A DNA stretch of 64,000 bases. Origin: Cytophaga hutchinsonii ATCC 33406 (GTDB lineage Bacteria; Bacteroidota; Bacteroidia; Cytophagales; Cytophagaceae). The position numbers and the translations under genes were made by a program. Below the pieces are notes generated by a model that worked only from the letters and a program-made list of their open reading frames with translations, had not been told where the DNA came from and searched no databases. The stretch spans positions 3,426,001 through 3,490,000 of the forward strand of contig NC_008255.1 of the NCBI RefSeq assembly GCF_000014145.1. The letters run 5' to 3'. How positions within the stretch are numbered: position 1 is the first letter of the stretch; every line of letters begins with the position of its first letter. Shown piece by piece: positions 1 to 64,000 of this stretch.

Positions 1-41
1 TAAAATAGAAATGCATAGCACCTTAATTAAGCAGTATACTG

Positions 42-1436
42 TTATAAAATGAATTGGCTTAAATCCCTGTTTTTCACTAAGCCTTTCAATTTCTGATCAA
101 CCAGTTCCTTTGTAATTACAACGGTTGAATGGGTTTCAATTTTATCGGGTACATCAAACAGCAGTTCATTTAATAAATGACTCATTACCGTATGCAGCCG
201 TCTTGCGCCAATATTTTCTACTTCGACATTCAACTCAAAGGCAATTTCAGAAATTGCTTTTAATGCGTCGTCATGAAATTCAATGTTTACATTTTCAGAG
301 GAAAGCAGCGCCTGGTATTGGCGTGTCAGTGCATTCTTTGGTTCTTTAAGTATGTGGTAGAAATCTGCCTCTGTAAGACTATTCAGTTCTACACGAATCG
401 GAAACCGGCCCTGTAACTCGGGTATTAAATCTGAAGGTTTTGAAACATGAAACGCACCTGCTGCAATAAATAAAATGTGATCGGTATGTACGGTGCCGTA
501 TTTTGTATTTACCGCGCTGCCTTCCACAATAGGTAACAGATCGCGCTGTACGCCTTCTCTGCTTACATCCGGACCATTTCCTTTTTTAGAAGAAGCGACC
601 TTATCAATTTCATCGATAAAAATAATCCCCATGTTTTCTGTTTTACGAATCGCTTCGTCTTTCACATCATCCATGTCTATAAGTTTGGCAGATTCTTCTT
701 CCAGCAATATTTTGCGGGCTTCGGCTATGCTTAGTTTACGTTTCTTCGTTTTCTTGGGCATCATATTACCGATCATCTCCTGAATGTTCATCATGGAAGC
801 TTCATCCATTGCGCCGCCTACAACGCCCACACCAGGCCCCTGCTGCTGCACATTGATCTCTACTTTGCGTTCATCCAGCTCACCCGAACGGATTTTTTCA
901 CGAAACAATTCACGTGTACGTTCATTCAATTCCTGATCGTTATCCGGAATTTCGTTTGTATCTATAGATTGCGTACTGGCTGTCTTAAAACCCATGCCTG
1001 TACTTTTCACCGGCGGAATCAACAAGTCAAGCAAAATATCTTCCACTACCTGCGACACCTTAATTTTAACTTCTTCTTTTTTCTGCGTCTTTACCATGTT
1101 CACTGCCTGTTCAACCAGGTCCCGTACCATGCTTTCCACATCGCGCCCAACATAACCCACTTCGGTAAACTTCGATGCTTCTACTTTGGTGAAGGGCGCA
1201 TCGGCCAGCTTGGCCAGACGTCTTGCAATTTCAGTTTTACCAACGCCGGTAGGCCCAATCAGTAATATGTTGTTCGGCATGATTTCTTTTCGCATATCTG
1301 CATCTGCATGCATCCGTCTCCAACGGTTACGTAATGCAATGGCAACGTTCCGTTTGGCATCGTGCTGACCGATAATATATTTATCTAACTCGGCAACAAT
1401 TTCTGTTGGTGTTAGGAAACCCTGTAAAGCTGTCAT
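42..1436 (-). CDS. hslU: ATP-dependent protease ATPase subunit HslU
   Basis: HslU is the AAA+ unfoldase of the HslUV (ClpYQ) protease: it unfolds substrates and feeds them to the HslV peptidase in the cytoplasm. The 464-residue protein has Walker A GPTGVGKT (61-68), the pore-loop region GYVGRD (94-99), an inserted I domain (about 110-240, with a Gly/Met-rich stretch), Walker B FIDEID (about 273-278) and the C-terminal tail ending SQFIL that docks into HslV in this family. Length is normal. It starts 14 bp after the PorQ-like gene, so the two are probably co-transcribed. hslV is not adjacent within the window, although only 41 bases beyond the stop are visible. Family assignment is very secure. 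Confidence 0.96.
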   Translation of the reverse strand: MTALQGFLTPTEIVAELDKYIIGQHDAKRNVAIALRNRWRRMHADADMRKEIMPNNILLIGPTGVGKTEIARRLAKLADAPFTKVEASKFTEVGYVGRDVESMVRDLVEQAVNMVKTQKKEEVKIKVSQVVEDILLDLLIPPVKSTGMGFKTASTQSIDTNEIPDNDQELNERTRELFREKIRSGELDERKVEINVQQQGPGVGVVGGAMDEASMMNIQEMIGNMMPKKTKKRKLSIAEARKILLEEESAKLIDMDDVKDEAIRKTENMGIIFIDEIDKVASSKKGNGPDVSREGVQRDLLPIVEGSAVNTKYGTVHTDHILFIAAGAFHVSKPSDLIPELQGRFPIRVELNSLTEADFYHILKEPKNALTRQYQALLSSENVNIEFHDDALKAISEIAFELNVEVENIGARRLHTVMSHLLNELLFDVPDKIETHSTVVITKELVDQKLKGLVKNRDLSQFIL

Positions 1437-1450
1437 GAGTATCTGTTAAT

Positions 1451-2491
1451 TTATTTCTTCATCCATTCATTGATATTAATTCCCAAGGTGAAATAGCTGG
1501 TCCCTCCTTTAATGGAATAATACGCGCGGGTATACCCAATATCAAATTTTTTCACCCGAAGCATGAAACCCCAGGTCATACCTGCTGTTGCAGAGCGATC
1601 CTGAAGCCTGAGTTCTCTTCTCATTAAAAAATTATACCCAAAACGTGCGTGAAAGTTTTTGGTAAATAAAAACTCTCCGCCAATAACAAAATGGCGCATG
1701 AGTTTATCGCCAAAGGTTGTTTCAATTGGTGTTACCGTTCCGTCTAAGTTTACTTTTACATTTATTGCCGGATCATTGTATACTACATCAAATTTATATA
1801 AGTGATGTGTAGTAAGGGATAAACGTACCGGCATGTGATCGGGTTTGTAGCTTGCACCAAGCTGAATATCAAACGGGAGATTCACAGCCTGCCCTTTTAC
1901 ATAATTATTGACATTAAAGCCAACGTTTTTAAATACGAGGCCAACGGTTAACTGCTGTTTGGGATGTTTGTATAACACACCAAAATCAACCATTACGGCC
2001 GCTGCATTGTATGTTTCGATAGATGAATGTACATATTTGGCATTTGCCCCCATAGAAAACGGTCCCATGCCTCTCGCGTAACCAAGTACCAGTGCGTATT
2101 CAACAGGATGAAAAACTGCACCGGTTTCATTTCCATTTGCATCGGTCTGGTTGATGCTGCCGTAATTAAAATAATTAACCCCTCCGCTTATTACGCCTTT
2201 ATTATCCTTTAACCCATATGCGCCAAATAAGGTAGATTTTTTTATATCTGCATAAAAAGGCTGGTAGGTAAAGCTAACGGTTTTACTGATTGTGTCATTT
2301 AATAACGCAGGATTGGAGTAACCCATAGCAACATCCTTATCGCGGATGGAAACATTATAGCCGCCAACGGCTGCCTGACGGGCTGCAACGGGTACTTCTA
2401 AAAAAGAATATCCTGTACGCCCCCCCAACTGCGCATGCGATAAAACAGGTAGTACAGCCAGAATGGATATAAAAAAAAGCCTTAAGATCAT
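1451..2491 (-). CDS. porQ: Type IX secretion system protein PorQ-like
   Basis: The 346-residue protein has a Sec signal peptide (about 1-20, ending in SHAQ) followed by the repeated beta-strand, Gly/Asn/Tyr-rich pattern of an outer-membrane barrel. The segment just after the signal (GGRTGYSFLEVPVAARQA) and the 'mGysNPALL' motif resemble the PorV/PorQ branch of the FadL-like family; PorQ is part of the T9SS attachment complex on the cell surface. The ATG at 2491 gives an intact signal peptide. It lies between lon and hslU on the same strand, with a lon terminator hairpin just upstream and hslU 14 bp downstream. Membership in the PorV/PorQ family is strong; the choice of PorQ rather than another paralogue is inferred from size and resemblance. 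Confidence 0.8.
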   Translation of the reverse strand: MILRLFFISILAVLPVLSHAQLGGRTGYSFLEVPVAARQAAVGGYNVSIRDKDVAMGYSNPALLNDTISKTVSFTYQPFYADIKKSTLFGAYGLKDNKGVISGGVNYFNYGSINQTDANGNETGAVFHPVEYALVLGYARGMGPFSMGANAKYVHSSIETYNAAAVMVDFGVLYKHPKQQLTVGLVFKNVGFNVNNYVKGQAVNLPFDIQLGASYKPDHMPVRLSLTTHHLYKFDVVYNDPAINVKVNLDGTVTPIETTFGDKLMRHFVIGGEFLFTKNFHARFGYNFLMRRELRLQDRSATAGMTWGFMLRVKKFDIGYTRAYYSIKGGTSYFTLGININEWMKK

Positions 2492-2509
2492 ATGTAGCTA
2501 AACGTAAAA

Positions 2510-2535
2510 CGGCAGTAGATTGGTATCTACTGCCG
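2510..2535 (-). terminator. Hairpin after lon
   Basis: Perfect 11-bp arms (2510-2520 and 2525-2535) with a TGGT loop lie between the lon stop codon and the PorQ-like start. Read on the minus strand the hairpin is followed by GTTTTA, a weak U tract, so it probably ends or attenuates lon transcripts before porQ-hslU. Confidence 0.6.
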
Positions 2536-2546
2536 ATAATTTGTAA

Positions 2547-5030
2547 TTATTTGTCTTTCTTTTTCGGTTCTTCCGGAACCTCTAAGTTAAAAGGCTTTTT
2601 AATTTTCTGTTTTAATAAGGCAATGGCTAATACTTCATCTGCCGTTTCAACAAAGTGAAATTTAAGATCTGCAATATCCGGCGGGTGTATTTCTTCGATA
2701 TCTTTTTTATTCTTTTTACTTAAAATAATTTCTTTGATACCTGCGCGTTTTGCCGCAAGGATTTTTTCTTTGATCCCGCCAACAGGCAATACTTTACCAC
2801 GCAGGGTAATTTCTCCTGTCATGGCAAGTGCCGGTTTGATCTTGCGCTGTGTAAACGTAGACGCCAATGATGTATATAAGGCAATACCTGCTGAAGGGCC
2901 ATCTTTAGGTGTAGCACCGGCAGGTACGTGTACGTGCAGATCAAAATGATCAAATACGCGGTGATCAATACCGATAGCGTCTACATTTGCGCGCAGTAAA
3001 GAAAGTGCTGCCGATGCAGACTCTTTCATTACATCACCCAGCTGACCAGACAATGTTAACTTACCTTTTCCTTTACTGATGATGGATTCGATCGTTAAGA
3101 TCTCTCCGCCGTAAGGTGTCCAGGCAAGACCTGTAACAATACCGGCTAAATCATCCTGCTGATACGTATCTTTTTCAAAATCTTCGGATCCTAAAATTTC
3201 ACGTACCTGTGCCGGCTGAATTTTCTTTGTATATGCCGTTTCCATGGCGATAGCTACGGCGATGTTACGCACTACCGCACCAATTTTACGTTCTAAGTTA
3301 CGTACACCGGATTCTCTGGTGTAGTCTTCAATGATTTTTACAATGGCAGCATCTGTAAAGCTTATATCTTTAGCTTTTAAGCCGTGTTCTTCCTTTTGCT
3401 TTGGAATTAAATATTTTTTCGCAATCTGAATCTTTTCTTCCAGTGTATATCCGTTAATCTCTATGATCTCCATACGGTCGCGCAAAGCAGGCTGTATGGT
3501 ATCAAGCGCATTGGAGGTTGCAATGAACAGTACTTTTGACAGATCGTATTCTACTTCCAGGAAATTATCCATGAAAGAAGAATTCTGTTCCGGATCCAGT
3601 ACTTCTAATAATGCGGAAGATGGATCACCTCTGAAATCTTTCGAGATTTTATCTATTTCATCTAATATAAATACCGGGTTGGATGTTTCAGAGCGTTTAA
3701 TACCCTGAATGATTTTACCGGGCATAGCACCTATGTACGTTTTACGGTGACCGCGGATCTCTGATTCATCGTGTACGCCGCCTAACGACATACGAATGTA
3801 TTTACGGTCCAGTGCTTTTGCTATGGATTTCCCTAACGATGTTTTACCAACACCCGGAGGACCGTATAAACAAAGGATCGGCGCCTTCATGTTATTTTTC
3901 AATTTCAATACGGCCAGATATTCCAGTATCCGTTGTTTCACTTTGGTCAAGCCAAAATGATCTTCGTCTAAAATTTCTTTCGCACGTACCAGATCAAAAT
4001 TATCGGTCGAATTTTCGCCCCACGGCAGATCAACAAGCAACTCTAAATAATTAAATGTTACCGGATAATCCGGTGCCATCGGGTTTACACGCTGCAGCTT
4101 CGACATTTCTTTATCAAAGTGCGCACGTACTTTATCCGACCATTTTTTTGTTAATGCTTTTTCTTTTAAACGCTCAAACTCCTGCTCACTACTGAAGTCG
4201 CCAAGCTCATCCTGCAATACTTTGATCTGCTGACGCAGGAAATAATCACGCTGCTGCTGATCAATATCGGTATGCACTTTGGTATGAATCTCGCGTTTTA
4301 TTTCCAGCATCTGGATGTCTTTATCCATCAGCTGTAATAACCACGTAGCACGTTCAACCGCATCATCAAACTCCAGTAACTTTTGTTTATCCTTTAATTC
4401 CGCATTGATATTGGAAGAAAGGAAATGTGTCAGAAAATTTTCACTTTCAATATTGTTGATGGCAATCTGTGCATCCTGTGGAATTTCAGGATTCATTTTC
4501 AGAATTTTAGTTGCCGATTCTTTTACAGATTGCAGAAGTGCCTTCACTTCTTTTTTGCTCATATCCGGGTGAATGTCTTTCAACATACTCACCTTTGCCT
4601 GCATGAACGGTTCGTCCTGAACTTGCTCTTCGATCTTAAAACGTCTTTTCCCCTGAATAATAATCGTTGTATTACCATCCGGCAATACAAACATGCGGAG
4701 AATTTTGGCTACTGTACCAACTTTAAATATATCCTGAAAACTTGGTTCTTCAGACTTTTGGTTTTCCTGCGCAACAACACCAATGGTGCGGTCTCCTTTA
4801 TAAAACTTCTTAACCAGACGTATTGATTTCTGGCGGCCAACAGTAATGGGAAGCACTACACCCGGGAATAGCACTATATTGCGAACAGGTAATATTGGTA
4901 ATACAGAAGGGAATTCTTCTTTATCCATCTCCGCCTCTTCTTCAGGGGTAATGAGTGGAATCATATCTACCGGCTCCGTATCTAACATATTTGACAAAAG
5001 AGACCACTCTGATTTATTCATATTATTCAT
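2547..5030 (-). CDS. lon: ATP-dependent protease La (Lon)
   Basis: Lon degrades misfolded and regulatory proteins in the cytoplasm. The 827-residue chain has the N-terminal Lon substrate-binding domain (about 43-250), a coiled region, an AAA+ module with Walker A GPPGVGKT (about 390-397) and Walker B FILDEID (about 454-460), and the C-terminal S16 protease domain with nucleophile Ser713 in DGPSAG and the partner Lys near 756 in GGIKEK. Length is normal, with a Lys-rich tail. ATG at 5030 is used; a second in-frame ATG lies at 5021. It is divergent from the OmpA/propeller gene at 5133, and the shared intergenic region carries a small inverted repeat (5053-5067). Confidence 0.97.
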
Positions 5031-5052
5031 ATCTTCTGCGATTCCTTATATT

Positions 5053-5067
5053 ATGCCAATATGGCAT
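5053..5067. promoter_or_regulatory. Short inverted repeat in the lon leader/promoter region
   Basis: The sequence ATGCCA-ATA-TGGCAT forms 6-bp arms 23 bp upstream of the lon start, in the divergent gap. It is followed on the plus strand by seven T, so it resembles a small terminator, but no plus-strand gene ends here. An operator controlling lon is the more economical reading; this is inference. Confidence 0.35.
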
Positions 5068-5080
5068 TTTTTTAGGATTA

Positions 5081-5113
5081 TTTGCGTATTTAATCTATTT
5101 AGAACTATATTTA
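5081..5113 (+). promoter_or_regulatory. Candidate Bacteroidota-type promoter for the PorE-like gene
   Basis: TTTG at 5081-5084, a 21-nt spacer, then TATATTTA at 5106-5113, one mismatch from the TAnnTTTG consensus. The predicted start site near 5120 would leave a leader of about 13 nt before the ATG at 5133. Confidence 0.45.
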
Positions 5114-5132
5114 TATAAGTTTTACAATTCGC

Positions 5133-7271
5133 ATGCCAGTAAATACTTTTAAAAAGTTTGTTTCGAAAATAATTGAATGGAAGAAATACAGTTTGAGTGT
5201 ATCACTACTACTGTCGTTTTTACTGTTCTATCAACCAGCCTATCCCCAAAAAGGTAAAAATAAAAATAATTTTCAGACCATGGCGGCACATGGTCAATTA
5301 GACAGCATTTCTGTCATGCGGTCAGAGTACCAGTTTCAGTTTAAAAACATTAATGTCATACCGTTTTATTACAACGAAGCGGAATTTACAAAAATTAAAA
5401 AGCTGGAAGAAGCAAAGAATTACAAAGAGCTGCTTCCGTTAATGGAGCGCTATGTAAATTCTTTCGGCATTCAGAATTTCAGCCGCAATACAGATATGAT
5501 CTGGAAGCTGGGCCGCCTATACCAAATGTTTGGCTACAAAGACCGGGCATTGTTTTTATATCGCACAGCGTTAAAAAATTTACGTGGTAAACGAATTGAA
5601 GAAATAAAAAAATATTACGATACGATTACAGCATCTTCAGTAGATCAATTTGTTCCGCTTGAATATTATTATCAGCTGGTTGATTACCGCAAAGCAGTTG
5701 ATACGCTGTACCCGCCCAAAAGTGTCTTTTTAAACATGGGTGAACTGGTAAATGATCTACGCTACCCGGATTATGGACCAACCATGAATGTTGACGGCAA
5801 CATGCTTATTTTCACAAAACGGAAAAAAGTACTTACGCCTACCAAACTAACCTACCGTGAAAATGAGGACTTGTATTTTACCATGAACTACGATGGTTTC
5901 TGGGATGAAGCACTTCCGTTCTCTAACGTGATCAATTCCAATTGCAACGAAGGTTCTGCAACCATAAGCCGTAATGGCCGCACGCTTTATTTCGCACGTT
6001 GTATTGTGCCGGATTATTTATATGATTGCCGGGATTGCATGGGTTCCTGTGATATTTATGAATCGCATCTGGATGATGATGGTAAATGGTCTGTGGCACA
6101 AAACTTAGGCATACAGGTAAATAGTATTTCGTGGGATTCCCACCCAACGTTATCTCATACAGAAGATACGCTTTACTTTGCATCTGACCGCATCGGCGGC
6201 TTTGGCTTATCTGATATCTGGTTTACGTATAAGTTGCCCAAAGGCGGCTGGGCACAGGCACAAAACATGGGTCCTGTAATCAATACCAGAGGGAATGAAG
6301 TAAGTCCGTTCTACCATCCGATCCACGATGTATTTTACTTCAGTTCAAACGGCCACTTACTCAACTTCGGAAAAAGAGACAGTTTAGATTTTACGTATCA
6401 TACCTATGATATTTATAAATCACGCATGCTGGAAAAAAAATGGCAGGAACCTAAAAATATCGGACCATTGGTTAATGGCCCCGGCGATGAATATTATTTT
6501 ACCATCGATTCAAAATCACGCGACTTATTTTATTCTAAATCTGAAATTGACAATCTGGCAAACCTGGAACTGTTCAGCTTCCCGCTTCCGATGGAAGCAC
6601 AGCCATTGGCGTATACAAAGTTGAAAGGATCGCTGACAGATTCGCTCACCAATGAACCGTTTACAGGTATTGTTTCTGTTATTGATTTAACAAACGGAAT
6701 TGAAGTAGCGCCAAAGTTTATGCGCGAAGACGGCACGTTTGAATTTGACCTGAATAATGAAAACGATTATCTGTTGGTTATTCAGGGAGATGATTTCTTC
6801 CGGATTGAACACAATTTCAAATTAGATGGAGACACGGTTATTAACCTGAAAACAAATTCTATTAAGTATAACAAATGGAAATTTACTTCTTTAGAATTTG
6901 ACAACAACAGTTCTAAAATTCTTCCTGAAATGGAAGGCGATCTGGATAAAGTAGTAGACTTTTTGGTTGATCACCCGCAGATAAAACTTGTCATTTCAGG
7001 GCACACAGATGGCAGTGGTGACGCTGCTGCAAATTTACGCTTATCTCAGGCACGTGCAGATGCGATCAAAAGCTATATCATGGAAAAAGGGAACATAGAT
7101 GAAAGCCGTATAGAAGCTGTTGGTTATGGAAACCAAAAACCAATTATTCAACAGGAAGTTTCAGAGTCTGACAGAAAAATCAACAGACGTGTTGAATTTG
7201 AATTAATCCGTAGTACAACAATTGAAGAAGAAAAAGTACAGGAAGAAATTGAAATTCCTGCGGAAGAATAA
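5133..7271 (+). CDS. PorE-like protein: TPR, PD40 beta-propeller, CRD and OmpA domains
   Basis: The 712-residue exported protein has an N-terminal hydrophobic signal (about 19-39, ending in AYPQ), a TPR-like helical stretch (about 80-160), PD40/WD40-type propeller repeats (about 205-480, with blades such as DTLYFASDR), a carboxypeptidase-regulatory-like beta domain (about 495-570) and a C-terminal OmpA-like peptidoglycan-binding domain (about 585-695, with ISGHTDGSGD and NRRVEFEL). This order matches T9SS PorE, which tethers the secretion machine to peptidoglycan. PorE is a lipoprotein, however, and no lipobox Cys is visible here, so this may be a paralogue. A terminator follows at 7348-7383. 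Confidence 0.75.
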   Translation: MPVNTFKKFVSKIIEWKKYSLSVSLLLSFLLFYQPAYPQKGKNKNNFQTMAAHGQLDSISVMRSEYQFQFKNINVIPFYYNEAEFTKIKKLEEAKNYKELLPLMERYVNSFGIQNFSRNTDMIWKLGRLYQMFGYKDRALFLYRTALKNLRGKRIEEIKKYYDTITASSVDQFVPLEYYYQLVDYRKAVDTLYPPKSVFLNMGELVNDLRYPDYGPTMNVDGNMLIFTKRKKVLTPTKLTYRENEDLYFTMNYDGFWDEALPFSNVINSNCNEGSATISRNGRTLYFARCIVPDYLYDCRDCMGSCDIYESHLDDDGKWSVAQNLGIQVNSISWDSHPTLSHTEDTLYFASDRIGGFGLSDIWFTYKLPKGGWAQAQNMGPVINTRGNEVSPFYHPIHDVFYFSSNGHLLNFGKRDSLDFTYHTYDIYKSRMLEKKWQEPKNIGPLVNGPGDEYYFTIDSKSRDLFYSKSEIDNLANLELFSFPLPMEAQPLAYTKLKGSLTDSLTNEPFTGIVSVIDLTNGIEVAPKFMREDGTFEFDLNNENDYLLVIQGDDFFRIEHNFKLDGDTVINLKTNSIKYNKWKFTSLEFDNNSSKILPEMEGDLDKVVDFLVDHPQIKLVISGHTDGSGDAAANLRLSQARADAIKSYIMEKGNIDESRIEAVGYGNQKPIIQQEVSESDRKINRRVEFELIRSTTIEEEKVQEEIEIPAEE

Positions 7272-7347
7272 TTTCCTTTTCGCCTGTTGTACCCTAATTT
7301 AAACACATCATTTCCTCAACGGTGATGTAGAACATAGTCAAATCTTT

Positions 7348-7383
7348 ATACGCACACTACTTCGGTATTGTGCGTATTTTTTT
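7348..7383 (+). terminator. Rho-independent terminator after the PorE-like gene
   Basis: Arms 7348-7356 and 7369-7377 pair perfectly. Inside them, after one mismatch, three more pairs close a TTCG tetraloop (7361-7364), and a run of T follows the right arm. This is a classic intrinsic terminator on the plus strand, about 77 bp after the stop codon. Confidence 0.75.
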
Positions 7384-7494
7384 ATACTGATTCTGTTATA
7401 TGCTACAGAATCCGGACATCTTTGTTTCATCACTTTTACAACAGCTTATCGATATATTAACAGTCATCAAAATGCCATACGTTCATATAGTCAC

Positions 7495-7542
7495 TACATA
7501 AAGAAGGCCTGCAATAAAATCATTGCAGGCCTTCTTTATGTA
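7495..7542. terminator. Bidirectional 21-bp hairpin between convergent genes
   Basis: Perfect 21-bp arms at 7495-7515 and 7522-7542 enclose a 6-nt loop. It sits 14 bp past the stop of the minus-strand LysM gene and beyond the plus-strand terminator at 7348. The outer part of each arm is A/T-rich (AAGAA/TTCTT), so it can work in both directions. Between the two hairpins (7384-7494) I see nothing else. Confidence 0.7.
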
Positions 7543-7556
7543 TACTAACGTTTCAA

Positions 7557-8960
7557 TTACTTTGCATTTGGCGGCGGTAACTGGTTGATGATCTTCTGTG
7601 CCATTTTAGGAACGTTATCGCTCGCGATCTGATACACGTAACAGTTATTGGAGTTATAATGTACTTTAAATTTATCACCGGCAATTTGTTTTCCTGTTTT
7701 ATCGAAGATCGAATAATGTACGGTAAATGTTCTTTCATAATTCAATGCCGCTCTATCCAAACAATTTTCATAATTCGTCTTTACTTCAAATTGATTGATG
7801 AAGATGTAATAATCAATGCTGTATTTCTCATCGAAATATTTAAAGAAATCCGGATTTTTAACAGACACACCAAAATATTTTCCGTTATCTGCCGGTGTAT
7901 TATATTGCGATACAGGCTCCTGACTACCTGTGATAGAGCCAACGGTATTTTTCATCCAGTTGCCCTTTTTAGCTGTAGTTGTTGAAGTTGCAGCAGATGT
8001 CTGTGCTTGCTTTGCTTCGATCGAATTCGGGTTGTTGATTGCTGCCTGATAATTATAACTAACAGAAGAATATATTTTATTCAGATCTGTTAATGAATCA
8101 CTGTTACTGCCGCCAAGTAAGTGAATGGTTTCATAGCCCGGAGCTTTTAATAATGTATTCAACCGTTTTCTGAATACCTCTCTTACTTTTGTGCGCTGCA
8201 TGTTGGATTTTCCTGCGATCTCATCATCCGCATCTGAAAAATACAGGTATGGATCAAACGGCACAACTAAGATCTGCTTACGTGAAGAATCATAGGTATA
8301 CGGCGTTCCCATATCATTAAACGGCGGTGCAAAATTAGATACACTGGTTAATGCCGGCTGATTCGACTCTACCGTTGCCGGTGGTGTTTCCGGTGACTTT
8401 GTCGGTGTTGTTGTTGTTGTTGTTGTCGGTGTTTTGGTTGTCGCTGTATTTGTTGTCGGATTTACAGCGGTTGGTGTTGTCGTTGTTTTGGTATCCGGAT
8501 TGGTTGCTGTTGTAGTTGTATTATTATATCCCACAACAATTTCCTGTCCGGCTTTCAAATCCATATTGTTCATTTTAAGCAATTGCTCTACAGACGTATT
8601 ATACTTCTTGGCAATTCCATAATACGTATCTCCCGGCTGCACTTTATATACCTGCGCATTTGGTTTTGATGCTGCCGACTGCGAAGTCTTGGCCATTGCT
8701 GAAGGGTTGTATGGAATGTTTACTACCTGCCCTACCTTAAGACCATTTTCCAGTTCAGGATTAATATCAAACAGATCCGTTAATGAAACACCGTATTTAG
8801 TGGAAATTCCATAGATCGTCTCTCCCGGAGATACCATATACTGCACATGTAATTTATTATTCAGTTTGGTAACGCCAATAGAATCCTGCACGCCGGCGAA
8901 AGAGACTACATGAATGAATAAGATAAGAACGGGAAGAATAATTTTTTTCATCATTATCAT
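7557..8960 (-). CDS. Exported protein with two LysM domains and a Thr-rich linker
   Basis: The 467-residue protein has a signal peptide (about 1-23), LysM domains at about 37-82 and 103-146 (peptidoglycan binding), a low-complexity Thr/Pro/Asn linker (about 147-200), and a C-terminal globular region of about 250 residues that I do not recognise. I see no peptidase or amidase motif. It probably acts in the periplasm on or near the cell wall. Three closely spaced ATGs (8960, 8954, 8951) are possible; the shortest gives the most typical signal peptide (MKKIILP). It begins 15 bp after rseP ends, on the same strand. The linker is encoded by an ACA/GTT-type triplet run (about 8400-8520). Confidence 0.85.
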   Translation of the reverse strand: MIMMKKIILPVLILFIHVVSFAGVQDSIGVTKLNNKLHVQYMVSPGETIYGISTKYGVSLTDLFDINPELENGLKVGQVVNIPYNPSAMAKTSQSAASKPNAQVYKVQPGDTYYGIAKKYNTSVEQLLKMNNMDLKAGQEIVVGYNNTTTTATNPDTKTTTTPTAVNPTTNTATTKTPTTTTTTTPTKSPETPPATVESNQPALTSVSNFAPPFNDMGTPYTYDSSRKQILVVPFDPYLYFSDADDEIAGKSNMQRTKVREVFRKRLNTLLKAPGYETIHLLGGSNSDSLTDLNKIYSSVSYNYQAAINNPNSIEAKQAQTSAATSTTTAKKGNWMKNTVGSITGSQEPVSQYNTPADNGKYFGVSVKNPDFFKYFDEKYSIDYYIFINQFEVKTNYENCLDRAALNYERTFTVHYSIFDKTGKQIAGDKFKVHYNSNNCYVYQIASDNVPKMAQKIINQLPPPNAK

Positions 8961-8975
8961 ACTGAATACGGTTAG

Positions 8976-10283
8976 TTAAAAGATATTCCTGATTGCATCA
9001 TTTGAAATGGCATAGAGCATTAATGATAACAATAGTAACATACCAATTTTTTGGGCATTTTCCAGAAATTTATCGGATGGTTTTTTGCCGGAAATAATTT
9101 CATATAACAGGAACATTACGTGTCCGCCATCCAATGCCGGGATCGGAAGCAGGTTCATAAACGCCAATATCATTGATAAGGTTGCTGTCAAACTCCAGAA
9201 ATGCGGCCAGATCCACTTCGGTCCGTAAGCTTTTCCCATAGTAAAAAAACTACCAACTGAATTTGAAGGTTTTAACTCTCCGCGGAAAATTTTAGAGAAT
9301 GCTTTTAATTGATCGGTTACAACTTTAATGGAAGAAGTAATTCCTCTTGGTACAGATTCGATAAAACTAAACGAACGTGTTGAGATCTGCATGCCGTTTT
9401 TAGCACCAAAGCCTATCAAGCCAGCTGTATCAACCTGCACGTTCAGTTTTACTTCCTGCTGATTGCGAACAACCAGCATTTCAACTTTTTTATTTTTATT
9501 TGCAGCAAGTACCTGCTTCAGATCATTGTAATAATTGATGCGTTGTCCGCTGATGCCGATAACAGAATCGCCCGCTTGCAGGCCTGCCTTCTCTGCATTG
9601 CTTCCTTTCATAACTTCTCCTACTGTAAACGGGAAATTCGGTTCGATAAACCCCTTCGCATTTTTTTCTGCCAGTTTATCCAGCACATTGCTTGGCAAAA
9701 CAATAGTTAATGCTGCACCATTCCGGATAACTGTAAAGGAACTGTTCTGTTCCAGCAATGCTTCATAAACGTCCGCAAAATCATCGATCTGTTTTCCGTT
9801 AACCGCAACGATTTTATCTCCGTTCTGCAACCCAATTTCCTGAGCAATCGGCTGCGCTACAATACCATATTTGTTTACTTCACCGGCACTGATGTATTCT
9901 TCACCATTGATCCAGGTAAGGCTGATATTGATTAAAAAAGCAACCAGCACATTTACAATTACACCGCCCAGCATCACGATCAAACGCTGCCATGCCGGTT
10001 TACTTCTGAACTCCCATGCTTTTGGTTCTTCTTTCAATGCTTCGGTATCCATGGATTCATCAACCATACCGGATATTTTAACAAAACCACCTAAGGGAAT
10101 TGCCCCTACAGAATATTCTGTGTCACCTTTTTTAAAACCAAAAAGTTTTGGAGGAAAACCAATTGAAAACTTTTCAACCCGCATGCCGAAATACTTTGCT
10201 GTCAACATATGACCCAGCTCATGTACTCCAACTAAAATCGACAAGCCCAGTATTAATTGGGCTGCCATAATCACTATTTCCAT
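8976..10283 (-). CDS. rseP: RIP metalloprotease RseP (site-2 protease)
   Basis: This inner-membrane zinc protease cleaves transmembrane anti-sigma factors and remnant signal peptides. The 435-residue protein shows the zinc motif HELGH (21-25) in the first membrane span, periplasmic PDZ domain(s) in the middle (motifs around NGDKIVAVNG and AGDSVIGISG), and the C-terminal NLLPIPALDGGH motif carrying the third ligand, followed by further spans. Length fits the family. It lies 20 bp after dxr in the same direction, the dxr-rseP pairing common in bacteria, here with the LysM gene following. Its anti-sigma substrate is not in the window. Confidence 0.95.
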   Translation of the reverse strand: MEIVIMAAQLILGLSILVGVHELGHMLTAKYFGMRVEKFSIGFPPKLFGFKKGDTEYSVGAIPLGGFVKISGMVDESMDTEALKEEPKAWEFRSKPAWQRLIVMLGGVIVNVLVAFLINISLTWINGEEYISAGEVNKYGIVAQPIAQEIGLQNGDKIVAVNGKQIDDFADVYEALLEQNSSFTVIRNGAALTIVLPSNVLDKLAEKNAKGFIEPNFPFTVGEVMKGSNAEKAGLQAGDSVIGISGQRINYYNDLKQVLAANKNKKVEMLVVRNQQEVKLNVQVDTAGLIGFGAKNGMQISTRSFSFIESVPRGITSSIKVVTDQLKAFSKIFRGELKPSNSVGSFFTMGKAYGPKWIWPHFWSLTATLSMILAFMNLLPIPALDGGHVMFLLYEIISGKKPSDKFLENAQKIGMLLLLSLMLYAISNDAIRNIF

Positions 10284-10303
10284 TTATTCTGAATTAACGG
10301 CTA

Positions 10304-11479
10304 TTATTTAACTTTTACCTGCGTGTATGCACGCGCCAACGCTCTTGTCTGTGTATCTGTCTGAATGTAATCATCCAGCGTCGGAACAACAATATACGGT
10401 ACTTTTGCCATACATTCAGCAATCAAATCAGGCATTTCTAAAAATGCTATCTCATCCTGCAGGAATTTTTCAACAGCGATCTCATTAGCAGCATTTAAAA
10501 TACAGGCCATATTCCCTCCTTTTCGCAAGGCATCATAGGCTAATGATAAATTATGAAATGTTTCCGTATCAGGTTTGTCAAAGGTAAGGGCCGGATATTG
10601 TGTAAAATCAAACCTCGGATAATCGGACTTTAACCGTTCAGGAAAAGCCAGCGCATACTGTATCGGTAATTTCATATCCGGCAGCCCCATCTGTGCTTTA
10701 ATGGAACCATCCTGAAACTGTACCATGGAATGTATGATCGACTGAGGATGCACAACAACATCAATCTGATCGGCTTCCAGACCAAATAACCATTTCGCTT
10801 CAATAACCTCCAAGCCTTTATTCATCAAGGAAGCCGAATCAATCGTTATTTTAGCGCCCATGCTCCAGTTGGGATGCTTTAAGGCTTGTTTTTTAGTTAC
10901 ATGCTCCAGATCTGCACGTTTCATGCCTCTGAACGGACCACCGGAAGCTGTCAGAATAATCTTCTCAATTTCATTCATTCCCTCTCCAGGCAAACACTGA
11001 AAAATGGCTGAATGTTCAGAATCAACCGGCAGGATCGCTACCCGATGCTGTCTGGCTAATGCCGTAACGATATCACCCGCAACAACAAGCGTTTCTTTAT
11101 TTGCCAGGGCAATGTGCTTGCCTGCTTTGATGGCATGTATCGTTGGAATTAAACCGGCATAACCGACCAATGCGGTCAATACAACATCGATATCTTCCAT
11201 CTCAACAACTGAAGCCAGCGCTTTGACTCCGCAATACACCTTTATATCCAGCGGCTCTAAGGCATGCTGAACGTTTGAATAGAGCCCCTCATTTCCAATG
11301 ACAACTACATTGGGGCGAAATTCAACGGCCTGCTCTATAAGCAGCGCTGCATTATTTTCTGCTGTTAACACTTCAACCACAAACCGATCTTTATTATTCC
11401 GGATAACTTCAAGGGCCTGTGTGCCGATTGAACCGGTAGATCCAAGAATGGCAATGTATTTTTTTTGAGGGTCTTTCAT
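10304..11479 (-). CDS. dxr: 1-deoxy-D-xylulose 5-phosphate reductoisomerase
   Basis: Dxr converts DXP to 2-C-methyl-D-erythritol 4-phosphate with NADPH, the committed step of the MEP isoprenoid pathway, in the cytoplasm. The 391-residue protein has the NADPH-binding GSTGSIG (13-19), the metal/substrate motif VDSEHSAIFQ, the GMKRADLEHVT region, and the C-terminal NAANEIAVEKF motif. All expected motifs are present and length is normal. Its ATG overlaps the end of the upstream GH3-family gene by 4 bp, which suggests translational coupling; rseP follows 20 bp downstream. Confidence 0.97.
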   Translation of the reverse strand: MKDPQKKYIAILGSTGSIGTQALEVIRNNKDRFVVEVLTAENNAALLIEQAVEFRPNVVVIGNEGLYSNVQHALEPLDIKVYCGVKALASVVEMEDIDVVLTALVGYAGLIPTIHAIKAGKHIALANKETLVVAGDIVTALARQHRVAILPVDSEHSAIFQCLPGEGMNEIEKIILTASGGPFRGMKRADLEHVTKKQALKHPNWSMGAKITIDSASLMNKGLEVIEAKWLFGLEADQIDVVVHPQSIIHSMVQFQDGSIKAQMGLPDMKLPIQYALAFPERLKSDYPRFDFTQYPALTFDKPDTETFHNLSLAYDALRKGGNMACILNAANEIAVEKFLQDEIAFLEMPDLIAECMAKVPYIVVPTLDDYIQTDTQTRALARAYTQVKVK

Positions 11480-12966
11480 GCAGTCAATATTATTGTAGCA
11501 AACGATCTGTCGTTTGATAATCGCGGCGCCTTATTCTGGCCTCCTAACTTACCCATTTTTTTCATACCATTAATAAATCCGCCGGCAGAAATTGAAGTAA
11601 TTACTAACGGGCGTAAGATATTTCCTACTATTAAATCTTTGTAATAAATATTTTTCTGAATCATTTCCTGATCCAGATCGTGCGCGAACTGATCCATATC
11701 TGCGGGCATCGAAATGAATTCGATCAGCCATTCATGATACGGCAGACCTTCTTCAGGCGTTACCTGGGGCGCAACGGTAAACTCGGTAATGGAAACTTCC
11801 GGATGTTTCAGCAAAGCATTTTTCATGGCCTGCTCAACTTCTTCCCCGATTACATGTTCCCCAAAAGCAGATATAAAATGTTTTACTCTTCCGGTCACTA
11901 CAATCCGGTAAGGAGCTGTTGAAACAAATTTTACCGTGTCGCCAATGGAATACGCAAACAAACCGGCATTGGTAGACATAACCAAGGCATAATTCACATC
12001 GGTTTTTACTTCCCCGATGGTTAACCGTGTCGGGTTTGCGGAGCCGTATTCTTCTACAGGAATAAATTCATAAAAGATTCCGCTGTTCAACAGCAGCAAT
12101 AAACCTGCCTGCCCGGGTATATCCTGAAACGCAATGAATCCTTCGGATGCCGGATAGGTTTCTACGGTGTCGATTTCTTTGCCAATGCTTTCAATCAGTT
12201 TCCGTTTATACGGGGAAAAATTAACCCCTCCGTACACAAGCAATGAAAAGGAAGGGAATACATCTTTAATTTTTTTATGCGTACGTTCTTCGATGCGGTC
12301 AAAATACATTTGTACCCACGGCGGTATGCCGCTGATCAGTGACATATCCTGGTCGATCGTTTCATCTACAATTTTTTCCAGCTTGCTTTCCCAATCATCC
12401 ACGCAATTGGTTTCAAAGCTTGGCAATTGATTGCCTCTCAAATAACCGGGTACATGGTGATTGACGATACCGGACAAACGGCCGATGTAAATACCGTTTT
12501 TCTTTTCCATAATCGGACTGCCGGATAAAAAAATCAGTTTCTTGTCTAAGAATTCTGACTTACCGGTTTGGTGCACGTAATTTAACAGCGCATCCTTCGC
12601 GCCATTTATGTGATAACCGATGGAATCTTTAGTAATCGGAATGTATTTGACACCCGATGTAGTACCGGAAGTTTTAGCGAAATACAAGGGTATACCAGGC
12701 CACAGCACATCCTGTGTACCTTGTTTTACCAGTTCAATGTATTCTTTGAAACCTTCATATTCTCTTACAGGAACAAGCCTGCAATAATCTGCATGTGACT
12801 GAATGGAATCGAATGCGTGATCTTTTCCAAAAGTTGTTTTTTGAGCTTTTTTAATAAGAAGATCGAACACGTTTTTTTGCGTGCCGACCGGATCTGAACT
12901 CCATTTTTTTTGCTTCTGAACAATCCAGCTTGCAAGTGGTTTGCTTAACCATGACTTTATTCCCAT
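11476..12966 (-). CDS. GH3-family acyl-adenylate/amido synthetase homologue
   Basis: The 496-residue protein matches the GH3 family, whose plant members conjugate amino acids to jasmonate or auxin through an acyl-adenylate. Visible family features are the ATP-binding FAKTSGTTSG near the N-terminal third, a VETYPASEGF segment in mid-protein, and a YSIGDTVKF motif. No signal peptide is present, so it is probably cytoplasmic. The substrate of bacterial GH3 proteins in this phylum is not known to me. Its stop overlaps the dxr start by 4 bp, making it the first gene of a GH3-dxr-rseP-LysM unit; whether it is functionally tied to isoprenoid synthesis is unknown. Confidence 0.85.
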   Translation of the reverse strand: MGIKSWLSKPLASWIVQKQKKWSSDPVGTQKNVFDLLIKKAQKTTFGKDHAFDSIQSHADYCRLVPVREYEGFKEYIELVKQGTQDVLWPGIPLYFAKTSGTTSGVKYIPITKDSIGYHINGAKDALLNYVHQTGKSEFLDKKLIFLSGSPIMEKKNGIYIGRLSGIVNHHVPGYLRGNQLPSFETNCVDDWESKLEKIVDETIDQDMSLISGIPPWVQMYFDRIEERTHKKIKDVFPSFSLLVYGGVNFSPYKRKLIESIGKEIDTVETYPASEGFIAFQDIPGQAGLLLLLNSGIFYEFIPVEEYGSANPTRLTIGEVKTDVNYALVMSTNAGLFAYSIGDTVKFVSTAPYRIVVTGRVKHFISAFGEHVIGEEVEQAMKNALLKHPEVSITEFTVAPQVTPEEGLPYHEWLIEFISMPADMDQFAHDLDQEMIQKNIYYKDLIVGNILRPLVITSISAGGFINGMKKMGKLGGQNKAPRLSNDRSFATIILTA

Positions 12967-13055
12967 ACATGCAAGTTAAGGAAAAGTTACTTGTTGAACC
13001 GGTAAGTACCTGTAGATTTTTGGTGTAATAAAAACATATTTATGCTAACAGATTG

Positions 13056-13763
13056 TTATCTGTTTTTCCAGATATGGAATAACGGCACAGAAGAAGTCTC
13101 CGTAAAACCCATTGATTCATATAAGCTGCATGCTGCAATGTTGTGTGCCTGCGTAACAATTTTAACAGGCATGTTTCCGGATTCGAAAGCATTTACTACA
13201 CAGTGTTCAATTAATGCTTTCGCAATTCCTTTTCCTCTGAATGCTTTTTCTACAGCTATCAAGCCAATCTGCGCAGCATCCTGTTTAAAAGCCAGTGTTA
13301 CAAAACCAGCTAACTGATTTGAAAGAAAGACACCAAATACATGATCGGCCAGTTCGTGTTTTACAGACTTTTCAATCCAGGCAATGTATAATTTTTCAAA
13401 GTCCGATTTATCAAAGTTTGTGTCTTTATAAAATCTTGATTCAATGCCGCTTTCAAATGTCAATTGAATCAACGCTTGTGTTACCTGATCAATTTCTACA
13501 ATATTATGGATAGGCTTTTTCTCCGGATTGCTCCATGCCGCCAACTCATAGGTGCGCTTGTGTTCAACGGGTGGCTGATTAAAAACATCATACAATTTAT
13601 TTTGTATCGCTTCAGATGCTGCGGTCACATACATCAAATCAAAAGATCCGGTATCAAATGCTATTTTAAGTGCATCGGCTTCTTCCGCATTTGTTACGTG
13701 TGCCTGACCAATATTACGGTTGAAAAACGTACTGTCCCAGGATAATGGCTGTATATTATTCAT
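13056..13763 (-). CDS. GNAT acetyltransferase, RffC/WecD-like
   Basis: The 235-residue protein carries a C-terminal GNAT fold with the acetyl-CoA loop FRGKGIAKALI (about 172-182) and the ASLYESMGF-type motif (here CSLYESMGF). Its N-terminal PLSWDSTFFN and the SRFYKDTNF segment resemble RffC/WecD, which N-acetylates dTDP-4-amino-4,6-dideoxy-D-galactose to dTDP-Fuc4NAc. Context supports this: it is the last gene of an operon headed by an RffA/WecE-like aminotransferase, and overlaps the glycosyltransferase by 8 bp. The exact amino-sugar is inferred. Confidence 0.78.
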   Translation of the reverse strand: MNNIQPLSWDSTFFNRNIGQAHVTNAEEADALKIAFDTGSFDLMYVTAASEAIQNKLYDVFNQPPVEHKRTYELAAWSNPEKKPIHNIVEIDQVTQALIQLTFESGIESRFYKDTNFDKSDFEKLYIAWIEKSVKHELADHVFGVFLSNQLAGFVTLAFKQDAAQIGLIAVEKAFRGKGIAKALIEHCVVNAFESGNMPVKIVTQAHNIAACSLYESMGFTETSSVPLFHIWKNR

Positions 13764-14688
13764 GTGTTAAGCCAATTGTTTGCTGGATAATATAAACAGG
13801 GCGGTCTTTTACGCGGTCAAATGTTTTGCCTATATACAAACCAATAATTCCCAATATTAAAATCATTATTCCGCCCAAAAACCAAACAGAAATAATGATG
13901 CTGGCAAAACCTGCCACTGAAATATCTCCATGAAGATAGCGGACAAATTGAATGATAGCAGCAAAGAACGCCAGGCTTGAAATTAAAAATCCAAACTTTA
14001 CGGTAAGCCGTAAAGGCTTATCCGAAAACGCTAGAATTATATCCAGTGCCATGCGCAACAACTTGCCGATATTGTAAGAAGTTTCCCCAACAAGGCGCGC
14101 CTGATGATTAACTTCAACAGCTGTAAGTTTAAAACCAACCCAACGGACCATAGCCGGGAAATACCTGATTTTATCTTTCATGGACAAAATCGCTGCAATT
14201 ACTTTTTTATGATAAATACCAAAATTAGCAACGCTGCTATCCTGTTTTGTTTCTGTCAAATAGCCCAGTACTGAATAAAATACTTTTGAAAACATGCGTT
14301 TGAAAAAAGTATCTTTACGTACCAAGCGTTGCGCCAATACGATATCAAATCCACTTTTTGCTTTTTCATATAGCTTGAAAATTTCTTCGGGTTGATCTTG
14401 CAAGTCACAATCCATAACAACAACCCATTCTCCTGTTGCATACTCCAAACCTGCGTGAATGGCATAATGCTGCCCGAAATTTCTGGAAAGATTTATTCCT
14501 TTTACACGCTTATCCTGTTCTGCCAATTCAACAATTGTTCCCCATGCATTATCCGGGCTGTTATCATTTACAAAAATAATTTCAAAGTGAGGAGTTATTG
14601 CCTGTAATGCCTGTACAAGTTTTTGATACAACTCATGCAAACAAGACTTGCATCCATATACAGGAGATACGACAGAAAGGTGAATCAT
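13756..14688 (-). CDS. Family 2 glycosyltransferase, polyprenyl-phosphate type (GtrB/ArnC-like)
   Basis: The 310-residue protein has a GT-A domain (about 1-220) with FVNDNSPD, the metal-binding MDCDLQDQP segment, and two C-terminal membrane spans (about 232-253 and 265-290). This is the layout of enzymes that load a sugar onto undecaprenyl phosphate at the inner membrane (GtrB, ArnC, DPMS-like). It overlaps the aminotransferase gene by 4 bp upstream and the acetyltransferase gene by 8 bp downstream, so the three are very likely translationally coupled. A natural donor would be the dTDP-4-acetamido-sugar made by its neighbours; that is inference. Confidence 0.85.
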   Translation of the reverse strand: MIHLSVVSPVYGCKSCLHELYQKLVQALQAITPHFEIIFVNDNSPDNAWGTIVELAEQDKRVKGINLSRNFGQHYAIHAGLEYATGEWVVVMDCDLQDQPEEIFKLYEKAKSGFDIVLAQRLVRKDTFFKRMFSKVFYSVLGYLTETKQDSSVANFGIYHKKVIAAILSMKDKIRYFPAMVRWVGFKLTAVEVNHQARLVGETSYNIGKLLRMALDIILAFSDKPLRLTVKFGFLISSLAFFAAIIQFVRYLHGDISVAGFASIIISVWFLGGIMILILGIIGLYIGKTFDRVKDRPVYIIQQTIGLTHE

Positions 14689-15818
14689 ATTTTTTCTGAA
14701 TAAAAAGATAAGATTTTAGTACAAATAAATTCCTGATCTTCGGTGGAAAGATCATAAAACAAGGGCAACCGAACCAACGTTTCTGCATACTGATCTGCAT
14801 AATCCATCGATCTTCCATCGTGTTTATCTGAAAAGTAAGGTGATTTATGAAGCGATAAATAATGAAACACAGCCAGAATATTATGTGCTTTTAAATAATC
14901 AATCAATGCGGTCCGCTCTTCCAGAGAATTGCAGATCACATAAAACATATGTGCGTTGTTGGTTGCATACGCCGGTATATAAGGCAACCTGAGTTTTTTA
15001 TGTTCCGCTAAGGGGCTTAGTGTATTGTAATAGGTATTCCAGATTTCCAGTCGCTTAGCCTGAATTTCAGCTACGTTTTCTAACTGCGCATATAAAAAGG
15101 CGCTTATAATTTCAGATGGTAAAAACGAGGAACCAACATCTACCCAACCATACTTATCTGTTTCGCCTCTAAAAAAAGCGCTACGGTTTGTACCTTTTTC
15201 CCAGATAATTTCAGACCTGTTACAATAATCTGAATTGTTTATTGCCAACAGTCCGCCTTCTCCGGAAATGATATTTTTTGTTTCATGAAAACTGAATGCA
15301 CCAAAATCGCCAATGCCGCCCAATGGTTTATCTTTATAATAGGAGCTTATTGCCTGCGCGGCATCTTCCACTACGAATAACTGATATTTTTTTGCAATGT
15401 TCATTACAACATCCATATCACACGCTACGCCGGCATAATGCACCACAACAATCGCCTTTGTTTTAGATGTGATCAGACCTTCAATCAACTCAACGTTCAT
15501 ATTTGGTTCAGTTGCTAAACTATCTACAAATACAAGCTTTGCGCCTCTTAATACAAAAGCGTTTGCCGTTGAAACAAACGTAAACGTTGGTAATATAATT
15601 TCATCCCCCGGTTGAATATCCATTAACAATGACGACATTTCCAGCGCATCTGTACAGCTTGATGTCATCAATGTCTTTGTGAAACCGTATGTGGAAGTAA
15701 AGAAATCATGACATTTTTTAGTAAAAATGCCATTTCCTGAAATTTTCCCTGAATGAACAGCCTCATAGATGTAATGAACTTCTTTACCTGTTAAATGCGG
15801 TTTATTAAAAGGGATCAT
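14685..15818 (-). CDS. rffA: dTDP-4-amino-4,6-dideoxygalactose transaminase (RffA/WecE family)
   Basis: This PLP-dependent DegT/DnrJ/EryC1-family aminotransferase converts dTDP-4-keto-6-deoxyglucose to the 4-amino sugar using glutamate. The 377-residue protein has EDAAQ (151-155) and the PLP lysine Lys181 in FSFHETKN, plus long stretches highly similar to E. coli WecE (e.g. FVSTANAFVLRGAK, NAHMFYV, VFHYLSLH). Length is normal. It is first in a three-gene operon; a perfect TATATTTG (minus strand, 15844-15837) lies 18 bp upstream of the ATG. The genes making the dTDP-keto sugar (rfbA/rfbB) are not in the window. Confidence 0.9.
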   Translation of the reverse strand: MIPFNKPHLTGKEVHYIYEAVHSGKISGNGIFTKKCHDFFTSTYGFTKTLMTSSCTDALEMSSLLMDIQPGDEIILPTFTFVSTANAFVLRGAKLVFVDSLATEPNMNVELIEGLITSKTKAIVVVHYAGVACDMDVVMNIAKKYQLFVVEDAAQAISSYYKDKPLGGIGDFGAFSFHETKNIISGEGGLLAINNSDYCNRSEIIWEKGTNRSAFFRGETDKYGWVDVGSSFLPSEIISAFLYAQLENVAEIQAKRLEIWNTYYNTLSPLAEHKKLRLPYIPAYATNNAHMFYVICNSLEERTALIDYLKAHNILAVFHYLSLHKSPYFSDKHDGRSMDYADQYAETLVRLPLFYDLSTEDQEFICTKILSFYSEKI

Positions 15819-15836
15819 ATTATTTTTTTAATTAAC

Positions 15837-15844
15837 CAAATATA
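15837..15844 (-). promoter_or_regulatory. Candidate -7 element for the amino-sugar operon
   Basis: TATATTTG on the minus strand is a perfect match to TAnnTTTG, and predicts a start site near 15831 and a 13-nt leader. The -33 position has no clear TTTG and is instead covered by the palindrome at 15844-15872, as expected for a regulated promoter. Confidence 0.45.
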
Positions 15845-15872
15845 AGTGTTAAAATTTGTAATTTTAACACTT
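15844..15872. repeat. Palindrome in the divergent promoter region
   Basis: Arms 15844-15855 and 15861-15872 (key half-site AAGTGTTAAAAT) pair perfectly around a 5-nt centre. It lies between the start of the aminotransferase operon (minus) and the membrane protein at 15914 (plus), abutting the candidate -7 box. It is a likely operator for both directions; a terminator is less likely because no gene ends here. Confidence 0.55.
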
Positions 15873-15913
15873 CACCGGGATATACTATTCCGTATTCAAC
15901 AGATACCAAATAG

Positions 15914-17641
15914 ATGCTTAACAAAACGCTTACCAATACTGTAGTTATTTCATTTTATACACTGCTGAGCATTTTTTTTACATGGCCTCTTTTAGTACAC
16001 CTTCATGAGGGATTTATTTCTCCGGATACAATGGGAGATTCATCTTCCTATATCTGGGATGTATATATTTTCAAAAATAATATAGCCAACAACAACCCGT
16101 TGTTTCATACTGAAAAAGTATTGTCTCCTATTGGTGGTAATTTATGGATGCATGGCTACATGCCCGGCATGTGCAGCTTTTCACTCTTATTTAAAAATAA
16201 TTTTCTGGGCATGAATCTGTATATCATGCTCCATTTTATTCTGTCTGCCTTTGGAGCGTATCTGCTTTCCATGTATCTGAATAAAAACAAACTCATTTCA
16301 TTTATTATTGGTGCAGCATTTTCATTTTCTGCATACAAAATGCTTCGGTTAACCGAACATTATACACTTGTGCTTACAGCAACGATTCCATTTTACATAC
16401 TTTGTTTTTTAAAAGCATTTGATTTTTCAACCAAATCATTTCTACCCGTAATCATTTCTAAAAAACATTTTTATTTGTGTATTCTGCTTGGATTCTTAAC
16501 CATTTTAAATGACTACTATGCAACATTCTATTTGCTTTATTTTTCATTCGCCTGGTTTGCTTTTTATAAATTTTACCCATACTGGATCAACTTATCGCGT
16601 ATAAAAAAAACAGGTATGTTGCTTATATTATTTATTGGCATGCATTTAATTATCGAACCGCTGGTAATACATGGTTTCGACGACAAAGGCGGTATTTGGT
16701 GGGGAGGAAATATGCTTGCATTTTTTATTCCCAACGACAATTCCTGGCTCTATAACAATGCCTCTCTTGAGCCACTAACATCCATTGCTTACAGAGGCAT
16801 GCATAATTTAGAAAATCAGCTCTTTTTAGGGTACAGCATTATATTTGTGGGCATTATTCTTCTATACAATTTCTTTAAAAACAACCTGCCTAAAGAAACA
16901 GCTCCGTGGATTTTCATAACCGCAATATTTTTTTTACTTGCAACTCCAATCATTTATTTCGGTTCGCATAAAATAATTTATAGCCCTACGGCCATCATCC
17001 ACTTCATTCCGTTCTTTAATAATATCCGTTGTAATACCCGCACGGTTATGATGATTGAACTTACGTTACCAATTATTGCCGGTTATTTTTGGGCACAAAC
17101 AATTGCCCGCAAACCAAATATTCTGTATAGTTACGCATTACCCGTATTGTTGCTTTTTTATATGATTGTAGAGTTTAAACCTAAACCTTATAACTTACTT
17201 GTAAATGCAGATGCCCCGGCAATCTATGATGCTGTAGCAAAAAGCCCCAATAATAAAGTTTTAATTATGCCTACAGGTGTGAATGATGGACTGCACCACA
17301 TAGGCAATTTTAATAACCTGGAACATTTTTATCAAACCATTCACAAAAAAAGTATCACGGGCGGATATCTTTCAAGAGTTTCTGACAAAGTATTTGAAAG
17401 CTATCAAAACGATTCCATCATGAATACGTTGATTCTGTTAAGTGAAAATGCGAATTATCCATTCTCTATACCGAGCCAGAGCCAGATTACGACATTTAAC
17501 AACACATTTAACGTAGATATGTATTTGATTAAGCCAGACTATATCAATACAAATGCTGAAAAATATATTATTGTTTTATTGAAAGGAAAATCTTTTGTAA
17601 TAACTGAAAAAGATGGATTTAAATTGTATGAATTAAAATAA
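15914..17641 (+). CDS. Polytopic membrane protein, GT-C glycosyltransferase-like
   Basis: The 575-residue protein has a first membrane span (about 8-28), a periplasmic loop with acidic residues (MGDSSSYIWD, about 41-50) where GT-C enzymes carry catalytic Asp, then roughly ten more hydrophobic spans, and a C-terminal soluble domain of about 150 residues. This layout resembles membrane transferases that use polyprenyl-phosphate sugars on the outer face of the inner membrane, but I cannot place it in a named family. It is followed 5 bp later by a second membrane protein and then a polyprenyl-phosphate glycosyltransferase, so it is probably part of a glycan operon. Confidence 0.65.
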   Translation: MLNKTLTNTVVISFYTLLSIFFTWPLLVHLHEGFISPDTMGDSSSYIWDVYIFKNNIANNNPLFHTEKVLSPIGGNLWMHGYMPGMCSFSLLFKNNFLGMNLYIMLHFILSAFGAYLLSMYLNKNKLISFIIGAAFSFSAYKMLRLTEHYTLVLTATIPFYILCFLKAFDFSTKSFLPVIISKKHFYLCILLGFLTILNDYYATFYLLYFSFAWFAFYKFYPYWINLSRIKKTGMLLILFIGMHLIIEPLVIHGFDDKGGIWWGGNMLAFFIPNDNSWLYNNASLEPLTSIAYRGMHNLENQLFLGYSIIFVGIILLYNFFKNNLPKETAPWIFITAIFFLLATPIIYFGSHKIIYSPTAIIHFIPFFNNIRCNTRTVMMIELTLPIIAGYFWAQTIARKPNILYSYALPVLLLFYMIVEFKPKPYNLLVNADAPAIYDAVAKSPNNKVLIMPTGVNDGLHHIGNFNNLEHFYQTIHKKSITGGYLSRVSDKVFESYQNDSIMNTLILLSENANYPFSIPSQSQITTFNNTFNVDMYLIKPDYINTNAEKYIIVLLKGKSFVITEKDGFKLYELK

Positions 17642-17646
17642 GTAAC

Positions 17647-18909
17647 ATGTTAAAATCATTCGTTCTGTTTTTTCTTTTATTTTGTACATTATTGACCTTA
17701 TCTGTAAACAAGCATATCCGCAGGGATATTTTCACCTATAAAAGTGAGATATGGGGAGATAAAGCAGGTTACTATATTTATTTACCGGCATTGTTTGAAT
17801 ATAATTTTGATGCGCAGAAAATGCCTGCAGCTATTGAAGCAAACACAGGTAATGGTTTTATCCTAAACGGCCATACCATTATAACAAAATATCCGGCAGG
17901 AGAAGCTATAATGATTGCCCCCTTCTGGCTGATCAACAAACTAGTCAACCCTTCCGATTCGCCTTTCGATAAATCATATCATTATACAATAGATGTTGCT
18001 GCGGCCTTTTATACAGCCTTAGGCCTGCTGCTTTCGTTTATAATATTTAAAAAATACACTTCGATTCCATATGCATCGTTGCTTTGTGCCGCCATGCTGC
18101 TCAGTACAAATCTGCTGTATTATAGTATTGATGAAACAGGAATGTCACATGCATACTCTTTTATTCTTTTTACAGCATTATTATTTATAGGCATTAACCT
18201 GACGGATTATTTATCGCTCAAACCCATCAAAACACTTATTTCGCTGGGCTTACTGGGCGGTATGATTTTTCTGGTGCGCCATGTGAATATACTTTTTTTT
18301 ATCCCGGTTTTATTGGTTACACAAAACAGCCTAAGTGAAATCCGGATCACAGCAAAAAAAATATTTTTTTCTAAAATAAGTACAATCATGTATGGCATCA
18401 TGTTCCTTATTGTACTACCTCAACTCTTTTATTATTATTATATAAATTCAACTGTTTCAGCAACACCTTATTATGGCGAAGGTTTTTTTTACGTCTTCAG
18501 CCCAAAGATACTGGAAGTCTTATTCGCACCTGAAAATGGCGTTTTCATATATTCCCCATTTTTATTGGTTGTTTTATTATGGAATATATCCTCGTATTCG
18601 TTTAAAAAACCTATTATTTTTATGCCTTATCTGCTCTTTTTTAGTGTTATATATCTATATGCCTCCTGGAGCAGTTATGAACTTGGCTGTGGTTTAGGAC
18701 ACAGGAGTTTAGTAGAATTTTATCCTTTCCTGTTCCTTCCTTTAGCGAATAGATTAAATAAACAGAAAATATCAATTATATTTGTACTTCTGTTTACACT
18801 ATGCAGTTTTTACACATTAAAAATGATGTATAGTTTTGATGGTTGTTTTGGTTCACTGGATTGGGATTGGCAGCAATATTACCGTCATCTTATCAGCCCG
18901 GTAAAATAA
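17647..18909 (+). CDS. Polytopic membrane protein, GT-C-like (paralogue of the 19732 gene)
   Basis: The 420-residue protein has an N-terminal span, a loop with [13 protein letters not shown] (about 35-47), about ten membrane spans, and the motifs [14 protein letters not shown] and [18 protein letters not shown]. The same pattern recurs in the protein at 19732-21051, so the two are paralogues. No database family is assigned; an outward-facing glycosyltransferase is the best guess from topology and neighbours. It starts 5 bp after the preceding gene and ends 25 bp before a GT2 gene. Confidence 0.65.
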
Positions 18910-18934
18910 AAAAATAATTACTAATAATTTTAAT

Positions 18935-19657
18935 ATGTCGCAGATTAAAACGCTTTCTATTGTAATTCCTGCATATAATGAAGAACGCACGATTCATTTA
19001 ATTCTTAATAAAGTTTTGGATGTAACGCTTGTTAATGATATTCAAAAGGAAATAATTTTAGTGAATGACTGTTCAAAAGACAATACAAAATCAACAATAG
19101 AAAAATATATTAATGATCATCCCGGTCACAATATCGTTTTATATAATCATGAAGTAAACAAAGGAAAAGGGGCAGCGTTACATACCGGGATCGAAAAGGC
19201 TCAGGGGGAAGTTGTCATTATTCAGGATGCCGATCTGGAATACGATCCAAGAGAATACAACATTCTTTTACAGCCAATCCTTGAAGATTTTGCAGACGTT
19301 GTTTATGGCTCCCGTTTTATCGGTGGGCGCCCGCATAGAATTTTATTTTTCTGGCATACCATTGGAAATAAAATGTTAACGTTTGCCAGCAACATGTTCA
19401 CCAATCTGAATCTTACAGATATGGAAACGTGTTACAAAGTATTTAAAAGCGATATCATTAAAAAAATTGCACTTAAAGAAAAACGTTTTGGTTTTGAACC
19501 TGAAGTAACGGCACGTATTTCGCAAATCCCAAACATCCGTATTTACGAAGTAGGTATCTCCTACTATGGCAGAACATACGAAGAAGGTAAAAAGATCGGA
19601 ATGAAAGATGCATTCAGAGCCTTATTCTGTATTATCAAATATAACTTATTCAAATAG
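18935..19657 (+). CDS. Family 2 glycosyltransferase, dolichyl-phosphate mannose synthase-like
   Basis: The 240-residue protein is a single GT-A domain with IVIPAYNEE (about 9-17), [10 protein letters not shown], and the metal-binding [11 protein letters not shown] motif; it has no membrane spans. Such short DPMS-type enzymes transfer a hexose from a nucleotide sugar to polyprenyl phosphate on the cytoplasmic face. Its place between two GT-C-like membrane proteins fits a donor-supply role for them. A hairpin (19680-19718) follows the stop codon. Confidence 0.85.
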
Positions 19658-19679
19658 CACCAAGCTGCTTCTTTTACTG

Positions 19680-19718
19680 TAAAATAACTAGAGTGTCCCC
19701 GATGTTCTAGTTATTTTA
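19680..19718 (+). terminator. Hairpin between the GT2 gene and the next membrane protein
   Basis: Perfect 13-bp arms at 19680-19692 and 19706-19718 (key ATAACTAGA/TCTAGTTAT) enclose a 13-nt loop; the right arm ends in TTTTA. It lies 23 bp past the GT2 stop and 13 bp before the next ATG, so it could terminate, or attenuate expression of the downstream gene. Confidence 0.5.
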
Positions 19719-19731
19719 GTATAATACCTTT

Positions 19732-21051
19732 ATGCAGACACCGTCACTTAAAAAAAGCTTATTCTGGACTGTACTCAGTTTGTTTGTGCTGCATCTTTGT
19801 GTAATTGGCAATACACAAAGCGGACGTGATAATTATAAGGATATATTAGAAGTTGATGCTGTTGGGTATTATTCCTTTTTACCTGCATTCTTTGAATATA
19901 ACGACCCTAATTTTACTTTTTTAGATAAAATTGAAAATCCATTTATTTCAGGTGCAACCTCATTGGTTCGCGTGCCAACTGAAAGAGGGAACATCGACAG
20001 ATATTTTATAGGAACCTCCATCCTGATGGCTCCTTTTTATCTTGCCGCAACATGTTTTTCTGATCCGCAGGATGGCTATGGCAAATATCAATTGTTATCC
20101 ATCAGCATCGCAGCATCTTTTTATTTGTATGCCGCATTTTTCCTTATTGGGTTATTTTTAAAAAATCAATTTCACCTGCATCAAAAAACACTTATCATCA
20201 CCATTATAAGTTTTGCACTGGGAACAAATTTGTTTTATTACAGTATTTTTGAACCGGGTATGAGTCACATTTACAGCTTCTTTATGGTTGCTGTTTTTTT
20301 TACCTGCTGGCAAAAACTTGCTGTAACCCAAAAGTATATATACTTTCTGTTTGCCGCCCTGGCATTGGGTCTGATAACAATTATACGACCTGTAAATTTA
20401 CTTATCGTACTTTGTCTTCCATTGATCTGGCCCAACGTACTGGTTCATGTTATTCAGGATTTATTTTCTAAAAAAATCCCTTTCCTTGTAAGCGGTATTA
20501 TGTTATTCAGTGCGACTATTTTTATTCAGTTGCTTTATTATAAACTGGCAATTGGCGCCTGGTTCATTTATTCTTATAAAGAAGAAGGTTTTGATTTCAC
20601 TTCTCCTCATATTACAGATGTGTTATTCAGTTACCGAAAGGGATTGTTTGTTTACATGCCTATGTTGTTTGTTGCCTTAGCCGGCATCTATTACTGGTCA
20701 CGGAAACAAACGTTTCTATACGGCAGATGGCTTATCTCCTTTGCACTGATTGTTTTTGTTTTATCGAGCTGGTCAAGCTGGGCATATGGCGGCTGTTTTG
20801 GAAACAGGGCTTTTATTGAATATTATATGTTGTTTATTATTCCTTTTGCCTTACTGGTTGAACATACAACTTCTCCTAAAATACTGTATGCTGTAATTGC
20901 CGCACTCATTCTACTCTGTCAGATTCAAACCTATCAATACAGATATGCCTACATCCACTGGGATGAAATGAACAAAGAAAAATACTGGAAAGTTTTTCTG
21001 CGTGTAGATTACCTGATCAATAAAAAACCGGTTCATGAGATTTATAAATAA
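19732..21051 (+). CDS. Polytopic membrane protein, GT-C-like (paralogue of the 17647 gene)
   Basis: The 439-residue protein has about ten to eleven hydrophobic spans, a first loop with VDAVGYYSFLPAFFEYN, and the motifs NLFYYSIFEPGMSH, IIRPVNLLIV and SSWSSWAYGGCFGNRAFIEY. These align in order with the protein at 17647. Probable inner-membrane glycan transferase; substrate unknown. It converges with the minus-strand membrane protein ending at 21064, only 12 bp away, and I see no terminator in that gap. Confidence 0.65.
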   Translation: MQTPSLKKSLFWTVLSLFVLHLCVIGNTQSGRDNYKDILEVDAVGYYSFLPAFFEYNDPNFTFLDKIENPFISGATSLVRVPTERGNIDRYFIGTSILMAPFYLAATCFSDPQDGYGKYQLLSISIAASFYLYAAFFLIGLFLKNQFHLHQKTLIITIISFALGTNLFYYSIFEPGMSHIYSFFMVAVFFTCWQKLAVTQKYIYFLFAALALGLITIIRPVNLLIVLCLPLIWPNVLVHVIQDLFSKKIPFLVSGIMLFSATIFIQLLYYKLAIGAWFIYSYKEEGFDFTSPHITDVLFSYRKGLFVYMPMLFVALAGIYYWSRKQTFLYGRWLISFALIVFVLSSWSSWAYGGCFGNRAFIEYYMLFIIPFALLVEHTTSPKILYAVIAALILLCQIQTYQYRYAYIHWDEMNKEKYWKVFLRVDYLINKKPVHEIYK

Positions 21052-21063
21052 TCCTATGAGCTT

Positions 21064-22488
21064 CTACTTTCCTGTTCTGTATACCGCAGCATTCTGATCA
21101 CTTGAATAAATATCAACTGAATTTGTTTCCGAAAGTTGTCTTGAATAAATCTTTTTAACACCCGCAAAAATCAGATCCTCATTCATAATCGTGCTTTCCA
21201 TTTTCATGGACCACTGATCTTTTACAACAATATAGCTATAACCTGGTTTTATATCTTTTTTAAATTTATTGATCAATTTATATTTACATGTATCATAAAT
21301 ATCACATTTTAATAAAACCATCAAAGGAGTAGATGTATAATATATTCTATCGGTTTGAAACGTATCAATCCTAATATCACTTGAAATCTTTTTAATTTCT
21401 GCTATTTCAGCATCTTCTTTAAATTCTTTCGAAAAATTCCACGCACTTTTATTATTCAGGAAAGGAAACAATACGCATACAAAAGCACAGATTCCGGCAG
21501 TCAGTATGTTTTTATCGGAGTATACCAGCAACCAGTCAAATAAATAACAGACCATTAGTAAACCAATCGGTACGATTGAAATCAGTACCCGGCTCATGCC
21601 AAATGAGTTGAACAAACCAAACTTCCAGAATACAACGTGAGCCAGGAAAAACGAAAAAAACAATCCGAGCAATAAATATTCTGTACTTACGATCGCTGTT
21701 TTAAGGCTACTTCCGATTTTTTTAATCAGAATGATTGTAAGAACAATCGACGCGATCCAGAACAAGGCCGTAAAAGGAATACCTGTCATGTAGTAAAGCT
21801 TACTAAAATAATCACTCCACGCACCGGCCCCATAGGTATCAACCGGCTGACTAACGGCATAGGGGTTTGTAGAAAATACCCATAGAATATTTTTATCGTG
21901 AACAAACATTCCTGCAACCGAAATACAAAGTGTACCTGTAAGCATGTAGAGTATTTCTTTCCATTTACTTGAGGCAATAAAAAAAACGGCAACAACCATT
22001 ATTGAAATAAATCCTTCACTTCTAACAAACGGCAGGAAAGATATGGCGATTGCACTTAACATGTATTTCCCGACAACACTATAATAAACGGTTAAGGTAA
22101 GCAGCAATGCATATAAGGGCTCTGTTAATCCGGAGTTCAAGGCCAATGGATAGTTTGGTATAAAAAACAACAGCAATGCTGCATAAGGTGAAACACGCCA
22201 TTTTAATTTGTGTATTATTTCAGCAATCAGCCAGCAGGCTAGTATACCTGTACATGAATTAAAAAACGTAATGCCTTTCCATCCAAATTGTGCAAACGGA
22301 GAAGATAGAATGGTGAATACCGGCTTACCCCAGTTATCAAAGAGTAGATAGGGATGTCTCCAGGAATAATGTGCAATTGCATAATGTGTGATACTATCTC
22401 CCGCATCATAGGTATTGTCAACCAATATCCAAAAAATCATCGCAATAATTGAAGCCGCGATTAGAAACAGAATTGAATTGTATCTCAT
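21064..22488 (-). CDS. Polytopic membrane protein, GT39-like
   Basis: The 474-residue protein has an N-terminal span, a loop with acidic DAGDSITHYAIAHYSW (about 30-45), some ten membrane spans, and a C-terminal soluble tail of about 110 residues. The DxGD-type acidic loop after the first span and the following FDNWGKPVFTIL segment are reminiscent of GT39/PMT-like and related GT-C proteins. Function is inferred only from topology and from lying at the edge of the glycan region. It is divergent from the HtrA gene, with 77 bp between them. Confidence 0.62.
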   Translation of the reverse strand: MRYNSILFLIAASIIAMIFWILVDNTYDAGDSITHYAIAHYSWRHPYLLFDNWGKPVFTILSSPFAQFGWKGITFFNSCTGILACWLIAEIIHKLKWRVSPYAALLLFFIPNYPLALNSGLTEPLYALLLTLTVYYSVVGKYMLSAIAISFLPFVRSEGFISIMVVAVFFIASSKWKEILYMLTGTLCISVAGMFVHDKNILWVFSTNPYAVSQPVDTYGAGAWSDYFSKLYYMTGIPFTALFWIASIVLTIILIKKIGSSLKTAIVSTEYLLLGLFFSFFLAHVVFWKFGLFNSFGMSRVLISIVPIGLLMVCYLFDWLLVYSDKNILTAGICAFVCVLFPFLNNKSAWNFSKEFKEDAEIAEIKKISSDIRIDTFQTDRIYYTSTPLMVLLKCDIYDTCKYKLINKFKKDIKPGYSYIVVKDQWSMKMESTIMNEDLIFAGVKKIYSRQLSETNSVDIYSSDQNAAVYRTGK

Positions 22489-22565
22489 GTACGTAGTTTA
22501 TTTCTTTAAAAAGAATTGCTAAATTTAATATTATTTAGGCGGATTAACATTTTAATTAACAACCA

Positions 22566-23984
22566 ATGAAACATTTTGTATTCTTATTGATTTCAATAAT
22601 TGCGGGATTCTCAGGCGCTGCGCTGTTTCATAAAACCGTACCCGTTAACAGCAGCACTACTACAGATCAGACCATTGTCCCGATCGTGCATCAGGCGGCT
22701 TATAGCAGCCCTGTTCAAAGTAATACTGCTACGGATTTCACGCTTGCTTCTGCAATCAGTACACCCAGTGTTGTGTATATAACGACCGTTTCTGCCAACC
22801 AAAATACGAACAATTGGTTTGACTGGTATTTTAATGGCAATGGTAATAATTTTGTTGCCGGATCAGGTTCCGGTGTTATTTATTCTGCAGACGGCTACAT
22901 CATTACCAATAACCACGTTATTCAGCGGGCAACCAAGATTGAAGTGGTACACAACAGAACTACCTATACAGCGAAAATTGTTGGTATAGATCCCTCCTCT
23001 GATCTGGCGGTATTAAAAATTGAAGGCGAAAATCTTCCTGCAGTTAAAATCGGAAGTTCGGCAGATATAAAAATCGGTGAATGGGTTCTTGCCGTTGGCA
23101 ATCCATTTAACCTCACCTCCACGGTCACGGCTGGTATTGTTTCTGCTAAAGGAAGAAATATTAATATTGTAAACAGCAGCTTCCCTATCGAATCCTTTAT
23201 ACAGACAGATGCTGCAATTAATCCCGGCAATTCCGGCGGAGCACTTGTAAATACAAAAGGTGAACTTATCGGTATTAATACAGCTATCTTATCTAAAACA
23301 GGTAGCTACACCGGTTATGGGTTTTCAGTTCCGGTAGATATTGTAAAAAAAATCGTTGCTGATCTGATTAAATATGGTGTTGTTCAAAAAGCATTTATCG
23401 GATTAGAAGTAAGCGAAGTAAATTCTACAATTGCAAAAGAATTAAAACTTTCTGATCTGGATGGAACCTATATCACCTATCTTCAAAAGGGTTCTGCTGC
23501 AGAAAAAGCAGGCTTGCAAAAAAATGATGTTCTCCTTAAATTAAATGATAAATCAATAACTTCACGAAGCGATTTTGATGAATATATTGCATACAAATCA
23601 CCGGGTGAAAAAATTAAAATTACCTATAAGAGAGATCACGTACTTAAAGAAGCTTATGTGACATTAACAAATGAAGATGGCAACACGGAAATTGTTAAAC
23701 ACGAAGTATTTTCCTCTCAATCCTTAGGTGCCGATTTCAGTACGCTGCCTAAGGTAGAGAAAGAAAAAATGGGTCTCGCAAATGGTGTGCGTATCGTTGC
23801 CGTTCGCAGTGGCTTGATCAGCAGGCTTGGCTTACAGGAAGGGTTTATTATTACATCGATTAACCGTACACCTGTATCAACGCCGGCTGAAGTGGCAAGC
23901 ATTCTTGAGAACATTCGCGGGCAGGTAATCATTGAAGGTATTGCCAGCAGTGGTTCCCGCGCTATTTACCAGTATTATTTTTAA
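22566..23984 (+). CDS. Periplasmic HtrA/DegP-type serine protease
   Basis: This protease/chaperone handles misfolded envelope proteins. The 472-residue protein has a signal or anchor (about 1-20), a trypsin-like domain with the triad His117 (ITNNHV), Asp146 (SSDLAVL) and Ser223 (NPGNSGGA), a first PDZ domain (about 275-370) and a second, more diverged PDZ-like region at the C-terminus (about 390-470). All catalytic residues are present. It is followed 14 bp later by a small secreted protein that may be co-transcribed. Confidence 0.93.
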   Translation: MKHFVFLLISIIAGFSGAALFHKTVPVNSSTTTDQTIVPIVHQAAYSSPVQSNTATDFTLASAISTPSVVYITTVSANQNTNNWFDWYFNGNGNNFVAGSGSGVIYSADGYIITNNHVIQRATKIEVVHNRTTYTAKIVGIDPSSDLAVLKIEGENLPAVKIGSSADIKIGEWVLAVGNPFNLTSTVTAGIVSAKGRNINIVNSSFPIESFIQTDAAINPGNSGGALVNTKGELIGINTAILSKTGSYTGYGFSVPVDIVKKIVADLIKYGVVQKAFIGLEVSEVNSTIAKELKLSDLDGTYITYLQKGSAAEKAGLQKNDVLLKLNDKSITSRSDFDEYIAYKSPGEKIKITYKRDHVLKEAYVTLTNEDGNTEIVKHEVFSSQSLGADFSTLPKVEKEKMGLANGVRIVAVRSGLISRLGLQEGFIITSINRTPVSTPAEVASILENIRGQVIIEGIASSGSRAIYQYYF

Positions 23985-23998
23985 CTACAAACCTAAAT

Positions 23999-24385
23999 AT
24001 GATTATGAAAAACACAATGAAACAAATCTCTGGCATTGCCTTTTTAGCATTCTTTTTAATGAGTTTTACATGCGTTGATTTTAATAAAACACTGCTTGGC
24101 AAATGGGAATTGAAAACCATACAAACAGCAGGAAAACCAGCCATGAGTACCAAAGAAATACTGGGTGATTCGTTTATGGAATTTAAAAGTGATTTCACCT
24201 ATATTGAAAGCGGAGAATCTGATTCTAAAGGCGTATGGAAAATAACCGCTGAAAAATATCTTCAGACAAAAAGTGAAAAGCAAGCTGACTTTTCTGAAAA
24301 AATGGAATTAAAAGAATTGGCTCCGGGTAAAATTCAAATCACCAGTCCGGATAAAACATCTCTTGTATACGAGCGTGTAAAATAA
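23999..24385 (+). CDS. Small exported lipocalin-like protein
   Basis: The 128-residue protein has a hydrophobic signal (about 5-22) and a beta-rich domain starting LLGKWELKTI, the pattern of small lipocalin-like proteins common in Bacteroidota. A Cys (MSFTC) sits where a lipoprotein Cys would be, but Thr at -1 departs from the lipobox, so lipidation is uncertain. ATG 23999 or 24005 may be used. It follows the HtrA gene by 14 bp and is followed by a strong bidirectional terminator. Ligand and role are unknown. Confidence 0.7.
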   Translation: MIMKNTMKQISGIAFLAFFLMSFTCVDFNKTLLGKWELKTIQTAGKPAMSTKEILGDSFMEFKSDFTYIESGESDSKGVWKITAEKYLQTKSEKQADFSEKMELKELAPGKIQITSPDKTSLVYERVK

Positions 24386-24407
24386 TACATTTCATAATAC
24401 ATCCTAT

Positions 24408-24454
24408 TAATGAACAAAGCCCGTGATATGAGATATCATGGGCTTTGTTCATTA
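24408..24454. terminator. Bidirectional 22-bp hairpin between convergent genes
   Basis: Arms 24408-24429 and 24433-24454 pair over 22 positions with one G-T wobble and a GAG loop. It lies 22 bp past the lipocalin-like stop. It probably ends plus-strand transcription and backs up the dnaA terminator. Confidence 0.7.
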
Positions 24455-24464
24455 GGTTAAAATA

Positions 24465-24492
24465 AAAAAACCGGCATGGCGTCCGGTTTTTT
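24465..24492 (-). terminator. dnaA terminator
   Basis: Arms 24465-24474 and 24483-24492 (CCGG core flanked by A6/T6) with an 8-nt loop. On the minus strand the hairpin runs into seven T, about 40 bp after the dnaA stop codon. Confidence 0.7.
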
Positions 24493-24531
24493 CAAATAGA
24501 GGATTATCTCTGACAATTAAAGTTGTAAGGC

Positions 24532-25947
24532 TTACGCCGATTTGATTTTTATTTTCTTAATCAAATCCTGCATGGTAGCTCTGAATTTTTTATCGGTATC
24601 CATTAAATCACTAACAGACGTTAATGCATGGATTACAGTACTGTGATCACGGCCACCGAAATGATTTCCAATAGACTTTAAAGACATATTGGTATATTCC
24701 TTTGTGAAATACATAGCAACCTGACGGGCAATAACGATTTCTCTCTTGCGCGTTTTATCTTTCATTTGCTCGATTGTTACAGCAAAGTATTCCGAAACAA
24801 ATTTCTGAATATAATCGATATTAACTTCTGTCTCTACATTCTGTACAATATTCTGAATGATTTGCTTTGCAAGCTCAAGATCAATCTGACGGCCGCTTAG
24901 CGTATGCTGTGCAATAAGAGAGTTTACAACACCTTCCAGATCACGCATGTTTGTATCTACGCTGTAAGCAAGATAATCAATTACATCCGCTGCAATTTCA
25001 ATACCTTCAAATTGCATTTTCTTACAGATGATCGCATTACGCGTTTCATAATCCGGCACCTGAAGATCTGCGCTCAAACCCCATTTAAAACGGGACAACA
25101 AACGCTCCTGTAAACCTTTAATATCTTTTGGCGCGCAATCACTGGTAATAATGATTTGCTTGCCTGATTGGTGCAGGTGATTAAATATATGGAAGAAAAT
25201 TTCCTGTGTTTTTTCTTTTCCGGATAAGAATTGAACATCATCCAGAATCAATACATCCAATCCTAAGAATTGATTTGTAAACTCCTGAGACTGGTTGTTC
25301 TTCATTGCCTCAATAAACTGGCTTAAGAAACGCTCAGACGGCATGTATAACACCTTCTTATCAGCGTGGTTTTTCTTAATCTGGTTGCCTATTGCCTGAA
25401 CTAAGTGTGTTTTCCCTAAACCAACGTTTCCGTACACCAAAAGCGGGTTAAAAGATGTTACACCTGGTTTATTTGCAACAGCCAAACCTGCAGAACGAGC
25501 TAATTTGTTACAATCCCCCTCGATGAATGTATCAAATGAATAACTCGCATTTAATTGAGAATCGATCGGTTGACTAACTGCTGGCACCTCTTGTTTCGTT
25601 TCTTTAGATACACCAGGGTTAATCGATCTTGAAATAATACTACCTTTATGTAAGGTTGTACCATAAGATTTACGATTTAAATCGTTTTTATCCACCAAAA
25701 TCTGGTATTCTAACCTGCCATCTGGTCCTAATTGCTCATCTATTGCCTTTCTAAGTACATGAACGTAATGTTCTTCCAACCATTCATAAAAAAACTGGCT
25801 TGGAACCTGGATTGTTAAGACATTATTAACTAACATCAAGGGCTCAACGGGCTCAAACCAAGTCTTAAAACTTTGGTCTCCAACACATTGTCTGATGTAC
25901 TCCAAACAACTGTTCCAAACTGATTTACAGTCTCTTACATCAATCAT
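24532..25947 (-). CDS. dnaA: Chromosomal replication initiator DnaA
   Basis: DnaA binds origin boxes and opens the origin. The 471-residue protein has domain I (about 1-85), a short variable linker, the AAA+ domain with Walker A GNVGLGKT (173-180), Walker B LILDDVQFL, and a C-terminal domain IV with the signature GGRDHSTVIHAL. Length and motifs are typical. The 369 bp upstream is AT-rich and full of short repeats that could serve dnaA autoregulation or an origin. The gene ends before two stacked terminators. Confidence 0.97.
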   Translation of the reverse strand: MIDVRDCKSVWNSCLEYIRQCVGDQSFKTWFEPVEPLMLVNNVLTIQVPSQFFYEWLEEHYVHVLRKAIDEQLGPDGRLEYQILVDKNDLNRKSYGTTLHKGSIISRSINPGVSKETKQEVPAVSQPIDSQLNASYSFDTFIEGDCNKLARSAGLAVANKPGVTSFNPLLVYGNVGLGKTHLVQAIGNQIKKNHADKKVLYMPSERFLSQFIEAMKNNQSQEFTNQFLGLDVLILDDVQFLSGKEKTQEIFFHIFNHLHQSGKQIIITSDCAPKDIKGLQERLLSRFKWGLSADLQVPDYETRNAIICKKMQFEGIEIAADVIDYLAYSVDTNMRDLEGVVNSLIAQHTLSGRQIDLELAKQIIQNIVQNVETEVNIDYIQKFVSEYFAVTIEQMKDKTRKREIVIARQVAMYFTKEYTNMSLKSIGNHFGGRDHSTVIHALTSVSDLMDTDKKFRATMQDLIKKIKIKSA

Positions 25948-26316
25948 ATCCTAAGGGTGTTTAAAAATTTTATTCCTTCGTTTTTCAAGGGATGACAAAG
26001 ATGTGAAAAAATATTTTAGTAAAAAATCATACTTAAGGCTTGACTTTTTCAGTACTCAGAGCACCACTAATTTAACAATTTGGAAACATCAATATTCTTG
26101 ATAAAGTTAAATATATTCTTGATAAAGAACCATAATTTAACAAATGTTAATAACTATGTTATAAAGTAAAATTTACGTGTAAAACTAAAATGGAGTATGT
26201 AATAATAAGTATTGGCAATATCATATTTGTTAGTTTGAATGTGGAAAAATTCACATAAGTGAATTTAGAGAAGTGATAAATTCACTTAAATGTATATATC
26301 TTTTATTAACTAATTA
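25948..26316. promoter_or_regulatory. Repeat-rich 369-bp intergenic region upstream of dnaA
   Basis: No gene is visible here. The region is AT-rich and contains: a 15-bp direct repeat at 26092-26106 and 26113-26127 with a 21-bp period; an inverted repeat TTAACA-AA-TGTTAA (26137-26150); a one-mismatch DnaA-box-like TGTGGAAAA (26240-26248); and a set of AGTGAAT/ATTCACT inverted repeats (26247-26266 and 26271-26287). On the minus strand both direct repeats contain TTATCAAGA, two mismatches from TTATCCACA. It could hold the dnaA promoter and operators, or part of an origin. CATCTTTG (minus, 26003-25996) is a near match to a -7 box. Confidence 0.5.
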
Positions 26317-27558
26317 TTACGAACAGTGCGGGTGTTTAAACAATAATGAACTGTCTCCATAACTCAGAAACCGGTAATCGTTTTCCAGAGCAAAATGGTA
26401 AACCTTATTCATAGATTCAATTCCAATAAACGCAGAAACTAAACACAGCAAGGTACTTTTAGGTTGATGAAAGTTGGTAATGATGGCATCACATACTTTA
26501 AATTCATACCCCGGCTTAATTAACAGTGCTGTTTTAGCAGAAAGCGCGTTTTTATCAGAAGATGTATTGATATACTTTAACAATTCTTCCATCGCCTCCC
26601 GAAGAGATAAGGCTGGTAATTCATAGGCATCCCATTGTGTCAGTTCAAGTAGTTTACCTGTTAATGCAGCTTTGCTACACAGCTTGCAGCCCAGCCAATA
26701 AAGGCTTTCGAGCGTACGCATGGATGTTGTACCTACGGGAGTTACCTGCAGATTATCTGCATTCTTTAACAACTCCACTGTCGCACGGTTTACATGAATG
26801 TATTCACTGTGCATGGTGTGTTCTTTTATAGAATCTGTTTTAACAGGCTTGAATGTACCTGCTCCTACATGCAGTGTGACTTCCTGTTTTTGAATTCCTT
26901 TTTCGGCTAACCGCTGCATAATCGCGTCTGTAAAGTGCAGGCCCGCTGTTGGCGCGGCTACTGAGCCTTCATGCTTTGCATAAACCGTTTGATACCGCTC
27001 TTTATCGGATGCTTCTGTTTTACGCTTCATGTAAGGAGGCAAAGGCAAATCTCCCAGCAAAGAAAATATTTCTGAAAACGTGATGTCCTCCAGATTCCAG
27101 GAAAATCCTATAAGGTAGTAATCTGCTTTTTGTTCTATTTGTCTTGCATGGAAAGAAAGCATGCTTCCATTTTCGAGCTGTACTTCACGGATCAACTCCG
27201 GCTGTTTCCATCGTTTCGCATTTCCGACAAAACATTTCCAGATAACTTTTCCGCGCGCGCTCATGCTCTCTGCAGGTCCGCCATGCCCTTCAGCAGGTTC
27301 CAGGCTGAAGATCTCTACCGTTGCACCTGTTGGTGTCTGAAATAAAAACCGTGCCTGCACAACACGTGTATTATTAAATACAAGCAATGTGTTCCTGGGC
27401 AGTTCATCTACAATGGATGAAAAGGTTTTATCTGAAATATGATCGTCTTTATAAACCAACAGCTTTGATTGATCGCGTTCCGCTAACGGATATTCTGCAA
27501 TACGCTCAACCGGCAAGTCATAATTATATGTTTCTATATTATCTGTATCAATCTTCAT
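26317..27558 (-). CDS. queA: S-adenosylmethionine:tRNA ribosyltransferase-isomerase QueA
   Basis: QueA transfers the ribosyl part of SAM to 7-aminomethyl-7-deazaguanine in tRNA, forming epoxyqueuosine. The protein shows family motifs including YDLPVERIAEYPLAERDQS at the N-terminus, AAPTAGLHFT, LHVGAGTFKPV and TNFHQPKSTLL. The longest frame reaches 27582 but begins with GTG and overlaps the pirin gene; the ATG at 27558 (MKIDTDNIE) starts 4 bp after the pirin stop and aligns with the usual QueA start, giving 413 residues. ATG 27573 is an alternative. The chain is somewhat longer than E. coli QueA (about 356). Confidence 0.92.
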   Translation of the reverse strand: MKIDTDNIETYNYDLPVERIAEYPLAERDQSKLLVYKDDHISDKTFSSIVDELPRNTLLVFNNTRVVQARFLFQTPTGATVEIFSLEPAEGHGGPAESMSARGKVIWKCFVGNAKRWKQPELIREVQLENGSMLSFHARQIEQKADYYLIGFSWNLEDITFSEIFSLLGDLPLPPYMKRKTEASDKERYQTVYAKHEGSVAAPTAGLHFTDAIMQRLAEKGIQKQEVTLHVGAGTFKPVKTDSIKEHTMHSEYIHVNRATVELLKNADNLQVTPVGTTSMRTLESLYWLGCKLCSKAALTGKLLELTQWDAYELPALSLREAMEELLKYINTSSDKNALSAKTALLIKPGYEFKVCDAIITNFHQPKSTLLCLVSAFIGIESMNKVYHFALENDYRFLSYGDSSLLFKHPHCS

Positions 27559-27562
27559 CGTA

Positions 27563-28357
27563 TTAATAAACATAAGGGCCACGCTGCTTAATCTTCTGGT
27601 TTAGCGGCTTCGCACTTAGATACACAAAGCGTGGCACACCATCACCAATAATCGTGTTTGGAACACCTGATTCTAAAAAATAAAAATTTCCCGCATATAC
27701 CACGTGTTCATGAATCTGAACCATTCCGTCAAGCACATATACAAAAGAGGTATATCCGCTTTCCGGTGTCAACACAATGGTATTCTTCTTTAATTGAATG
27801 TCGAGGTAAGAAAGGTCGCAGCCACAATGCACTTGCAGCACAGATCCTTTACCAGCTATGGTACGTACAATGCGTGTGCTATCAGCTGACTCAACGGGAA
27901 GTGTTTCTACTAATTGATATGTTGGCTCTGCTGCTTTAGCCGCTGCCGGAATATTCACCCAGAGCTGTAAGCCTCTGTTCACAGCTGATGCGCCTGGCAT
28001 TTCAGAATGCAATAGACCACTGCCTGCCGTAAAGCGCTGTGCCTGGCCTGCATATACTGTATCGTTGTTTCCAATATTGTCTTTATGAACAAAACTGCCT
28101 TCAATCATGTAGGTAATGGCTTCAAAACCTATATGCTTGTGTGTTGGAAAACCCACCGGAGGAGACACGGTAAAGTCGTCCAGTAAAATAAACGGATCCG
28201 CATGCTTCACAAATTTACCCGGAAACAACCGCAGCACTTCTGCACCTTCCCCATCCATCGCTGGTATTGCCGGATATACACGGCCCGGCTGCTGAGCCGC
28301 AACTGCACTGCTTACAGTCATTAAGAGCATGATTATATATACCGATCTGTATGTCAT
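27563..28357 (-). CDS. Pirin-family cupin with a signal peptide
   Basis: The 264-residue protein is a two-domain cupin of the pirin family. Metal-ligand motifs are intact: the two His of THKHIGFE and the His/Glu of LLHSEMPG. The N-terminus (about 1-22, MTYRSVYIIM then LLMTVSSAVAAQQ) looks like a cleavable Sec signal with an AxA site, which is unusual because pirins are normally cytoplasmic or nuclear. Some pirins have quercetinase activity; no substrate is claimed here. Its stop lies 4 bp before the chosen queA start, so the two are probably co-transcribed. Confidence 0.85.
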   Translation of the reverse strand: MTYRSVYIIMLLMTVSSAVAAQQPGRVYPAIPAMDGEGAEVLRLFPGKFVKHADPFILLDDFTVSPPVGFPTHKHIGFEAITYMIEGSFVHKDNIGNNDTVYAGQAQRFTAGSGLLHSEMPGASAVNRGLQLWVNIPAAAKAAEPTYQLVETLPVESADSTRIVRTIAGKGSVLQVHCGCDLSYLDIQLKKNTIVLTPESGYTSFVYVLDGMVQIHEHVVYAGNFYFLESGVPNTIIGDGVPRFVYLSAKPLNQKIKQRGPYVY

Positions 28358-28392
28358 AAAGCCGAAAGATTAATTCCTGTAATGTAAACAGA

Positions 28393-28423
28393 AAAGCCAT
28401 CCATATAATTCGTGGATGGCTTT
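28393..28423 (-). terminator. fabI terminator
   Basis: Perfect 11-bp arms (28393-28403 and 28413-28423; core GCCATCCA/TGGATGGC) with a 9-nt loop. On the minus strand it ends in TTTTC, 20 bp past the fabI stop and before the pirin gene. Confidence 0.65.
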
Positions 28424-28442
28424 ATAATATATTTATTTCATA

Positions 28443-29267
28443 TCAGCTGTTTGTTCGGTCTTCAAACAGCTGCATGATTTCGGGGGTCATACCTGTGGAA
28501 GAAAAACCTCCGTCATGCATCAGATTCTGCATGGTAACTTTACGCGTTAAATCAGAGAAGAGCACAATGGAATAACCGGCACATTCATCTGCACTGGCAT
28601 TACCCAGCGGCGACATAAGATCAGCGAAATCATAAAAAGCCCCAAAACCTGAAATGCCTTTGCCCGCTGTAGTTTTAGTAGGAGATTGAGAGATTGTATT
28701 CACACGTACTTTTTTCAATTTTGCAAACCGTGCGCCATATCCTCTGGCAATGGATTCAAGTGTTGACTTGGCATCGGCCATGTCGGTATAATCCGGGAAA
28801 ACACGTTGTGCGGCAATGTAGGATAAGGCAAGGATAGAACCATATTCATTCATCGCATCTTTCTTCTCTGCAACATGCATGATTTTATGAAAGGATAATG
28901 CCGATACATCTAAGGTTTTCAAAAACCAATCGTAATTCATATCACCATATTCCTTGCCTTTGCGGATGTTCGGGCTCATGCCGATGGAGTGTAAAATAAA
29001 GTCTATTTTGCCACCCAGAATTTCCATAGATTTGTCAAAGAGATTTTCTAATTCCTCAATGGATGTAGCATCTGCGGGTATTACCACTGCGCCACATGCT
29101 TCAGCCAGTTTATTTATTTCCCCCATACGCATCGCTATCGGAGCATTTGTAAGTGTAAATACTGCACCTTCTTCGTGCGCACGCTGAGCCACTTTCCAGG
29201 CAATGGAGTTTTCGTCCAAAGCACCAAAAATAATTCCTCTTTTACCCTTCAACAAATTGTAAGCCAT
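28443..29267 (-). CDS. fabI: Enoyl-[acyl-carrier-protein] reductase (NADH) FabI
   Basis: FabI reduces the enoyl-ACP double bond in the last step of each fatty-acid elongation cycle. The 274-residue protein has the atypical SDR cofactor start GKRGIIFGALDENSIAWKVA-like region, a SIGMSPN segment, and the catalytic Tyr pair and Lys (LSYIAAQRV and YTDMADAK, Tyr-x6-Lys). It ends in a Bacteroidota-type C-terminus with DGGFSSTG. It follows recN by 64 bp; a -7-like TATATTTG (29312-29305, minus) in that gap suggests it may also have its own promoter. Confidence 0.94.
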   Translation of the reverse strand: MAYNLLKGKRGIIFGALDENSIAWKVAQRAHEEGAVFTLTNAPIAMRMGEINKLAEACGAVVIPADATSIEELENLFDKSMEILGGKIDFILHSIGMSPNIRKGKEYGDMNYDWFLKTLDVSALSFHKIMHVAEKKDAMNEYGSILALSYIAAQRVFPDYTDMADAKSTLESIARGYGARFAKLKKVRVNTISQSPTKTTAGKGISGFGAFYDFADLMSPLGNASADECAGYSIVLFSDLTRKVTMQNLMHDGGFSSTGMTPEIMQLFEDRTNS

Positions 29268-29331
29268 GTATAGTTTGATTATGAGTTAGTAATAAAACGA
29301 ATATCAAATATACAATTTTATTTGCAGCGCC

Positions 29332-30987
29332 TTATTTCGATTCAAGCATTTCCATTGCATTCTTCAGAGCCGTTTCGCTTGGTTTTTCACCCCCGATCAT
29401 TTTGGCTATCTCTGTAACCCGCTCCTTTGCAAGCAATTCTTTCATCTTACTTACCGAACGTTCGCCGCTGGCATCTTTAAATACAAAATAATGCTTGTCA
29501 CCCATGGATGCAATCTGCGGCAAATGTGTGATAACTACCACCTGGTGACGGGCAGACATCTCCCGGATCATTTTACCCATTTTGATCGATACTTCACCGG
29601 AAATACCGGTATCAATTTCATCAAAAATAATTGTCGGCAACGCTACCTTATCTGCCAGCACATATTTAATCGCCAGCATCAACCTTGAAAATTCACCGCC
29701 GGAAGCAACTTGTTTCAGCTCATTAGGTGCCACACCTTTGTTTGCACTAAACAGCATATTGATTTTGTCAATACCGTACATAGTAGGTGCATCTGCACTC
29801 AACACCAGCTGAATGTGGGCATCGGGCATCGACAATTCTTTTAACAGCGCTTTAACCGATTGTTCAAATTTCGGCACCGCTTTGATCCTGTTTTCAGAAA
29901 CTACTTTAGCTTTGCTAAGCACAACGTCATACGTATGCTTAACTTCTTTCTCAAGCTGTAGCACTTCTTCATTTAATTGATCCAATGAAACCACTTTGCC
30001 TTCAAGCGTTTTTTCAAGTATCAGCAATTCGGAAACTGTTTGTACACGATGCTTTTTAAGTAAGGAATATATGCTGTTCAACCGCTCTTCAATAGGCGGA
30101 ATAAGCTTTGGATTAAATTCTACCTGCGCAGATTCTGCTTCAAGTTCTGCTTCTATATCTTTCAGTTCAACAAAAACAGACTGCAGTCGGTTTGCCAGTG
30201 TTTCGTAAGCAATGGACCATTGCTTAATCGATTGAAGCTGTTTGTTGTAATTCTGCAGGGTTGATAAAATACTTTGTTCGGAATTACTTAACGCATCCAG
30301 CGTAGCTTCCAGTTTTTGCTTTATATCTTCCGCGTGCTCTATCTTTTTGAGCTCCGCTTCCTTCGCTTCCATCTCCCCTTCTATCAGCGCTGCCTCTGCA
30401 AGTTCTGTATAGATAAACTGGTTATAGTCGGCTTGCTGCTGCAATTCCTGCAGTTCATTTTTTTTCAGCTGAAACCGGTGCTGTAAGTCTTTGTATTTTT
30501 TAAACGCCTGCTGATAATCCTTAAGAGCTGATTGATTAGAAGCAAAGCCATCCAGCAGGGATAGTTGATAGGCAACACTGCCCAGCAACAATGTATCGTG
30601 CTGCGAATGCACATCCATTAAATAATCGCCCAGTTTTTTTAAGGCATCCAGTGTAACCGGTGTATCATTGATAAATGCCCGGGACTTCCCATTGCTGCTT
30701 ATCTCCCGGCGGATGATACACTGATTGGTATAATCCAGATCATACTCTTCAAATAACGTTTCTAATTTATACGAACCGATCTGAAACGTTCCTTCAATAA
30801 TGCATTTGCGGTCTGTATGCAATAACACTTTCGTGTCTGCGCGATTACCAAGCAACAAGCCAACAGCACCAAGCATAATGGATTTACCCGCGCCGGTTTC
30901 ACCTGTTATAATATTAAAGTTTGCTGAAGGAGCTAGCTCCAGATCTTCAATAAGTGAATAATTTTGAATAACTAAGTTTTGAAGCAT
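29332..30987 (-). CDS. recN: DNA repair protein RecN
   Basis: RecN is an SMC-like ATPase that helps repair double-strand breaks. The 551-residue protein has Walker A GETGAGKS (29-36), a long Gln/Glu/Leu-rich coiled-coil middle (about 160-370), and the C-terminal signature and Walker B segments (ASGGEFSRLMLAIKY, IIFDEIDTGISGEV). Length fits. It begins 3 bp after the small Sm-like gene at 30991, so both are in one transcript downstream of porD and coaBC. Confidence 0.94.
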   Translation of the reverse strand: MLQNLVIQNYSLIEDLELAPSANFNIITGETGAGKSIMLGAVGLLLGNRADTKVLLHTDRKCIIEGTFQIGSYKLETLFEEYDLDYTNQCIIRREISSNGKSRAFINDTPVTLDALKKLGDYLMDVHSQHDTLLLGSVAYQLSLLDGFASNQSALKDYQQAFKKYKDLQHRFQLKKNELQELQQQADYNQFIYTELAEAALIEGEMEAKEAELKKIEHAEDIKQKLEATLDALSNSEQSILSTLQNYNKQLQSIKQWSIAYETLANRLQSVFVELKDIEAELEAESAQVEFNPKLIPPIEERLNSIYSLLKKHRVQTVSELLILEKTLEGKVVSLDQLNEEVLQLEKEVKHTYDVVLSKAKVVSENRIKAVPKFEQSVKALLKELSMPDAHIQLVLSADAPTMYGIDKINMLFSANKGVAPNELKQVASGGEFSRLMLAIKYVLADKVALPTIIFDEIDTGISGEVSIKMGKMIREMSARHQVVVITHLPQIASMGDKHYFVFKDASGERSVSKMKELLAKERVTEIAKMIGGEKPSETALKNAMEMLESK

Positions 30988-30990
30988 GGC

Positions 30991-31218
30991 TTAATACGCA
31001 GCTAATTTATCAACAACTATTTCAAAAACATCTGCAAGTAAAAAATGGTGTTTGCTGTTTCTGAAATCTTTAAATTCAAATGAGTCATTTTTCCAGGCAG
31101 TGATTATGCCATAATAAGTGGCTCCGTCTTTCAGAACAAGATGTACATCCGTATCAATCAGATGCTGCATATTTGCCCGAATGTCACTAATACCAATCCG
31201 TTGTAATCGCTTTCCCAT
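30991..31218 (-). CDS. 75-residue Sm/Hfq-like protein (candidate)
   Basis: I do not recognise a named family. The 75-residue chain has a short N-terminal helix-like part (about 10-22) and then a pattern like an LSm barrel: a first strand VHLVLKDG, Gly32 and Gly37 spaced as in the Sm1 motif (KDGATYYGIITAWKNDSFEF), and a C-terminal strand pair (HHFLLADVFEIVVD, 57-70) resembling Sm2. The fold is inferred by eye only. It starts with ATG at 31218, 48 bp after porD, and ends 3 bp before recN, so it is a genuine operon member. RNA binding would follow if the fold is right. Confidence 0.7.
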   Translation of the reverse strand: MGKRLQRIGISDIRANMQHLIDTDVHLVLKDGATYYGIITAWKNDSFEFKDFRNSKHHFLLADVFEIVVDKLAAY

Positions 31219-31266
31219 ACAAGCAAATTAATAAGGTATCGCTATACAAACAAGTACGTTTGTAAC

Positions 31267-32169
31267 TTATCGTAAAATTGTAGCATATCGCTCTGAATTC
31301 AGCGGATCAAGTACCCGCAACAAATTCACCACTTCATTTTTTTGTTCTGTATCAGCATCTCTGAAAATGTTGATGATTTCATCCCGCTTCGCTAAAAAAA
31401 AGCTGCGGATCAATGTTGAATAGGGCTTCAGTTTAATTACTTCATTTAAGGCTTTAAACATTCCAACAATCTGTAAGCGTGCTTTTGCCGGATCACTTAA
31501 ATAAATATCTAATCCAAGTCTGTGGTAATTATAAAAATTCTGTCTGAACGGCAATAACAATTGGCTGTTCAAATTTTCAATCAGTGCTGCTCTGTTATTG
31601 GCATCCCCGGATTGTGACCAGCCGCCACCTGCCTGTAAAGATATGTTGGCAATATTATATGCTTTTTCAACGTATGTTTGTCCGCCTAATTTTCCAAAGC
31701 TGTCGTAATCCAGTGCCAGAATAATATTGGCATAGAAAGCTAACATAGAAGTAAGATTAGAAGTAAACATATTGTCATTATAATTTAATGGTTCACCTAT
31801 GTTCAGTTCAAAATTAAAATTTTTATCAAAGTAATTCAGTAAAATCGTTTCATACGAAGTTCCGTAAACAGGGCGTGAAGACTGAACCTGCAGTGTAGCG
31901 GCATAAGAATACGGAGCGGGCTGTCCCGTAATGGTGATAGATATGTTTCCCCGGATACGTTCTTCTACCTGAAATTCATCGTTGGTCCATTTACGGTCAT
32001 TCAAAAAACGGGTAATCGTTTGTTTCATATCCGTAACAACCGACTCCTGAATATCCGGAATCTGAGAGGCGTCAATGGTAACATTCATATATAACTCTCC
32101 CTGGGCATATACATGCGCAACAGAAAGAATAAAAAAGAAGCTAATGATAACCGGTACTAATTTTTTCAT
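31267..32169 (-). CDS. porD: DUF4835 family protein, type IX secretion PorD-like
   Basis: The 300-residue exported protein has a signal peptide (about 1-22, ending in VYAQ), then a domain beginning GELYMNVTIDASQIPD, typical of the DUF4835 proteins that lie next to coaBC and recN across Bacteroidota; these have been linked to type IX secretion under the name PorD. No catalytic motif is visible. Its ATG overlaps the coaBC stop by 4 bp, so the two are translationally coupled. Family assignment rests on sequence style plus gene order; the secretion role comes from general knowledge of the family and is less certain. Confidence 0.78.
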   Translation of the reverse strand: MKKLVPVIISFFFILSVAHVYAQGELYMNVTIDASQIPDIQESVVTDMKQTITRFLNDRKWTNDEFQVEERIRGNISITITGQPAPYSYAATLQVQSSRPVYGTSYETILLNYFDKNFNFELNIGEPLNYNDNMFTSNLTSMLAFYANIILALDYDSFGKLGGQTYVEKAYNIANISLQAGGGWSQSGDANNRAALIENLNSQLLLPFRQNFYNYHRLGLDIYLSDPAKARLQIVGMFKALNEVIKLKPYSTLIRSFFLAKRDEIINIFRDADTEQKNEVVNLLRVLDPLNSERYATILR

Positions 32170-33371
32170 AGCAACAACAAATAATTTAATATATCCTTTG
32201 CAATATATTCTTTGCTTAACAATTGAGAGTGAAACGGCTCCTTATCTTTTGCATAAATAGTAATCTTATTGGTATCACCCGCAAAACCAGCTCCGGTATC
32301 ATTTAATGAATTTAAAACAATGGCATCTAAATTTTTAGACTGCAGTTTTTTTAGAGCATGTGTTTCCTCATCGTTTGTTTCCAATGCAAAACCAACAAAC
32401 AGCTGATGGTCCTTTTTCTTTTCTCCGCACGTTTTTGCTATGTCCGGATTCTTCTTTAAACGAATCGTAAACGAATCTTCTGCTTTTTTAATTTTGATAT
32501 CAGAAACCTGTTCCGGTGTATAATCGGCAACAGCTGCAGCAAATATAGCTACATCCTGTTTTTCAATTTCAGCCTGAACAACATCAAACATTTGCTGCCC
32601 TGAAACAATTTTATGCAACTGAACAGAAGCCGGTAACATACGCAACAATTCTTCATTTACCGGCCCGCAAACCAATGTTACCTCTGCACCCATCTTCCAT
32701 GCTTCTTTAACCAGGGCAAGCCCCATTTTACCGGATGAATGGTTTCCAATAAAACGTACCGGATCTAAGGCTTCGTATGTAGGACCAGCCGTAATGAGTA
32801 TTTTCTTATGTAGTAACGGAGCTTTCGTTCCAAAATCTGCCTCAATAATTTCAACAATGTTTTCCGGCTCTGCCAACCTGCCTTGACCGATTAACCCACT
32901 TGCCAATTCACCTGATTCAGCATCGATCAGCCGCACGCCATGCTGTTGAAGCCTGACAAGATTCTGCTGTGTGGTAACATGCTTGTACATGTCTAAATCC
33001 ATTGCAGGACAAACATAAACAGGGCATTTAGCAGAGAAATAAACGGAGAGCACTAAGTTATCGCAAATACCAGATGCCATTTTGCCGATGGTATTTTCAG
33101 ACGCAGGTGCAATGAGCATTACATCTGCCCAAAGAGCCAATTCAACATGGTTGTTCCAGACACCCTGATCGCCTTCGGTGAAGGCGTGCGCAACAGGATT
33201 TTCAGATAAGGTTGAAAGGGTAAGTGGCGTGATAAAAGTAAGGGCAGAAGGCGTCATTATTACACGCACTTCTGCCCCTTGTTTTTTAAGAATCCGGACA
33301 ATTAACGCAGACTTGTATGCTGCGATACTACCACATACCGCCAACAGAATTTTCCGTCCGCGTAATGTCAT
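32166..33371 (-). CDS. coaBC: Bifunctional phosphopantothenoylcysteine decarboxylase/synthase CoaBC
   Basis: CoaBC makes 4'-phosphopantetheine from 4'-phosphopantothenate and cysteine in coenzyme A synthesis. The N-terminal flavoprotein half (about 1-180) has GSIAAYK and VCPAMDLDMY, holding the Cys-Pro-Ala-Met segment of CoaC; the C-terminal CoaB half has ITAGPTYEALDPVRFI, SSGKMG and a KKNPDIAKT segment. At 401 residues it is full length. It follows rpoZ by 8 bp and overlaps porD by 4 bp. Confidence 0.95.
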   Translation of the reverse strand: MTLRGRKILLAVCGSIAAYKSALIVRILKKQGAEVRVIMTPSALTFITPLTLSTLSENPVAHAFTEGDQGVWNNHVELALWADVMLIAPASENTIGKMASGICDNLVLSVYFSAKCPVYVCPAMDLDMYKHVTTQQNLVRLQQHGVRLIDAESGELASGLIGQGRLAEPENIVEIIEADFGTKAPLLHKKILITAGPTYEALDPVRFIGNHSSGKMGLALVKEAWKMGAEVTLVCGPVNEELLRMLPASVQLHKIVSGQQMFDVVQAEIEKQDVAIFAAAVADYTPEQVSDIKIKKAEDSFTIRLKKNPDIAKTCGEKKKDHQLFVGFALETNDEETHALKKLQSKNLDAIVLNSLNDTGAGFAGDTNKITIYAKDKEPFHSQLLSKEYIAKDILNYLLLL

Positions 33372-33379
33372 ATAATTCC

Positions 33380-33724
33380 TTATTTTTCGTCTTCTTTTCT
33401 AGGTGTTGCCGAAGCAATACCTGTATGACGGAACATTACTTTATCTTCTAAAAACTCTTCTGTAGCCAATGTAGAAGGCTTTGGCATTCGTTCGTAGTAT
33501 TTAGAAATTTCAATTTGTTCACGGTTTTCAAATATCTCTTCCAAGTTATCTTCTTTTGAAGCAAACTCAGCCAGCTTAGAGTTTAATTCTTCTTTTATCT
33601 TGATAGAAATTTGTCTAGCGCGTCTAGAAATTACCACAAGTGATTCATAAATATTGCCAGTTTTTTCAGCGATCTTATCGTTGTCTCTGGTAACTAAGTT
33701 TGCGGATACAATTGGTGATTTCAC
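33380..33724 (-). CDS. rpoZ: RNA polymerase omega subunit
   Basis: The 114-residue protein matches the Bacteroidota omega subunit, which helps assemble RNA polymerase: NIYESLVVISRRARQI is the conserved helix that contacts beta-prime, followed by an acidic extension. The reading frame has no ATG near its start; the codon at 33724 is GTG and an in-frame stop lies nine codons upstream (33752-33754), so a GTG start is nearly forced. It sits between bamD (27 bp) and coaBC (8 bp), echoing the rpoZ-coaBC neighbourhood of many bacteria. Confidence 0.85.
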   Translation of the reverse strand: MKSPIVSANLVTRDNDKIAEKTGNIYESLVVISRRARQISIKIKEELNSKLAEFASKEDNLEEIFENREQIEISKYYERMPKPSTLATEEFLEDKVMFRHTGIASATPRKEDEK

Positions 33725-33751
33725 TCTATATGTTGTGTTAATTGAATGTAC

Positions 33752-34567
33752 TTATTTTAATTTAATCTTCTCCAAACGCTTTATGATATCATCATACATC
33801 TCGCTGGCAGCTTTTTTGTGAATGGTAGTAGGGTACTTATCCATGAATATCTGATAAAACTCAATGGCAAGTATATATCTTTCTTCCTGAATTTTCCCTT
33901 CCACACTATTTTTAGCTAAATGATATTGAGACGTAAAACGTGTGAAGTATGCTTTTTCCCCATAAATGGAATTGGGATATTCATTAACGAAGTTGCCGAT
34001 AGCGACAACCGCTGATTTATAATTTCCTACTTTATGATACATCATGGAATGTTCAAACGCCTTGTGCATCAATTTTGCATTCAGTTCATCAACAATTGCA
34101 TTACATTGATCCAGATAAATCGTCTTCGGATAACGTGTCAGAAAAGTAGTCATTGCTTTTAAACAATCATACGTACTTGTCTGATCCAGATTATACTCAG
34201 GCGAGTTCAGATACAACGAATATACATTCATGTACATGGTTTCTTCTACATATTTACTTCTTGGATAAGTCAAATAAAAATCCTTGAAGTAATAAGCGCT
34301 CATCATGTATTGCTTTTGCTTATAATAATTGTTCGCCAAATAATATAACGCCGTTTCTGCTTCTCCTTTTCCTTTTAAAATAGGAGTTATGTCTTCCAGC
34401 AATACACCTGCTTTATAGTTATCACCGTTGTTATAGTACTCAATGGCTGCAGTTAACTTTTCCTGAGGTGTACCTGTTTTTTGCAAATGATTAAACTTAC
34501 CGCAAGACACTTGCAGAAAAACAATCAGCGCGCAAACAGAAAATCTCAAAACACTCTTAAAAGGCAT
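33752..34567 (-). CDS. bamD: Outer membrane assembly lipoprotein BamD
   Basis: BamD is the essential lipoprotein partner of BamA in outer-membrane protein insertion. The protein has a lipoprotein signal with Cys22 (FLQVSC) and TPR-like helical repeats (e.g. YYLANNYYKQKQYMMSAYYF, YPRSKYVEE). The longer frame starts with TTG at 34576; the ATG at 34567 gives a proper lipoprotein signal and 271 residues. A perfect TATATTTG (34581-34574, minus) lies just upstream and would imply an almost leaderless message if used. The OstA-like gene lies 61 bp upstream. Confidence 0.9.
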   Translation of the reverse strand: MPFKSVLRFSVCALIVFLQVSCGKFNHLQKTGTPQEKLTAAIEYYNNGDNYKAGVLLEDITPILKGKGEAETALYYLANNYYKQKQYMMSAYYFKDFYLTYPRSKYVEETMYMNVYSLYLNSPEYNLDQTSTYDCLKAMTTFLTRYPKTIYLDQCNAIVDELNAKLMHKAFEHSMMYHKVGNYKSAVVAIGNFVNEYPNSIYGEKAYFTRFTSQYHLAKNSVEGKIQEERYILAIEFYQIFMDKYPTTIHKKAASEMYDDIIKRLEKIKLK

Positions 34568-34628
34568 AGCTTGCAAATATACGAAATGATTTTTGTTATT
34601 ACAATATCGTCAAAGAGAGTTAACTAAC

Positions 34629-36152
34629 TCATTTTAAATTAGTTCCTATCACTGTCTCCTTGGTTGGACGTTCTTTGATCCGCCATTTAAAACCCTTCAA
34701 TTTAACATCCTCAGGTTTAAGTTCTTGTGGCGGAATAAAAGCAGCATCAGGTTTGGTCACATAGGTTATGGTACTCAATTTATCATCTTTAAATAGTACA
34801 ACGATGGAACCTGCTTCAGCCTTGTTCACGCCCATCAGTTTTTTTTCACCTTCAAGTGCATGGTAAATACTTTCTGCATTTCCTTCCACTAAAATTTTAC
34901 TGATGTGATTATTGGCAAAAAAAGCGGTTATCTGCCGGCCCTTGATCTGATTAAAATTATCAATGGTATCTTTTGAAATCACGAATGCATTAACATGCAT
35001 GTGCATGGTATGCATCTTACCGTTTTTCTGAACCATCCAGATAGAATCTGCCACCAGCTGATTTTCGCCGTTCCACAACACAGGATTGGTATATAAATAA
35101 ATGGTTGAATCATAAAAATTATATACCAGAGAATCACACCGTGCCTGCATGTCTTTACGGAAAAGCTGCACATGATAATACGCCTTGAGTAATTTTATTT
35201 TTTTAATGGTATCATTAATTGAAACCAATGTATCTGCTTTTAAAAATAACGTATCTGTATTATTAACCTGATACATTAAGGGATTTCCGGAAACGATTGA
35301 ATACCCGTTCTTTCCTGTGTATTTGGCGTGCTGCCCAAGTACGGTAATGCTGTCTTTTTTATTTTCAATTTTAACTTCTCCGGTTACAACACCAAGTTTT
35401 GTCTTTTCATCGTAGTCAATTTTATTTCCGGAAATGGTATTGTCTCCTGAAAAGACCTGTGCCCTGCCCCCAAAGTACATCACTGAAGTTGCGGTATTGT
35501 ACGATCCTTCTTTTGATTTAATCACACCATCTTTTGTGGTGATCTTGGTTTCGCCCCTAAACGTGGCAAGGCGGGATTGAGAATTATATTGCAACGTATC
35601 GGCATCTAGCAGGAAACCTTGTCCGGGGTTGGTAATGTGTACGTTCTTTTTAAACGTGAATATTTTTGTACCTGTATTGTATACACCAATAGTACTGGTT
35701 AGGTTATTTCCTTTATCACTGATATTGGCACCGGAAAAATAACTTACATTTTTACCTTCACGATCGTAGTTTAACGCAGTTGTTTTTAAGATCGTTTGTT
35801 TATCAATCAATATAACATCACCGATTGCTTTTGCTTTTTTCGTGTTACCATCATATTCCAGTTTATTACAGGTCATGGTTAATGTATCGCCCTGTACCAG
35901 GCGTACGTGACCAAACGCTTCCACATAGTTTGTCTTTGCATACTGAAACGCCGAGTCACAATACAAAAACATTTCTCCCTGTTTGAATATAACATGATCC
36001 TTTAGTTTTACATAGGCTTCCTTACCTTCGCTGCCCATTAAGGCGCCGGCTTGTATTAATTCGATTTTTTCTGAAGGTGTCTGCGCAAAACAATCGCCTC
36101 CATTTAAAAAACCCATTACCAGTAGTATAATTAAAGATATTCGTAGAAACAT
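34629..36152 (-). CDS. OstA/LptA-like periplasmic protein
   Basis: The protein has a signal peptide (MFLRISLIILL to CFAQ) and a long chain of beta-strand repeats typical of the OstA/LptA/LptD N-terminal fold, e.g. VEAFGHVRLVQGDTLT and AKAIGDVILIDKQT. These proteins bridge lipopolysaccharide across the periplasm. At about 507 residues it is much longer than E. coli LptA (185), as is usual in Bacteroidota. The longest frame starts with TTG at 36218 and would overlap tilS; ATG 36152 (or 36164) fits the signal peptide, and TATTTTTG at 36176-36169 is a plausible -7 box giving a leader of about 10 nt. It heads the bamD-rpoZ-coaBC-porD-recN run. Confidence 0.85.
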   Translation of the reverse strand: MFLRISLIILLVMGFLNGGDCFAQTPSEKIELIQAGALMGSEGKEAYVKLKDHVIFKQGEMFLYCDSAFQYAKTNYVEAFGHVRLVQGDTLTMTCNKLEYDGNTKKAKAIGDVILIDKQTILKTTALNYDREGKNVSYFSGANISDKGNNLTSTIGVYNTGTKIFTFKKNVHITNPGQGFLLDADTLQYNSQSRLATFRGETKITTKDGVIKSKEGSYNTATSVMYFGGRAQVFSGDNTISGNKIDYDEKTKLGVVTGEVKIENKKDSITVLGQHAKYTGKNGYSIVSGNPLMYQVNNTDTLFLKADTLVSINDTIKKIKLLKAYYHVQLFRKDMQARCDSLVYNFYDSTIYLYTNPVLWNGENQLVADSIWMVQKNGKMHTMHMHVNAFVISKDTIDNFNQIKGRQITAFFANNHISKILVEGNAESIYHALEGEKKLMGVNKAEAGSIVVLFKDDKLSTITYVTKPDAAFIPPQELKPEDVKLKGFKWRIKERPTKETVIGTNLK

Positions 36153-36168
36153 GGATGTAATCATTTTA

Positions 36169-36176
36169 CAAAAATA
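36169..36176 (-). promoter_or_regulatory. Candidate -7 element for the OstA-like gene
   Basis: TATTTTTG on the minus strand matches TAnnTTTG and lies 16 bp upstream of the ATG at 36152. No -33 TTTG is evident at the right distance. It supports the short start for the OstA-like gene. Confidence 0.35.
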
Positions 36177-36197
36177 ATTAAATTGTATATTTAACCT

Positions 36198-37550
36198 ATG
36201 TTGCACGAATTGCGCCAATTTATTTCAGAGAAACAACTTTTTTCTTCAAATGAGAAAATTTTACTTACTGTTAGCGGGGGAATTGACTCCATTGTATTGT
36301 TTGATCTGTTCGTAAAAGCCGGTTTTTCATTTGGGGTGGCGCACTGCAATTTCTCCTTACGCGGAAGCGAATCTGATGGAGATGAACAGTTTGTATCCGA
36401 TTTAGCCATTAAACAGGGTATTTCCATTCATGTTAAACGTTTTGATACCAGTGCCTTTGCATCCAATAATGCCTTATCCATTCAAATGGCTGCCCGGGAA
36501 CTGCGGTATACCTGGTTTAAAGAATTGGCCAGGCAATATGGCTATGCAGCCATCGCTACGGCGCATCAGCTCAATGACATTATTGAAACAACATTGATCA
36601 ATTTAAGCCGCGGCACCGGTATTGCCGGTTTACATGGCATTCCTGAAAAAAACGGGGAGATTATACGTCCGTTGTTATTTGCCGGCAGAGATAAAATACG
36701 CAGCTATGCAGAAGAAAATAATCTGAAATGGCGGGAAGACAGTTCAAACATGGAAGAAAAATATGCACGTAATTTAATCCGGCATAAAATTGTGCCTGTA
36801 CTTAAAAACCTCAACCCAAACCTGGAAGAGGTCTTTAAACAGAATACCGAACGGTTTAAAGGCACAGAACAATTGTTTAAGCACCACATTCAACAATACC
36901 GCCAGCAGCTTTTACAAAGCACGCCCGATGGCTACAGCATCACGATTGCTGATGTTGATGCCACTCCTGCCCCGTTTACCATTTTAACAGAATTATTGCT
37001 GCCTTTCGGTTTTAACTTTTCAACCATCCAGACCATCTATAAAAACAGGTTTCAGGCGCCGGGAGCAAATTATTATGCACCGGCATTTATGCTGCAGAAA
37101 GACCGGGTGAATTGGCTGTTGATACCTATTGAGCAACTAACGGATTTTGAATTTCCCGTTTACCCAGAGTCAACCCATACTGTACCTACAGGCACCATAC
37201 ATTTCCAAACCATTAGCATTGAATCTTTTAAAGGGTTTGAGCATGCGCAAAACATTGCCTACATCGATGCAGATAAAATAGACTGGCCGCTCACGATCCG
37301 CAATTGGCAGGACGGAGATAAATTTTACCCGTTTGGTATGCAGGGTATGAAAAAAGTGAGTGACTTTTTAATTGATCTAAAAGTCCCTGTGCATCAAAAG
37401 AAAAAGATTCCGATTCTTATTAACAAAGGTGAAATCTTATGGATTGTGGGATTCAGGACTGATAAAACATACAAAATAACTGATTCTACTAAGAAAATAC
37501 TCATTGCTACCTTTACCCCGCTTATTCAGGAATTAGACAATGTAATTTGA
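36198..37550 (+). CDS. tilS: tRNA(Ile)-lysidine synthase TilS
   Basis: TilS uses ATP and lysine to convert C34 of the CAU-anticodon tRNA-Ile to lysidine, fixing its decoding to AUA. The 450-residue protein has the PP-loop SGGIDS (26-31), a conserved RxxRY region (AARELRYTWF), the TAHQLNDIIET and LSRGTGIAGLHGI motifs, and a C-terminal domain with NWQDGDKFYPFGM. Length fits. It is divergent from the OstA-like gene with only about 45 bp between the chosen starts. Confidence 0.95.
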   Translation: MLHELRQFISEKQLFSSNEKILLTVSGGIDSIVLFDLFVKAGFSFGVAHCNFSLRGSESDGDEQFVSDLAIKQGISIHVKRFDTSAFASNNALSIQMAARELRYTWFKELARQYGYAAIATAHQLNDIIETTLINLSRGTGIAGLHGIPEKNGEIIRPLLFAGRDKIRSYAEENNLKWREDSSNMEEKYARNLIRHKIVPVLKNLNPNLEEVFKQNTERFKGTEQLFKHHIQQYRQQLLQSTPDGYSITIADVDATPAPFTILTELLLPFGFNFSTIQTIYKNRFQAPGANYYAPAFMLQKDRVNWLLIPIEQLTDFEFPVYPESTHTVPTGTIHFQTISIESFKGFEHAQNIAYIDADKIDWPLTIRNWQDGDKFYPFGMQGMKKVSDFLIDLKVPVHQKKKIPILINKGEILWIVGFRTDKTYKITDSTKKILIATFTPLIQELDNVI

Positions 37551-37619
37551 GGTTACTTTTCGATATTTTTTTCTTAATTTGGGATTCTAAAATAATTGAA
37601 TCTAACCATAATATAAATC

Positions 37620-38558
37620 ATGAAAGTAACAGTAGTTGGTGCTGGTAATGTTGGTGCTACTTGCGCAGACGTATTAGCATACAGAGAAATTGTAAATGAA
37701 GTAATTCTACTTGATATTAAAGAAGGTGTAGCAGAAGGCAAAGCTTTGGATATCTGGCAGAAAGCTCCAATCACACAGTACGACACTAAAACAACAGGTG
37801 TAACAAATGATTATTCTAAAACAGCTAATTCAGATGTAGTCGTGATCACTTCAGGTTTACCACGTAAGCCAGGTATGACACGTGATGATTTGATCTCTAC
37901 AAACGCTGGTATTGTTAGAGCTGTAACTGAAAGCGTTGTTAAGTATTCTCCGAATGCGATCATTATTGTGGTATCAAACCCGTTAGACGTAATGACGTAT
38001 TGCGCGCACATCACATCAAAATTACCAAGAAATAAAGTTATCGGCATGGCGGGTGTTCTTGACACAGCCCGTTACCGTGCATTCCTTGCAGACGAAATCG
38101 GCTGTTCTCCAAAAGAGATTCAGGGTATGTTATTAGGTGGCCATGGTGATACAATGGTTCCGCTTCCCCGTTACACAACGGTTGGTGGTATTCCGGTAAC
38201 TGAATTGGTAGAAGCAGATAAATTAAACGCAATCATCGAACGCACTAAAAATGGTGGTGGTGAATTAGTAAAATTAATGGGTACTTCTGCATGGTATGCA
38301 CCGGGTGCAGCGGCAGCCCAGATGGTTGAAGCGATCGTAAAAGATCAGAAAAAAATCATCCCGGTTTGTATCAAGCTTGAAGGTGAATACGGCATAGACG
38401 ACTGTTATTTAGGTGTTCCTGCAGTAATCGGTAAAAACGGTATTGAAAAAGTAATTGAATTGAAATTGAATGCCGAAGAAAAAGCATTGATGGAAACTTC
38501 AAGAAAACACGTTAAAGAAGTAATGAATGTACTGGATGGTTTACCGCAACAAGCGTAA
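37620..38558 (+). CDS. mdh: Malate dehydrogenase
   Basis: Mdh interconverts malate and oxaloacetate with NAD in the TCA cycle. The 312-residue protein belongs to the LDH-like class: NAD loop GAGNVG (7-12), the substrate-specificity segment GLPRKPGMTRDDL, catalytic His in GGHGDTMV, and a VSNPLDVMTY motif. All active-site residues are present. It is a single-gene unit: tilS ends 69 bp upstream and a 58-bp palindromic terminator begins 12 bp downstream. Confidence 0.97.
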   Translation: MKVTVVGAGNVGATCADVLAYREIVNEVILLDIKEGVAEGKALDIWQKAPITQYDTKTTGVTNDYSKTANSDVVVITSGLPRKPGMTRDDLISTNAGIVRAVTESVVKYSPNAIIIVVSNPLDVMTYCAHITSKLPRNKVIGMAGVLDTARYRAFLADEIGCSPKEIQGMLLGGHGDTMVPLPRYTTVGGIPVTELVEADKLNAIIERTKNGGGELVKLMGTSAWYAPGAAAAQMVEAIVKDQKKIIPVCIKLEGEYGIDDCYLGVPAVIGKNGIEKVIELKLNAEEKALMETSRKHVKEVMNVLDGLPQQA

Positions 38559-38569
38559 CACATACAAAA

Positions 38570-38627
38570 CGTATATATAATAAAGAAGCCCATGAGTTAA
38601 CTCATGGGCTTCTTTATTATATATACG
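38570..38627. terminator. 58-bp perfect palindrome, bidirectional terminator
   Basis: Bases 38570-38598 and 38599-38627 are exact reverse complements with no spacer, centred on GTTAAC; the core is AAGAAGCCCATGAG and the ends are A/T-only. It lies between the convergent mdh gene and the T9SS-sorted protein gene, 12 and 27 bp from their stops. In RNA it forms a stem with a TTAA loop and A/U-rich flanks in both directions. Confidence 0.75.
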
Positions 38628-38653
38628 AGCAGGTTTTTAATAACCCGTTGTAT

Positions 38654-39352
38654 TTATTCCTGGATGATAATTTTTTCAGATACAACACCTTTGTTTGTGT
38701 ACAAACGCACAAGTAACAATCCTTTTAAAGAAGTTGTGAATTCCTTTGAAGCAAACTCTTCTGTCTGGCCTGAAACGCTGCTTACAACAATTCTTTCTAC
38801 TTCAACATTTTCAGCAGATACATGCATCTTACCGTCGTTAGAAGGATTTGGATATAAGCTCAAACCAATTTCTGAAGCTTTTGTAACTGCAGTAGTTTTA
38901 TTTGTAAATGTATATTTTATACTACCTGAATAGGTATTATCTGACGGATCATTACTGGTTAAATTTAAGGTTACAAGTTTACCGGCGCCATTTGTTGCCG
39001 AAGGTGAAATAGCGACCTTAAACGATTCCGAAGATCCTGCTGCGATTGTGCCCGTTAATGTGGATTCATCTATCGTAAAATCACTCGCACCAGTACCGGA
39101 AAGGTTAATGTATTTACCTGCAACCTTTGTAAGGGTTAATGTACTCGAACCCGTGTTTTTAATAGTAACATCTAATGGGAAAAAGCCCTGTATAAGATCC
39201 TGATAAGATGATGCGTCGAATTGTCCGTTATTTTCAATTATGTTTTTAACATTAAATATTGTAACCGATACTTCAACAGTCTGCGCATGCACAGATAGCG
39301 CGGCAACAGCAGCAAGAACGAATAAGCTGATTTTTTGTAAGATTGTTTTCAT
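38654..39352 (-). CDS. Secreted protein with a type IX C-terminal sorting domain
   Basis: The protein has a signal peptide (MKTILQKISLF to SVHAQ), one beta-sandwich domain of the 'choice-of-anchor D' type (about 45-155, with ITLTKVAG-like and LNLTSNDPSD strands), and a C-terminal type A T9SS sorting signal (about 160-232: LYPNPSNDGKMHV, ending VVSEKIIIQE). It should cross the outer membrane by type IX secretion. The longest frame starts with GTG at 39388; ATG 39352 gives the proper signal peptide and 232 residues. Function is unknown; no catalytic domain is seen. Confidence 0.82.
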   Translation of the reverse strand: MKTILQKISLFVLAAVAALSVHAQTVEVSVTIFNVKNIIENNGQFDASSYQDLIQGFFPLDVTIKNTGSSTLTLTKVAGKYINLSGTGASDFTIDESTLTGTIAAGSSESFKVAISPSATNGAGKLVTLNLTSNDPSDNTYSGSIKYTFTNKTTAVTKASEIGLSLYPNPSNDGKMHVSAENVEVERIVVSSVSGQTEEFASKEFTTSLKGLLLVRLYTNKGVVSEKIIIQE

Positions 39353-39445
39353 AGTGTATTTTTTTAATAGCGATTGTACAAAATACACTTTTTCTGATAA
39401 GAAATAAAGAAAATATAGAATATTTTAAACAAGTTAGGAGGAAGT

Positions 39446-40093
39446 TTATTTCATCAGAATATACATGGTACGCTTTTTATCTGTAGCAGTCTCATAATTA
39501 ATTTCATCCACGCGCGTAAAACCGGCAGCATCTGCATACTCTTTAACCTCTGAACTGAGCGGAATGTAACATTCAATCTCACCAAAATCGGTTGTTAACT
39601 TAATGCGTTGCTGATCGATATGATCTGCAATTGTTTTAATTCCTATACGTGGAATATCAATAAATAATTTACCCTTCTGGGTTAGCAGTTCATGTATATG
39701 TTTAATCACTGCCGCTTGTTCTTCTACCGAAAAATCAATCATTCCGGACCACATCCATAATGCAGCATCAATTTGATGATCAAAAGACACTTTATAAATA
39801 TCGCCTTCAACTATTTTAATAGTAGATGAATAAACGGCCCGCAGATGTTCGCATAACTTCGGACTCTGTTCTACTGCAATTATTTTACCCTGATGCTTTT
39901 TAGCTAATAAAAAGTCAATGCAGCGGCCGTAACCAGCACCTATCTCTGCAATATTTTCTGTTGGCTGTATATATCGATATGCAATTTCCAAATCAACAAA
40001 CGTACTGAAACCTCCGTCTTTCGCAAGTGCCTGAAAAGTATCCAGGCCAATCCGATTATAAAAATTAAAATTCTTTTCGTTTATCTGTTCCAT
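39446..40093 (-). CDS. Class I SAM-dependent methyltransferase
   Basis: The 215-residue protein has a Rossmann methyltransferase core: motif I NIAEIGAGYGRCIDF (about 53-67), a motif II acidic residue in IIAVEQSP, and DAALWMWSGMIDF around motif IV. Methyl acceptor is unknown. It has its own gaps on both sides (93 bp to the T9SS-sorted protein, 138 bp to the TM2 gene), so it may be a single-gene unit. The 138-bp gap at 40094-40231 holds a near -7 box (CATATTTG, minus, 40108-40101) and nothing else I can identify. Confidence 0.82.
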   Translation of the reverse strand: MEQINEKNFNFYNRIGLDTFQALAKDGGFSTFVDLEIAYRYIQPTENIAEIGAGYGRCIDFLLAKKHQGKIIAVEQSPKLCEHLRAVYSSTIKIVEGDIYKVSFDHQIDAALWMWSGMIDFSVEEQAAVIKHIHELLTQKGKLFIDIPRIGIKTIADHIDQQRIKLTTDFGEIECYIPLSSEVKEYADAAGFTRVDEINYETATDKKRTMYILMK

Positions 40094-40231
40094 GTCAATT
40101 CAAATATGCGCTCTTATACTGTTCGTAAAATCCGGTTAATTCTATTCGAACAATAACGCAAGTAGAATATCAAAATGTATGCCTAATATGTATTTATTTC
40201 TTTGAAAAATGCATTATTTATCTCAATTAGC

Positions 40232-40474
40232 TTATGATAAAGGCTTTCCGTCAGCCATAGACATTTCGTTTAACGCAATTTTCACCAGATCATATAACGA
40301 CCAGATGCCTAAACCTCCAAGTGTAATAAATTGTAAGATCCAGGTTTTATATCCCATCATAAAACGGTGCCCGCCGGCAAAACCAAACAATAAGCAAACA
40401 ATATACATACGTGTGCGTGGTTGCACATCGGCGTTTTTAAGATAATACGGTAATGAATTTATTTTTTCAAACAT
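40232..40474 (-). CDS. Small TM2-domain membrane protein
   Basis: The 80-residue protein has the TM2 pattern of two membrane helices joined by a short polar turn, with the conserved GGHRFMMG at the end of helix 1 and GIWSLYDLV at the end of helix 2. Role unknown. A longer frame from 40498 begins with TTG inside the thioesterase gene; ATG 40474 starts 5 bp after the thioesterase stop and is preferred. It is third in the operon with the hydroxylase homologue and thioesterase. Confidence 0.82.
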   Translation of the reverse strand: MFEKINSLPYYLKNADVQPRTRMYIVCLLFGFAGGHRFMMGYKTWILQFITLGGLGIWSLYDLVKIALNEMSMADGKPLS

Positions 40475-40479
40475 AAAAT

Positions 40480-41043
40480 TTAATGTACAATCTGGCAACG
40501 CTCGTGTTTTAAAAGATCCATATCATGTTCTTCAGAATGCGGTTCATCGCCTAATTTTTTTAATTCTTTTTTATAGAATTCTTTTATTTCTTTGCGCTTC
40601 ATCGCATCCAGAAAATTTTTAACCTCTTCTTTTGATTCAAGAATTAAACCAGGCACTTTTTTTATCTGATCGGTTTGATCTTTAGATACCATGGTAAAGT
40701 AAGAAGTGTTGGTATGGCGTACCGTTGAGGTATGTACATTTTCAGCAATAACTTTGATGCCTATTACCATAGAACTGTTCCCTACATAATGCACGGACGC
40801 GATCAAAGCAACCAGCTCCCCTACTTCTATCGGCTGAAGGAAATCAACCGTATCAACGGATACGGTTACACAATAGCCGGATGAGTGTTTGGAAGCACAA
40901 GCATACGCAGCCTTATCCATAAGCGACAACAAAATACCACCGTGAATTTTGCCTCCAAAGTTTGCATACGATGGAATCATTAATTCAGTAATGGTTGTTT
41001 GCGAAAACTTAACCGTTCTATAAAACTTTTTATCTTCTGTCAT
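40480..41043 (-). CDS. Acyl-CoA thioesterase (hotdog fold)
   Basis: The 187-residue protein is a hotdog-fold thioesterase of the YciA/BACH type, which hydrolyses acyl-CoA to free acid and CoA. Key segments are GGKIHGGILLSLMDKAAYAC (around residues 30-50), holding the hotdog helix, and SVDTVDFLQPIEVGE. The C-terminal third is charged and helical. It begins 1 bp after the aromatic hydroxylase homologue stops, so the two are co-transcribed; a metabolic link is unproven. Confidence 0.85.
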   Translation of the reverse strand: MTEDKKFYRTVKFSQTTITELMIPSYANFGGKIHGGILLSLMDKAAYACASKHSSGYCVTVSVDTVDFLQPIEVGELVALIASVHYVGNSSMVIGIKVIAENVHTSTVRHTNTSYFTMVSKDQTDQIKKVPGLILESKEEVKNFLDAMKRKEIKEFYKKELKKLGDEPHSEEHDMDLLKHERCQIVH

Positions 41044-41044
41044 A

Positions 41045-41761
41045 TTATTTCAAACGATTCGCCAATTCCGATTTAATGGTATCCATTGAAGCCAGCAGCT
41101 GTTCGTAAGAACTTATAACAAAATATTTTTCCTGGAAATGATTTTTAACATAGGGTGTATCCATAATGATTGAAACATTATGATCGTATTTCGGAACACC
41201 TGCATTCAACGCATAAGAAGCCTCATTACGTGAGGTGATCATATGTGCACCATAGATACGCAATGATTTATTGGCTTCAATCAAACCATACTGAATGGTA
41301 TGCCAGTACACACGTTTCAAATATAAAATTGCCTTCGGATCGTTAATGTATGTTAAGGCTAATTCCCCTAATTGTTCCAAATACAGGCAATAGGTTGGAA
41401 TATACAGCAAAGAGGTGTGACCAAATACATCATGAAAAATATCATATTCATCTTCCATTTTATCGACCTGATCAATACTGCGGACCCATGTTCTGCAAGG
41501 ATATAACTTGTCTGCCAGCATGCTTATGAATTGCGTATCGTCAACCATATCTTCCAATGGCACAATTCTCCAATCCGTGTGCTTTGCAAGGTGTTCATTT
41601 ATTTCCTCCACATTCGGCACACGATCGCCGGGTAATCCTATGGTCCGAATTCCGATCATTACGCTTTCGTCTGCAACATCACCTAAAAAATTTAAGATTC
41701 TACTATAGGCAGTTGCCCAGATCTTATTTTCTTCTTCTGTGTAATTATGAATTTGATCCAT
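41045..41761 (-). CDS. Aromatic amino acid hydroxylase homologue with altered iron-ligand motif
   Basis: The fold matches the biopterin-dependent aromatic amino acid hydroxylases (phenylalanine 4-monooxygenase type): CRTWVRS corresponds to the TQYIRH region and FHDVFGH carries the two iron His (His110 and His115). The third ligand, Glu in the family motif TVEFG, is here Gln157 (codon CAG) in HTIQYG, and YGAG is YGAH. So it may be inactive, use another ligand, or do other chemistry. The longest frame starts with TTG at 41785; ATG 41761 is preferred (238 residues), 21 bp after a perfect TAAATTTG -7 box (41790-41783). It heads an operon with the thioesterase and TM2 genes. Confidence 0.85.
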   Translation of the reverse strand: MDQIHNYTEEENKIWATAYSRILNFLGDVADESVMIGIRTIGLPGDRVPNVEEINEHLAKHTDWRIVPLEDMVDDTQFISMLADKLYPCRTWVRSIDQVDKMEDEYDIFHDVFGHTSLLYIPTYCLYLEQLGELALTYINDPKAILYLKRVYWHTIQYGLIEANKSLRIYGAHMITSRNEASYALNAGVPKYDHNVSIIMDTPYVKNHFQEKYFVISSYEQLLASMDTIKSELANRLK

Positions 41762-41782
41762 TGAATAATATTTGTTTGCCTC

Positions 41783-41790
41783 CAAATTTA
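41783..41790 (-). promoter_or_regulatory. Candidate -7 element for the hydroxylase operon
   Basis: TAAATTTG on the minus strand fits TAnnTTTG exactly and predicts a start site near 41777, 16 nt before the ATG at 41761. It overlaps the alternative TTG start at 41785, which argues against that start. Confidence 0.4.
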
Positions 41791-41925
41791 AGGAATTGAA
41801 GTGAATTTATGTTACAATTCAAAGCTGTGAATTAAAATATAAAATTCTCCGGTTTAATTTTAAAGCTAACAAATATGTAGAATTCGGCTAAAATTGTATC
41901 TTTATCATTCAACAGTTTTGTTTTT

Positions 41926-43191
41926 ATGACTTTTAAAAAGCTTTTCAAGGAGACTTTTTTAGTAATGGCCTGGATTCTGGGTTTTATGGGCAGCATTACA
42001 CTTATTTTTACGTATACTCCTGTTCATAGTCTGGATGTTTTCAGTCCGATTTCGGATGCGTTCAAAGATTTTGAACTTACAGACATGTATTTTTCCCAGT
42101 TTAAAGAAAATGAAGATGTTGAAGACAATATTGTGTTGGTAAATATTGGTAATCTGGATCGTGGCGGAGTAGCAGCACTCGTTAATACGTTAAATGGCTT
42201 TGAACCTAAAGCAATTGGAATAGATGCATTTTTCAGACATCCTAAAGATCCGGACCTGGACTCTGCACTGGCACAGGCTTTCTCACGTACAAAAAATCTG
42301 GTTTTAGTTTCTGAACTGATCGAAAATCATGCAACCGGAACGATAGACAGCATTAAATACTCCAATAACATGTTTATGCAGTATGCCGAACCGGGTTTTG
42401 CAGATATGATTGCAGAAGGAAAACATAGCCTGAATACAGCCCGTGACTGTATTCCGAAAGAAATTAAAAATGGAGATACGGTTTTATCCTTTCCGTCTAA
42501 ACTGGTAAGTATTTATGCTCCTGAGAAATTAAAGAGGTATTTAGCAAGAAATCATGATGTTGAAGCCATAAACTACGAAGGCAATATTAATGTTCATGAT
42601 GAAGGAAGTACCTCAAATTCAAAAACTGTTTTTACCGCACTGGATTGGTACGAAGTTTTGGATTCACAATTTACACCTGAAACAATTAAAGGAAAAATTG
42701 TAATTATGGGTTTTATGGGTGCAGAAATTGGTCAGAACAACTGGCAGGATAAATTTTGCACCCCGTTGAATAGCCAATATGTAGGCCGGACAGCACCCGA
42801 TATGTATGGAGTTGTTGTCCATGCGAATATTGTCTCCATGATTCTGAAAGAGAAATATATTAATGATATGCCTGACTGGCTCAACTGGTCTCTATCCTTA
42901 ATACTGATATTTATTATGATCTGGGGATTCAATTGGTTGTATTTGAACACAGCAGAATGGTGGGATGGTATTTCGATGATTTTATCGCTTATAGGCGTAA
43001 TTTTGCTTTCAGCCTTTATGGTTCTCATATTCCATTTCTATAGTTACACATTTGATATTGCACTTGCATCCGTGGCATTATTATTGTCTGGTAACCTGAT
43101 AGAAATATATTGGGGAATACTTAAGCCCCTTTATATGAGAACAAAAGAAAAAAATGTATCTTTACTTAATCAAAATAAAACCGGAGAATAA
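41926..43191 (+). CDS. Stand-alone CHASE2 membrane protein
   Basis: The 421-residue protein has one N-terminal membrane span (about 12-33), a large extracytoplasmic CHASE2-type sensing domain (about 35-310, with IVLVNIGNLDRGGVAALVN and KGKIVIMGFMGAEIG), and three C-terminal spans (about 325-400). It ends with about 18 cytoplasmic residues. CHASE2 normally feeds a kinase or cyclase, but no output domain is present and the frame ends cleanly, so this is not an evident truncation. The next gene, 2 bp downstream, encodes an exported FecR-like protein that may be its partner. Confidence 0.82.
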   Translation: MTFKKLFKETFLVMAWILGFMGSITLIFTYTPVHSLDVFSPISDAFKDFELTDMYFSQFKENEDVEDNIVLVNIGNLDRGGVAALVNTLNGFEPKAIGIDAFFRHPKDPDLDSALAQAFSRTKNLVLVSELIENHATGTIDSIKYSNNMFMQYAEPGFADMIAEGKHSLNTARDCIPKEIKNGDTVLSFPSKLVSIYAPEKLKRYLARNHDVEAINYEGNINVHDEGSTSNSKTVFTALDWYEVLDSQFTPETIKGKIVIMGFMGAEIGQNNWQDKFCTPLNSQYVGRTAPDMYGVVVHANIVSMILKEKYINDMPDWLNWSLSLILIFIMIWGFNWLYLNTAEWWDGISMILSLIGVILLSAFMVLIFHFYSYTFDIALASVALLLSGNLIEIYWGILKPLYMRTKEKNVSLLNQNKTGE

Positions 43192-43193
43192 TT

Positions 43194-44126
43194 ATGAAAA
43201 CTCTATCTCTCATATTTTTACTTTTTGCGAGTACAATTTCATCTTTCGCACAAGATGAAATTTTTAAAGTACTGATTACAAAAGGTGGAAACAAAGCTAT
43301 CGTTGCATCAACAGGTTCAACCCAGGATTTGATCGTTGGGAAGAAGTTATATGCATCTGATAAAGTGGTTATCCCTACGGGCGGATACCTTGGGTTGTCG
43401 CATAAAAGCGGTAAAACCATCGAACTTAAAACACCAGGTACCTATGAGGTAACTCAATTGGTAGCACAGGTGAACACGCAGAATGCAAGTGTTAGTTCAA
43501 AATATGTAACGTATGTTGCAGGCCAGATGACTGCAAACAACGAAGATTTAGCGGCAAACCGTTACAAACACATGGCTGTAACAGGATCGGTTGAAAGAGC
43601 TACAGACAAAATCAAACCTGTTGCTCCAAGCCAGGCCGTTGTGTTAGATGAACTTGCGATTCTTAAATGGAACCCGGTTAAAGTTGCTAAAGAACCTGCA
43701 AAAATGTATGTAGTTACGTTCTACAACATGTTTGATGAAGAACTTATGACGCAGGAAACAAGCGATACTCAACTTGTTGTTGATTTAGCGAAGCTAAACC
43801 TGAAAACAGAAAAAAACATTGTTTGGATTGTAAAAGTTAAAGAAGCACCTTCTGTACATTCTGATAAATATAATCTTCAGTATGTTTCGGATGAAAAGAA
43901 AGCAACCGATCTGCATAATCAATTTTCAGCGTTAAAAACAGAGTTGACTGAACCTACGGCATTAAATAAAATGGTGTTAGCTTCATTCTGCGCAGAGAAC
44001 AAACTTACATTAAATGCAATGGAATACTACGAAGAAGCTATCGCATTGCAGCCTGAAGTAGACGAGTTTAAAATCATTTACGGCAAATATTTATCCGACA
44101 GCGGCCTTGCGAAAGCAAAACAATAA
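43194..44126 (+). CDS. Exported FecR-like protein with TPR-like tail
   Basis: The 310-residue protein has a signal peptide (about 1-19, ISSFAQ), an N-terminal beta domain (about 24-90) with the FecR-like pattern 'G.kL..sD.v.ip.GgyLgL.hksGk.iel..pGtYev', a middle beta domain (about 140-225, fibronectin-like in style) and a C-terminal helical TPR-like end (NAMEYYEEAIALQPEVDEF). No transmembrane span beyond the signal is seen. It starts 2 bp after the CHASE2 gene, so the two are surely co-transcribed; periplasmic signalling or scaffolding is inferred. Confidence 0.75.
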   Translation: MKTLSLIFLLFASTISSFAQDEIFKVLITKGGNKAIVASTGSTQDLIVGKKLYASDKVVIPTGGYLGLSHKSGKTIELKTPGTYEVTQLVAQVNTQNASVSSKYVTYVAGQMTANNEDLAANRYKHMAVTGSVERATDKIKPVAPSQAVVLDELAILKWNPVKVAKEPAKMYVVTFYNMFDEELMTQETSDTQLVVDLAKLNLKTEKNIVWIVKVKEAPSVHSDKYNLQYVSDEKKATDLHNQFSALKTELTEPTALNKMVLASFCAENKLTLNAMEYYEEAIALQPEVDEFKIIYGKYLSDSGLAKAKQ

Positions 44127-44143
44127 TATCTACCCGGTTAAAA

Positions 44144-44184
44144 CATAAAAAAAGCTGCTCAATAATTGAGCAGCTTTTTTTATG
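44144..44184. terminator. Bidirectional 20-bp hairpin
   Basis: Arms 44144-44163 and 44165-44184 are exact reverse complements (core AAAGCTGCTCAAT) with runs of seven A and seven T. It lies 17 bp past the FecR-like stop and 20 bp past the minus-strand response regulator stop, so it serves both. Confidence 0.8.
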
Positions 44185-44204
44185 TCTGTTAAGCAGCAAT
44201 CTGT

Positions 44205-44615
44205 TTAAACCATCTTCTTTAATTCAGCAATTGAATCTTCTGATAAGGGTTTTGTAATGAAATGAACGACATAATCATTATCAACGATGCGGTCAATATC
44301 TTTTTTATTATCAGAGCTCGACAAGACAATGATTTTACATCGTTCTTTTATTGATTCAGGAAAACTTTCAAATTCAAATAAGAATACAAAACCATCAACA
44401 ATCGGCATATTAATATCTAAAAAAATAACCTCCGGAATTAATTCAGAATTTGATTGATTTGCTTCCAAATATTCTAAGGCGCTTTTGCCGGAATTTTTCA
44501 CAATAATATTTTTGGAGAAATTCCCCATTTCTAATACTCTTCTATGAATGAAATTATCTGTTTCATTATCATCAACAAGCATTACTAATTTCTTGTACGT
44601 AGATTCTGCAGCCAT
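44205..44615 (-). CDS. Single-domain response regulator
   Basis: The 136-residue protein is a lone receiver domain: acidic pocket VDDNETDN (about 14-21), phosphoacceptor Asp67 in IFLDINMP, the Ser/Thr in VLSSSDN and the Lys in ITKPLSED. There is no output domain, so it acts by protein contact, like CheY or phytochrome-associated regulators. It follows the histidine kinase gene by 3 bp and is its probable partner. Confidence 0.9.
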   Translation of the reverse strand: MAAESTYKKLVMLVDDNETDNFIHRRVLEMGNFSKNIIVKNSGKSALEYLEANQSNSELIPEVIFLDINMPIVDGFVFLFEFESFPESIKERCKIIVLSSSDNKKDIDRIVDNDYVVHFITKPLSEDSIAELKKMV

Positions 44616-44618
44616 TAT

Positions 44619-46091
44619 TTAACGTGTTAACAAATTTGGTATTTCAACTGTAAATGTTGATTCTTTATCAGGTATTGAATGTAATGTTATTGTACCTTCA
44701 AGTTTATCAATCGCACTTTTAACTATATATAAGCCTAAGCCCGACCCTTGTGATTTCTCAGATGCCCTGAAAAACATCTGAAAAATTTTATTATGATATT
44801 CATCTGCAATTCCTGAACCGTTGTCTTTAATTACAATACAAGCCGCCGTTTCAGAAACCTCAATTTTAACGTTAATATAAGGATTATTACTATCAAACCT
44901 ATGATACTTGTAGGCATTTGACAATAAATTACTCACAATAGTTTCTACTCTATTCGGATCAGAATAAAATAAACTTTGCTGGCTGATATTTCTTTCAAAT
45001 GAAATAAAGCGGGCATTGTCGTCATATTTCAAGTTGTTTTCAATTTTGGTAATTAATTCCTTAAAGTCAATAGATTCTTTTATAACCTCCATCCGGCTAT
45101 TTCTGGAAAATTGTGTAAGATCCTTTATAAAAATATCCATATTATGAATACTTCTGACCATCATATCCAAGTACAATTTTACCGTATCTTCTGTATTTTC
45201 CTTTTGGGATAAATTAATTAAACCCAACATGGACCGCAAAGGAGCCTTTAAATCATGGGAAACCTTATATACAAAACTATCCAATTCATAGTTTGTATTA
45301 ATTAATTCATTTTCTGTCTGAATACGCTTGCTGATATCATGACAGTTAACAATGATGCCATTGATCAGGGGATCATTTAAAAAATTTACCGCGTTTACTT
45401 CACAATGTATGATTTGTCCATTTTTATGAATAAGCTTCAGATCATTTATCGCGTAGGTAATTCCGTGGTTTTTGAGTACTTCTTTAATCATTACACGATC
45501 TCTGAATTCAATAAACTTATTGGAATTTTCTCCCAGCACCGAATCAATCTCATACCCCAGCATCTTTTTTATGGCCGGGCTTATAAATTTTATTTTGAAG
45601 TCTGAGCTTAATACAATGATAATATCAAATGCATTTTCAACTAATATTTTGAATTTTCTTTCACGGTCAAGCAACAGGCGCTGCTCAATAACCCCCTTCG
45701 TAATGTCGCGTATAATTGCCTGGTGCGAACCATCATCGAATAACCGCACACTCATTTCGCCATAAAAAGTTGAGTTGTCTTTACGCACAAATTCCTGCTG
45801 TATAACAACTCCTTTTTCTTCTATAATGTTACTTGAAAACGTACTGAAGAGATCTGTTTTAGAAACAATCAGATCACTGATTGATTTATCTTTCAGCTCT
45901 ACTTCTTCATAACCAAAAAGTATTTGTGCACTTGGATTTGCGTATGTAATAAGGCCTTTATGATTTACCCAATAGATTGCATCCGATGCCTCGTTCAAGA
46001 GCATCTTATACTTACTGCTTTCAATTTTAAAGGTTTTCGTATCCCCTCTGCGGGTTATCGCTTTTATAACGCGACTAATCTTATTTAACAT
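44619..46091 (-). CDS. Soluble PAS-domain sensor histidine kinase
   Basis: The 490-residue protein has no membrane span or signal peptide. It holds two PAS domains (about 27-135 and 145-255), a dimerization/H-box region with His279 in KVSHDLKAPLRS, and an ATPase domain with LLSNAYKY (N box), VIKDNGSGI (G1) and GSGLGLYIVKSAI (G2). The H-box belongs to the same style as the kinase at 62907. It is followed 3 bp later by a single-domain response regulator. The stimulus is unknown, but must be cytoplasmic or come through partner proteins. Confidence 0.9.
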   Translation of the reverse strand: MLNKISRVIKAITRRGDTKTFKIESSKYKMLLNEASDAIYWVNHKGLITYANPSAQILFGYEEVELKDKSISDLIVSKTDLFSTFSSNIIEEKGVVIQQEFVRKDNSTFYGEMSVRLFDDGSHQAIIRDITKGVIEQRLLLDRERKFKILVENAFDIIIVLSSDFKIKFISPAIKKMLGYEIDSVLGENSNKFIEFRDRVMIKEVLKNHGITYAINDLKLIHKNGQIIHCEVNAVNFLNDPLINGIIVNCHDISKRIQTENELINTNYELDSFVYKVSHDLKAPLRSMLGLINLSQKENTEDTVKLYLDMMVRSIHNMDIFIKDLTQFSRNSRMEVIKESIDFKELITKIENNLKYDDNARFISFERNISQQSLFYSDPNRVETIVSNLLSNAYKYHRFDSNNPYINVKIEVSETAACIVIKDNGSGIADEYHNKIFQMFFRASEKSQGSGLGLYIVKSAIDKLEGTITLHSIPDKESTFTVEIPNLLTR

Positions 46092-46149
46092 ACACCAAAT
46101 ACAGGAAAGTCGCCGGACCCATTATCATACGTATGCTGATCCGGATAGA

Positions 46150-47901
46150 TTAGGGAATATACAATTTTAATTGCTGACCCGGTTTAAGGTTATAATCTGG
46201 CAAGCCATTCCATTTTTTAATATCCTCAGTACCAACATTATATTGCTTTGAAATTTTATAAGCTGTTTCACCGGTTTGTACAACATGTGTAATTTCCCGA
46301 CGCTCTTTTGATTTGAAACCAACAATTAATTTCTGGTTTAATTGAATTGCGTAGCCATTCAGGTGGTTCCATTCGCGGATACTGTCTGAATCAATCTCAT
46401 ATTTCCGGGACAAACCAAATACAGTCTCACCGCTTTGCACCACATGAAAAACCGTATCGCGTTTTATTTTTGCTTCAGCAGCAGCAGCAGGAAGCGTTAT
46501 TACCGGAGTTTCTTTAACAACAGGTTTTACAGTTTCCTTTTCAACAGGTTTCTTTTGAACAGGCTCAACATATACCGGCAGCGGTGTTTTATATTCAATC
46601 GGTGTTGTCTCCGGACGTGTATCTCTCAACCACAACACTCTGTTTTCTTTAACCGCTTCCTTTTTACTAAGCCGGTTATGCTTACGTATAGAGTTTGTTG
46701 TTACAGCATATTTTTGAGCAATGGAATTTATTGTTTCTCCTTTTAAAACCGTGTGATAAGCAACCAATGCTTTTTTTCGTTTCAATTGTAAATAATAAAA
46801 ACTACCCGGCTGAACAGTTTCAAACCCTTTCATTTCATTGAAATATAAAAAAGCACTTTTTGTTAATCCAGACTTTATAATCAGAGAATTTATATCATCA
46901 CCCTTTACGGCTTTAATTGCCTTCACTTTATTAATAGCCACAAAGATCGGGATGTTCATAGAATCCGTGTACGTTTTAATATCCGGAAACGTCTTTGGCA
47001 TTACAACGGTCTTCGGAGTCGAACCTGTACTTACTACCGGCTCATCTGCTACAGGTGCAGACACTTCTATGTTAGGTTTGGTGCCGTGTGCAGATGGAAT
47101 GATAACAATATATTCTTTATCTCCCGGAACACGTGCCTGTGTGCACCATTTGTTGTATTCCTTCAACAAATCCAGTTCTACATTGGCCTGCCTTGCAATT
47201 TCGGTTAACGTTTTATCTTTAATACCGTTGGATTCAATTAAAGAAAGATCGGGATGATTTGCCTGCCCTACTAAATCTTCATAGGCAATTTTATACGCTA
47301 AAAAACGAATCACATACCAATGCATGTCATCATCAATGGTCATGTTTTTCTCACCAACATACTTCTGCTTCACATGCGACTTTACACCGCCCGGACCAAC
47401 ATTATAAGATAATAATGCATATACCCAGTTATCCAGTAATAAATTATTTTTCTTTAAATATTTCGCTGCGCCTCTGGAAGCATATGAAATGTGCTTACGC
47501 TCGTCAACCAGGCTATTTACCTGCACACCTACTTCAATGGCTGTTTCTTTTTTAAATTGCCAAAACCCGACAGCATTAGAACTGGACACCGCATCTGACA
47601 CTAAGCTGGATTCCTGCAAGGCTAAATATTTAAACTCTTCAGGCATGCCTTCCTCATGAAACATACGTTCAATGATGGGGAAATATAAATTAGCGCGGTC
47701 TATTTTTTGCTGCAGGTATTTACCGCTTGCAAAAATCATGGTAACGTCTGCTTCTATTTTTCTTTTAGCAACAGCGGTTAACTGCAGTTTCATTCCTGCA
47801 AACTCAATTACATCAGGCACTGACGGCTTTGTGAATGTTTGTGCACTACATGTAAAAACGGCACAACAAATACTAAAAGCTACTATTATAAAACGTAACA
47901 T
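46150..47901 (-). CDS. LysM lytic transglycosylase (MltD-like)
   Basis: This enzyme cuts peptidoglycan glycan strands. The 583-residue protein has a signal peptide (about 1-20), an SLT-type catalytic domain (about 70-210) with the catalytic Glu in LALQESSL and the SSNAVGFWQF motif, a Pro/Lys-rich linker, and three C-terminal LysM domains (about 380-425, 485-530 and 538-582). This is the MltD architecture. It sits 6 bp after the O-methyltransferase gene and 58 bp before the histidine kinase gene, all on the minus strand. Confidence 0.92.
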   Translation of the reverse strand: MLRFIIVAFSICCAVFTCSAQTFTKPSVPDVIEFAGMKLQLTAVAKRKIEADVTMIFASGKYLQQKIDRANLYFPIIERMFHEEGMPEEFKYLALQESSLVSDAVSSSNAVGFWQFKKETAIEVGVQVNSLVDERKHISYASRGAAKYLKKNNLLLDNWVYALLSYNVGPGGVKSHVKQKYVGEKNMTIDDDMHWYVIRFLAYKIAYEDLVGQANHPDLSLIESNGIKDKTLTEIARQANVELDLLKEYNKWCTQARVPGDKEYIVIIPSAHGTKPNIEVSAPVADEPVVSTGSTPKTVVMPKTFPDIKTYTDSMNIPIFVAINKVKAIKAVKGDDINSLIIKSGLTKSAFLYFNEMKGFETVQPGSFYYLQLKRKKALVAYHTVLKGETINSIAQKYAVTTNSIRKHNRLSKKEAVKENRVLWLRDTRPETTPIEYKTPLPVYVEPVQKKPVEKETVKPVVKETPVITLPAAAAEAKIKRDTVFHVVQSGETVFGLSRKYEIDSDSIREWNHLNGYAIQLNQKLIVGFKSKERREITHVVQTGETAYKISKQYNVGTEDIKKWNGLPDYNLKPGQQLKLYIP

Positions 47902-47907
47902 GAATTA

Positions 47908-48555
47908 TTATTTTTTTCGGATTATCGTTATACCATCTCTTACCGGCAGAATGATTTTTTCTATACGTGCGTCCTGAGCAATAAACGCATTAAAGGAATG
48001 AAGATTTCGGGTATCTTTATCTTTAGCCACTACTTCAGGAATAGCAACCTTTCCATTCCATAAGGTATTGTCAACCATAATAAAACCTCCAGCAGGTACC
48101 TTATCAAAAACCAAATGATAATAATTCAGGTAATTATGTTTGTCTGCATCTATGAATACCAGATCGAATAACCCTTCAAGCGATTCTGTTACTTTCATGG
48201 CATCGCCAATCAGATAGGTTATTGCCTTTGCTTTTTCTGATTCCATGAAGTACGCGCGTACACGATCTTCCAGCTCTTCGTTAATATCAATCGTAATCAA
48301 TTCAGCGCCTGCCGGTAATCCTTCAGACAAACATAAGGCGGAGTAACCAGTAAATGTACCAATCTCAAGAATGCGTTTCGGCCGGATCATATGAGCCAGC
48401 ATAGACAATACTCTTCCCTGATAATGGCCGGAAAGCATGCGCGGCATCAGCACCTCCGCATACGTTTCACGATTTACTTTTTTTAATAAATCAGATTCTA
48501 TCGTGCTGTGTGCACGTATGTATTCTTCTATTAACGGATTTGTAATATCAATCAT
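47908..48555 (-). CDS. O-methyltransferase (COMT/CCoAMT-like)
   Basis: The 215-residue protein matches the class I O-methyltransferase family that includes catechol and caffeoyl-CoA methyltransferases: ILEIGTFTGYSALCL (SAM loop), ITIDINEE, VFIDADKHNYLNYY and DNTLWNGKV (metal/SAM site). The substrate in Bacteroidota is not known to me. Its ATG overlaps the M16 peptidase stop by 1 bp (TAATG), so the genes are translationally coupled. Confidence 0.88.
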   Translation of the reverse strand: MIDITNPLIEEYIRAHSTIESDLLKKVNRETYAEVLMPRMLSGHYQGRVLSMLAHMIRPKRILEIGTFTGYSALCLSEGLPAGAELITIDINEELEDRVRAYFMESEKAKAITYLIGDAMKVTESLEGLFDLVFIDADKHNYLNYYHLVFDKVPAGGFIMVDNTLWNGKVAIPEVVAKDKDTRNLHSFNAFIAQDARIEKIILPVRDGITIIRKK

Positions 48556-49793
48556 TATGCTTCTGGTTCATAAATCAACTTACTCATGCGCGCAGGATTC
48601 ATCAACTGGTTGGCCAAGTCGTTAATAACTTCTGCCGATATGCCGTCTATCTTTTTTATGATATGATCAAACGAATCTATCTTACCAAAATCCAGATAGC
48701 TCTTGCCCATCATTTGCATAAAGTTACTGTTATTCTCTTCAGCCATTATCAACTGGCCTTTAATCTGTTCTTTTAAGCGATGCAGCTGAACTGTACTTAA
48801 TTTCTTTTCCCTTACTTTTGCTATTTCTTTATGAAAAACATCCAGTGCTTTTTCAAATTGTTTTGATTCCGTAGCAAAATAAAAACTATACACACCCGTA
48901 TCGATATAAGAAGTAAAGTTTGATTCTATGGTATATACATAGCCTTTCTTCTCTCGCATAGCCATGTTCAGCGTAGATGTCATACCCGGGCCTGCCAGCA
49001 GGTTTGACAATAAGAACAAACCCAATCTCCGCTCTTCTTTTATATTCAGCCCAAGACTGCCGATTACACAATGTGTTTGAGAAGCATCAATCTTTTTGAT
49101 GAGGGTAGCTGGTTTAAAACCTCTGTTTTTTTCGCGTACCTTGGCTGAATGCTGCGCTTTCACATGAGGGATGTATTTATCTGTAATGTATTTTACCTCT
49201 GTAAAAGATTGCGGCGAAAGCACCACAAATGCAACTCTGCTTGTATCAATATTCTTTTTAAGAAATGATTTTAAATTCTGCTGCGTGAATGATTGCAGTG
49301 TCTTTTCGGTACCTAAAATATTATACCCTAATGAATGTTCCGGAAATATTAATGTTTCAAATTCATCCTGAATAGCGTCTTCCGGGTTATCTGCATACAT
49401 ATGCATTTCTTCAAGCACAACTTTTTTTTCTTTTTCAATTTCTTTTTCGGGAAAAATTGAATTGAAAGAAATATCCGTCAGCACGTCTGCTGCACGCTCC
49501 AGATACGTAAAAGGCAGTGATGCATGAAACCATATTTTTTCTTTGGTTGTATATGCATTTAAATCGCCTCCCACCTGCTCCAGGCTGCTTAGTATCTGAA
49601 ATGTTTTACGTTTGTCAGTTCCTTTGAAAGCCATATGCTCCCAAAAATGTGCCAACCCTTGCGTTTTCAAATCTTCATCCCGGCTGCCCACATCAAAAAT
49701 ATAACCACAATGAGCAATACGGGTTGATAAAACCTGTTTATGCAGCAACGTTATCCCGTTGGGATATTGATAAACATTAAATTCTTTAGTCAT
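48555..49793 (-). CDS. M16-family zinc peptidase
   Basis: The 412-residue protein has the inverted zinc motif HFWEH (His49, Glu52, His53) and a downstream acidic helix (KKVVLEEMHMY) with the third ligand, followed by the C-terminal M16 domain (about 180-410). M16 enzymes cleave peptides and small proteins inside a clamshell. No signal peptide is seen. It lies between the S8 peptidase (37 bp) and O-methyltransferase (1-bp overlap) in one direction. Confidence 0.9.
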   Translation of the reverse strand: MTKEFNVYQYPNGITLLHKQVLSTRIAHCGYIFDVGSRDEDLKTQGLAHFWEHMAFKGTDKRKTFQILSSLEQVGGDLNAYTTKEKIWFHASLPFTYLERAADVLTDISFNSIFPEKEIEKEKKVVLEEMHMYADNPEDAIQDEFETLIFPEHSLGYNILGTEKTLQSFTQQNLKSFLKKNIDTSRVAFVVLSPQSFTEVKYITDKYIPHVKAQHSAKVREKNRGFKPATLIKKIDASQTHCVIGSLGLNIKEERRLGLFLLSNLLAGPGMTSTLNMAMREKKGYVYTIESNFTSYIDTGVYSFYFATESKQFEKALDVFHKEIAKVREKKLSTVQLHRLKEQIKGQLIMAEENNSNFMQMMGKSYLDFGKIDSFDHIIKKIDGISAEVINDLANQLMNPARMSKLIYEPEA

Positions 49794-49830
49794 CCGATAT
49801 ATTCAAGGTACCAGCGTACCTGTAGTAATT

Positions 49831-51390
49831 TTATTCCCAAATTATTTCAAGCGTTAAAAACTCGTCTGCAACAATTGTTGTACGTTCAGCATTTTTAGGT
49901 CGCTTTATCTTGAGCTTTCCTTTCTTTACCATTATTACTTGCTGATCAATTACAATCGTTTCATTTTTTTTATGGAACAGCACCAGTTCAACTTTTATGG
50001 ATTTGTCGAATGTATGTTTAAAAACCTTTTTCGAATTATGAATCAGAACGGCTTTCCCAAAATCCGTATTTTGATCCTTGCTTAATACCAATGCACGATC
50101 AGCCTGCGGAATGCCATAACCTATAAAATTATTTCCGTATGGATACAGATGCGCTGAACGCTGAATAATTTCTTTTAACTGAACGTTGGTTAAGGTTGAA
50201 TCATTGTTCATCATACAAGCAACAAATCCTGCTACAGCCGGACAAGAGAATGATGTACCGTTTGGAGAATAACAGGACACGTTCGGTTTCAGATACGGCA
50301 ATGGTTCCGGGCCGATACTGCTGTAAGAAATGCGGTCCCAGGTGGAAGCTTTTGTAGCACCTACAGCTAAGGCTCCTTCAGCATCAGCTGGTGCCGAAAT
50401 AATTCTCCATTGCGTGTCGCCTTCATTGCCGGCCGAAACAGCTAAGAAAATTCCCTTTTGATAAAATGCAATCTGCGCTGCTTTTGTGATACGTGCTGTC
50501 TTTCCATCCATTTCAGACTGCTTATAATTGTCATTCGGATCATCCATTTTAGTAGCATAACCCAACGAAGTGCTTATTAATCGAACGCCTAAGCTGTCCA
50601 TCCACTCCATTGCCATGATCCACATATCTTCTTCGCCCCTGTACTCTCTTTCGCCGTTTTCAGTTCTTGCCAGATAAAAAGATGCATTAACAGCCATGCC
50701 GTATTGTGCTTTAATAGAGGTATCATAACCTGCAATCATCCGAACAACTTGCCTGCCGTGGTCGTCGGCAGATGTTGCTGCATTTACAATTAAGTCTGTT
50801 CTTGATTTATCAATAAAATCACGCTGTCCCAATATTTTTTTATCCTGCACTAAATAACTTGTTGCCGGATCTTCATGTAATTTGTAAAAACCTGCATCGA
50901 TAACACCTACACGGATCCCCTTACCATCAATGCCTTTTTCATTAAACGCTTTTGATTTCATTTGTTTCATGGCAGCATGCATCAGTTCAGGAGCAATTTC
51001 CAGCTCATTTGTAGAAGATCCGACCAAATAAATATTCACCGGCTCAACAGAAGCAACAAAAGAAATCTGTTTTATTTGTTCGGCCTGTTCCCGTGTTAAG
51101 TTTGCAGTTACCGCATTCAGCCATTTTGATTTTGCAATGATTAAAACATCCAGCTTTGCAATTGAATCAATAAATATTTTTGAAACAGGAATATCTGTGT
51201 ATTGATGTAATGGAATTGAATAAGCCGTTCTGTTTAAAATTGTTTGAGGGCTTAAATTGTTTTTATAATTATATCCAACAGTCTCTTTATCTTTGAATGA
51301 AATCCAATATTTTTGAATTTGAGCATTCGTTTGTAAAACAACAACAGAAAAAAACAGTACTGCACTTACCGCGCGAATAATAGTTTGCAT
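49831..51390 (-). CDS. Exported subtilisin-family (S8) serine peptidase
   Basis: The 519-residue protein has a signal peptide (about 1-23, ending TNAQ), a propeptide-like region (about 25-125), and an S8 catalytic domain with Asp165 (VGVIDAG), His211 (DDHGRQ) and Ser380 (GTSFSCP). After the catalytic domain there is a short beta domain ending LEIIWE, not a recognisable T9SS sorting domain, so it is likely periplasmic rather than surface-secreted. It is divergent from the aminopeptidase gene, with 43 bp between them. Confidence 0.92.
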   Translation of the reverse strand: MQTIIRAVSAVLFFSVVVLQTNAQIQKYWISFKDKETVGYNYKNNLSPQTILNRTAYSIPLHQYTDIPVSKIFIDSIAKLDVLIIAKSKWLNAVTANLTREQAEQIKQISFVASVEPVNIYLVGSSTNELEIAPELMHAAMKQMKSKAFNEKGIDGKGIRVGVIDAGFYKLHEDPATSYLVQDKKILGQRDFIDKSRTDLIVNAATSADDHGRQVVRMIAGYDTSIKAQYGMAVNASFYLARTENGEREYRGEEDMWIMAMEWMDSLGVRLISTSLGYATKMDDPNDNYKQSEMDGKTARITKAAQIAFYQKGIFLAVSAGNEGDTQWRIISAPADAEGALAVGATKASTWDRISYSSIGPEPLPYLKPNVSCYSPNGTSFSCPAVAGFVACMMNNDSTLTNVQLKEIIQRSAHLYPYGNNFIGYGIPQADRALVLSKDQNTDFGKAVLIHNSKKVFKHTFDKSIKVELVLFHKKNETIVIDQQVIMVKKGKLKIKRPKNAERTTIVADEFLTLEIIWE

Positions 51391-51433
51391 AAATGTTCAA
51401 TTATTAATTACTTCAAGTATAAATTTAATCAAA

Positions 51434-52720
51434 ATGAGATACACGCCCATCGATAATAGCTTTTTTATTCAAAATAGGAGCAAATTAGCAGAAAAGTTAG
51501 TCCCGAACGCGTTAGCAATTTTTCATTCAAACGATATTTATCCGACCAATGCAGATGGCACGATGCCATTCAGACAAAACAACGATCTTTTTTATTTTTC
51601 CGGTATTGATCAGGAAGACACGATTCTATTAGTCTTTCCGGATGCATCTGATAAGCGATATAAAGAAGTATTGTTCATTCTTGAAACCAATGAACATCTG
51701 GCGATCTGGGAAGGAGCGAAGTTTTCAAAAGAAGAAGCAAAGAAATTATCGGGCATAGAAACCATATTCTGGTTTCATGAATTTGATGCAATATTAAAGC
51801 AGCTGGTGTATGATGCCACAACGATTTATTGCAATCAAAATGAACATGGCCGCGCTGAAAAGCTTATAGATACAAGGAATGACCGGTTTGTACAAACATG
51901 CAAAACACGTTATCCCCTGCACGAATACAAGCGTTTGGCCCCGCTCAGCAACGCATTGAGAAGTATCAAATCAAAATCAGAGATTGATACCATTCAAAAA
52001 GCATGTAACATAACTAAAGATGCGTTTGAGCGCATATTAAAATCCATTAAACCCGGAATAAAAGAATACGAAATAGAAGCCGATATCATTCATGAGTTTA
52101 TAAAACAAGGTTCAAGAGGACACGCCTATCAGCCCATTATTGCAGCCGGTGCAAATGCATGTGTATTGCATTACATCCAAAACGATCAGGTATGTAAGGA
52201 AGGCGACTTGATCCTGATGGATTTTGGCGCTGAATACGGAAACTATGCCTCGGATTTAACACGTACTGTTCCCGTAAGCGGAAAATTTACGGCAAGACAA
52301 AAAGAAGTGTATACTTCTGTTTTAACCGTGTTCAAGCAAATCAAAAAATGTATTAAGCCAGGTGTTACGTTACAAGAACTTAATACCCAAACAGGTAAGT
52401 TTGTTACCGAAGAATTACTGCGTTTACATCTGCTTTCTAAAAAAGAGGTTGATGCACCAGATGGAAGCCTCGCATATAAAAAATACTTCATGCACGGAAT
52501 TGGTCATCACTTAGGTTTGGATGTGCATGATGTGCATGTAAAAAATGAACCATTAAAAGAAGGTATGGTGATAACGCTTGAACCCGGAATTTACATTCCG
52601 GAAGAAGGTATAGGAATTCGTTTAGAGAATGATATTCTGTTAGTTACAAATGGGAATATCGATTTAATGGAACATATTCCGCTTGAGATTGAAGCTATCG
52701 AATCACTAATGAGTTCATAA
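51434..52720 (+). CDS. pepP: Xaa-Pro aminopeptidase (aminopeptidase P, M24B)
   Basis: This metallopeptidase removes an N-terminal residue preceding proline. The 428-residue protein has the N-terminal AMP_N domain (about 1-135) and the pita-bread catalytic domain with the metal ligands in LMDFGAEYG and DLTRTVPVSG (two Asp), HGIGHHLGLDVHD (His), LEPGIY (Glu) and LENDILL (Glu). All five ligands are present. No signal peptide; cytoplasmic. TAAATTTA (51420-51427), one mismatch from a -7 box, lies just upstream of the ATG. Confidence 0.93.
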   Translation: MRYTPIDNSFFIQNRSKLAEKLVPNALAIFHSNDIYPTNADGTMPFRQNNDLFYFSGIDQEDTILLVFPDASDKRYKEVLFILETNEHLAIWEGAKFSKEEAKKLSGIETIFWFHEFDAILKQLVYDATTIYCNQNEHGRAEKLIDTRNDRFVQTCKTRYPLHEYKRLAPLSNALRSIKSKSEIDTIQKACNITKDAFERILKSIKPGIKEYEIEADIIHEFIKQGSRGHAYQPIIAAGANACVLHYIQNDQVCKEGDLILMDFGAEYGNYASDLTRTVPVSGKFTARQKEVYTSVLTVFKQIKKCIKPGVTLQELNTQTGKFVTEELLRLHLLSKKEVDAPDGSLAYKKYFMHGIGHHLGLDVHDVHVKNEPLKEGMVITLEPGIYIPEEGIGIRLENDILLVTNGNIDLMEHIPLEIEAIESLMSS

Positions 52721-52852
52721 TTTGAATGTTATAAAAACCTCTTTTTTAAACGAATTTTAATCAAAAAAAGGACAACCAAGGCCGATTATTTTTCGTTAAA
52801 ATAACCACTGTGACTTTAATTATTTCTTTTAAAGCTAACAACCGAAACCGCC

Positions 52853-53728
52853 ATGAAAAAATTATTTACATATTCTTCTGTACTAGCCGTATTGATTTTT
52901 GGTTCATCTTTTAACCAACCGGATGCTAAAAATTATTATGAAACTGGTTTATCTAGCTTAAATCAAAAAGACTATATTAAAGCCATTGGTGACTTTACCA
53001 ATGCAATTAGTATGAATCCTAAATTTGGTGATGCATATTACTATAGAGCCTACTCCAAAGAACTGTTAGGCAAAAAAATGGGATTTGTTAGTTCTGAACT
53101 TTGCTCCGATTTGATTTATTCTATGGTATACGGTAAGGATGAAGCTTCTGAAAAAATAAACGAATTGTGCACAGGCGAATGCTTTAATATGGAGTCTGCA
53201 TTTATTGAACCGGAAATTGTTTACTGCGCGGATTTCAGCTCTAAAATTTTAACGGATATTCCGGATGGCGTTGAGAACCTGCATTACCTAGTTAAATTAA
53301 ACATGTTCAATAACAAGCTTGTGACACTTTCTCAAAAATGGACATACTTAGATAAATTGATTTCACTTGATTTAGGCAGTAACCGTTTAACATTATTACC
53401 TCCGGTAATTGGTAAAATGACTGAGTTACAGGAATTAAACCTGAATAAAAACCAATTAACTACACTTCCGGTTGAAATCGGATCTCTATCCCACCTTAAG
53501 ACGCTTACATTAAGACAAAATGCGTTAAAATCATTACCTCCGAATATTGGTTTGCTTAAAAATCTTCAGGATTTAGACTTAGCGTTAAACATGCTTACTA
53601 CCTTACCTGCAGAAATTACCAATCTTAAAAATCTAAAGAAATTAATATTGGTTGGAAATGAAATCTCTGTAAAAGAGCAACAACGAATTAAATCATTATT
53701 ACCAAATACTGAAATTGCATTCGAATAA
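52853..53728 (+). CDS. Exported TPR and leucine-rich-repeat protein
   Basis: The 291-residue protein has a signal peptide (about 1-19), a TPR-like pair (about 26-75: YYETGLSSLNQKDY, AISMNPKFGDAYYYRAY), then five to six leucine-rich repeats (about 140-285) of the LxxLxLxxNxLxxLP type, each about 23 residues. Such repeats make protein-binding surfaces. Function is unknown. The 132 bp before it (52721-52852) is AT-rich; I see no clear promoter. A strong terminator follows at 53746. Confidence 0.82.
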   Translation: MKKLFTYSSVLAVLIFGSSFNQPDAKNYYETGLSSLNQKDYIKAIGDFTNAISMNPKFGDAYYYRAYSKELLGKKMGFVSSELCSDLIYSMVYGKDEASEKINELCTGECFNMESAFIEPEIVYCADFSSKILTDIPDGVENLHYLVKLNMFNNKLVTLSQKWTYLDKLISLDLGSNRLTLLPPVIGKMTELQELNLNKNQLTTLPVEIGSLSHLKTLTLRQNALKSLPPNIGLLKNLQDLDLALNMLTTLPAEITNLKNLKKLILVGNEISVKEQQRIKSLLPNTEIAFE

Positions 53729-53745
53729 TGTTTGGTATAGCGGTA

Positions 53746-53786
53746 AAAAAAAGATCCTGTCAGTGTTACTGACAGGATCTTTTTTT
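53746..53786 (+). terminator. Terminator after the leucine-rich-repeat gene
   Basis: Perfect 19-bp arms (53746-53764 and 53768-53786; core GATCCTGTCAGT) with a GTT loop, with A and T runs at the outer ends. It starts 17 bp past the stop codon. Confidence 0.8.
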
Positions 53787-53836
53787 ATGTATCTCTCTCA
53801 CGGCCTGAGAAGCAGAAGGCTATGTATAATAGACAC

Positions 53837-53870
53837 AAAAAAGGTATCAGGAAATCCCGATACCTTTTTT
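53837..53870 (-). terminator. Terminator after tsf
   Basis: Arms 53837-53848 and 53859-53870 (core GGTATC/GATACC with A6/T6) around a 10-nt loop. Read on the minus strand it lies 50 bp beyond the tsf stop and ends in six T, so it closes the ribosomal-protein operon. Confidence 0.75.
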
Positions 53871-53920
53871 CAATTATATGGTGTTAGTTGTTCAGTAAAT
53901 AAACAACATGAAGCCAGTAA

Positions 53921-54757
53921 TTAGCTTAAAGAAATACGAACGAATGCAGAAACAGTTAATCCTTTGTGGAAACCATCTAACATTTGAGAAATAGATTTTG
54001 AATTGTCTTTAACGAACTCTTGGTTTAAAAGCGTTGCGTCTTTGTAGAACTTGTTCAATTTACCTAAAGCGATTTTCTCAAGCATAGCTTCTGGCTTACC
54101 TTCTGCTCTAGCTTGTTCTTTACCGATTTCGATTTCACGTTCAACAGTTTTAGGATCCACGTCGTCTTTGTCAAGAGCAACAGGTTTCATAGCTGCAGCT
54201 TGCATAGCTACATCTCTGCCAGCTTCAGAACAATCTTTTCCGCCCGTGTTTTTCAATGCAACCATTACACCTAATTTACCATTTGAGTGGATATAAGGAA
54301 CAACCTGTTCGCCATCCATAGAAACGTAAGAAGTAATAGTAACTTTTTCACCAATTTTACCTGTAAGGTCGATGATGTGTTCTTGTACTGTACGTCCGTC
54401 TGCTAATGGTAAAGCAGAAAGTTCTTCCGTTGTAGCAGGTTTTTTGGCAACTGCAACAGCCATAATTGCTTCAGAAAGATTTTTGAAATCAGCTACTTTA
54501 GAAACCGGTTCAGTTTCGCAAGCCAGCGCTACTAATTTACCGTTTTTACCATCTGCAGAAACAGTGATTGAAACAATACCTTCAGAAGTTGTATTTTCTG
54601 CACGTGCTGCAGATACTTTTTGTCCTTTTTTACGAAGAATATCGATAGCTGCTTCAAAGTCTCCACCAGATTCAGTAAGAGCTTTTTTGCAATCCATCAT
54701 ACCAGCACCAGTCATTGTTCTTAGCTTATTAACTTCAGCCGCAGTAATTGTTGACAT
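53921..54757 (-). CDS. tsf: Elongation factor Ts
   Basis: EF-Ts recycles EF-Tu by promoting GDP release. The 278-residue protein has the N-terminal UBA-like segment with the signature LRTMTGAGMMDCKKAL, the second signature GGKNG-free core with GKLGVMVALKN, and a C-terminal dimerization domain. Length is typical. It is the last gene of rplM-rpsI-rpsB-tsf, 96 bp after rpsB; a hairpin with a T tract between them (54800-54832) may tune its level. Confidence 0.96.
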   Translation of the reverse strand: MSTITAAEVNKLRTMTGAGMMDCKKALTESGGDFEAAIDILRKKGQKVSAARAENTTSEGIVSITVSADGKNGKLVALACETEPVSKVADFKNLSEAIMAVAVAKKPATTEELSALPLADGRTVQEHIIDLTGKIGEKVTITSYVSMDGEQVVPYIHSNGKLGVMVALKNTGGKDCSEAGRDVAMQAAAMKPVALDKDDVDPKTVEREIEIGKEQARAEGKPEAMLEKIALGKLNKFYKDATLLNQEFVKDNSKSISQMLDGFHKGLTVSAFVRISLS

Positions 54758-54799
54758 GATTAAATGTGTTTGTTGTTTGAATTGATTTTATTTTCAAAA

Positions 54800-54832
54800 A
54801 AAATTGAACATTGGAGACCAATGTTCAATTTT
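54800..54832 (-). terminator. Attenuator-like hairpin between rpsB and tsf
   Basis: Perfect 15-bp arms (54800-54814 and 54818-54832; core TTGAACATTGG) with a 3-nt loop. On the minus strand the hairpin runs into eight T, i.e. a full intrinsic terminator inside the operon, 21 bp after the rpsB stop and 42 bp before the tsf start. Confidence 0.72.
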
Positions 54833-54853
54833 AACTATGATTTAGAAAACTAA

Positions 54854-55618
54854 TTATTGAATCTCAGCTTTATCAGAAGCTTTTTTAGATTCTTCGTCTT
54901 CTTTTAATTTAGCGTCATCTTTTTCTCTTTTTCTTTCAGACAATGCATCTTCAATTCCTTGACCGATTGCTTGCGTTAAGATAGAGATCGATTTGAATGC
55001 ATCATCATTAGCAGGGATCGGGAAGTCTACGATTGTAGGATCAGAGTTTGTATCTACGATAGCAAATACAGGGATACCTAATTTCTTAGCTTCAGCGATT
55101 GCAATGTGTTCTTTTTTAACATCTACAACAAAGATAGCTGCAGGAAGACGTGTTAAGTCAGCGATACCGCCTAAAACTTTTTCAAGTTTTTCTTTTTCAC
55201 GGCTTAATACAAGTCTTTCTTTTTTGTTTAAAGAACTGAATGCTTCATCCTTCATCATTTTCTCCATTGAAGACATTTTCTTCAATGATTTACGAACTGT
55301 TGCGAAGTTTGTTAGCATACCGCCTAACCAACGCTCTGTTGCGTAAGGCATTTTAAGTCTTTTAGCTTCAGCTGTAACAACTTCCTGAGCTTGTTTTTTA
55401 GTTGCAACGAACAAAACTTTACGTCCTGAACGAACAATTGTCTTAAGAGCTGCATTAGCTTCGTCTAAACAAACTAATGTTTTATTTAAGTCGATCAAAT
55501 GAATGCCATTCTTCTCCATGAAGATATATGGTGCCATCTTTGGGTTCCACTTACGTGTAAGGTGACCAAAGTGAACGCCTGCATCCAATAAGTCTTTATA
55601 TTCGATTTTCTTAGCCAT
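54854..55618 (-). CDS. rpsB: 30S ribosomal protein S2
   Basis: S2 binds the small subunit body and helps recruit S1. The 254-residue protein has the family start [20 protein letters not shown] (20 residues), the WLGGMLTNF motif and [16 protein letters not shown], with a charged Lys/Glu tail. Length is normal. It starts 24 bp after rpsI. Confidence 0.97.
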
Positions 55619-55642
55619 CGTATTATAAAATAGAGAGAAATA

Positions 55643-56029
55643 TTAACGTTTACTGAATTGGAATCTTTTACGAGCTTTTCTCTTACCGTATTTCTTACGT
55701 TCTACCATACGAGAATCTCTAGTCATTAAACCTTCTTTTCTCAAAGGAGATTTAAATTCACTGTTAACTAATACAAGCGCACGAGCAATACCCAAACGGA
55801 TCGCTTCTGCCTGGCCAGTAACACCACCGCCTTGTACGTTTACATTAATATCATATTTACCGGCTTCAGCTACCAGGTTAAGAGGGCTCTCAACAGAGAT
55901 CTGAAGTGGTTCCGTTTTAAAATATGTTTTGAAATCAAGACCGTTTACTACAATAGAACCTTTACCTGATTGCAGGTAAACGCGTGCTACTGACGTCTTT
56001 CTTCTTCCAATGGCGTTTAATACTTCCAT
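55643..56029 (-). CDS. rpsI: 30S ribosomal protein S9
   Basis: The 128-residue protein is S9: INVNVQGGGVTGQAEAIRLG-like core, the GLMTRDSRMVERKKYG segment and the basic tail ending FQFSKR whose last Arg/Lys reaches the P-site tRNA. It begins 11 bp after rplM, the usual L13-S9 pairing. Confidence 0.97.
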   Translation of the reverse strand: MEVLNAIGRRKTSVARVYLQSGKGSIVVNGLDFKTYFKTEPLQISVESPLNLVAEAGKYDINVNVQGGGVTGQAEAIRLGIARALVLVNSEFKSPLRKEGLMTRDSRMVERKKYGKRKARKRFQFSKR

Positions 56030-56040
56030 CTAAACAATAA

Positions 56041-56484
56041 TTACAGTTGAATAACTTTTGGTTGTTGTGCTTCGTGCGGGTGTTGAGTTCCTTCGAACAC
56101 GTGAACGTGTCTGAATAATTCTCTACCAATACGATTTTTTGGCAACATACCTTTGATCGCTCTTTCAAGAACTTTCTCCGGATACTTTGCTAATGTTTCT
56201 TTTGGTGTCTGAAAACGCTGTCCACCTGGGTGACCTGTATGAGAAGTATAAACCTTATCATTCATTTTATTTCCAGTTAAACGAATTTTCTCAGCGTTGA
56301 TAATGATGACATTGTCACCGCAATCTACGTGTGGAGTATAAGAAGGCTTATGCTTTCCTCTTAAAATCATTGCAACCTGGCTGGCAAAACGACCTAGTGT
56401 TTTACCTGCTGCATCAACAATAACCCAGTCCTTCTGAACTGTAGCCTTGTTTGCAAATGTTGTTTTGTAGCTAATGCTATCCAT
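56041..56484 (-). CDS. rplM: 50S ribosomal protein L13
   Basis: The 147-residue protein is L13: [16 protein letters not shown] near the N-terminus, [17 protein letters not shown], and the [19 protein letters not shown] motif. First gene of the rplM-rpsI-rpsB-tsf operon, with a strong promoter 47 bp upstream. Confidence 0.97.
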
Positions 56485-56530
56485 TTTCTTTAATCAATAA
56501 ATAATTCGCCCTTCAATTCAAAAAGGGATA

Positions 56531-56562
56531 CAAAGATACCTGTTTAGAAATTTAAATGCAAA
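56531..56562 (-). promoter_or_regulatory. Promoter of the rplM-rpsI-rpsB-tsf operon
   Basis: On the minus strand TTTG (56562-56559), a 20-nt spacer and TATCTTTG (56538-56531) match the Bacteroidota primary-sigma consensus in both boxes. The start site should be near 56525, giving a leader of about 40 nt before rplM. Confidence 0.75.
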
Positions 56563-56577
56563 CCTAGTTCAAAAAAA

Positions 56578-57300
56578 TCATGAAGAATACTCTTCTAATT
56601 TTTTTACAAGCACATCAAAATCCTTGGGATACGGTGCTTTTATGTCTAAAATCTGCTCATTCATATCTGTAAATATCAGAGAATTAGCGTGTAACGCAAA
56701 CCGCTGAATTAATGGACGCTCCTCTGAATCTTTTTTCAAATTAAATTTTTTTCTTTTAATTTCTGAAAGAAAGAGAGGCTTCCCGCCATAGGTTTCATCC
56801 CCGACAATCGATGCACCAAGTGTAGCGAGGTGTATCCGGATCTGGTGCATACGGCCTGTAATTGGTAAACAACGCACGAGTGTTGCTTTTTTATAGGCCT
56901 GAATCGTGAAGAAAATGGTTTCTGCTAATTTCCCCTTTGATTTATCAATTTTGACTGTTCCGGTAGGCAACACCAAAATCGGCAGGTAGACATCTACCCC
57001 ATCCAGATCATGTGTTCCATTTACTACTGCATGGTATTCCTTGGTTACATTTCTGGATTCAAATGCCATAGATAAATGCCTGTAGGCGGCAGGGTTTTTA
57101 GCCACTGCCAGTACACCGGAGGTTTCCTTATCTATCCGGTGGCAAAGCTGCGCGTCAGGCCAGTATTCCTTAGCCATCCGTATAATGCTTGGAGCGCCGC
57201 CGGTACGTTCATCCAGAGAAGAAATAAAAGGAGGTTTATTGATAAAAAAATAGTCATCATTTTCAAAAATGATTAAATCCTTAATATCAACCTTTTTCAT
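56578..57300 (-). CDS. RluA-family pseudouridine synthase
   Basis: The 240-residue protein isomerises uridine to pseudouridine in rRNA or tRNA. It shows the catalytic motif HRIDKETSG with Asp57, ITGRMHQIRIHLA and IVGDETYGG. No S4 domain is present, and the chain is short, like RluA or RluC without its N-terminal extension; the target base is not predictable. Its start overlaps the upstream histidine kinase gene by 14 bp. Confidence 0.9.
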   Translation of the reverse strand: MKKVDIKDLIIFENDDYFFINKPPFISSLDERTGGAPSIIRMAKEYWPDAQLCHRIDKETSGVLAVAKNPAAYRHLSMAFESRNVTKEYHAVVNGTHDLDGVDVYLPILVLPTGTVKIDKSKGKLAETIFFTIQAYKKATLVRCLPITGRMHQIRIHLATLGASIVGDETYGGKPLFLSEIKRKKFNLKKDSEERPLIQRFALHANSLIFTDMNEQILDIKAPYPKDFDVLVKKLEEYSS

Positions 57301-58339
57301 TTATTACTTTTCCTTTCTTTAACCGGAACTGGAATTCAGTCCCTTCATTTACTTTACTTGTTACATGGATTCTGGAATCATGTGCTTCAAGTATGTGTTT
57401 TACAATCGATAAGCCCAAGCCGGAACCGCCCTTATCCTTAGACCGGCTCTTTTCTACCCGGTAGAATCGTTCAAAAATACGATTTAAATGTGGCTCTTCT
57501 ATGCCGGGACCATCATCTTTGACAGAAATTAAGACCGATTCGTTTTCAATGGTATAGGAAAAAACAACCGTTCCGTTATCTTTTCCATATTTTATTGCAT
57601 TGACAATCAAATTAGTAACAACCTGCCCGATGCGTAATTTATCTGCGTGGATGTAGCAGGATTTAGGCGAATATTTATTAAATTTTAACCGCGTACCTTT
57701 TTTTTCAGCGGTATCTTCCAACTGCTCGAAAATATCTTCGGTCAGTTTACGGATATCAAAATTCTGGAAATGCATTTTAATCTCTCCAATTTCCAGTTGG
57801 GAAATTGTAATTAAATCTTCAACCAGTACATTTAAGCCATCGAGGCTGTAAGCAGCCTTATTAAGAAACCGTTCGCGCACGTTGAGATCATCCATGGCCC
57901 CTTCCATCAAGGTGTGTACAAAGCCCTGAGCAGCAAACAACGGTGTTTTTAATTCATGCGATACATCTGCCAGAAATTCTCTTCTGAAGGTTTCCAGCTT
58001 CTTCAGTTCTTCTATTTCGCGCTGTTTCTGTACAGCAAAATCCGACAATTCTTTCCGGATTTTTACAATCGGGTCTGTTGTGTTGATGTATTTATTGCGT
58101 TCGGGATTTCCTTCTTTCTTTTTAAACGGGCGAAGCATGTCTGAAATGTTATCCAGTTCTTTATATAGCGTTGTATTGAGCAATACATACGTAGATATAG
58201 AAATGGAAATAAATAAAAAAAACAGCATCCACTGCCAACCAGCTAAGGCGGGAATTACCGAGTAGCTATACAGTAAAAGTGCTGTAATACCAGTTACGAA
58301 TACGCCTAAAAAGATGGCTACATTACGGGGATGGGTCAT
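57287..58339 (-). CDS. PhoR-like sensor histidine kinase
   Basis: The 350-residue inner-membrane kinase has two membrane spans (about 7-27 and 36-56) with almost no periplasmic loop, a linker with coiled character, the H-box with His128 in FLADVSHELKTPL, N box VNAIKYG, G1 KDDGPGIEE, F box IFERFYRV and G2 GGSGLGLSIVK. The tiny outer loop suggests it senses membrane state or a partner, as PhoR does through PstSCAB/PhoU. It lies 13 bp after the response regulator gene. Confidence 0.92.
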   Translation of the reverse strand: MTHPRNVAIFLGVFVTGITALLLYSYSVIPALAGWQWMLFFLFISISISTYVLLNTTLYKELDNISDMLRPFKKKEGNPERNKYINTTDPIVKIRKELSDFAVQKQREIEELKKLETFRREFLADVSHELKTPLFAAQGFVHTLMEGAMDDLNVRERFLNKAAYSLDGLNVLVEDLITISQLEIGEIKMHFQNFDIRKLTEDIFEQLEDTAEKKGTRLKFNKYSPKSCYIHADKLRIGQVVTNLIVNAIKYGKDNGTVVFSYTIENESVLISVKDDGPGIEEPHLNRIFERFYRVEKSRSKDKGGSGLGLSIVKHILEAHDSRIHVTSKVNEGTEFQFRLKKGKVINEKG

Positions 58340-58352
58340 TTATTAAAGGCAA

Positions 58353-59039
58353 TTATTCATCAATTGCAAATTTATAACCAATTCCCTTAATAGTTGTTAT
58401 ATAGTCTTCACCAATTTTCTCTCGTACTTTACGAATGTGTACATCAACTGTTCTTGGTACGACATACACATCTGTTCCCCAAATATTCTTCAGCAATTCA
58501 TCGCGGTTGAAAACAGTATTTGGACGGTTTGCCAAAAAATACAGCAATTCAAATTCTTTCTTAGGAAGGATGATTTTATCCGGCCCTTTCATGACTGTAT
58601 AGCTTGAACGGTCGATCACCAGATCTTTAATCACAACACTTTCCTTTTCATTGGTGTTTTTAGTACCTCTGCGGAAAAATGCAGAAACGCGGCTGATAAG
58701 TGCTCTTGGTTTGATCGGTTTTGTAATAAAATCGTCGGCACCGGCTTCAAATGCTGCGATCTCTGAAAACTCTTCTGAGCGTGCCGTAAGGAAAATTATA
58801 TATGATTCTTTCAGTTTTGGAATTTCTCTGATTTTACGGCAAGACTCTACCCCATCCATTTTGGGCATCATGATGTCCATTAAAATAAGCTGCGGCAGGA
58901 AGTCTTTAGCTTCTTCTATTGCTTTTAAACCATTATTAGCGGTGCGAACGTCATACCCCTCTTTTGTCAGGTTATATTCAAGTAATTCAATTATATCCTG
59001 TTCATCATCTACGATCAAAATTCGACTGTTCGCTTTCAT
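58353..59039 (-). CDS. OmpR/PhoB-family response regulator
   Basis: The 228-residue regulator has a receiver domain (about 5-120) with DDEQD, phosphoacceptor Asp55 in LILMDIMMP and Lys in ITKPIKP, and a winged-helix DNA-binding domain (about 135-225) with FELLYFLANRPN and YVVPRTVDVHIRKVREKIG. It is the evident partner of the kinase just downstream and lies 8 bp after the TlpA-like gene. Confidence 0.94.
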   Translation of the reverse strand: MKANSRILIVDDEQDIIELLEYNLTKEGYDVRTANNGLKAIEEAKDFLPQLILMDIMMPKMDGVESCRKIREIPKLKESYIIFLTARSEEFSEIAAFEAGADDFITKPIKPRALISRVSAFFRRGTKNTNEKESVVIKDLVIDRSSYTVMKGPDKIILPKKEFELLYFLANRPNTVFNRDELLKNIWGTDVYVVPRTVDVHIRKVREKIGEDYITTIKGIGYKFAIDE

Positions 59040-59047
59040 TTTATTAA

Positions 59048-60397
59048 TTAAGGTTTATTTAATAGTTCTGCCAGTTTCGCTTGCAAGTCTTCTCCACGAA
59101 GATTCATTGCAATTAATTTACCTTGTTGATCAATAAGAAATGTTGCCGGTATACCTTTAACATTGTATAATTTTGCAGGATCAGAACTCCATCCTTTTAA
59201 ATCTGAAACGTGATTTGGCCAGGCTAATCCGTCTTTATTAATTGCGGCTTGCCACTGATCTTTGTTGGTATCCAGCGATACACTGAATACAGTAAAGCCT
59301 TTTTCTTTGTATTTATTGTATGCATTCACAACGTTCGGGTTTTCCCCTCTGCACGGTCCACACCACGAAGCCCAGAAATCAATTAAAACCACTTTACCTT
59401 TTAAGGAACTCAGTGAAAGTCTTTTTCCGTTTATATCTGTAAGGGTAATATCAGGAACCTCTTCTCCAATGGATAATGCACCTTTGGGCATGCTTGCTTT
59501 TAACTGTTTTGCTTCTGCTGATTTGGGATATTCTTTCAGAAATGTATTTGTTAAGCCCTTAGCATAATCCAGGTCATTTTGCGTAAACAAGGGAATAACA
59601 CTTGCATAAAATACCTGTCTGTTATCTGAACCTGCAGGACAAGTATTAATCAATTTTTCTGCTGCAGCTTTCCATGAATACAGATCCTGAGTAACATAAT
59701 ATTGAAAGTATGCCTGAACCTTTGATGGAAGCATATCGCCGGCTGCATATTCTTTATCTGTAAATTCTGCGGGGGTAAAGAAGGTTTCAGCTGTTTTGTT
59801 ATCAAACAAAAACATACTTATCACCTTTGTCATAAATAAACCTGAATGTTCTGCTGCAAGCTTAGTCATCTGTGCGGAATAGGCGGTATTCAACGAATCA
59901 CTTTTTTTTCTTAATCCGGCAATTTCGATATTAAATAACTCTTCCGTCATGCCAGGTCTTTGCTGTAATTGTTGTGCCTGTTGATTCAGAATTGCATTTT
60001 GAGCATTCTGTGTCTTATTTATTTTTTGATATTCATGAAACAGGTCGTTTTCTTTTGAGCCTGTAATAGTCATGCTGCGCTCAATATCGGGATTACCTGT
60101 AATAACAATGCTTTCATACCCTGCAACGAGCGTTATTGCATCCGCTTTATCAAAACCAATTTTATAAAAACCTGTTGGAATTACATCATTGAATTTAAAT
60201 TCGAATGCACCGTTAACATATTTCGTTGAATCGAATACATATACAGCATTTCCTAAATATTTATACAAATAAATGGTAGAGTAACCAGTCTCCGTCTTTG
60301 TGAACTTCCCTTTAATACTTATTGGTTTTGCCGTAACAGCAGATAACAATAAGGTAAAAGCAAGCAAAGAAATGAAAACGCTCTTTATGTATTTCAT
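59048..60397 (-). CDS. TlpA-like thiol-disulfide oxidoreductase with DUF4369 domain
   Basis: The exported protein has a signal peptide (MKYIKSVFISL to SAVTAK), an N-terminal beta domain of DUF4369 type (about 22-120), a helical middle, and a C-terminal thioredoxin-like domain (about 310-449) with the redox motif WCGPC in LIDFWASWCGPCRGE. It likely reduces or oxidises cysteines in the periplasm. The longest frame begins with TTG at 60406; ATG 60397 gives 449 residues. TATATTTG (60495-60488, minus) upstream may be its -7 box. Confidence 0.88.
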   Translation of the reverse strand: MKYIKSVFISLLAFTLLLSAVTAKPISIKGKFTKTETGYSTIYLYKYLGNAVYVFDSTKYVNGAFEFKFNDVIPTGFYKIGFDKADAITLVAGYESIVITGNPDIERSMTITGSKENDLFHEYQKINKTQNAQNAILNQQAQQLQQRPGMTEELFNIEIAGLRKKSDSLNTAYSAQMTKLAAEHSGLFMTKVISMFLFDNKTAETFFTPAEFTDKEYAAGDMLPSKVQAYFQYYVTQDLYSWKAAAEKLINTCPAGSDNRQVFYASVIPLFTQNDLDYAKGLTNTFLKEYPKSAEAKQLKASMPKGALSIGEEVPDITLTDINGKRLSLSSLKGKVVLIDFWASWCGPCRGENPNVVNAYNKYKEKGFTVFSVSLDTNKDQWQAAINKDGLAWPNHVSDLKGWSSDPAKLYNVKGIPATFLIDQQGKLIAMNLRGEDLQAKLAELLNKP

Positions 60398-60508
60398 GTT
60401 ATTCAAAGTTAGATATATTTAAATGAAGATTACCAGCAAATTAAGCGAATACGTTAGTTTTAACAATTCCTTAATTTACTGGTAATGCAAATATAATGCA
60501 CGGCGTGC

Positions 60509-61330
60509 TTATTTTTTAGTAAATACGATCGGATGCTTCAATCCTGCAAAGCTTTTTAGTTCAACTTCAACTTTACCTACAAACATATCCGCTTCAATCT
60601 TTACAGGTATTTTATTATCATCATCTGAAAGCCACAATCTGATTGAATTACCGCCATCAAACAATTCATTATCCGGCATTACAGGCTGAATTTTAATAAC
60701 ATTAATATATCCGTGTTTTGTGTGTAATTTTTCTTTACCCACATATTTCAGGGTAAAATCATATAACTTGTCTTCAAAGAAAGCCTTCATAGTGATTGGC
60801 GTTCCCGGAGCCATTTTAGAATAATCCAGTGTTCTCAGGTAATATGCACCACTTACAATGTCCTGCAGGTTATTTGTAATTGCATATTCCGCAGTAGATT
60901 TTTCAAGTTCCTTACCACTTTCTGTAATTACATTAGCCTTTTTGTTTGCATAATCATACATCACCATTTCTTTCAAACGATAGTTATTCTCTGCAATATT
61001 ACGCATGCTCCGCTGCGGGATTTTAGTTGCAGTATCTATGTAGCTGGTCCACTGGTCACGCACGCGCATGGCAATATCAACAGACCCTGAAGTAGCACCA
61101 ATAACGGATGTTTTGTAGCAAACTTTATTATTGATCATATACAAGGTTGGATCTACTTCTATACGTGCTTCCCCAGCCGTAACGAATCCGTAATGTAAGC
61201 GATACACTAACGATTCTTTAGGACCATAAGCAGCAAATGGAGATTGAGGCGCCTGTGTTTGTAATGTAAACGAAGTTGCCAAAACCAATACGAATAAACA
61301 TGTCAGCAAGCGTTTCATAGTTTTTGTCAT
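60509..61330 (-). CDS. Exported DUF3108 domain protein
   Basis: The 273-residue protein has a signal peptide (from ATG 61330 or 61318, MKRLLTCLFVL to LQTQA) and the DUF3108 beta-rich domain (about 35-265: LVYRLHYGFVTAGEARI near its start and SIRLWLSDDDNKIPVKIEA near its end). The fold resembles LolA-like envelope proteins; the role is unknown. It lies 111 bp upstream of the TlpA-like gene on the same strand and diverges from recA. Confidence 0.85.
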   Translation of the reverse strand: MTKTMKRLLTCLFVLVLATSFTLQTQAPQSPFAAYGPKESLVYRLHYGFVTAGEARIEVDPTLYMINNKVCYKTSVIGATSGSVDIAMRVRDQWTSYIDTATKIPQRSMRNIAENNYRLKEMVMYDYANKKANVITESGKELEKSTAEYAITNNLQDIVSGAYYLRTLDYSKMAPGTPITMKAFFEDKLYDFTLKYVGKEKLHTKHGYINVIKIQPVMPDNELFDGGNSIRLWLSDDDNKIPVKIEADMFVGKVEVELKSFAGLKHPIVFTKK

Positions 61331-61499
61331 TTATTTTACGATATAATATAATATACAAAACACATACCAATATTCATATAAATATGATTTGAAGGAAATT
61401 AATGTCAAACTCTTACATTATCCCTTCAAAAGCATGCCAAATTGTTGATAATTCTTCCTGATACTGACAGATAAAAGTTTGTATATTAGTGAGATAATA

Positions 61500-61552
61500 A
61501 TAAAATACTAAAATAATTAGCATTTTATTTGCTAATTATTTTAGTATTTTAT
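61500..61552. repeat. Large perfect hairpin overlapping the recA promoter
   Basis: Arms 61500-61522 and 61530-61552 pair over 23 bp without mismatch around a 7-nt loop; half-site key ACTAAAATAATTAGCA. It is almost pure A/T. The -33 box of the recA promoter lies at the start of the right arm and the -7 box at its end, so a protein bound here would cover the promoter. Confidence 0.75.
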
Positions 61553-61559
61553 AGGTTTG
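61528..61559 (+). promoter_or_regulatory. recA promoter
   Basis: TTTG (61528-61531), a 20-nt spacer and TAGGTTTG (61552-61559) match both consensus boxes of the Bacteroidota primary sigma factor. Transcription should start near 61566, giving a leader of about 100 nt before the recA ATG. Confidence 0.72.
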
Positions 61560-61667
61560 TATCGCTGGTTAAGTAACCGGTTTTATTTAAGGGTTTGGCG
61601 AAAGAGTAGAATATTTCGCTGTAATACCAAGTAAATCTTTCAAAAACAACTTTTAACAACAATTGCC

Positions 61668-62735
61668 ATGAGTAAAAGCACTAGTACACCAAATCCACAA
61701 AATGAAAAGTTAAAAGCTTTACAGCTTACCATTGATAAGTTAGAAAAAACCTATGGTAAAGGTACTGTAATGAAATTAAGCGATGAAGTTGTAATGGACG
61801 TTCCTGTCATTTCAACAGGTTCGCTAGGACTTGACATTGCTTTAGGGATCGGGGGATTACCTAAAGGAAGAATTGTAGAGATCTATGGACCGGAATCTTC
61901 CGGTAAAACCACACTTTCTATGCATTGCATTGCAGAAGCACAAAAAGCCGGTGGTATTGCAGCCTTTATAGATGCGGAGCACGCCTTTGATAAAACGTAC
62001 GCAGAAAAACTTGGTATTGATACAACAAACTTATTGATCTCTCAGCCGGATAATGGTGAGCAGGCATTAGAAATTGCGGAACATTTGATCCGTTCCGGAG
62101 CGATTGACATTATTGTGATTGACTCTGTTGCAGCCTTAGTACCAAAAGCAGAGATCGAAGGTGAAATGGGTGACAGTAAAATGGGTTTACAGGCACGTTT
62201 AATGTCACAAGCCTTACGTAAATTAACCGGAGCGATTAACAAAACAGGCTGTTGCTGTATATTCATCAACCAGCTACGAGAAAAAATTGGTGTAATGTTC
62301 GGTAACCCTGAAACTACTACAGGTGGTAACGCGTTGAAATTTTATGCATCCGTACGTTTAGATATCCGCCGTATCGGGCAGATTAAAGAAAGTGCTGACA
62401 ATATTACAGGTAACCGTACAAAGGTTAAAGTAGTAAAAAATAAAATGGCGCCTCCGTTTAAAGTGATTGAGTTTGATATCATGTATGGCGAAGGAATTTC
62501 TAAAATAGGTGAGATCATTGATCTTGGTGTTGAATTAGGTATCATCAACAAAGCCGGTTCATGGTTCTCTTATGAAGGCACAAAATTAGGTCAGGGAAGA
62601 GATGCTGTACGTACAGTGTTCCTTGACAATCCTGAAATGCAGGATGAAATTGAATTAAAAATTCGTCAGAAAGTACAGTTAAGCGGAGTTCCCGCAGCCA
62701 TGGAAGCGAAAGAGCTCGAAGAGGAAGAAGCATAA
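61668..62735 (+). CDS. recA: Recombinase RecA
   Basis: RecA forms filaments on single-stranded DNA for strand exchange. The 355-residue protein has Walker A GPESSGKT (74-81), FIDAEHAFD, Walker [21 protein letters not shown], and the loop segments [19 protein letters not shown], with an acidic tail ([10 protein letters not shown]). Length is normal. It has its own promoter and terminator, so it is a single-gene unit. Confidence 0.98.
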
Positions 62736-62774
62736 TCTTCCCCTGCGAATTCTACCGCAGGAATTTCTCATGGC

Positions 62775-62816
62775 AAAAGGCATCTTGTTCAGGAATGAAC
62801 AGATGCCTTTTTTTTA
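62775..62816 (+). terminator. recA terminator
   Basis: Lower stem 62775-62784 with 62802-62811, a one-base bulge, upper stem TGTTCA/TGAACA and a GGAA loop, followed by a T run. A smaller hairpin (62742-62747 with 62756-62761, CCTGCG/CGCAGG) precedes it right after the stop codon. Confidence 0.8.
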
Positions 62817-62862
62817 TTGTCTGTTAATATATTATCTTAAGATTATATATTGTATCCAACTA

Positions 62863-62894
62863 TTTGTTTTATCTTAATATCACTTTTAGTTTTT
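62863..62894 (+). promoter_or_regulatory. Candidate promoter for the PAS histidine kinase
   Basis: TTTG (62863-62866), a 20-nt spacer and TAGTTTTT (62887-62894), one mismatch from TAnnTTTG. The start site would be near 62900, only about 6 nt before the ATG at 62907. Confidence 0.4.
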
Positions 62895-62906
62895 CTTTTT
62901 TTAAAA

Positions 62907-64000
62907 ATGAGTATGAACAAACAACAGCTTTTTTTAGACAAAACCAGTACAGCTTTTAAAATTCTTGAATTATCCAGCGAAGCCTATGTATTAACAGATG
63001 CACTTAGCAATATCATTCTGGATTGCAGTACAAAGTTGTGCAGCCTTTCTGAATCTACGATGGAAAATATTATCGGGCAACCGCTTCATAGTCTTTTTGA
63101 AGTAGATTCCAAGGAAGAATTCAGCACCATATTAGGTGGTTATCTTCAGTATAAAAAAGAAAAATACGCCCAGCAGCTTCCGTTAAAAAAGAATGATGGC
63201 ACCTGCATTTCAACAATAGTAACAGCTTATCAGGGTGACCATGTTACTGTAAGCGAAGACATAAATTGTTTTTTCATCCGGGAAGCCATTGACAACAAAC
63301 TCGAAGAAGATGTATTAGAGATTAAAAAAATGTTTCAGAATGTGTTGGATACAATTCCTACCCGTATTTTCTGGAAAGATACCAATCTGAATTATTTGGG
63401 ATGCAACAATAAATTTGCCCAGGATGCCGGTATTAAATCGGGTGAACGGATTTTTGGCAAAACGGATTATGATTTAGCCTGGAAAAAAGAAGAGGCTGAT
63501 TTTTTTCGCTTTATTGACAAGCGTGTTATTGAAAGCGGACAGGCTGAACTCGATATTATAGAACCTCAATTAAACGCCGACGGTACAGAAACCTGGCTCG
63601 AAACAAATAAGTCTCCCTTGTTAAATTTCAAAGGAGAAATCATTGGCGTGCTTGGAACTTATACCGACATTACTCATAGAAAAAAAGCAGAAGACACGAT
63701 TAAACAACACAGCCGGGATCTTGAAATTAAAAACAAAGAACTGGAACAGTTTGCACATATTACTTCACATGATTTGCAGGAACCGTTACGAAGCCTTTCC
63801 AGCTTTGTAGAATTATTATCTGCTGACTATAATGATGTATTGGATGAGACAGGAAAAACATATTTGAATTACATAAGCGATTCTGCAAACAGAATGCGGA
63901 ACCTTATTACAGGCTTATTAGAATATTCGCTGCTAAGCCGCGAGATAGAAAATGAAACGGTAGATTGTTCCGCTTTACTGCAGGAGATCATAAAAGACCT
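62907..64000 (+). CDS. PAS-domain sensor histidine kinase (cut by window end)
   Basis: The visible 364 residues show no membrane span. There are two PAS-like domains (about 20-115 and 130-258; the second has IFWKDTNLNYLGCN, GKTDYDLAW and a closing GVLGTYTDITHRKKAE), then a coiled linker and the H-box with His288 in HITSHDLQEPLRSL. The ATPase domain must lie beyond the window. The H-box style matches the kinase at 44619, as in phytochrome-like soluble kinases. ATG 62907 is used; ATG 62913 is also in frame. Confidence 0.85.
   Translation, partial: MSMNKQQLFLDKTSTAFKILELSSEAYVLTDALSNIILDCSTKLCSLSESTMENIIGQPLHSLFEVDSKEEFSTILGGYLQYKKEKYAQQLPLKKNDGTCISTIVTAYQGDHVTVSEDINCFFIREAIDNKLEEDVLEIKKMFQNVLDTIPTRIFWKDTNLNYLGCNNKFAQDAGIKSGERIFGKTDYDLAWKKEEADFFRFIDKRVIESGQAELDIIEPQLNADGTETWLETNKSPLLNFKGEIIGVLGTYTDITHRKKAEDTIKQHSRDLEIKNKELEQFAHITSHDLQEPLRSLSSFVELLSADYNDVLDETGKTYLNYISDSANRMRNLITGLLEYSLLSREIENETVDCSALLQEIIKD

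Follow-up and report, generated by a model that had tools for sequence, protein, structure and literature searches.

The two-histidine, one-carboxylate metal triad is treated as a defining feature of the aromatic amino acid hydroxylases (AAAHs), a family that takes in the human enzymes linked to phenylketonuria and to the synthesis of neurotransmitters. A gene of Cytophaga hutchinsonii ATCC 33406 encodes a protein of this fold with glutamine at the place of the carboxylate, and we asked what has become of a hydroxylase built in this way. The gene lies in a stretch of 64,000 nucleotides of contig NC_008255.1 (positions 3,426,001 to 3,490,000), referred to here as the window, and positions are counted from its first letter.

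The metal site and fold of the window protein

The gene is read on the minus strand from an ATG at 41761 to a final stop base at 41045, with an in-frame TTG 5' of this ATG at 41785. It is a single copy, no other match being found at E values up to 1 in the 4.43 Mb single-contig genome. Its product matches PF00351 (Biopterin_H) across residues 6–234 with 100.5 bits, against a gathering score of 22.7 (E = 1.2e-28), and the phenylalanine hydroxylase (PheH) of C. violaceum aligns over nearly its full length, with about 32% of residues identical across the entire chain. The gene, its two downstream neighbours and the residues discussed below are as follows.

41045..41761, minus strand: AAAH-fold protein of 238 aa, assigned from its intact frame, PF00351 match, PheH alignment and predicted fold
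40480..41043, minus strand: 4HBT acyl-CoA thioesterase, directly downstream; adjoins the AAAH gene in 16 of 18 carriers
40232..40498, minus strand: TM2-domain protein, third gene of the run; near the AAAH gene in the window and in 13 of 17 relatives
41432..41434, minus strand: His110, first metal-ligand histidine (hPAH His285); His in 68 of 68 aligned sequences
41417..41419, minus strand: His115, second metal-ligand histidine (hPAH His290); His in 68 of 68
41291..41293, minus strand: Gln157 (CAG), at the ligand Glu position (hPAH Glu330); Gln in 18 of 18 family members
41243..41245, minus strand: His173 of YGAH, at the Gly346 position, candidate replacement ligand; His in 18 of 18, Gly in 50 of 50 others
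41300..41302, minus strand: His154, one helical turn ahead of Gln157 and equivalent to Phe/Tyr327; His in 18 of 18, in 0 of 50 others
41444..41446, minus strand: Tyr106, at the Pro281 position in the substrate pocket; Tyr in 18 of 18, Pro in 50 of 50 others
41414..41416, minus strand: Thr116, at the Val291 position, adjoining ligand His115; Thr in 18 of 18, in 0 of 50 others
41315..41317, minus strand: Lys149, at the Ala322 position in the pterin site; Lys in 18 of 18, in 0 of 50 others

Alignment with C. violaceum PheH needs a one-residue gap before HxxxxH and another between HxxxxH and YWYTVEFG, and runs with zero gaps from YWYTVEFG to YGAG, so that Gln157 sits on the Glu of YWYTVEFG. The metal site is as the original prediction had described it: both histidine ligands are present in the translation and in the alignment, the codon at 41293–41291 is CAG, and the downstream segments read YGAH, with His173, and TSRNE, in which Ser177 and Glu180 are the only constant positions among relatives. 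Compared with the C. violaceum enzyme (1LTU/4ETL; TIGR01267), the window protein has the same fold, length, HxxxxH motif, substrate-carboxylate residues and pterin-stacking residues, but differs in the Glu to Gln and YGAG to YGAH replacements and at the P281, V291 and F/Y327 positions.

The predicted model, built on an alignment of 11 sequences, has a mean pLDDT of 89.7. Helix 142–157 is predicted with high confidence, and weaker values (61–64) fall on residues 1–10 and 91–110, the latter being the substrate-loop region that includes His110. PheH structures are the best structural matches, with Z scores of 25.9–30.1 among the 50 matches listed (4bpt_A: Z 30.1, rmsd 2.4 over 232 residues), and Foldseek agrees.

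A fixed package of changes in the Cytophaga family

We found the AAAH gene in 18 of 19 Cytophaga-family genomes, the lone miss being a genome that is 69% complete; homologues from outside the family are at most about 41% identical to the window protein. The comparison with bacterial PheHs and family homologues that had been proposed as a check places Gln on the ligand-Glu column in all 18 carriers, each of which keeps the two histidines of the triad. Across a wide alignment of 68 sequences (these 18 and 50 others from the order), the ligand column of the 50 holds Glu in 36 and Gln in 14, all of the latter from one other family, f13.

Gln157 is one of several linked replacements. Seventeen columns separate the clade from canonical sequences, a column being counted when 17 or more of the 18 clade members agree and 11 or more of the 12 best-scoring canonical homologues agree on something different. 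At five of these (P281, V291, F/Y327, E330 and G346) a single residue is common to all 12 canonical sequences and to a viral set of six viral-contig homologues, which carry Glu at the ligand position; the clade has Tyr106, Thr116, His154, Gln157 and His173 instead. Tyr106, Thr116, His154, His173 and Lys149 occur in 0 of the 50 other order sequences, and Gln157 is shared with the 14 f13 copies. The 18 sequences trace back to a single event, so the co-fixed sites amount to one linked observation. The clade retains the counterparts of F254, R270, D282, Y325, W326, S350 and E353, substrate and pterin contacts among them, and in place of the pterin contact Gly247 it has Glu, Asp, Asn or Val.

PheH-like genes with the Glu ligand lie on IMG/VR contigs of 72–247 kb (L064:2953-3705, L065:2962-3684, L066:2935-3705 and L067:2971-3675), one of them near a thymidylate synthase gene. 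The L064 copy has no PHROGs match, and it is possible that these genes are AAAHs of large phages.

Selection has held the family gene in place. Values of dN/dS are 0.013–0.045 in six of eight clade pairs, with dS above 1, and so saturated, in four of those six; the other two pairs gave no dS. Such strong purifying selection, together with an open frame and Gln in 18 of 18 carriers, upholds the earlier view that the gene is not decaying. Decay or sequencing error would have to put the same residue into open frames in 18 genomes at dN/dS far below 1; nothing speaks in its favour and we regard its probability as negligible. A single branch sets the clade off from the other sequences, with 100/100 support and a stem of 0.88 or 1.02 in two trees, which are rooted for drawing only and in which long branches are flagged. 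Rapid change with constraint after it is consistent with neofunctionalisation.

Which residue, then, might complete the metal site? The original prediction had named Glu162 and His173 as nearby substitutes. Glu162 is not conserved, relatives having Asp, Val, Ala or Thr there, and was rejected, and the invariant His173 stands as the better candidate. Its position, Gly346, is described as a substrate-pocket residue, and Gly247 and Ala322 as BH4/pterin-site residues, in excerpts of PMC5046115 and PMC8003416; excerpts of the latter also place Pro281 in the substrate pocket, and one of PMC3821034 links the Gly-Ala-Gly stretch to substrate affinity. We propose that a divalent metal, most likely Fe(II), would still be held by His110 and His115, and that the third protein ligand would shift from the helix position now occupied by Gln157 to His173, giving a neutral site of the 3-His type and leaving Gln157 as a weak ligand or second-sphere hydrogen bonder. 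The phenyl pocket would be narrowed by His173 and Tyr106, and the substrate would be amino-acid-like rather than L-Phe; Arg94 would hold its carboxylate, and the substrate itself may bind the metal directly.

There are precedents for such a site. Cysteine dioxygenase, Dke1 and gentisate dioxygenase, as presented in an excerpt of PMC4019311, are 3-His non-haem iron enzymes with the neutral triad proposed here, and the same source notes that some natural 3-His oxygenases bind substrate on the metal; these enzymes have a cupin fold unrelated to AAAHs, however, and the 3-His site of the window protein is putative. Closer in scaffold are the metal-ligand mutants of tyrosine hydroxylase in which, according to an excerpt of PMC2767507 citing Fitzpatrick 2003, the enzyme was converted to a 3-His centre, although this was engineered rather than natural. 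We found no paper in the open-access literature on a natural AAAH without the Glu ligand or on the Cytophaga gene, which is not proof of absence.

Taken whole, the reading of the window gene as a neofunctionalised AAAH with His173 as third ligand and a new substrate has, in our estimate, a probability of about 0.47. Metal binding by His173 and a new substrate are both inferred from the invariance of His173, a residue that could simply fill the pocket, and His173 as third metal ligand is a tentative assignment when taken by itself. Doubtful as well is the fullest form of the proposal, a natural, family-wide ligand swap within the AAAH fold in which Glu330 to Gln and Gly346 to His would create a 3-His site on the floor of the substrate pocket, along with a new, possibly pterin-independent oxygenase acting on an amino-acid-like substrate. 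His154 competes with His173 for the role of new ligand: it is as strictly fixed, and the helix on which it lies, one turn before Gln157, is confidently modelled. The excerpts of PMC5046115, PMC8003416 and PMC3821034 do not name Phe/Tyr327 as a residue of the pocket or of the metal site, however, and the helix might have to move before His154 could reach the metal; we consider His154 a highly improbable ligand.

A second glutamine lineage within the order

The 14 Gln sequences outside the Cytophaga family belong to 14 f13 genomes with an AAAH copy reading YGFTVQFG and keeping both ligand histidines (L092-L105, for example L094:2601-3287). Like the window protein, these copies are under purifying selection (dN/dS 0.026–0.089 in five pairs). 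In the tree, starred branches and Glu sequences separate them from the window clade, and their origin is independent of it. Unlike the window protein, they retain Pro281 and Gly346 (Gly346 in 14 of 14) and have exchanged Trp326 for Gly in 14 of 14. Eight Glu copies (YFFTAEFG) nest among them, which implies two origins of Gln within f13 or a single reversion, and in four f13 genomes the Gln copy stands in tandem with a Glu copy.

Elsewhere in the order the carboxylate prevails, a Glu-type copy being found in 150 of the 166 AAAH carriers outside the Cytophaga family. The Glu-type AAAHs of other families (such as L019-L030) are likely orthologues at 38–42% identity which, unlike the window protein, keep YW[YF]T[VI]EFG and YGAG. 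A motif scan of the order (291 genomes, at least 150 places) gave, among the places listed, 122 outside the family reading YW[FY][TS][VI]EF. These correspond to 122 outside carriers of the 166, a match made on genome and motif and not for each place on coordinates. Nine others listed outside the family are chance-like, three of them with Gln and none at the AAAH locus of its genome, and one extra place within the family (G162:C79) is chance-like too. The remaining 44 outside carriers include 13 with Glu, G041 and G070, likewise with Glu, and the f13 genomes, which have a Glu copy in 13 cases, a Gln copy in 14 (four have both) and a homologue without the ligand histidines in five; the AAAH copy of one further f13 genome, G272, was left out of the Gln/Glu count. 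In a scan of 395 genomes of the phylum, ten matched: the window's own and nine with unrelated or stop-containing frames. Both scan patterns demanded Trp before the ligand, and the phylum scan would miss Gln lineages of the f13 type.

The five f13 homologues just mentioned (L114-L118) have open frames in which both ligand histidines are gone, replaced by Ala and Arg or by Gln and Gln, and are likely metal-free relatives of the AAAHs. Their existence in the order, like the loss of the only carboxylate ligand, lends weight to a reading of the window protein as a pseudoenzyme without metal, a sensor or scaffold to which an amino acid or pterin binds. Against it, 18 of 18 members keep both histidine ligands, for which a protein without metal would have no use, and new histidines have been gained at or near the site; we consider this reading unlikely. 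That the window protein is still a metal enzyme seems to us somewhat the better supposition. The odds of this, and of His173 as a ligand, are nevertheless lowered by the f13 Gln lineage without the new histidine and by the homologues without either ligand histidine. Since the f13 Gln lineage keeps Gly346, Gln at the ligand position needs no new His at position 346, and the two groups together indicate that the ligand set of the AAAH fold is less fixed in nature than assumed.

Pathway, neighbourhood and naming of the family gene

The pathway context sets the Cytophaga family apart. Strong HPPD matches (E < 1e-60) occur in 0 of 18 family carriers, whereas they occur in 156 of 166 order carriers outside the family, a contrast that sets one clade against many, so that its Fisher p is not an independent test. 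The window's own genome has no HPPD match; weaker hits in seven family genomes (best 5.7e-34, in G076, the others 5.3e-9 or weaker) are taken as other members of the fold or as fragments. HPPD is strong in 141 of the 150 outside carriers with a Glu copy, and at least 19 Glu-type AAAH genes adjoin HPPD, as read from coordinates. Among f13 genomes with a Gln copy alone, 9 of 10 have HPPD, so HPPD loss does not accompany Gln in f13. Homogentisate dioxygenase (HGD) was found in 0 of 19 family genomes. TyrA (prephenate dehydrogenase) is present in 17 of 19, and tyrosine therefore need not derive from phenylalanine in the family. On this genomic pattern, the AAAH gene of the Cytophaga family has probably left phenylalanine catabolism.

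A pterin-dependent AAAH might nevertheless persist, with the amide oxygen of Gln157 binding iron and the pocket changes only tuning activity or shifting specificity. The fold, both histidines and the equivalents of F254, R270, Y325, W326, S350 and E353 are all compatible with this, and in f13 Gln has arisen without a new His. PCD, which serves pterin recycling, is present in 17 of 18 family carriers (in the window genome at G000:C1:3869544), as one would expect of a conventional pterin hydroxylase; its co-occurrence is uninformative because it is common anyway, in 242 of 291 genomes. The exception among the carriers, G117 (locus L084), is a complete single-contig genome with a Gln-type AAAH and no PCD match, which counts against pterin dependence. 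So do the absence of the HPPD/HGD pathway from the family, the alteration of the phenyl pocket by Gly346 to His and Pro281 to Tyr, and the changes at the pterin site, where Gly247 has become Glu, Asp, Asn or Val and Ala322 has become Lys.

Profile models divide over the same question. With NF008877 (phenylalanine 4-monooxygenase) the window protein scores 280, above the cut-off of 247, in line with a conventional enzyme; of three other clade members scored, two fall under it (232.5 and 235.2) and L009 passes at 249.1. With TIGR01267 (phenylalanine 4-hydroxylase, monomeric), by contrast, all four clade members scored lie under the cut-off of 264.75 (181.6 for the window protein, 187–191 for three relatives), and each of the four Glu-type sequences scored, a viral one included, passes with 278–324. 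The naming of some Gln-type proteins as phenylalanine 4-monooxygenase by NF008877 is likely an annotation error. Weighing these points, we judge a pterin-dependent AAAH to be an unlikely description of the window protein, which is probably neofunctionalised and not a Phe-catabolic hydroxylase.

Its neighbourhood, too, is unlike known PheH settings, as the original prediction had remarked: a thioesterase or TM2 gene within about 1.5 kb of the AAAH gene was found at 0 of 12 canonical loci. In the window, 1 nt separates the AAAH stop from the thioesterase ATG, and the TM2 gene has its TTG start within the overlapping thioesterase gene, an arrangement that suggests translational coupling. The upstream divergent pair is also kept, in 13 of 17 relatives, and general synteny could explain the adjacency; the thioesterase as a functional partner is not built on here. 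In G117, TM2 and upstream-gene matches are absent from the neighbourhood stretch examined.

Standard annotation models would call the window protein phenylalanine 4-monooxygenase, probably wrongly. More broadly, naturally selected lineages without the carboxylate have two or more origins, each accompanied by its own set of other changes, and offer natural experiments on how the third ligand affects reactivity.
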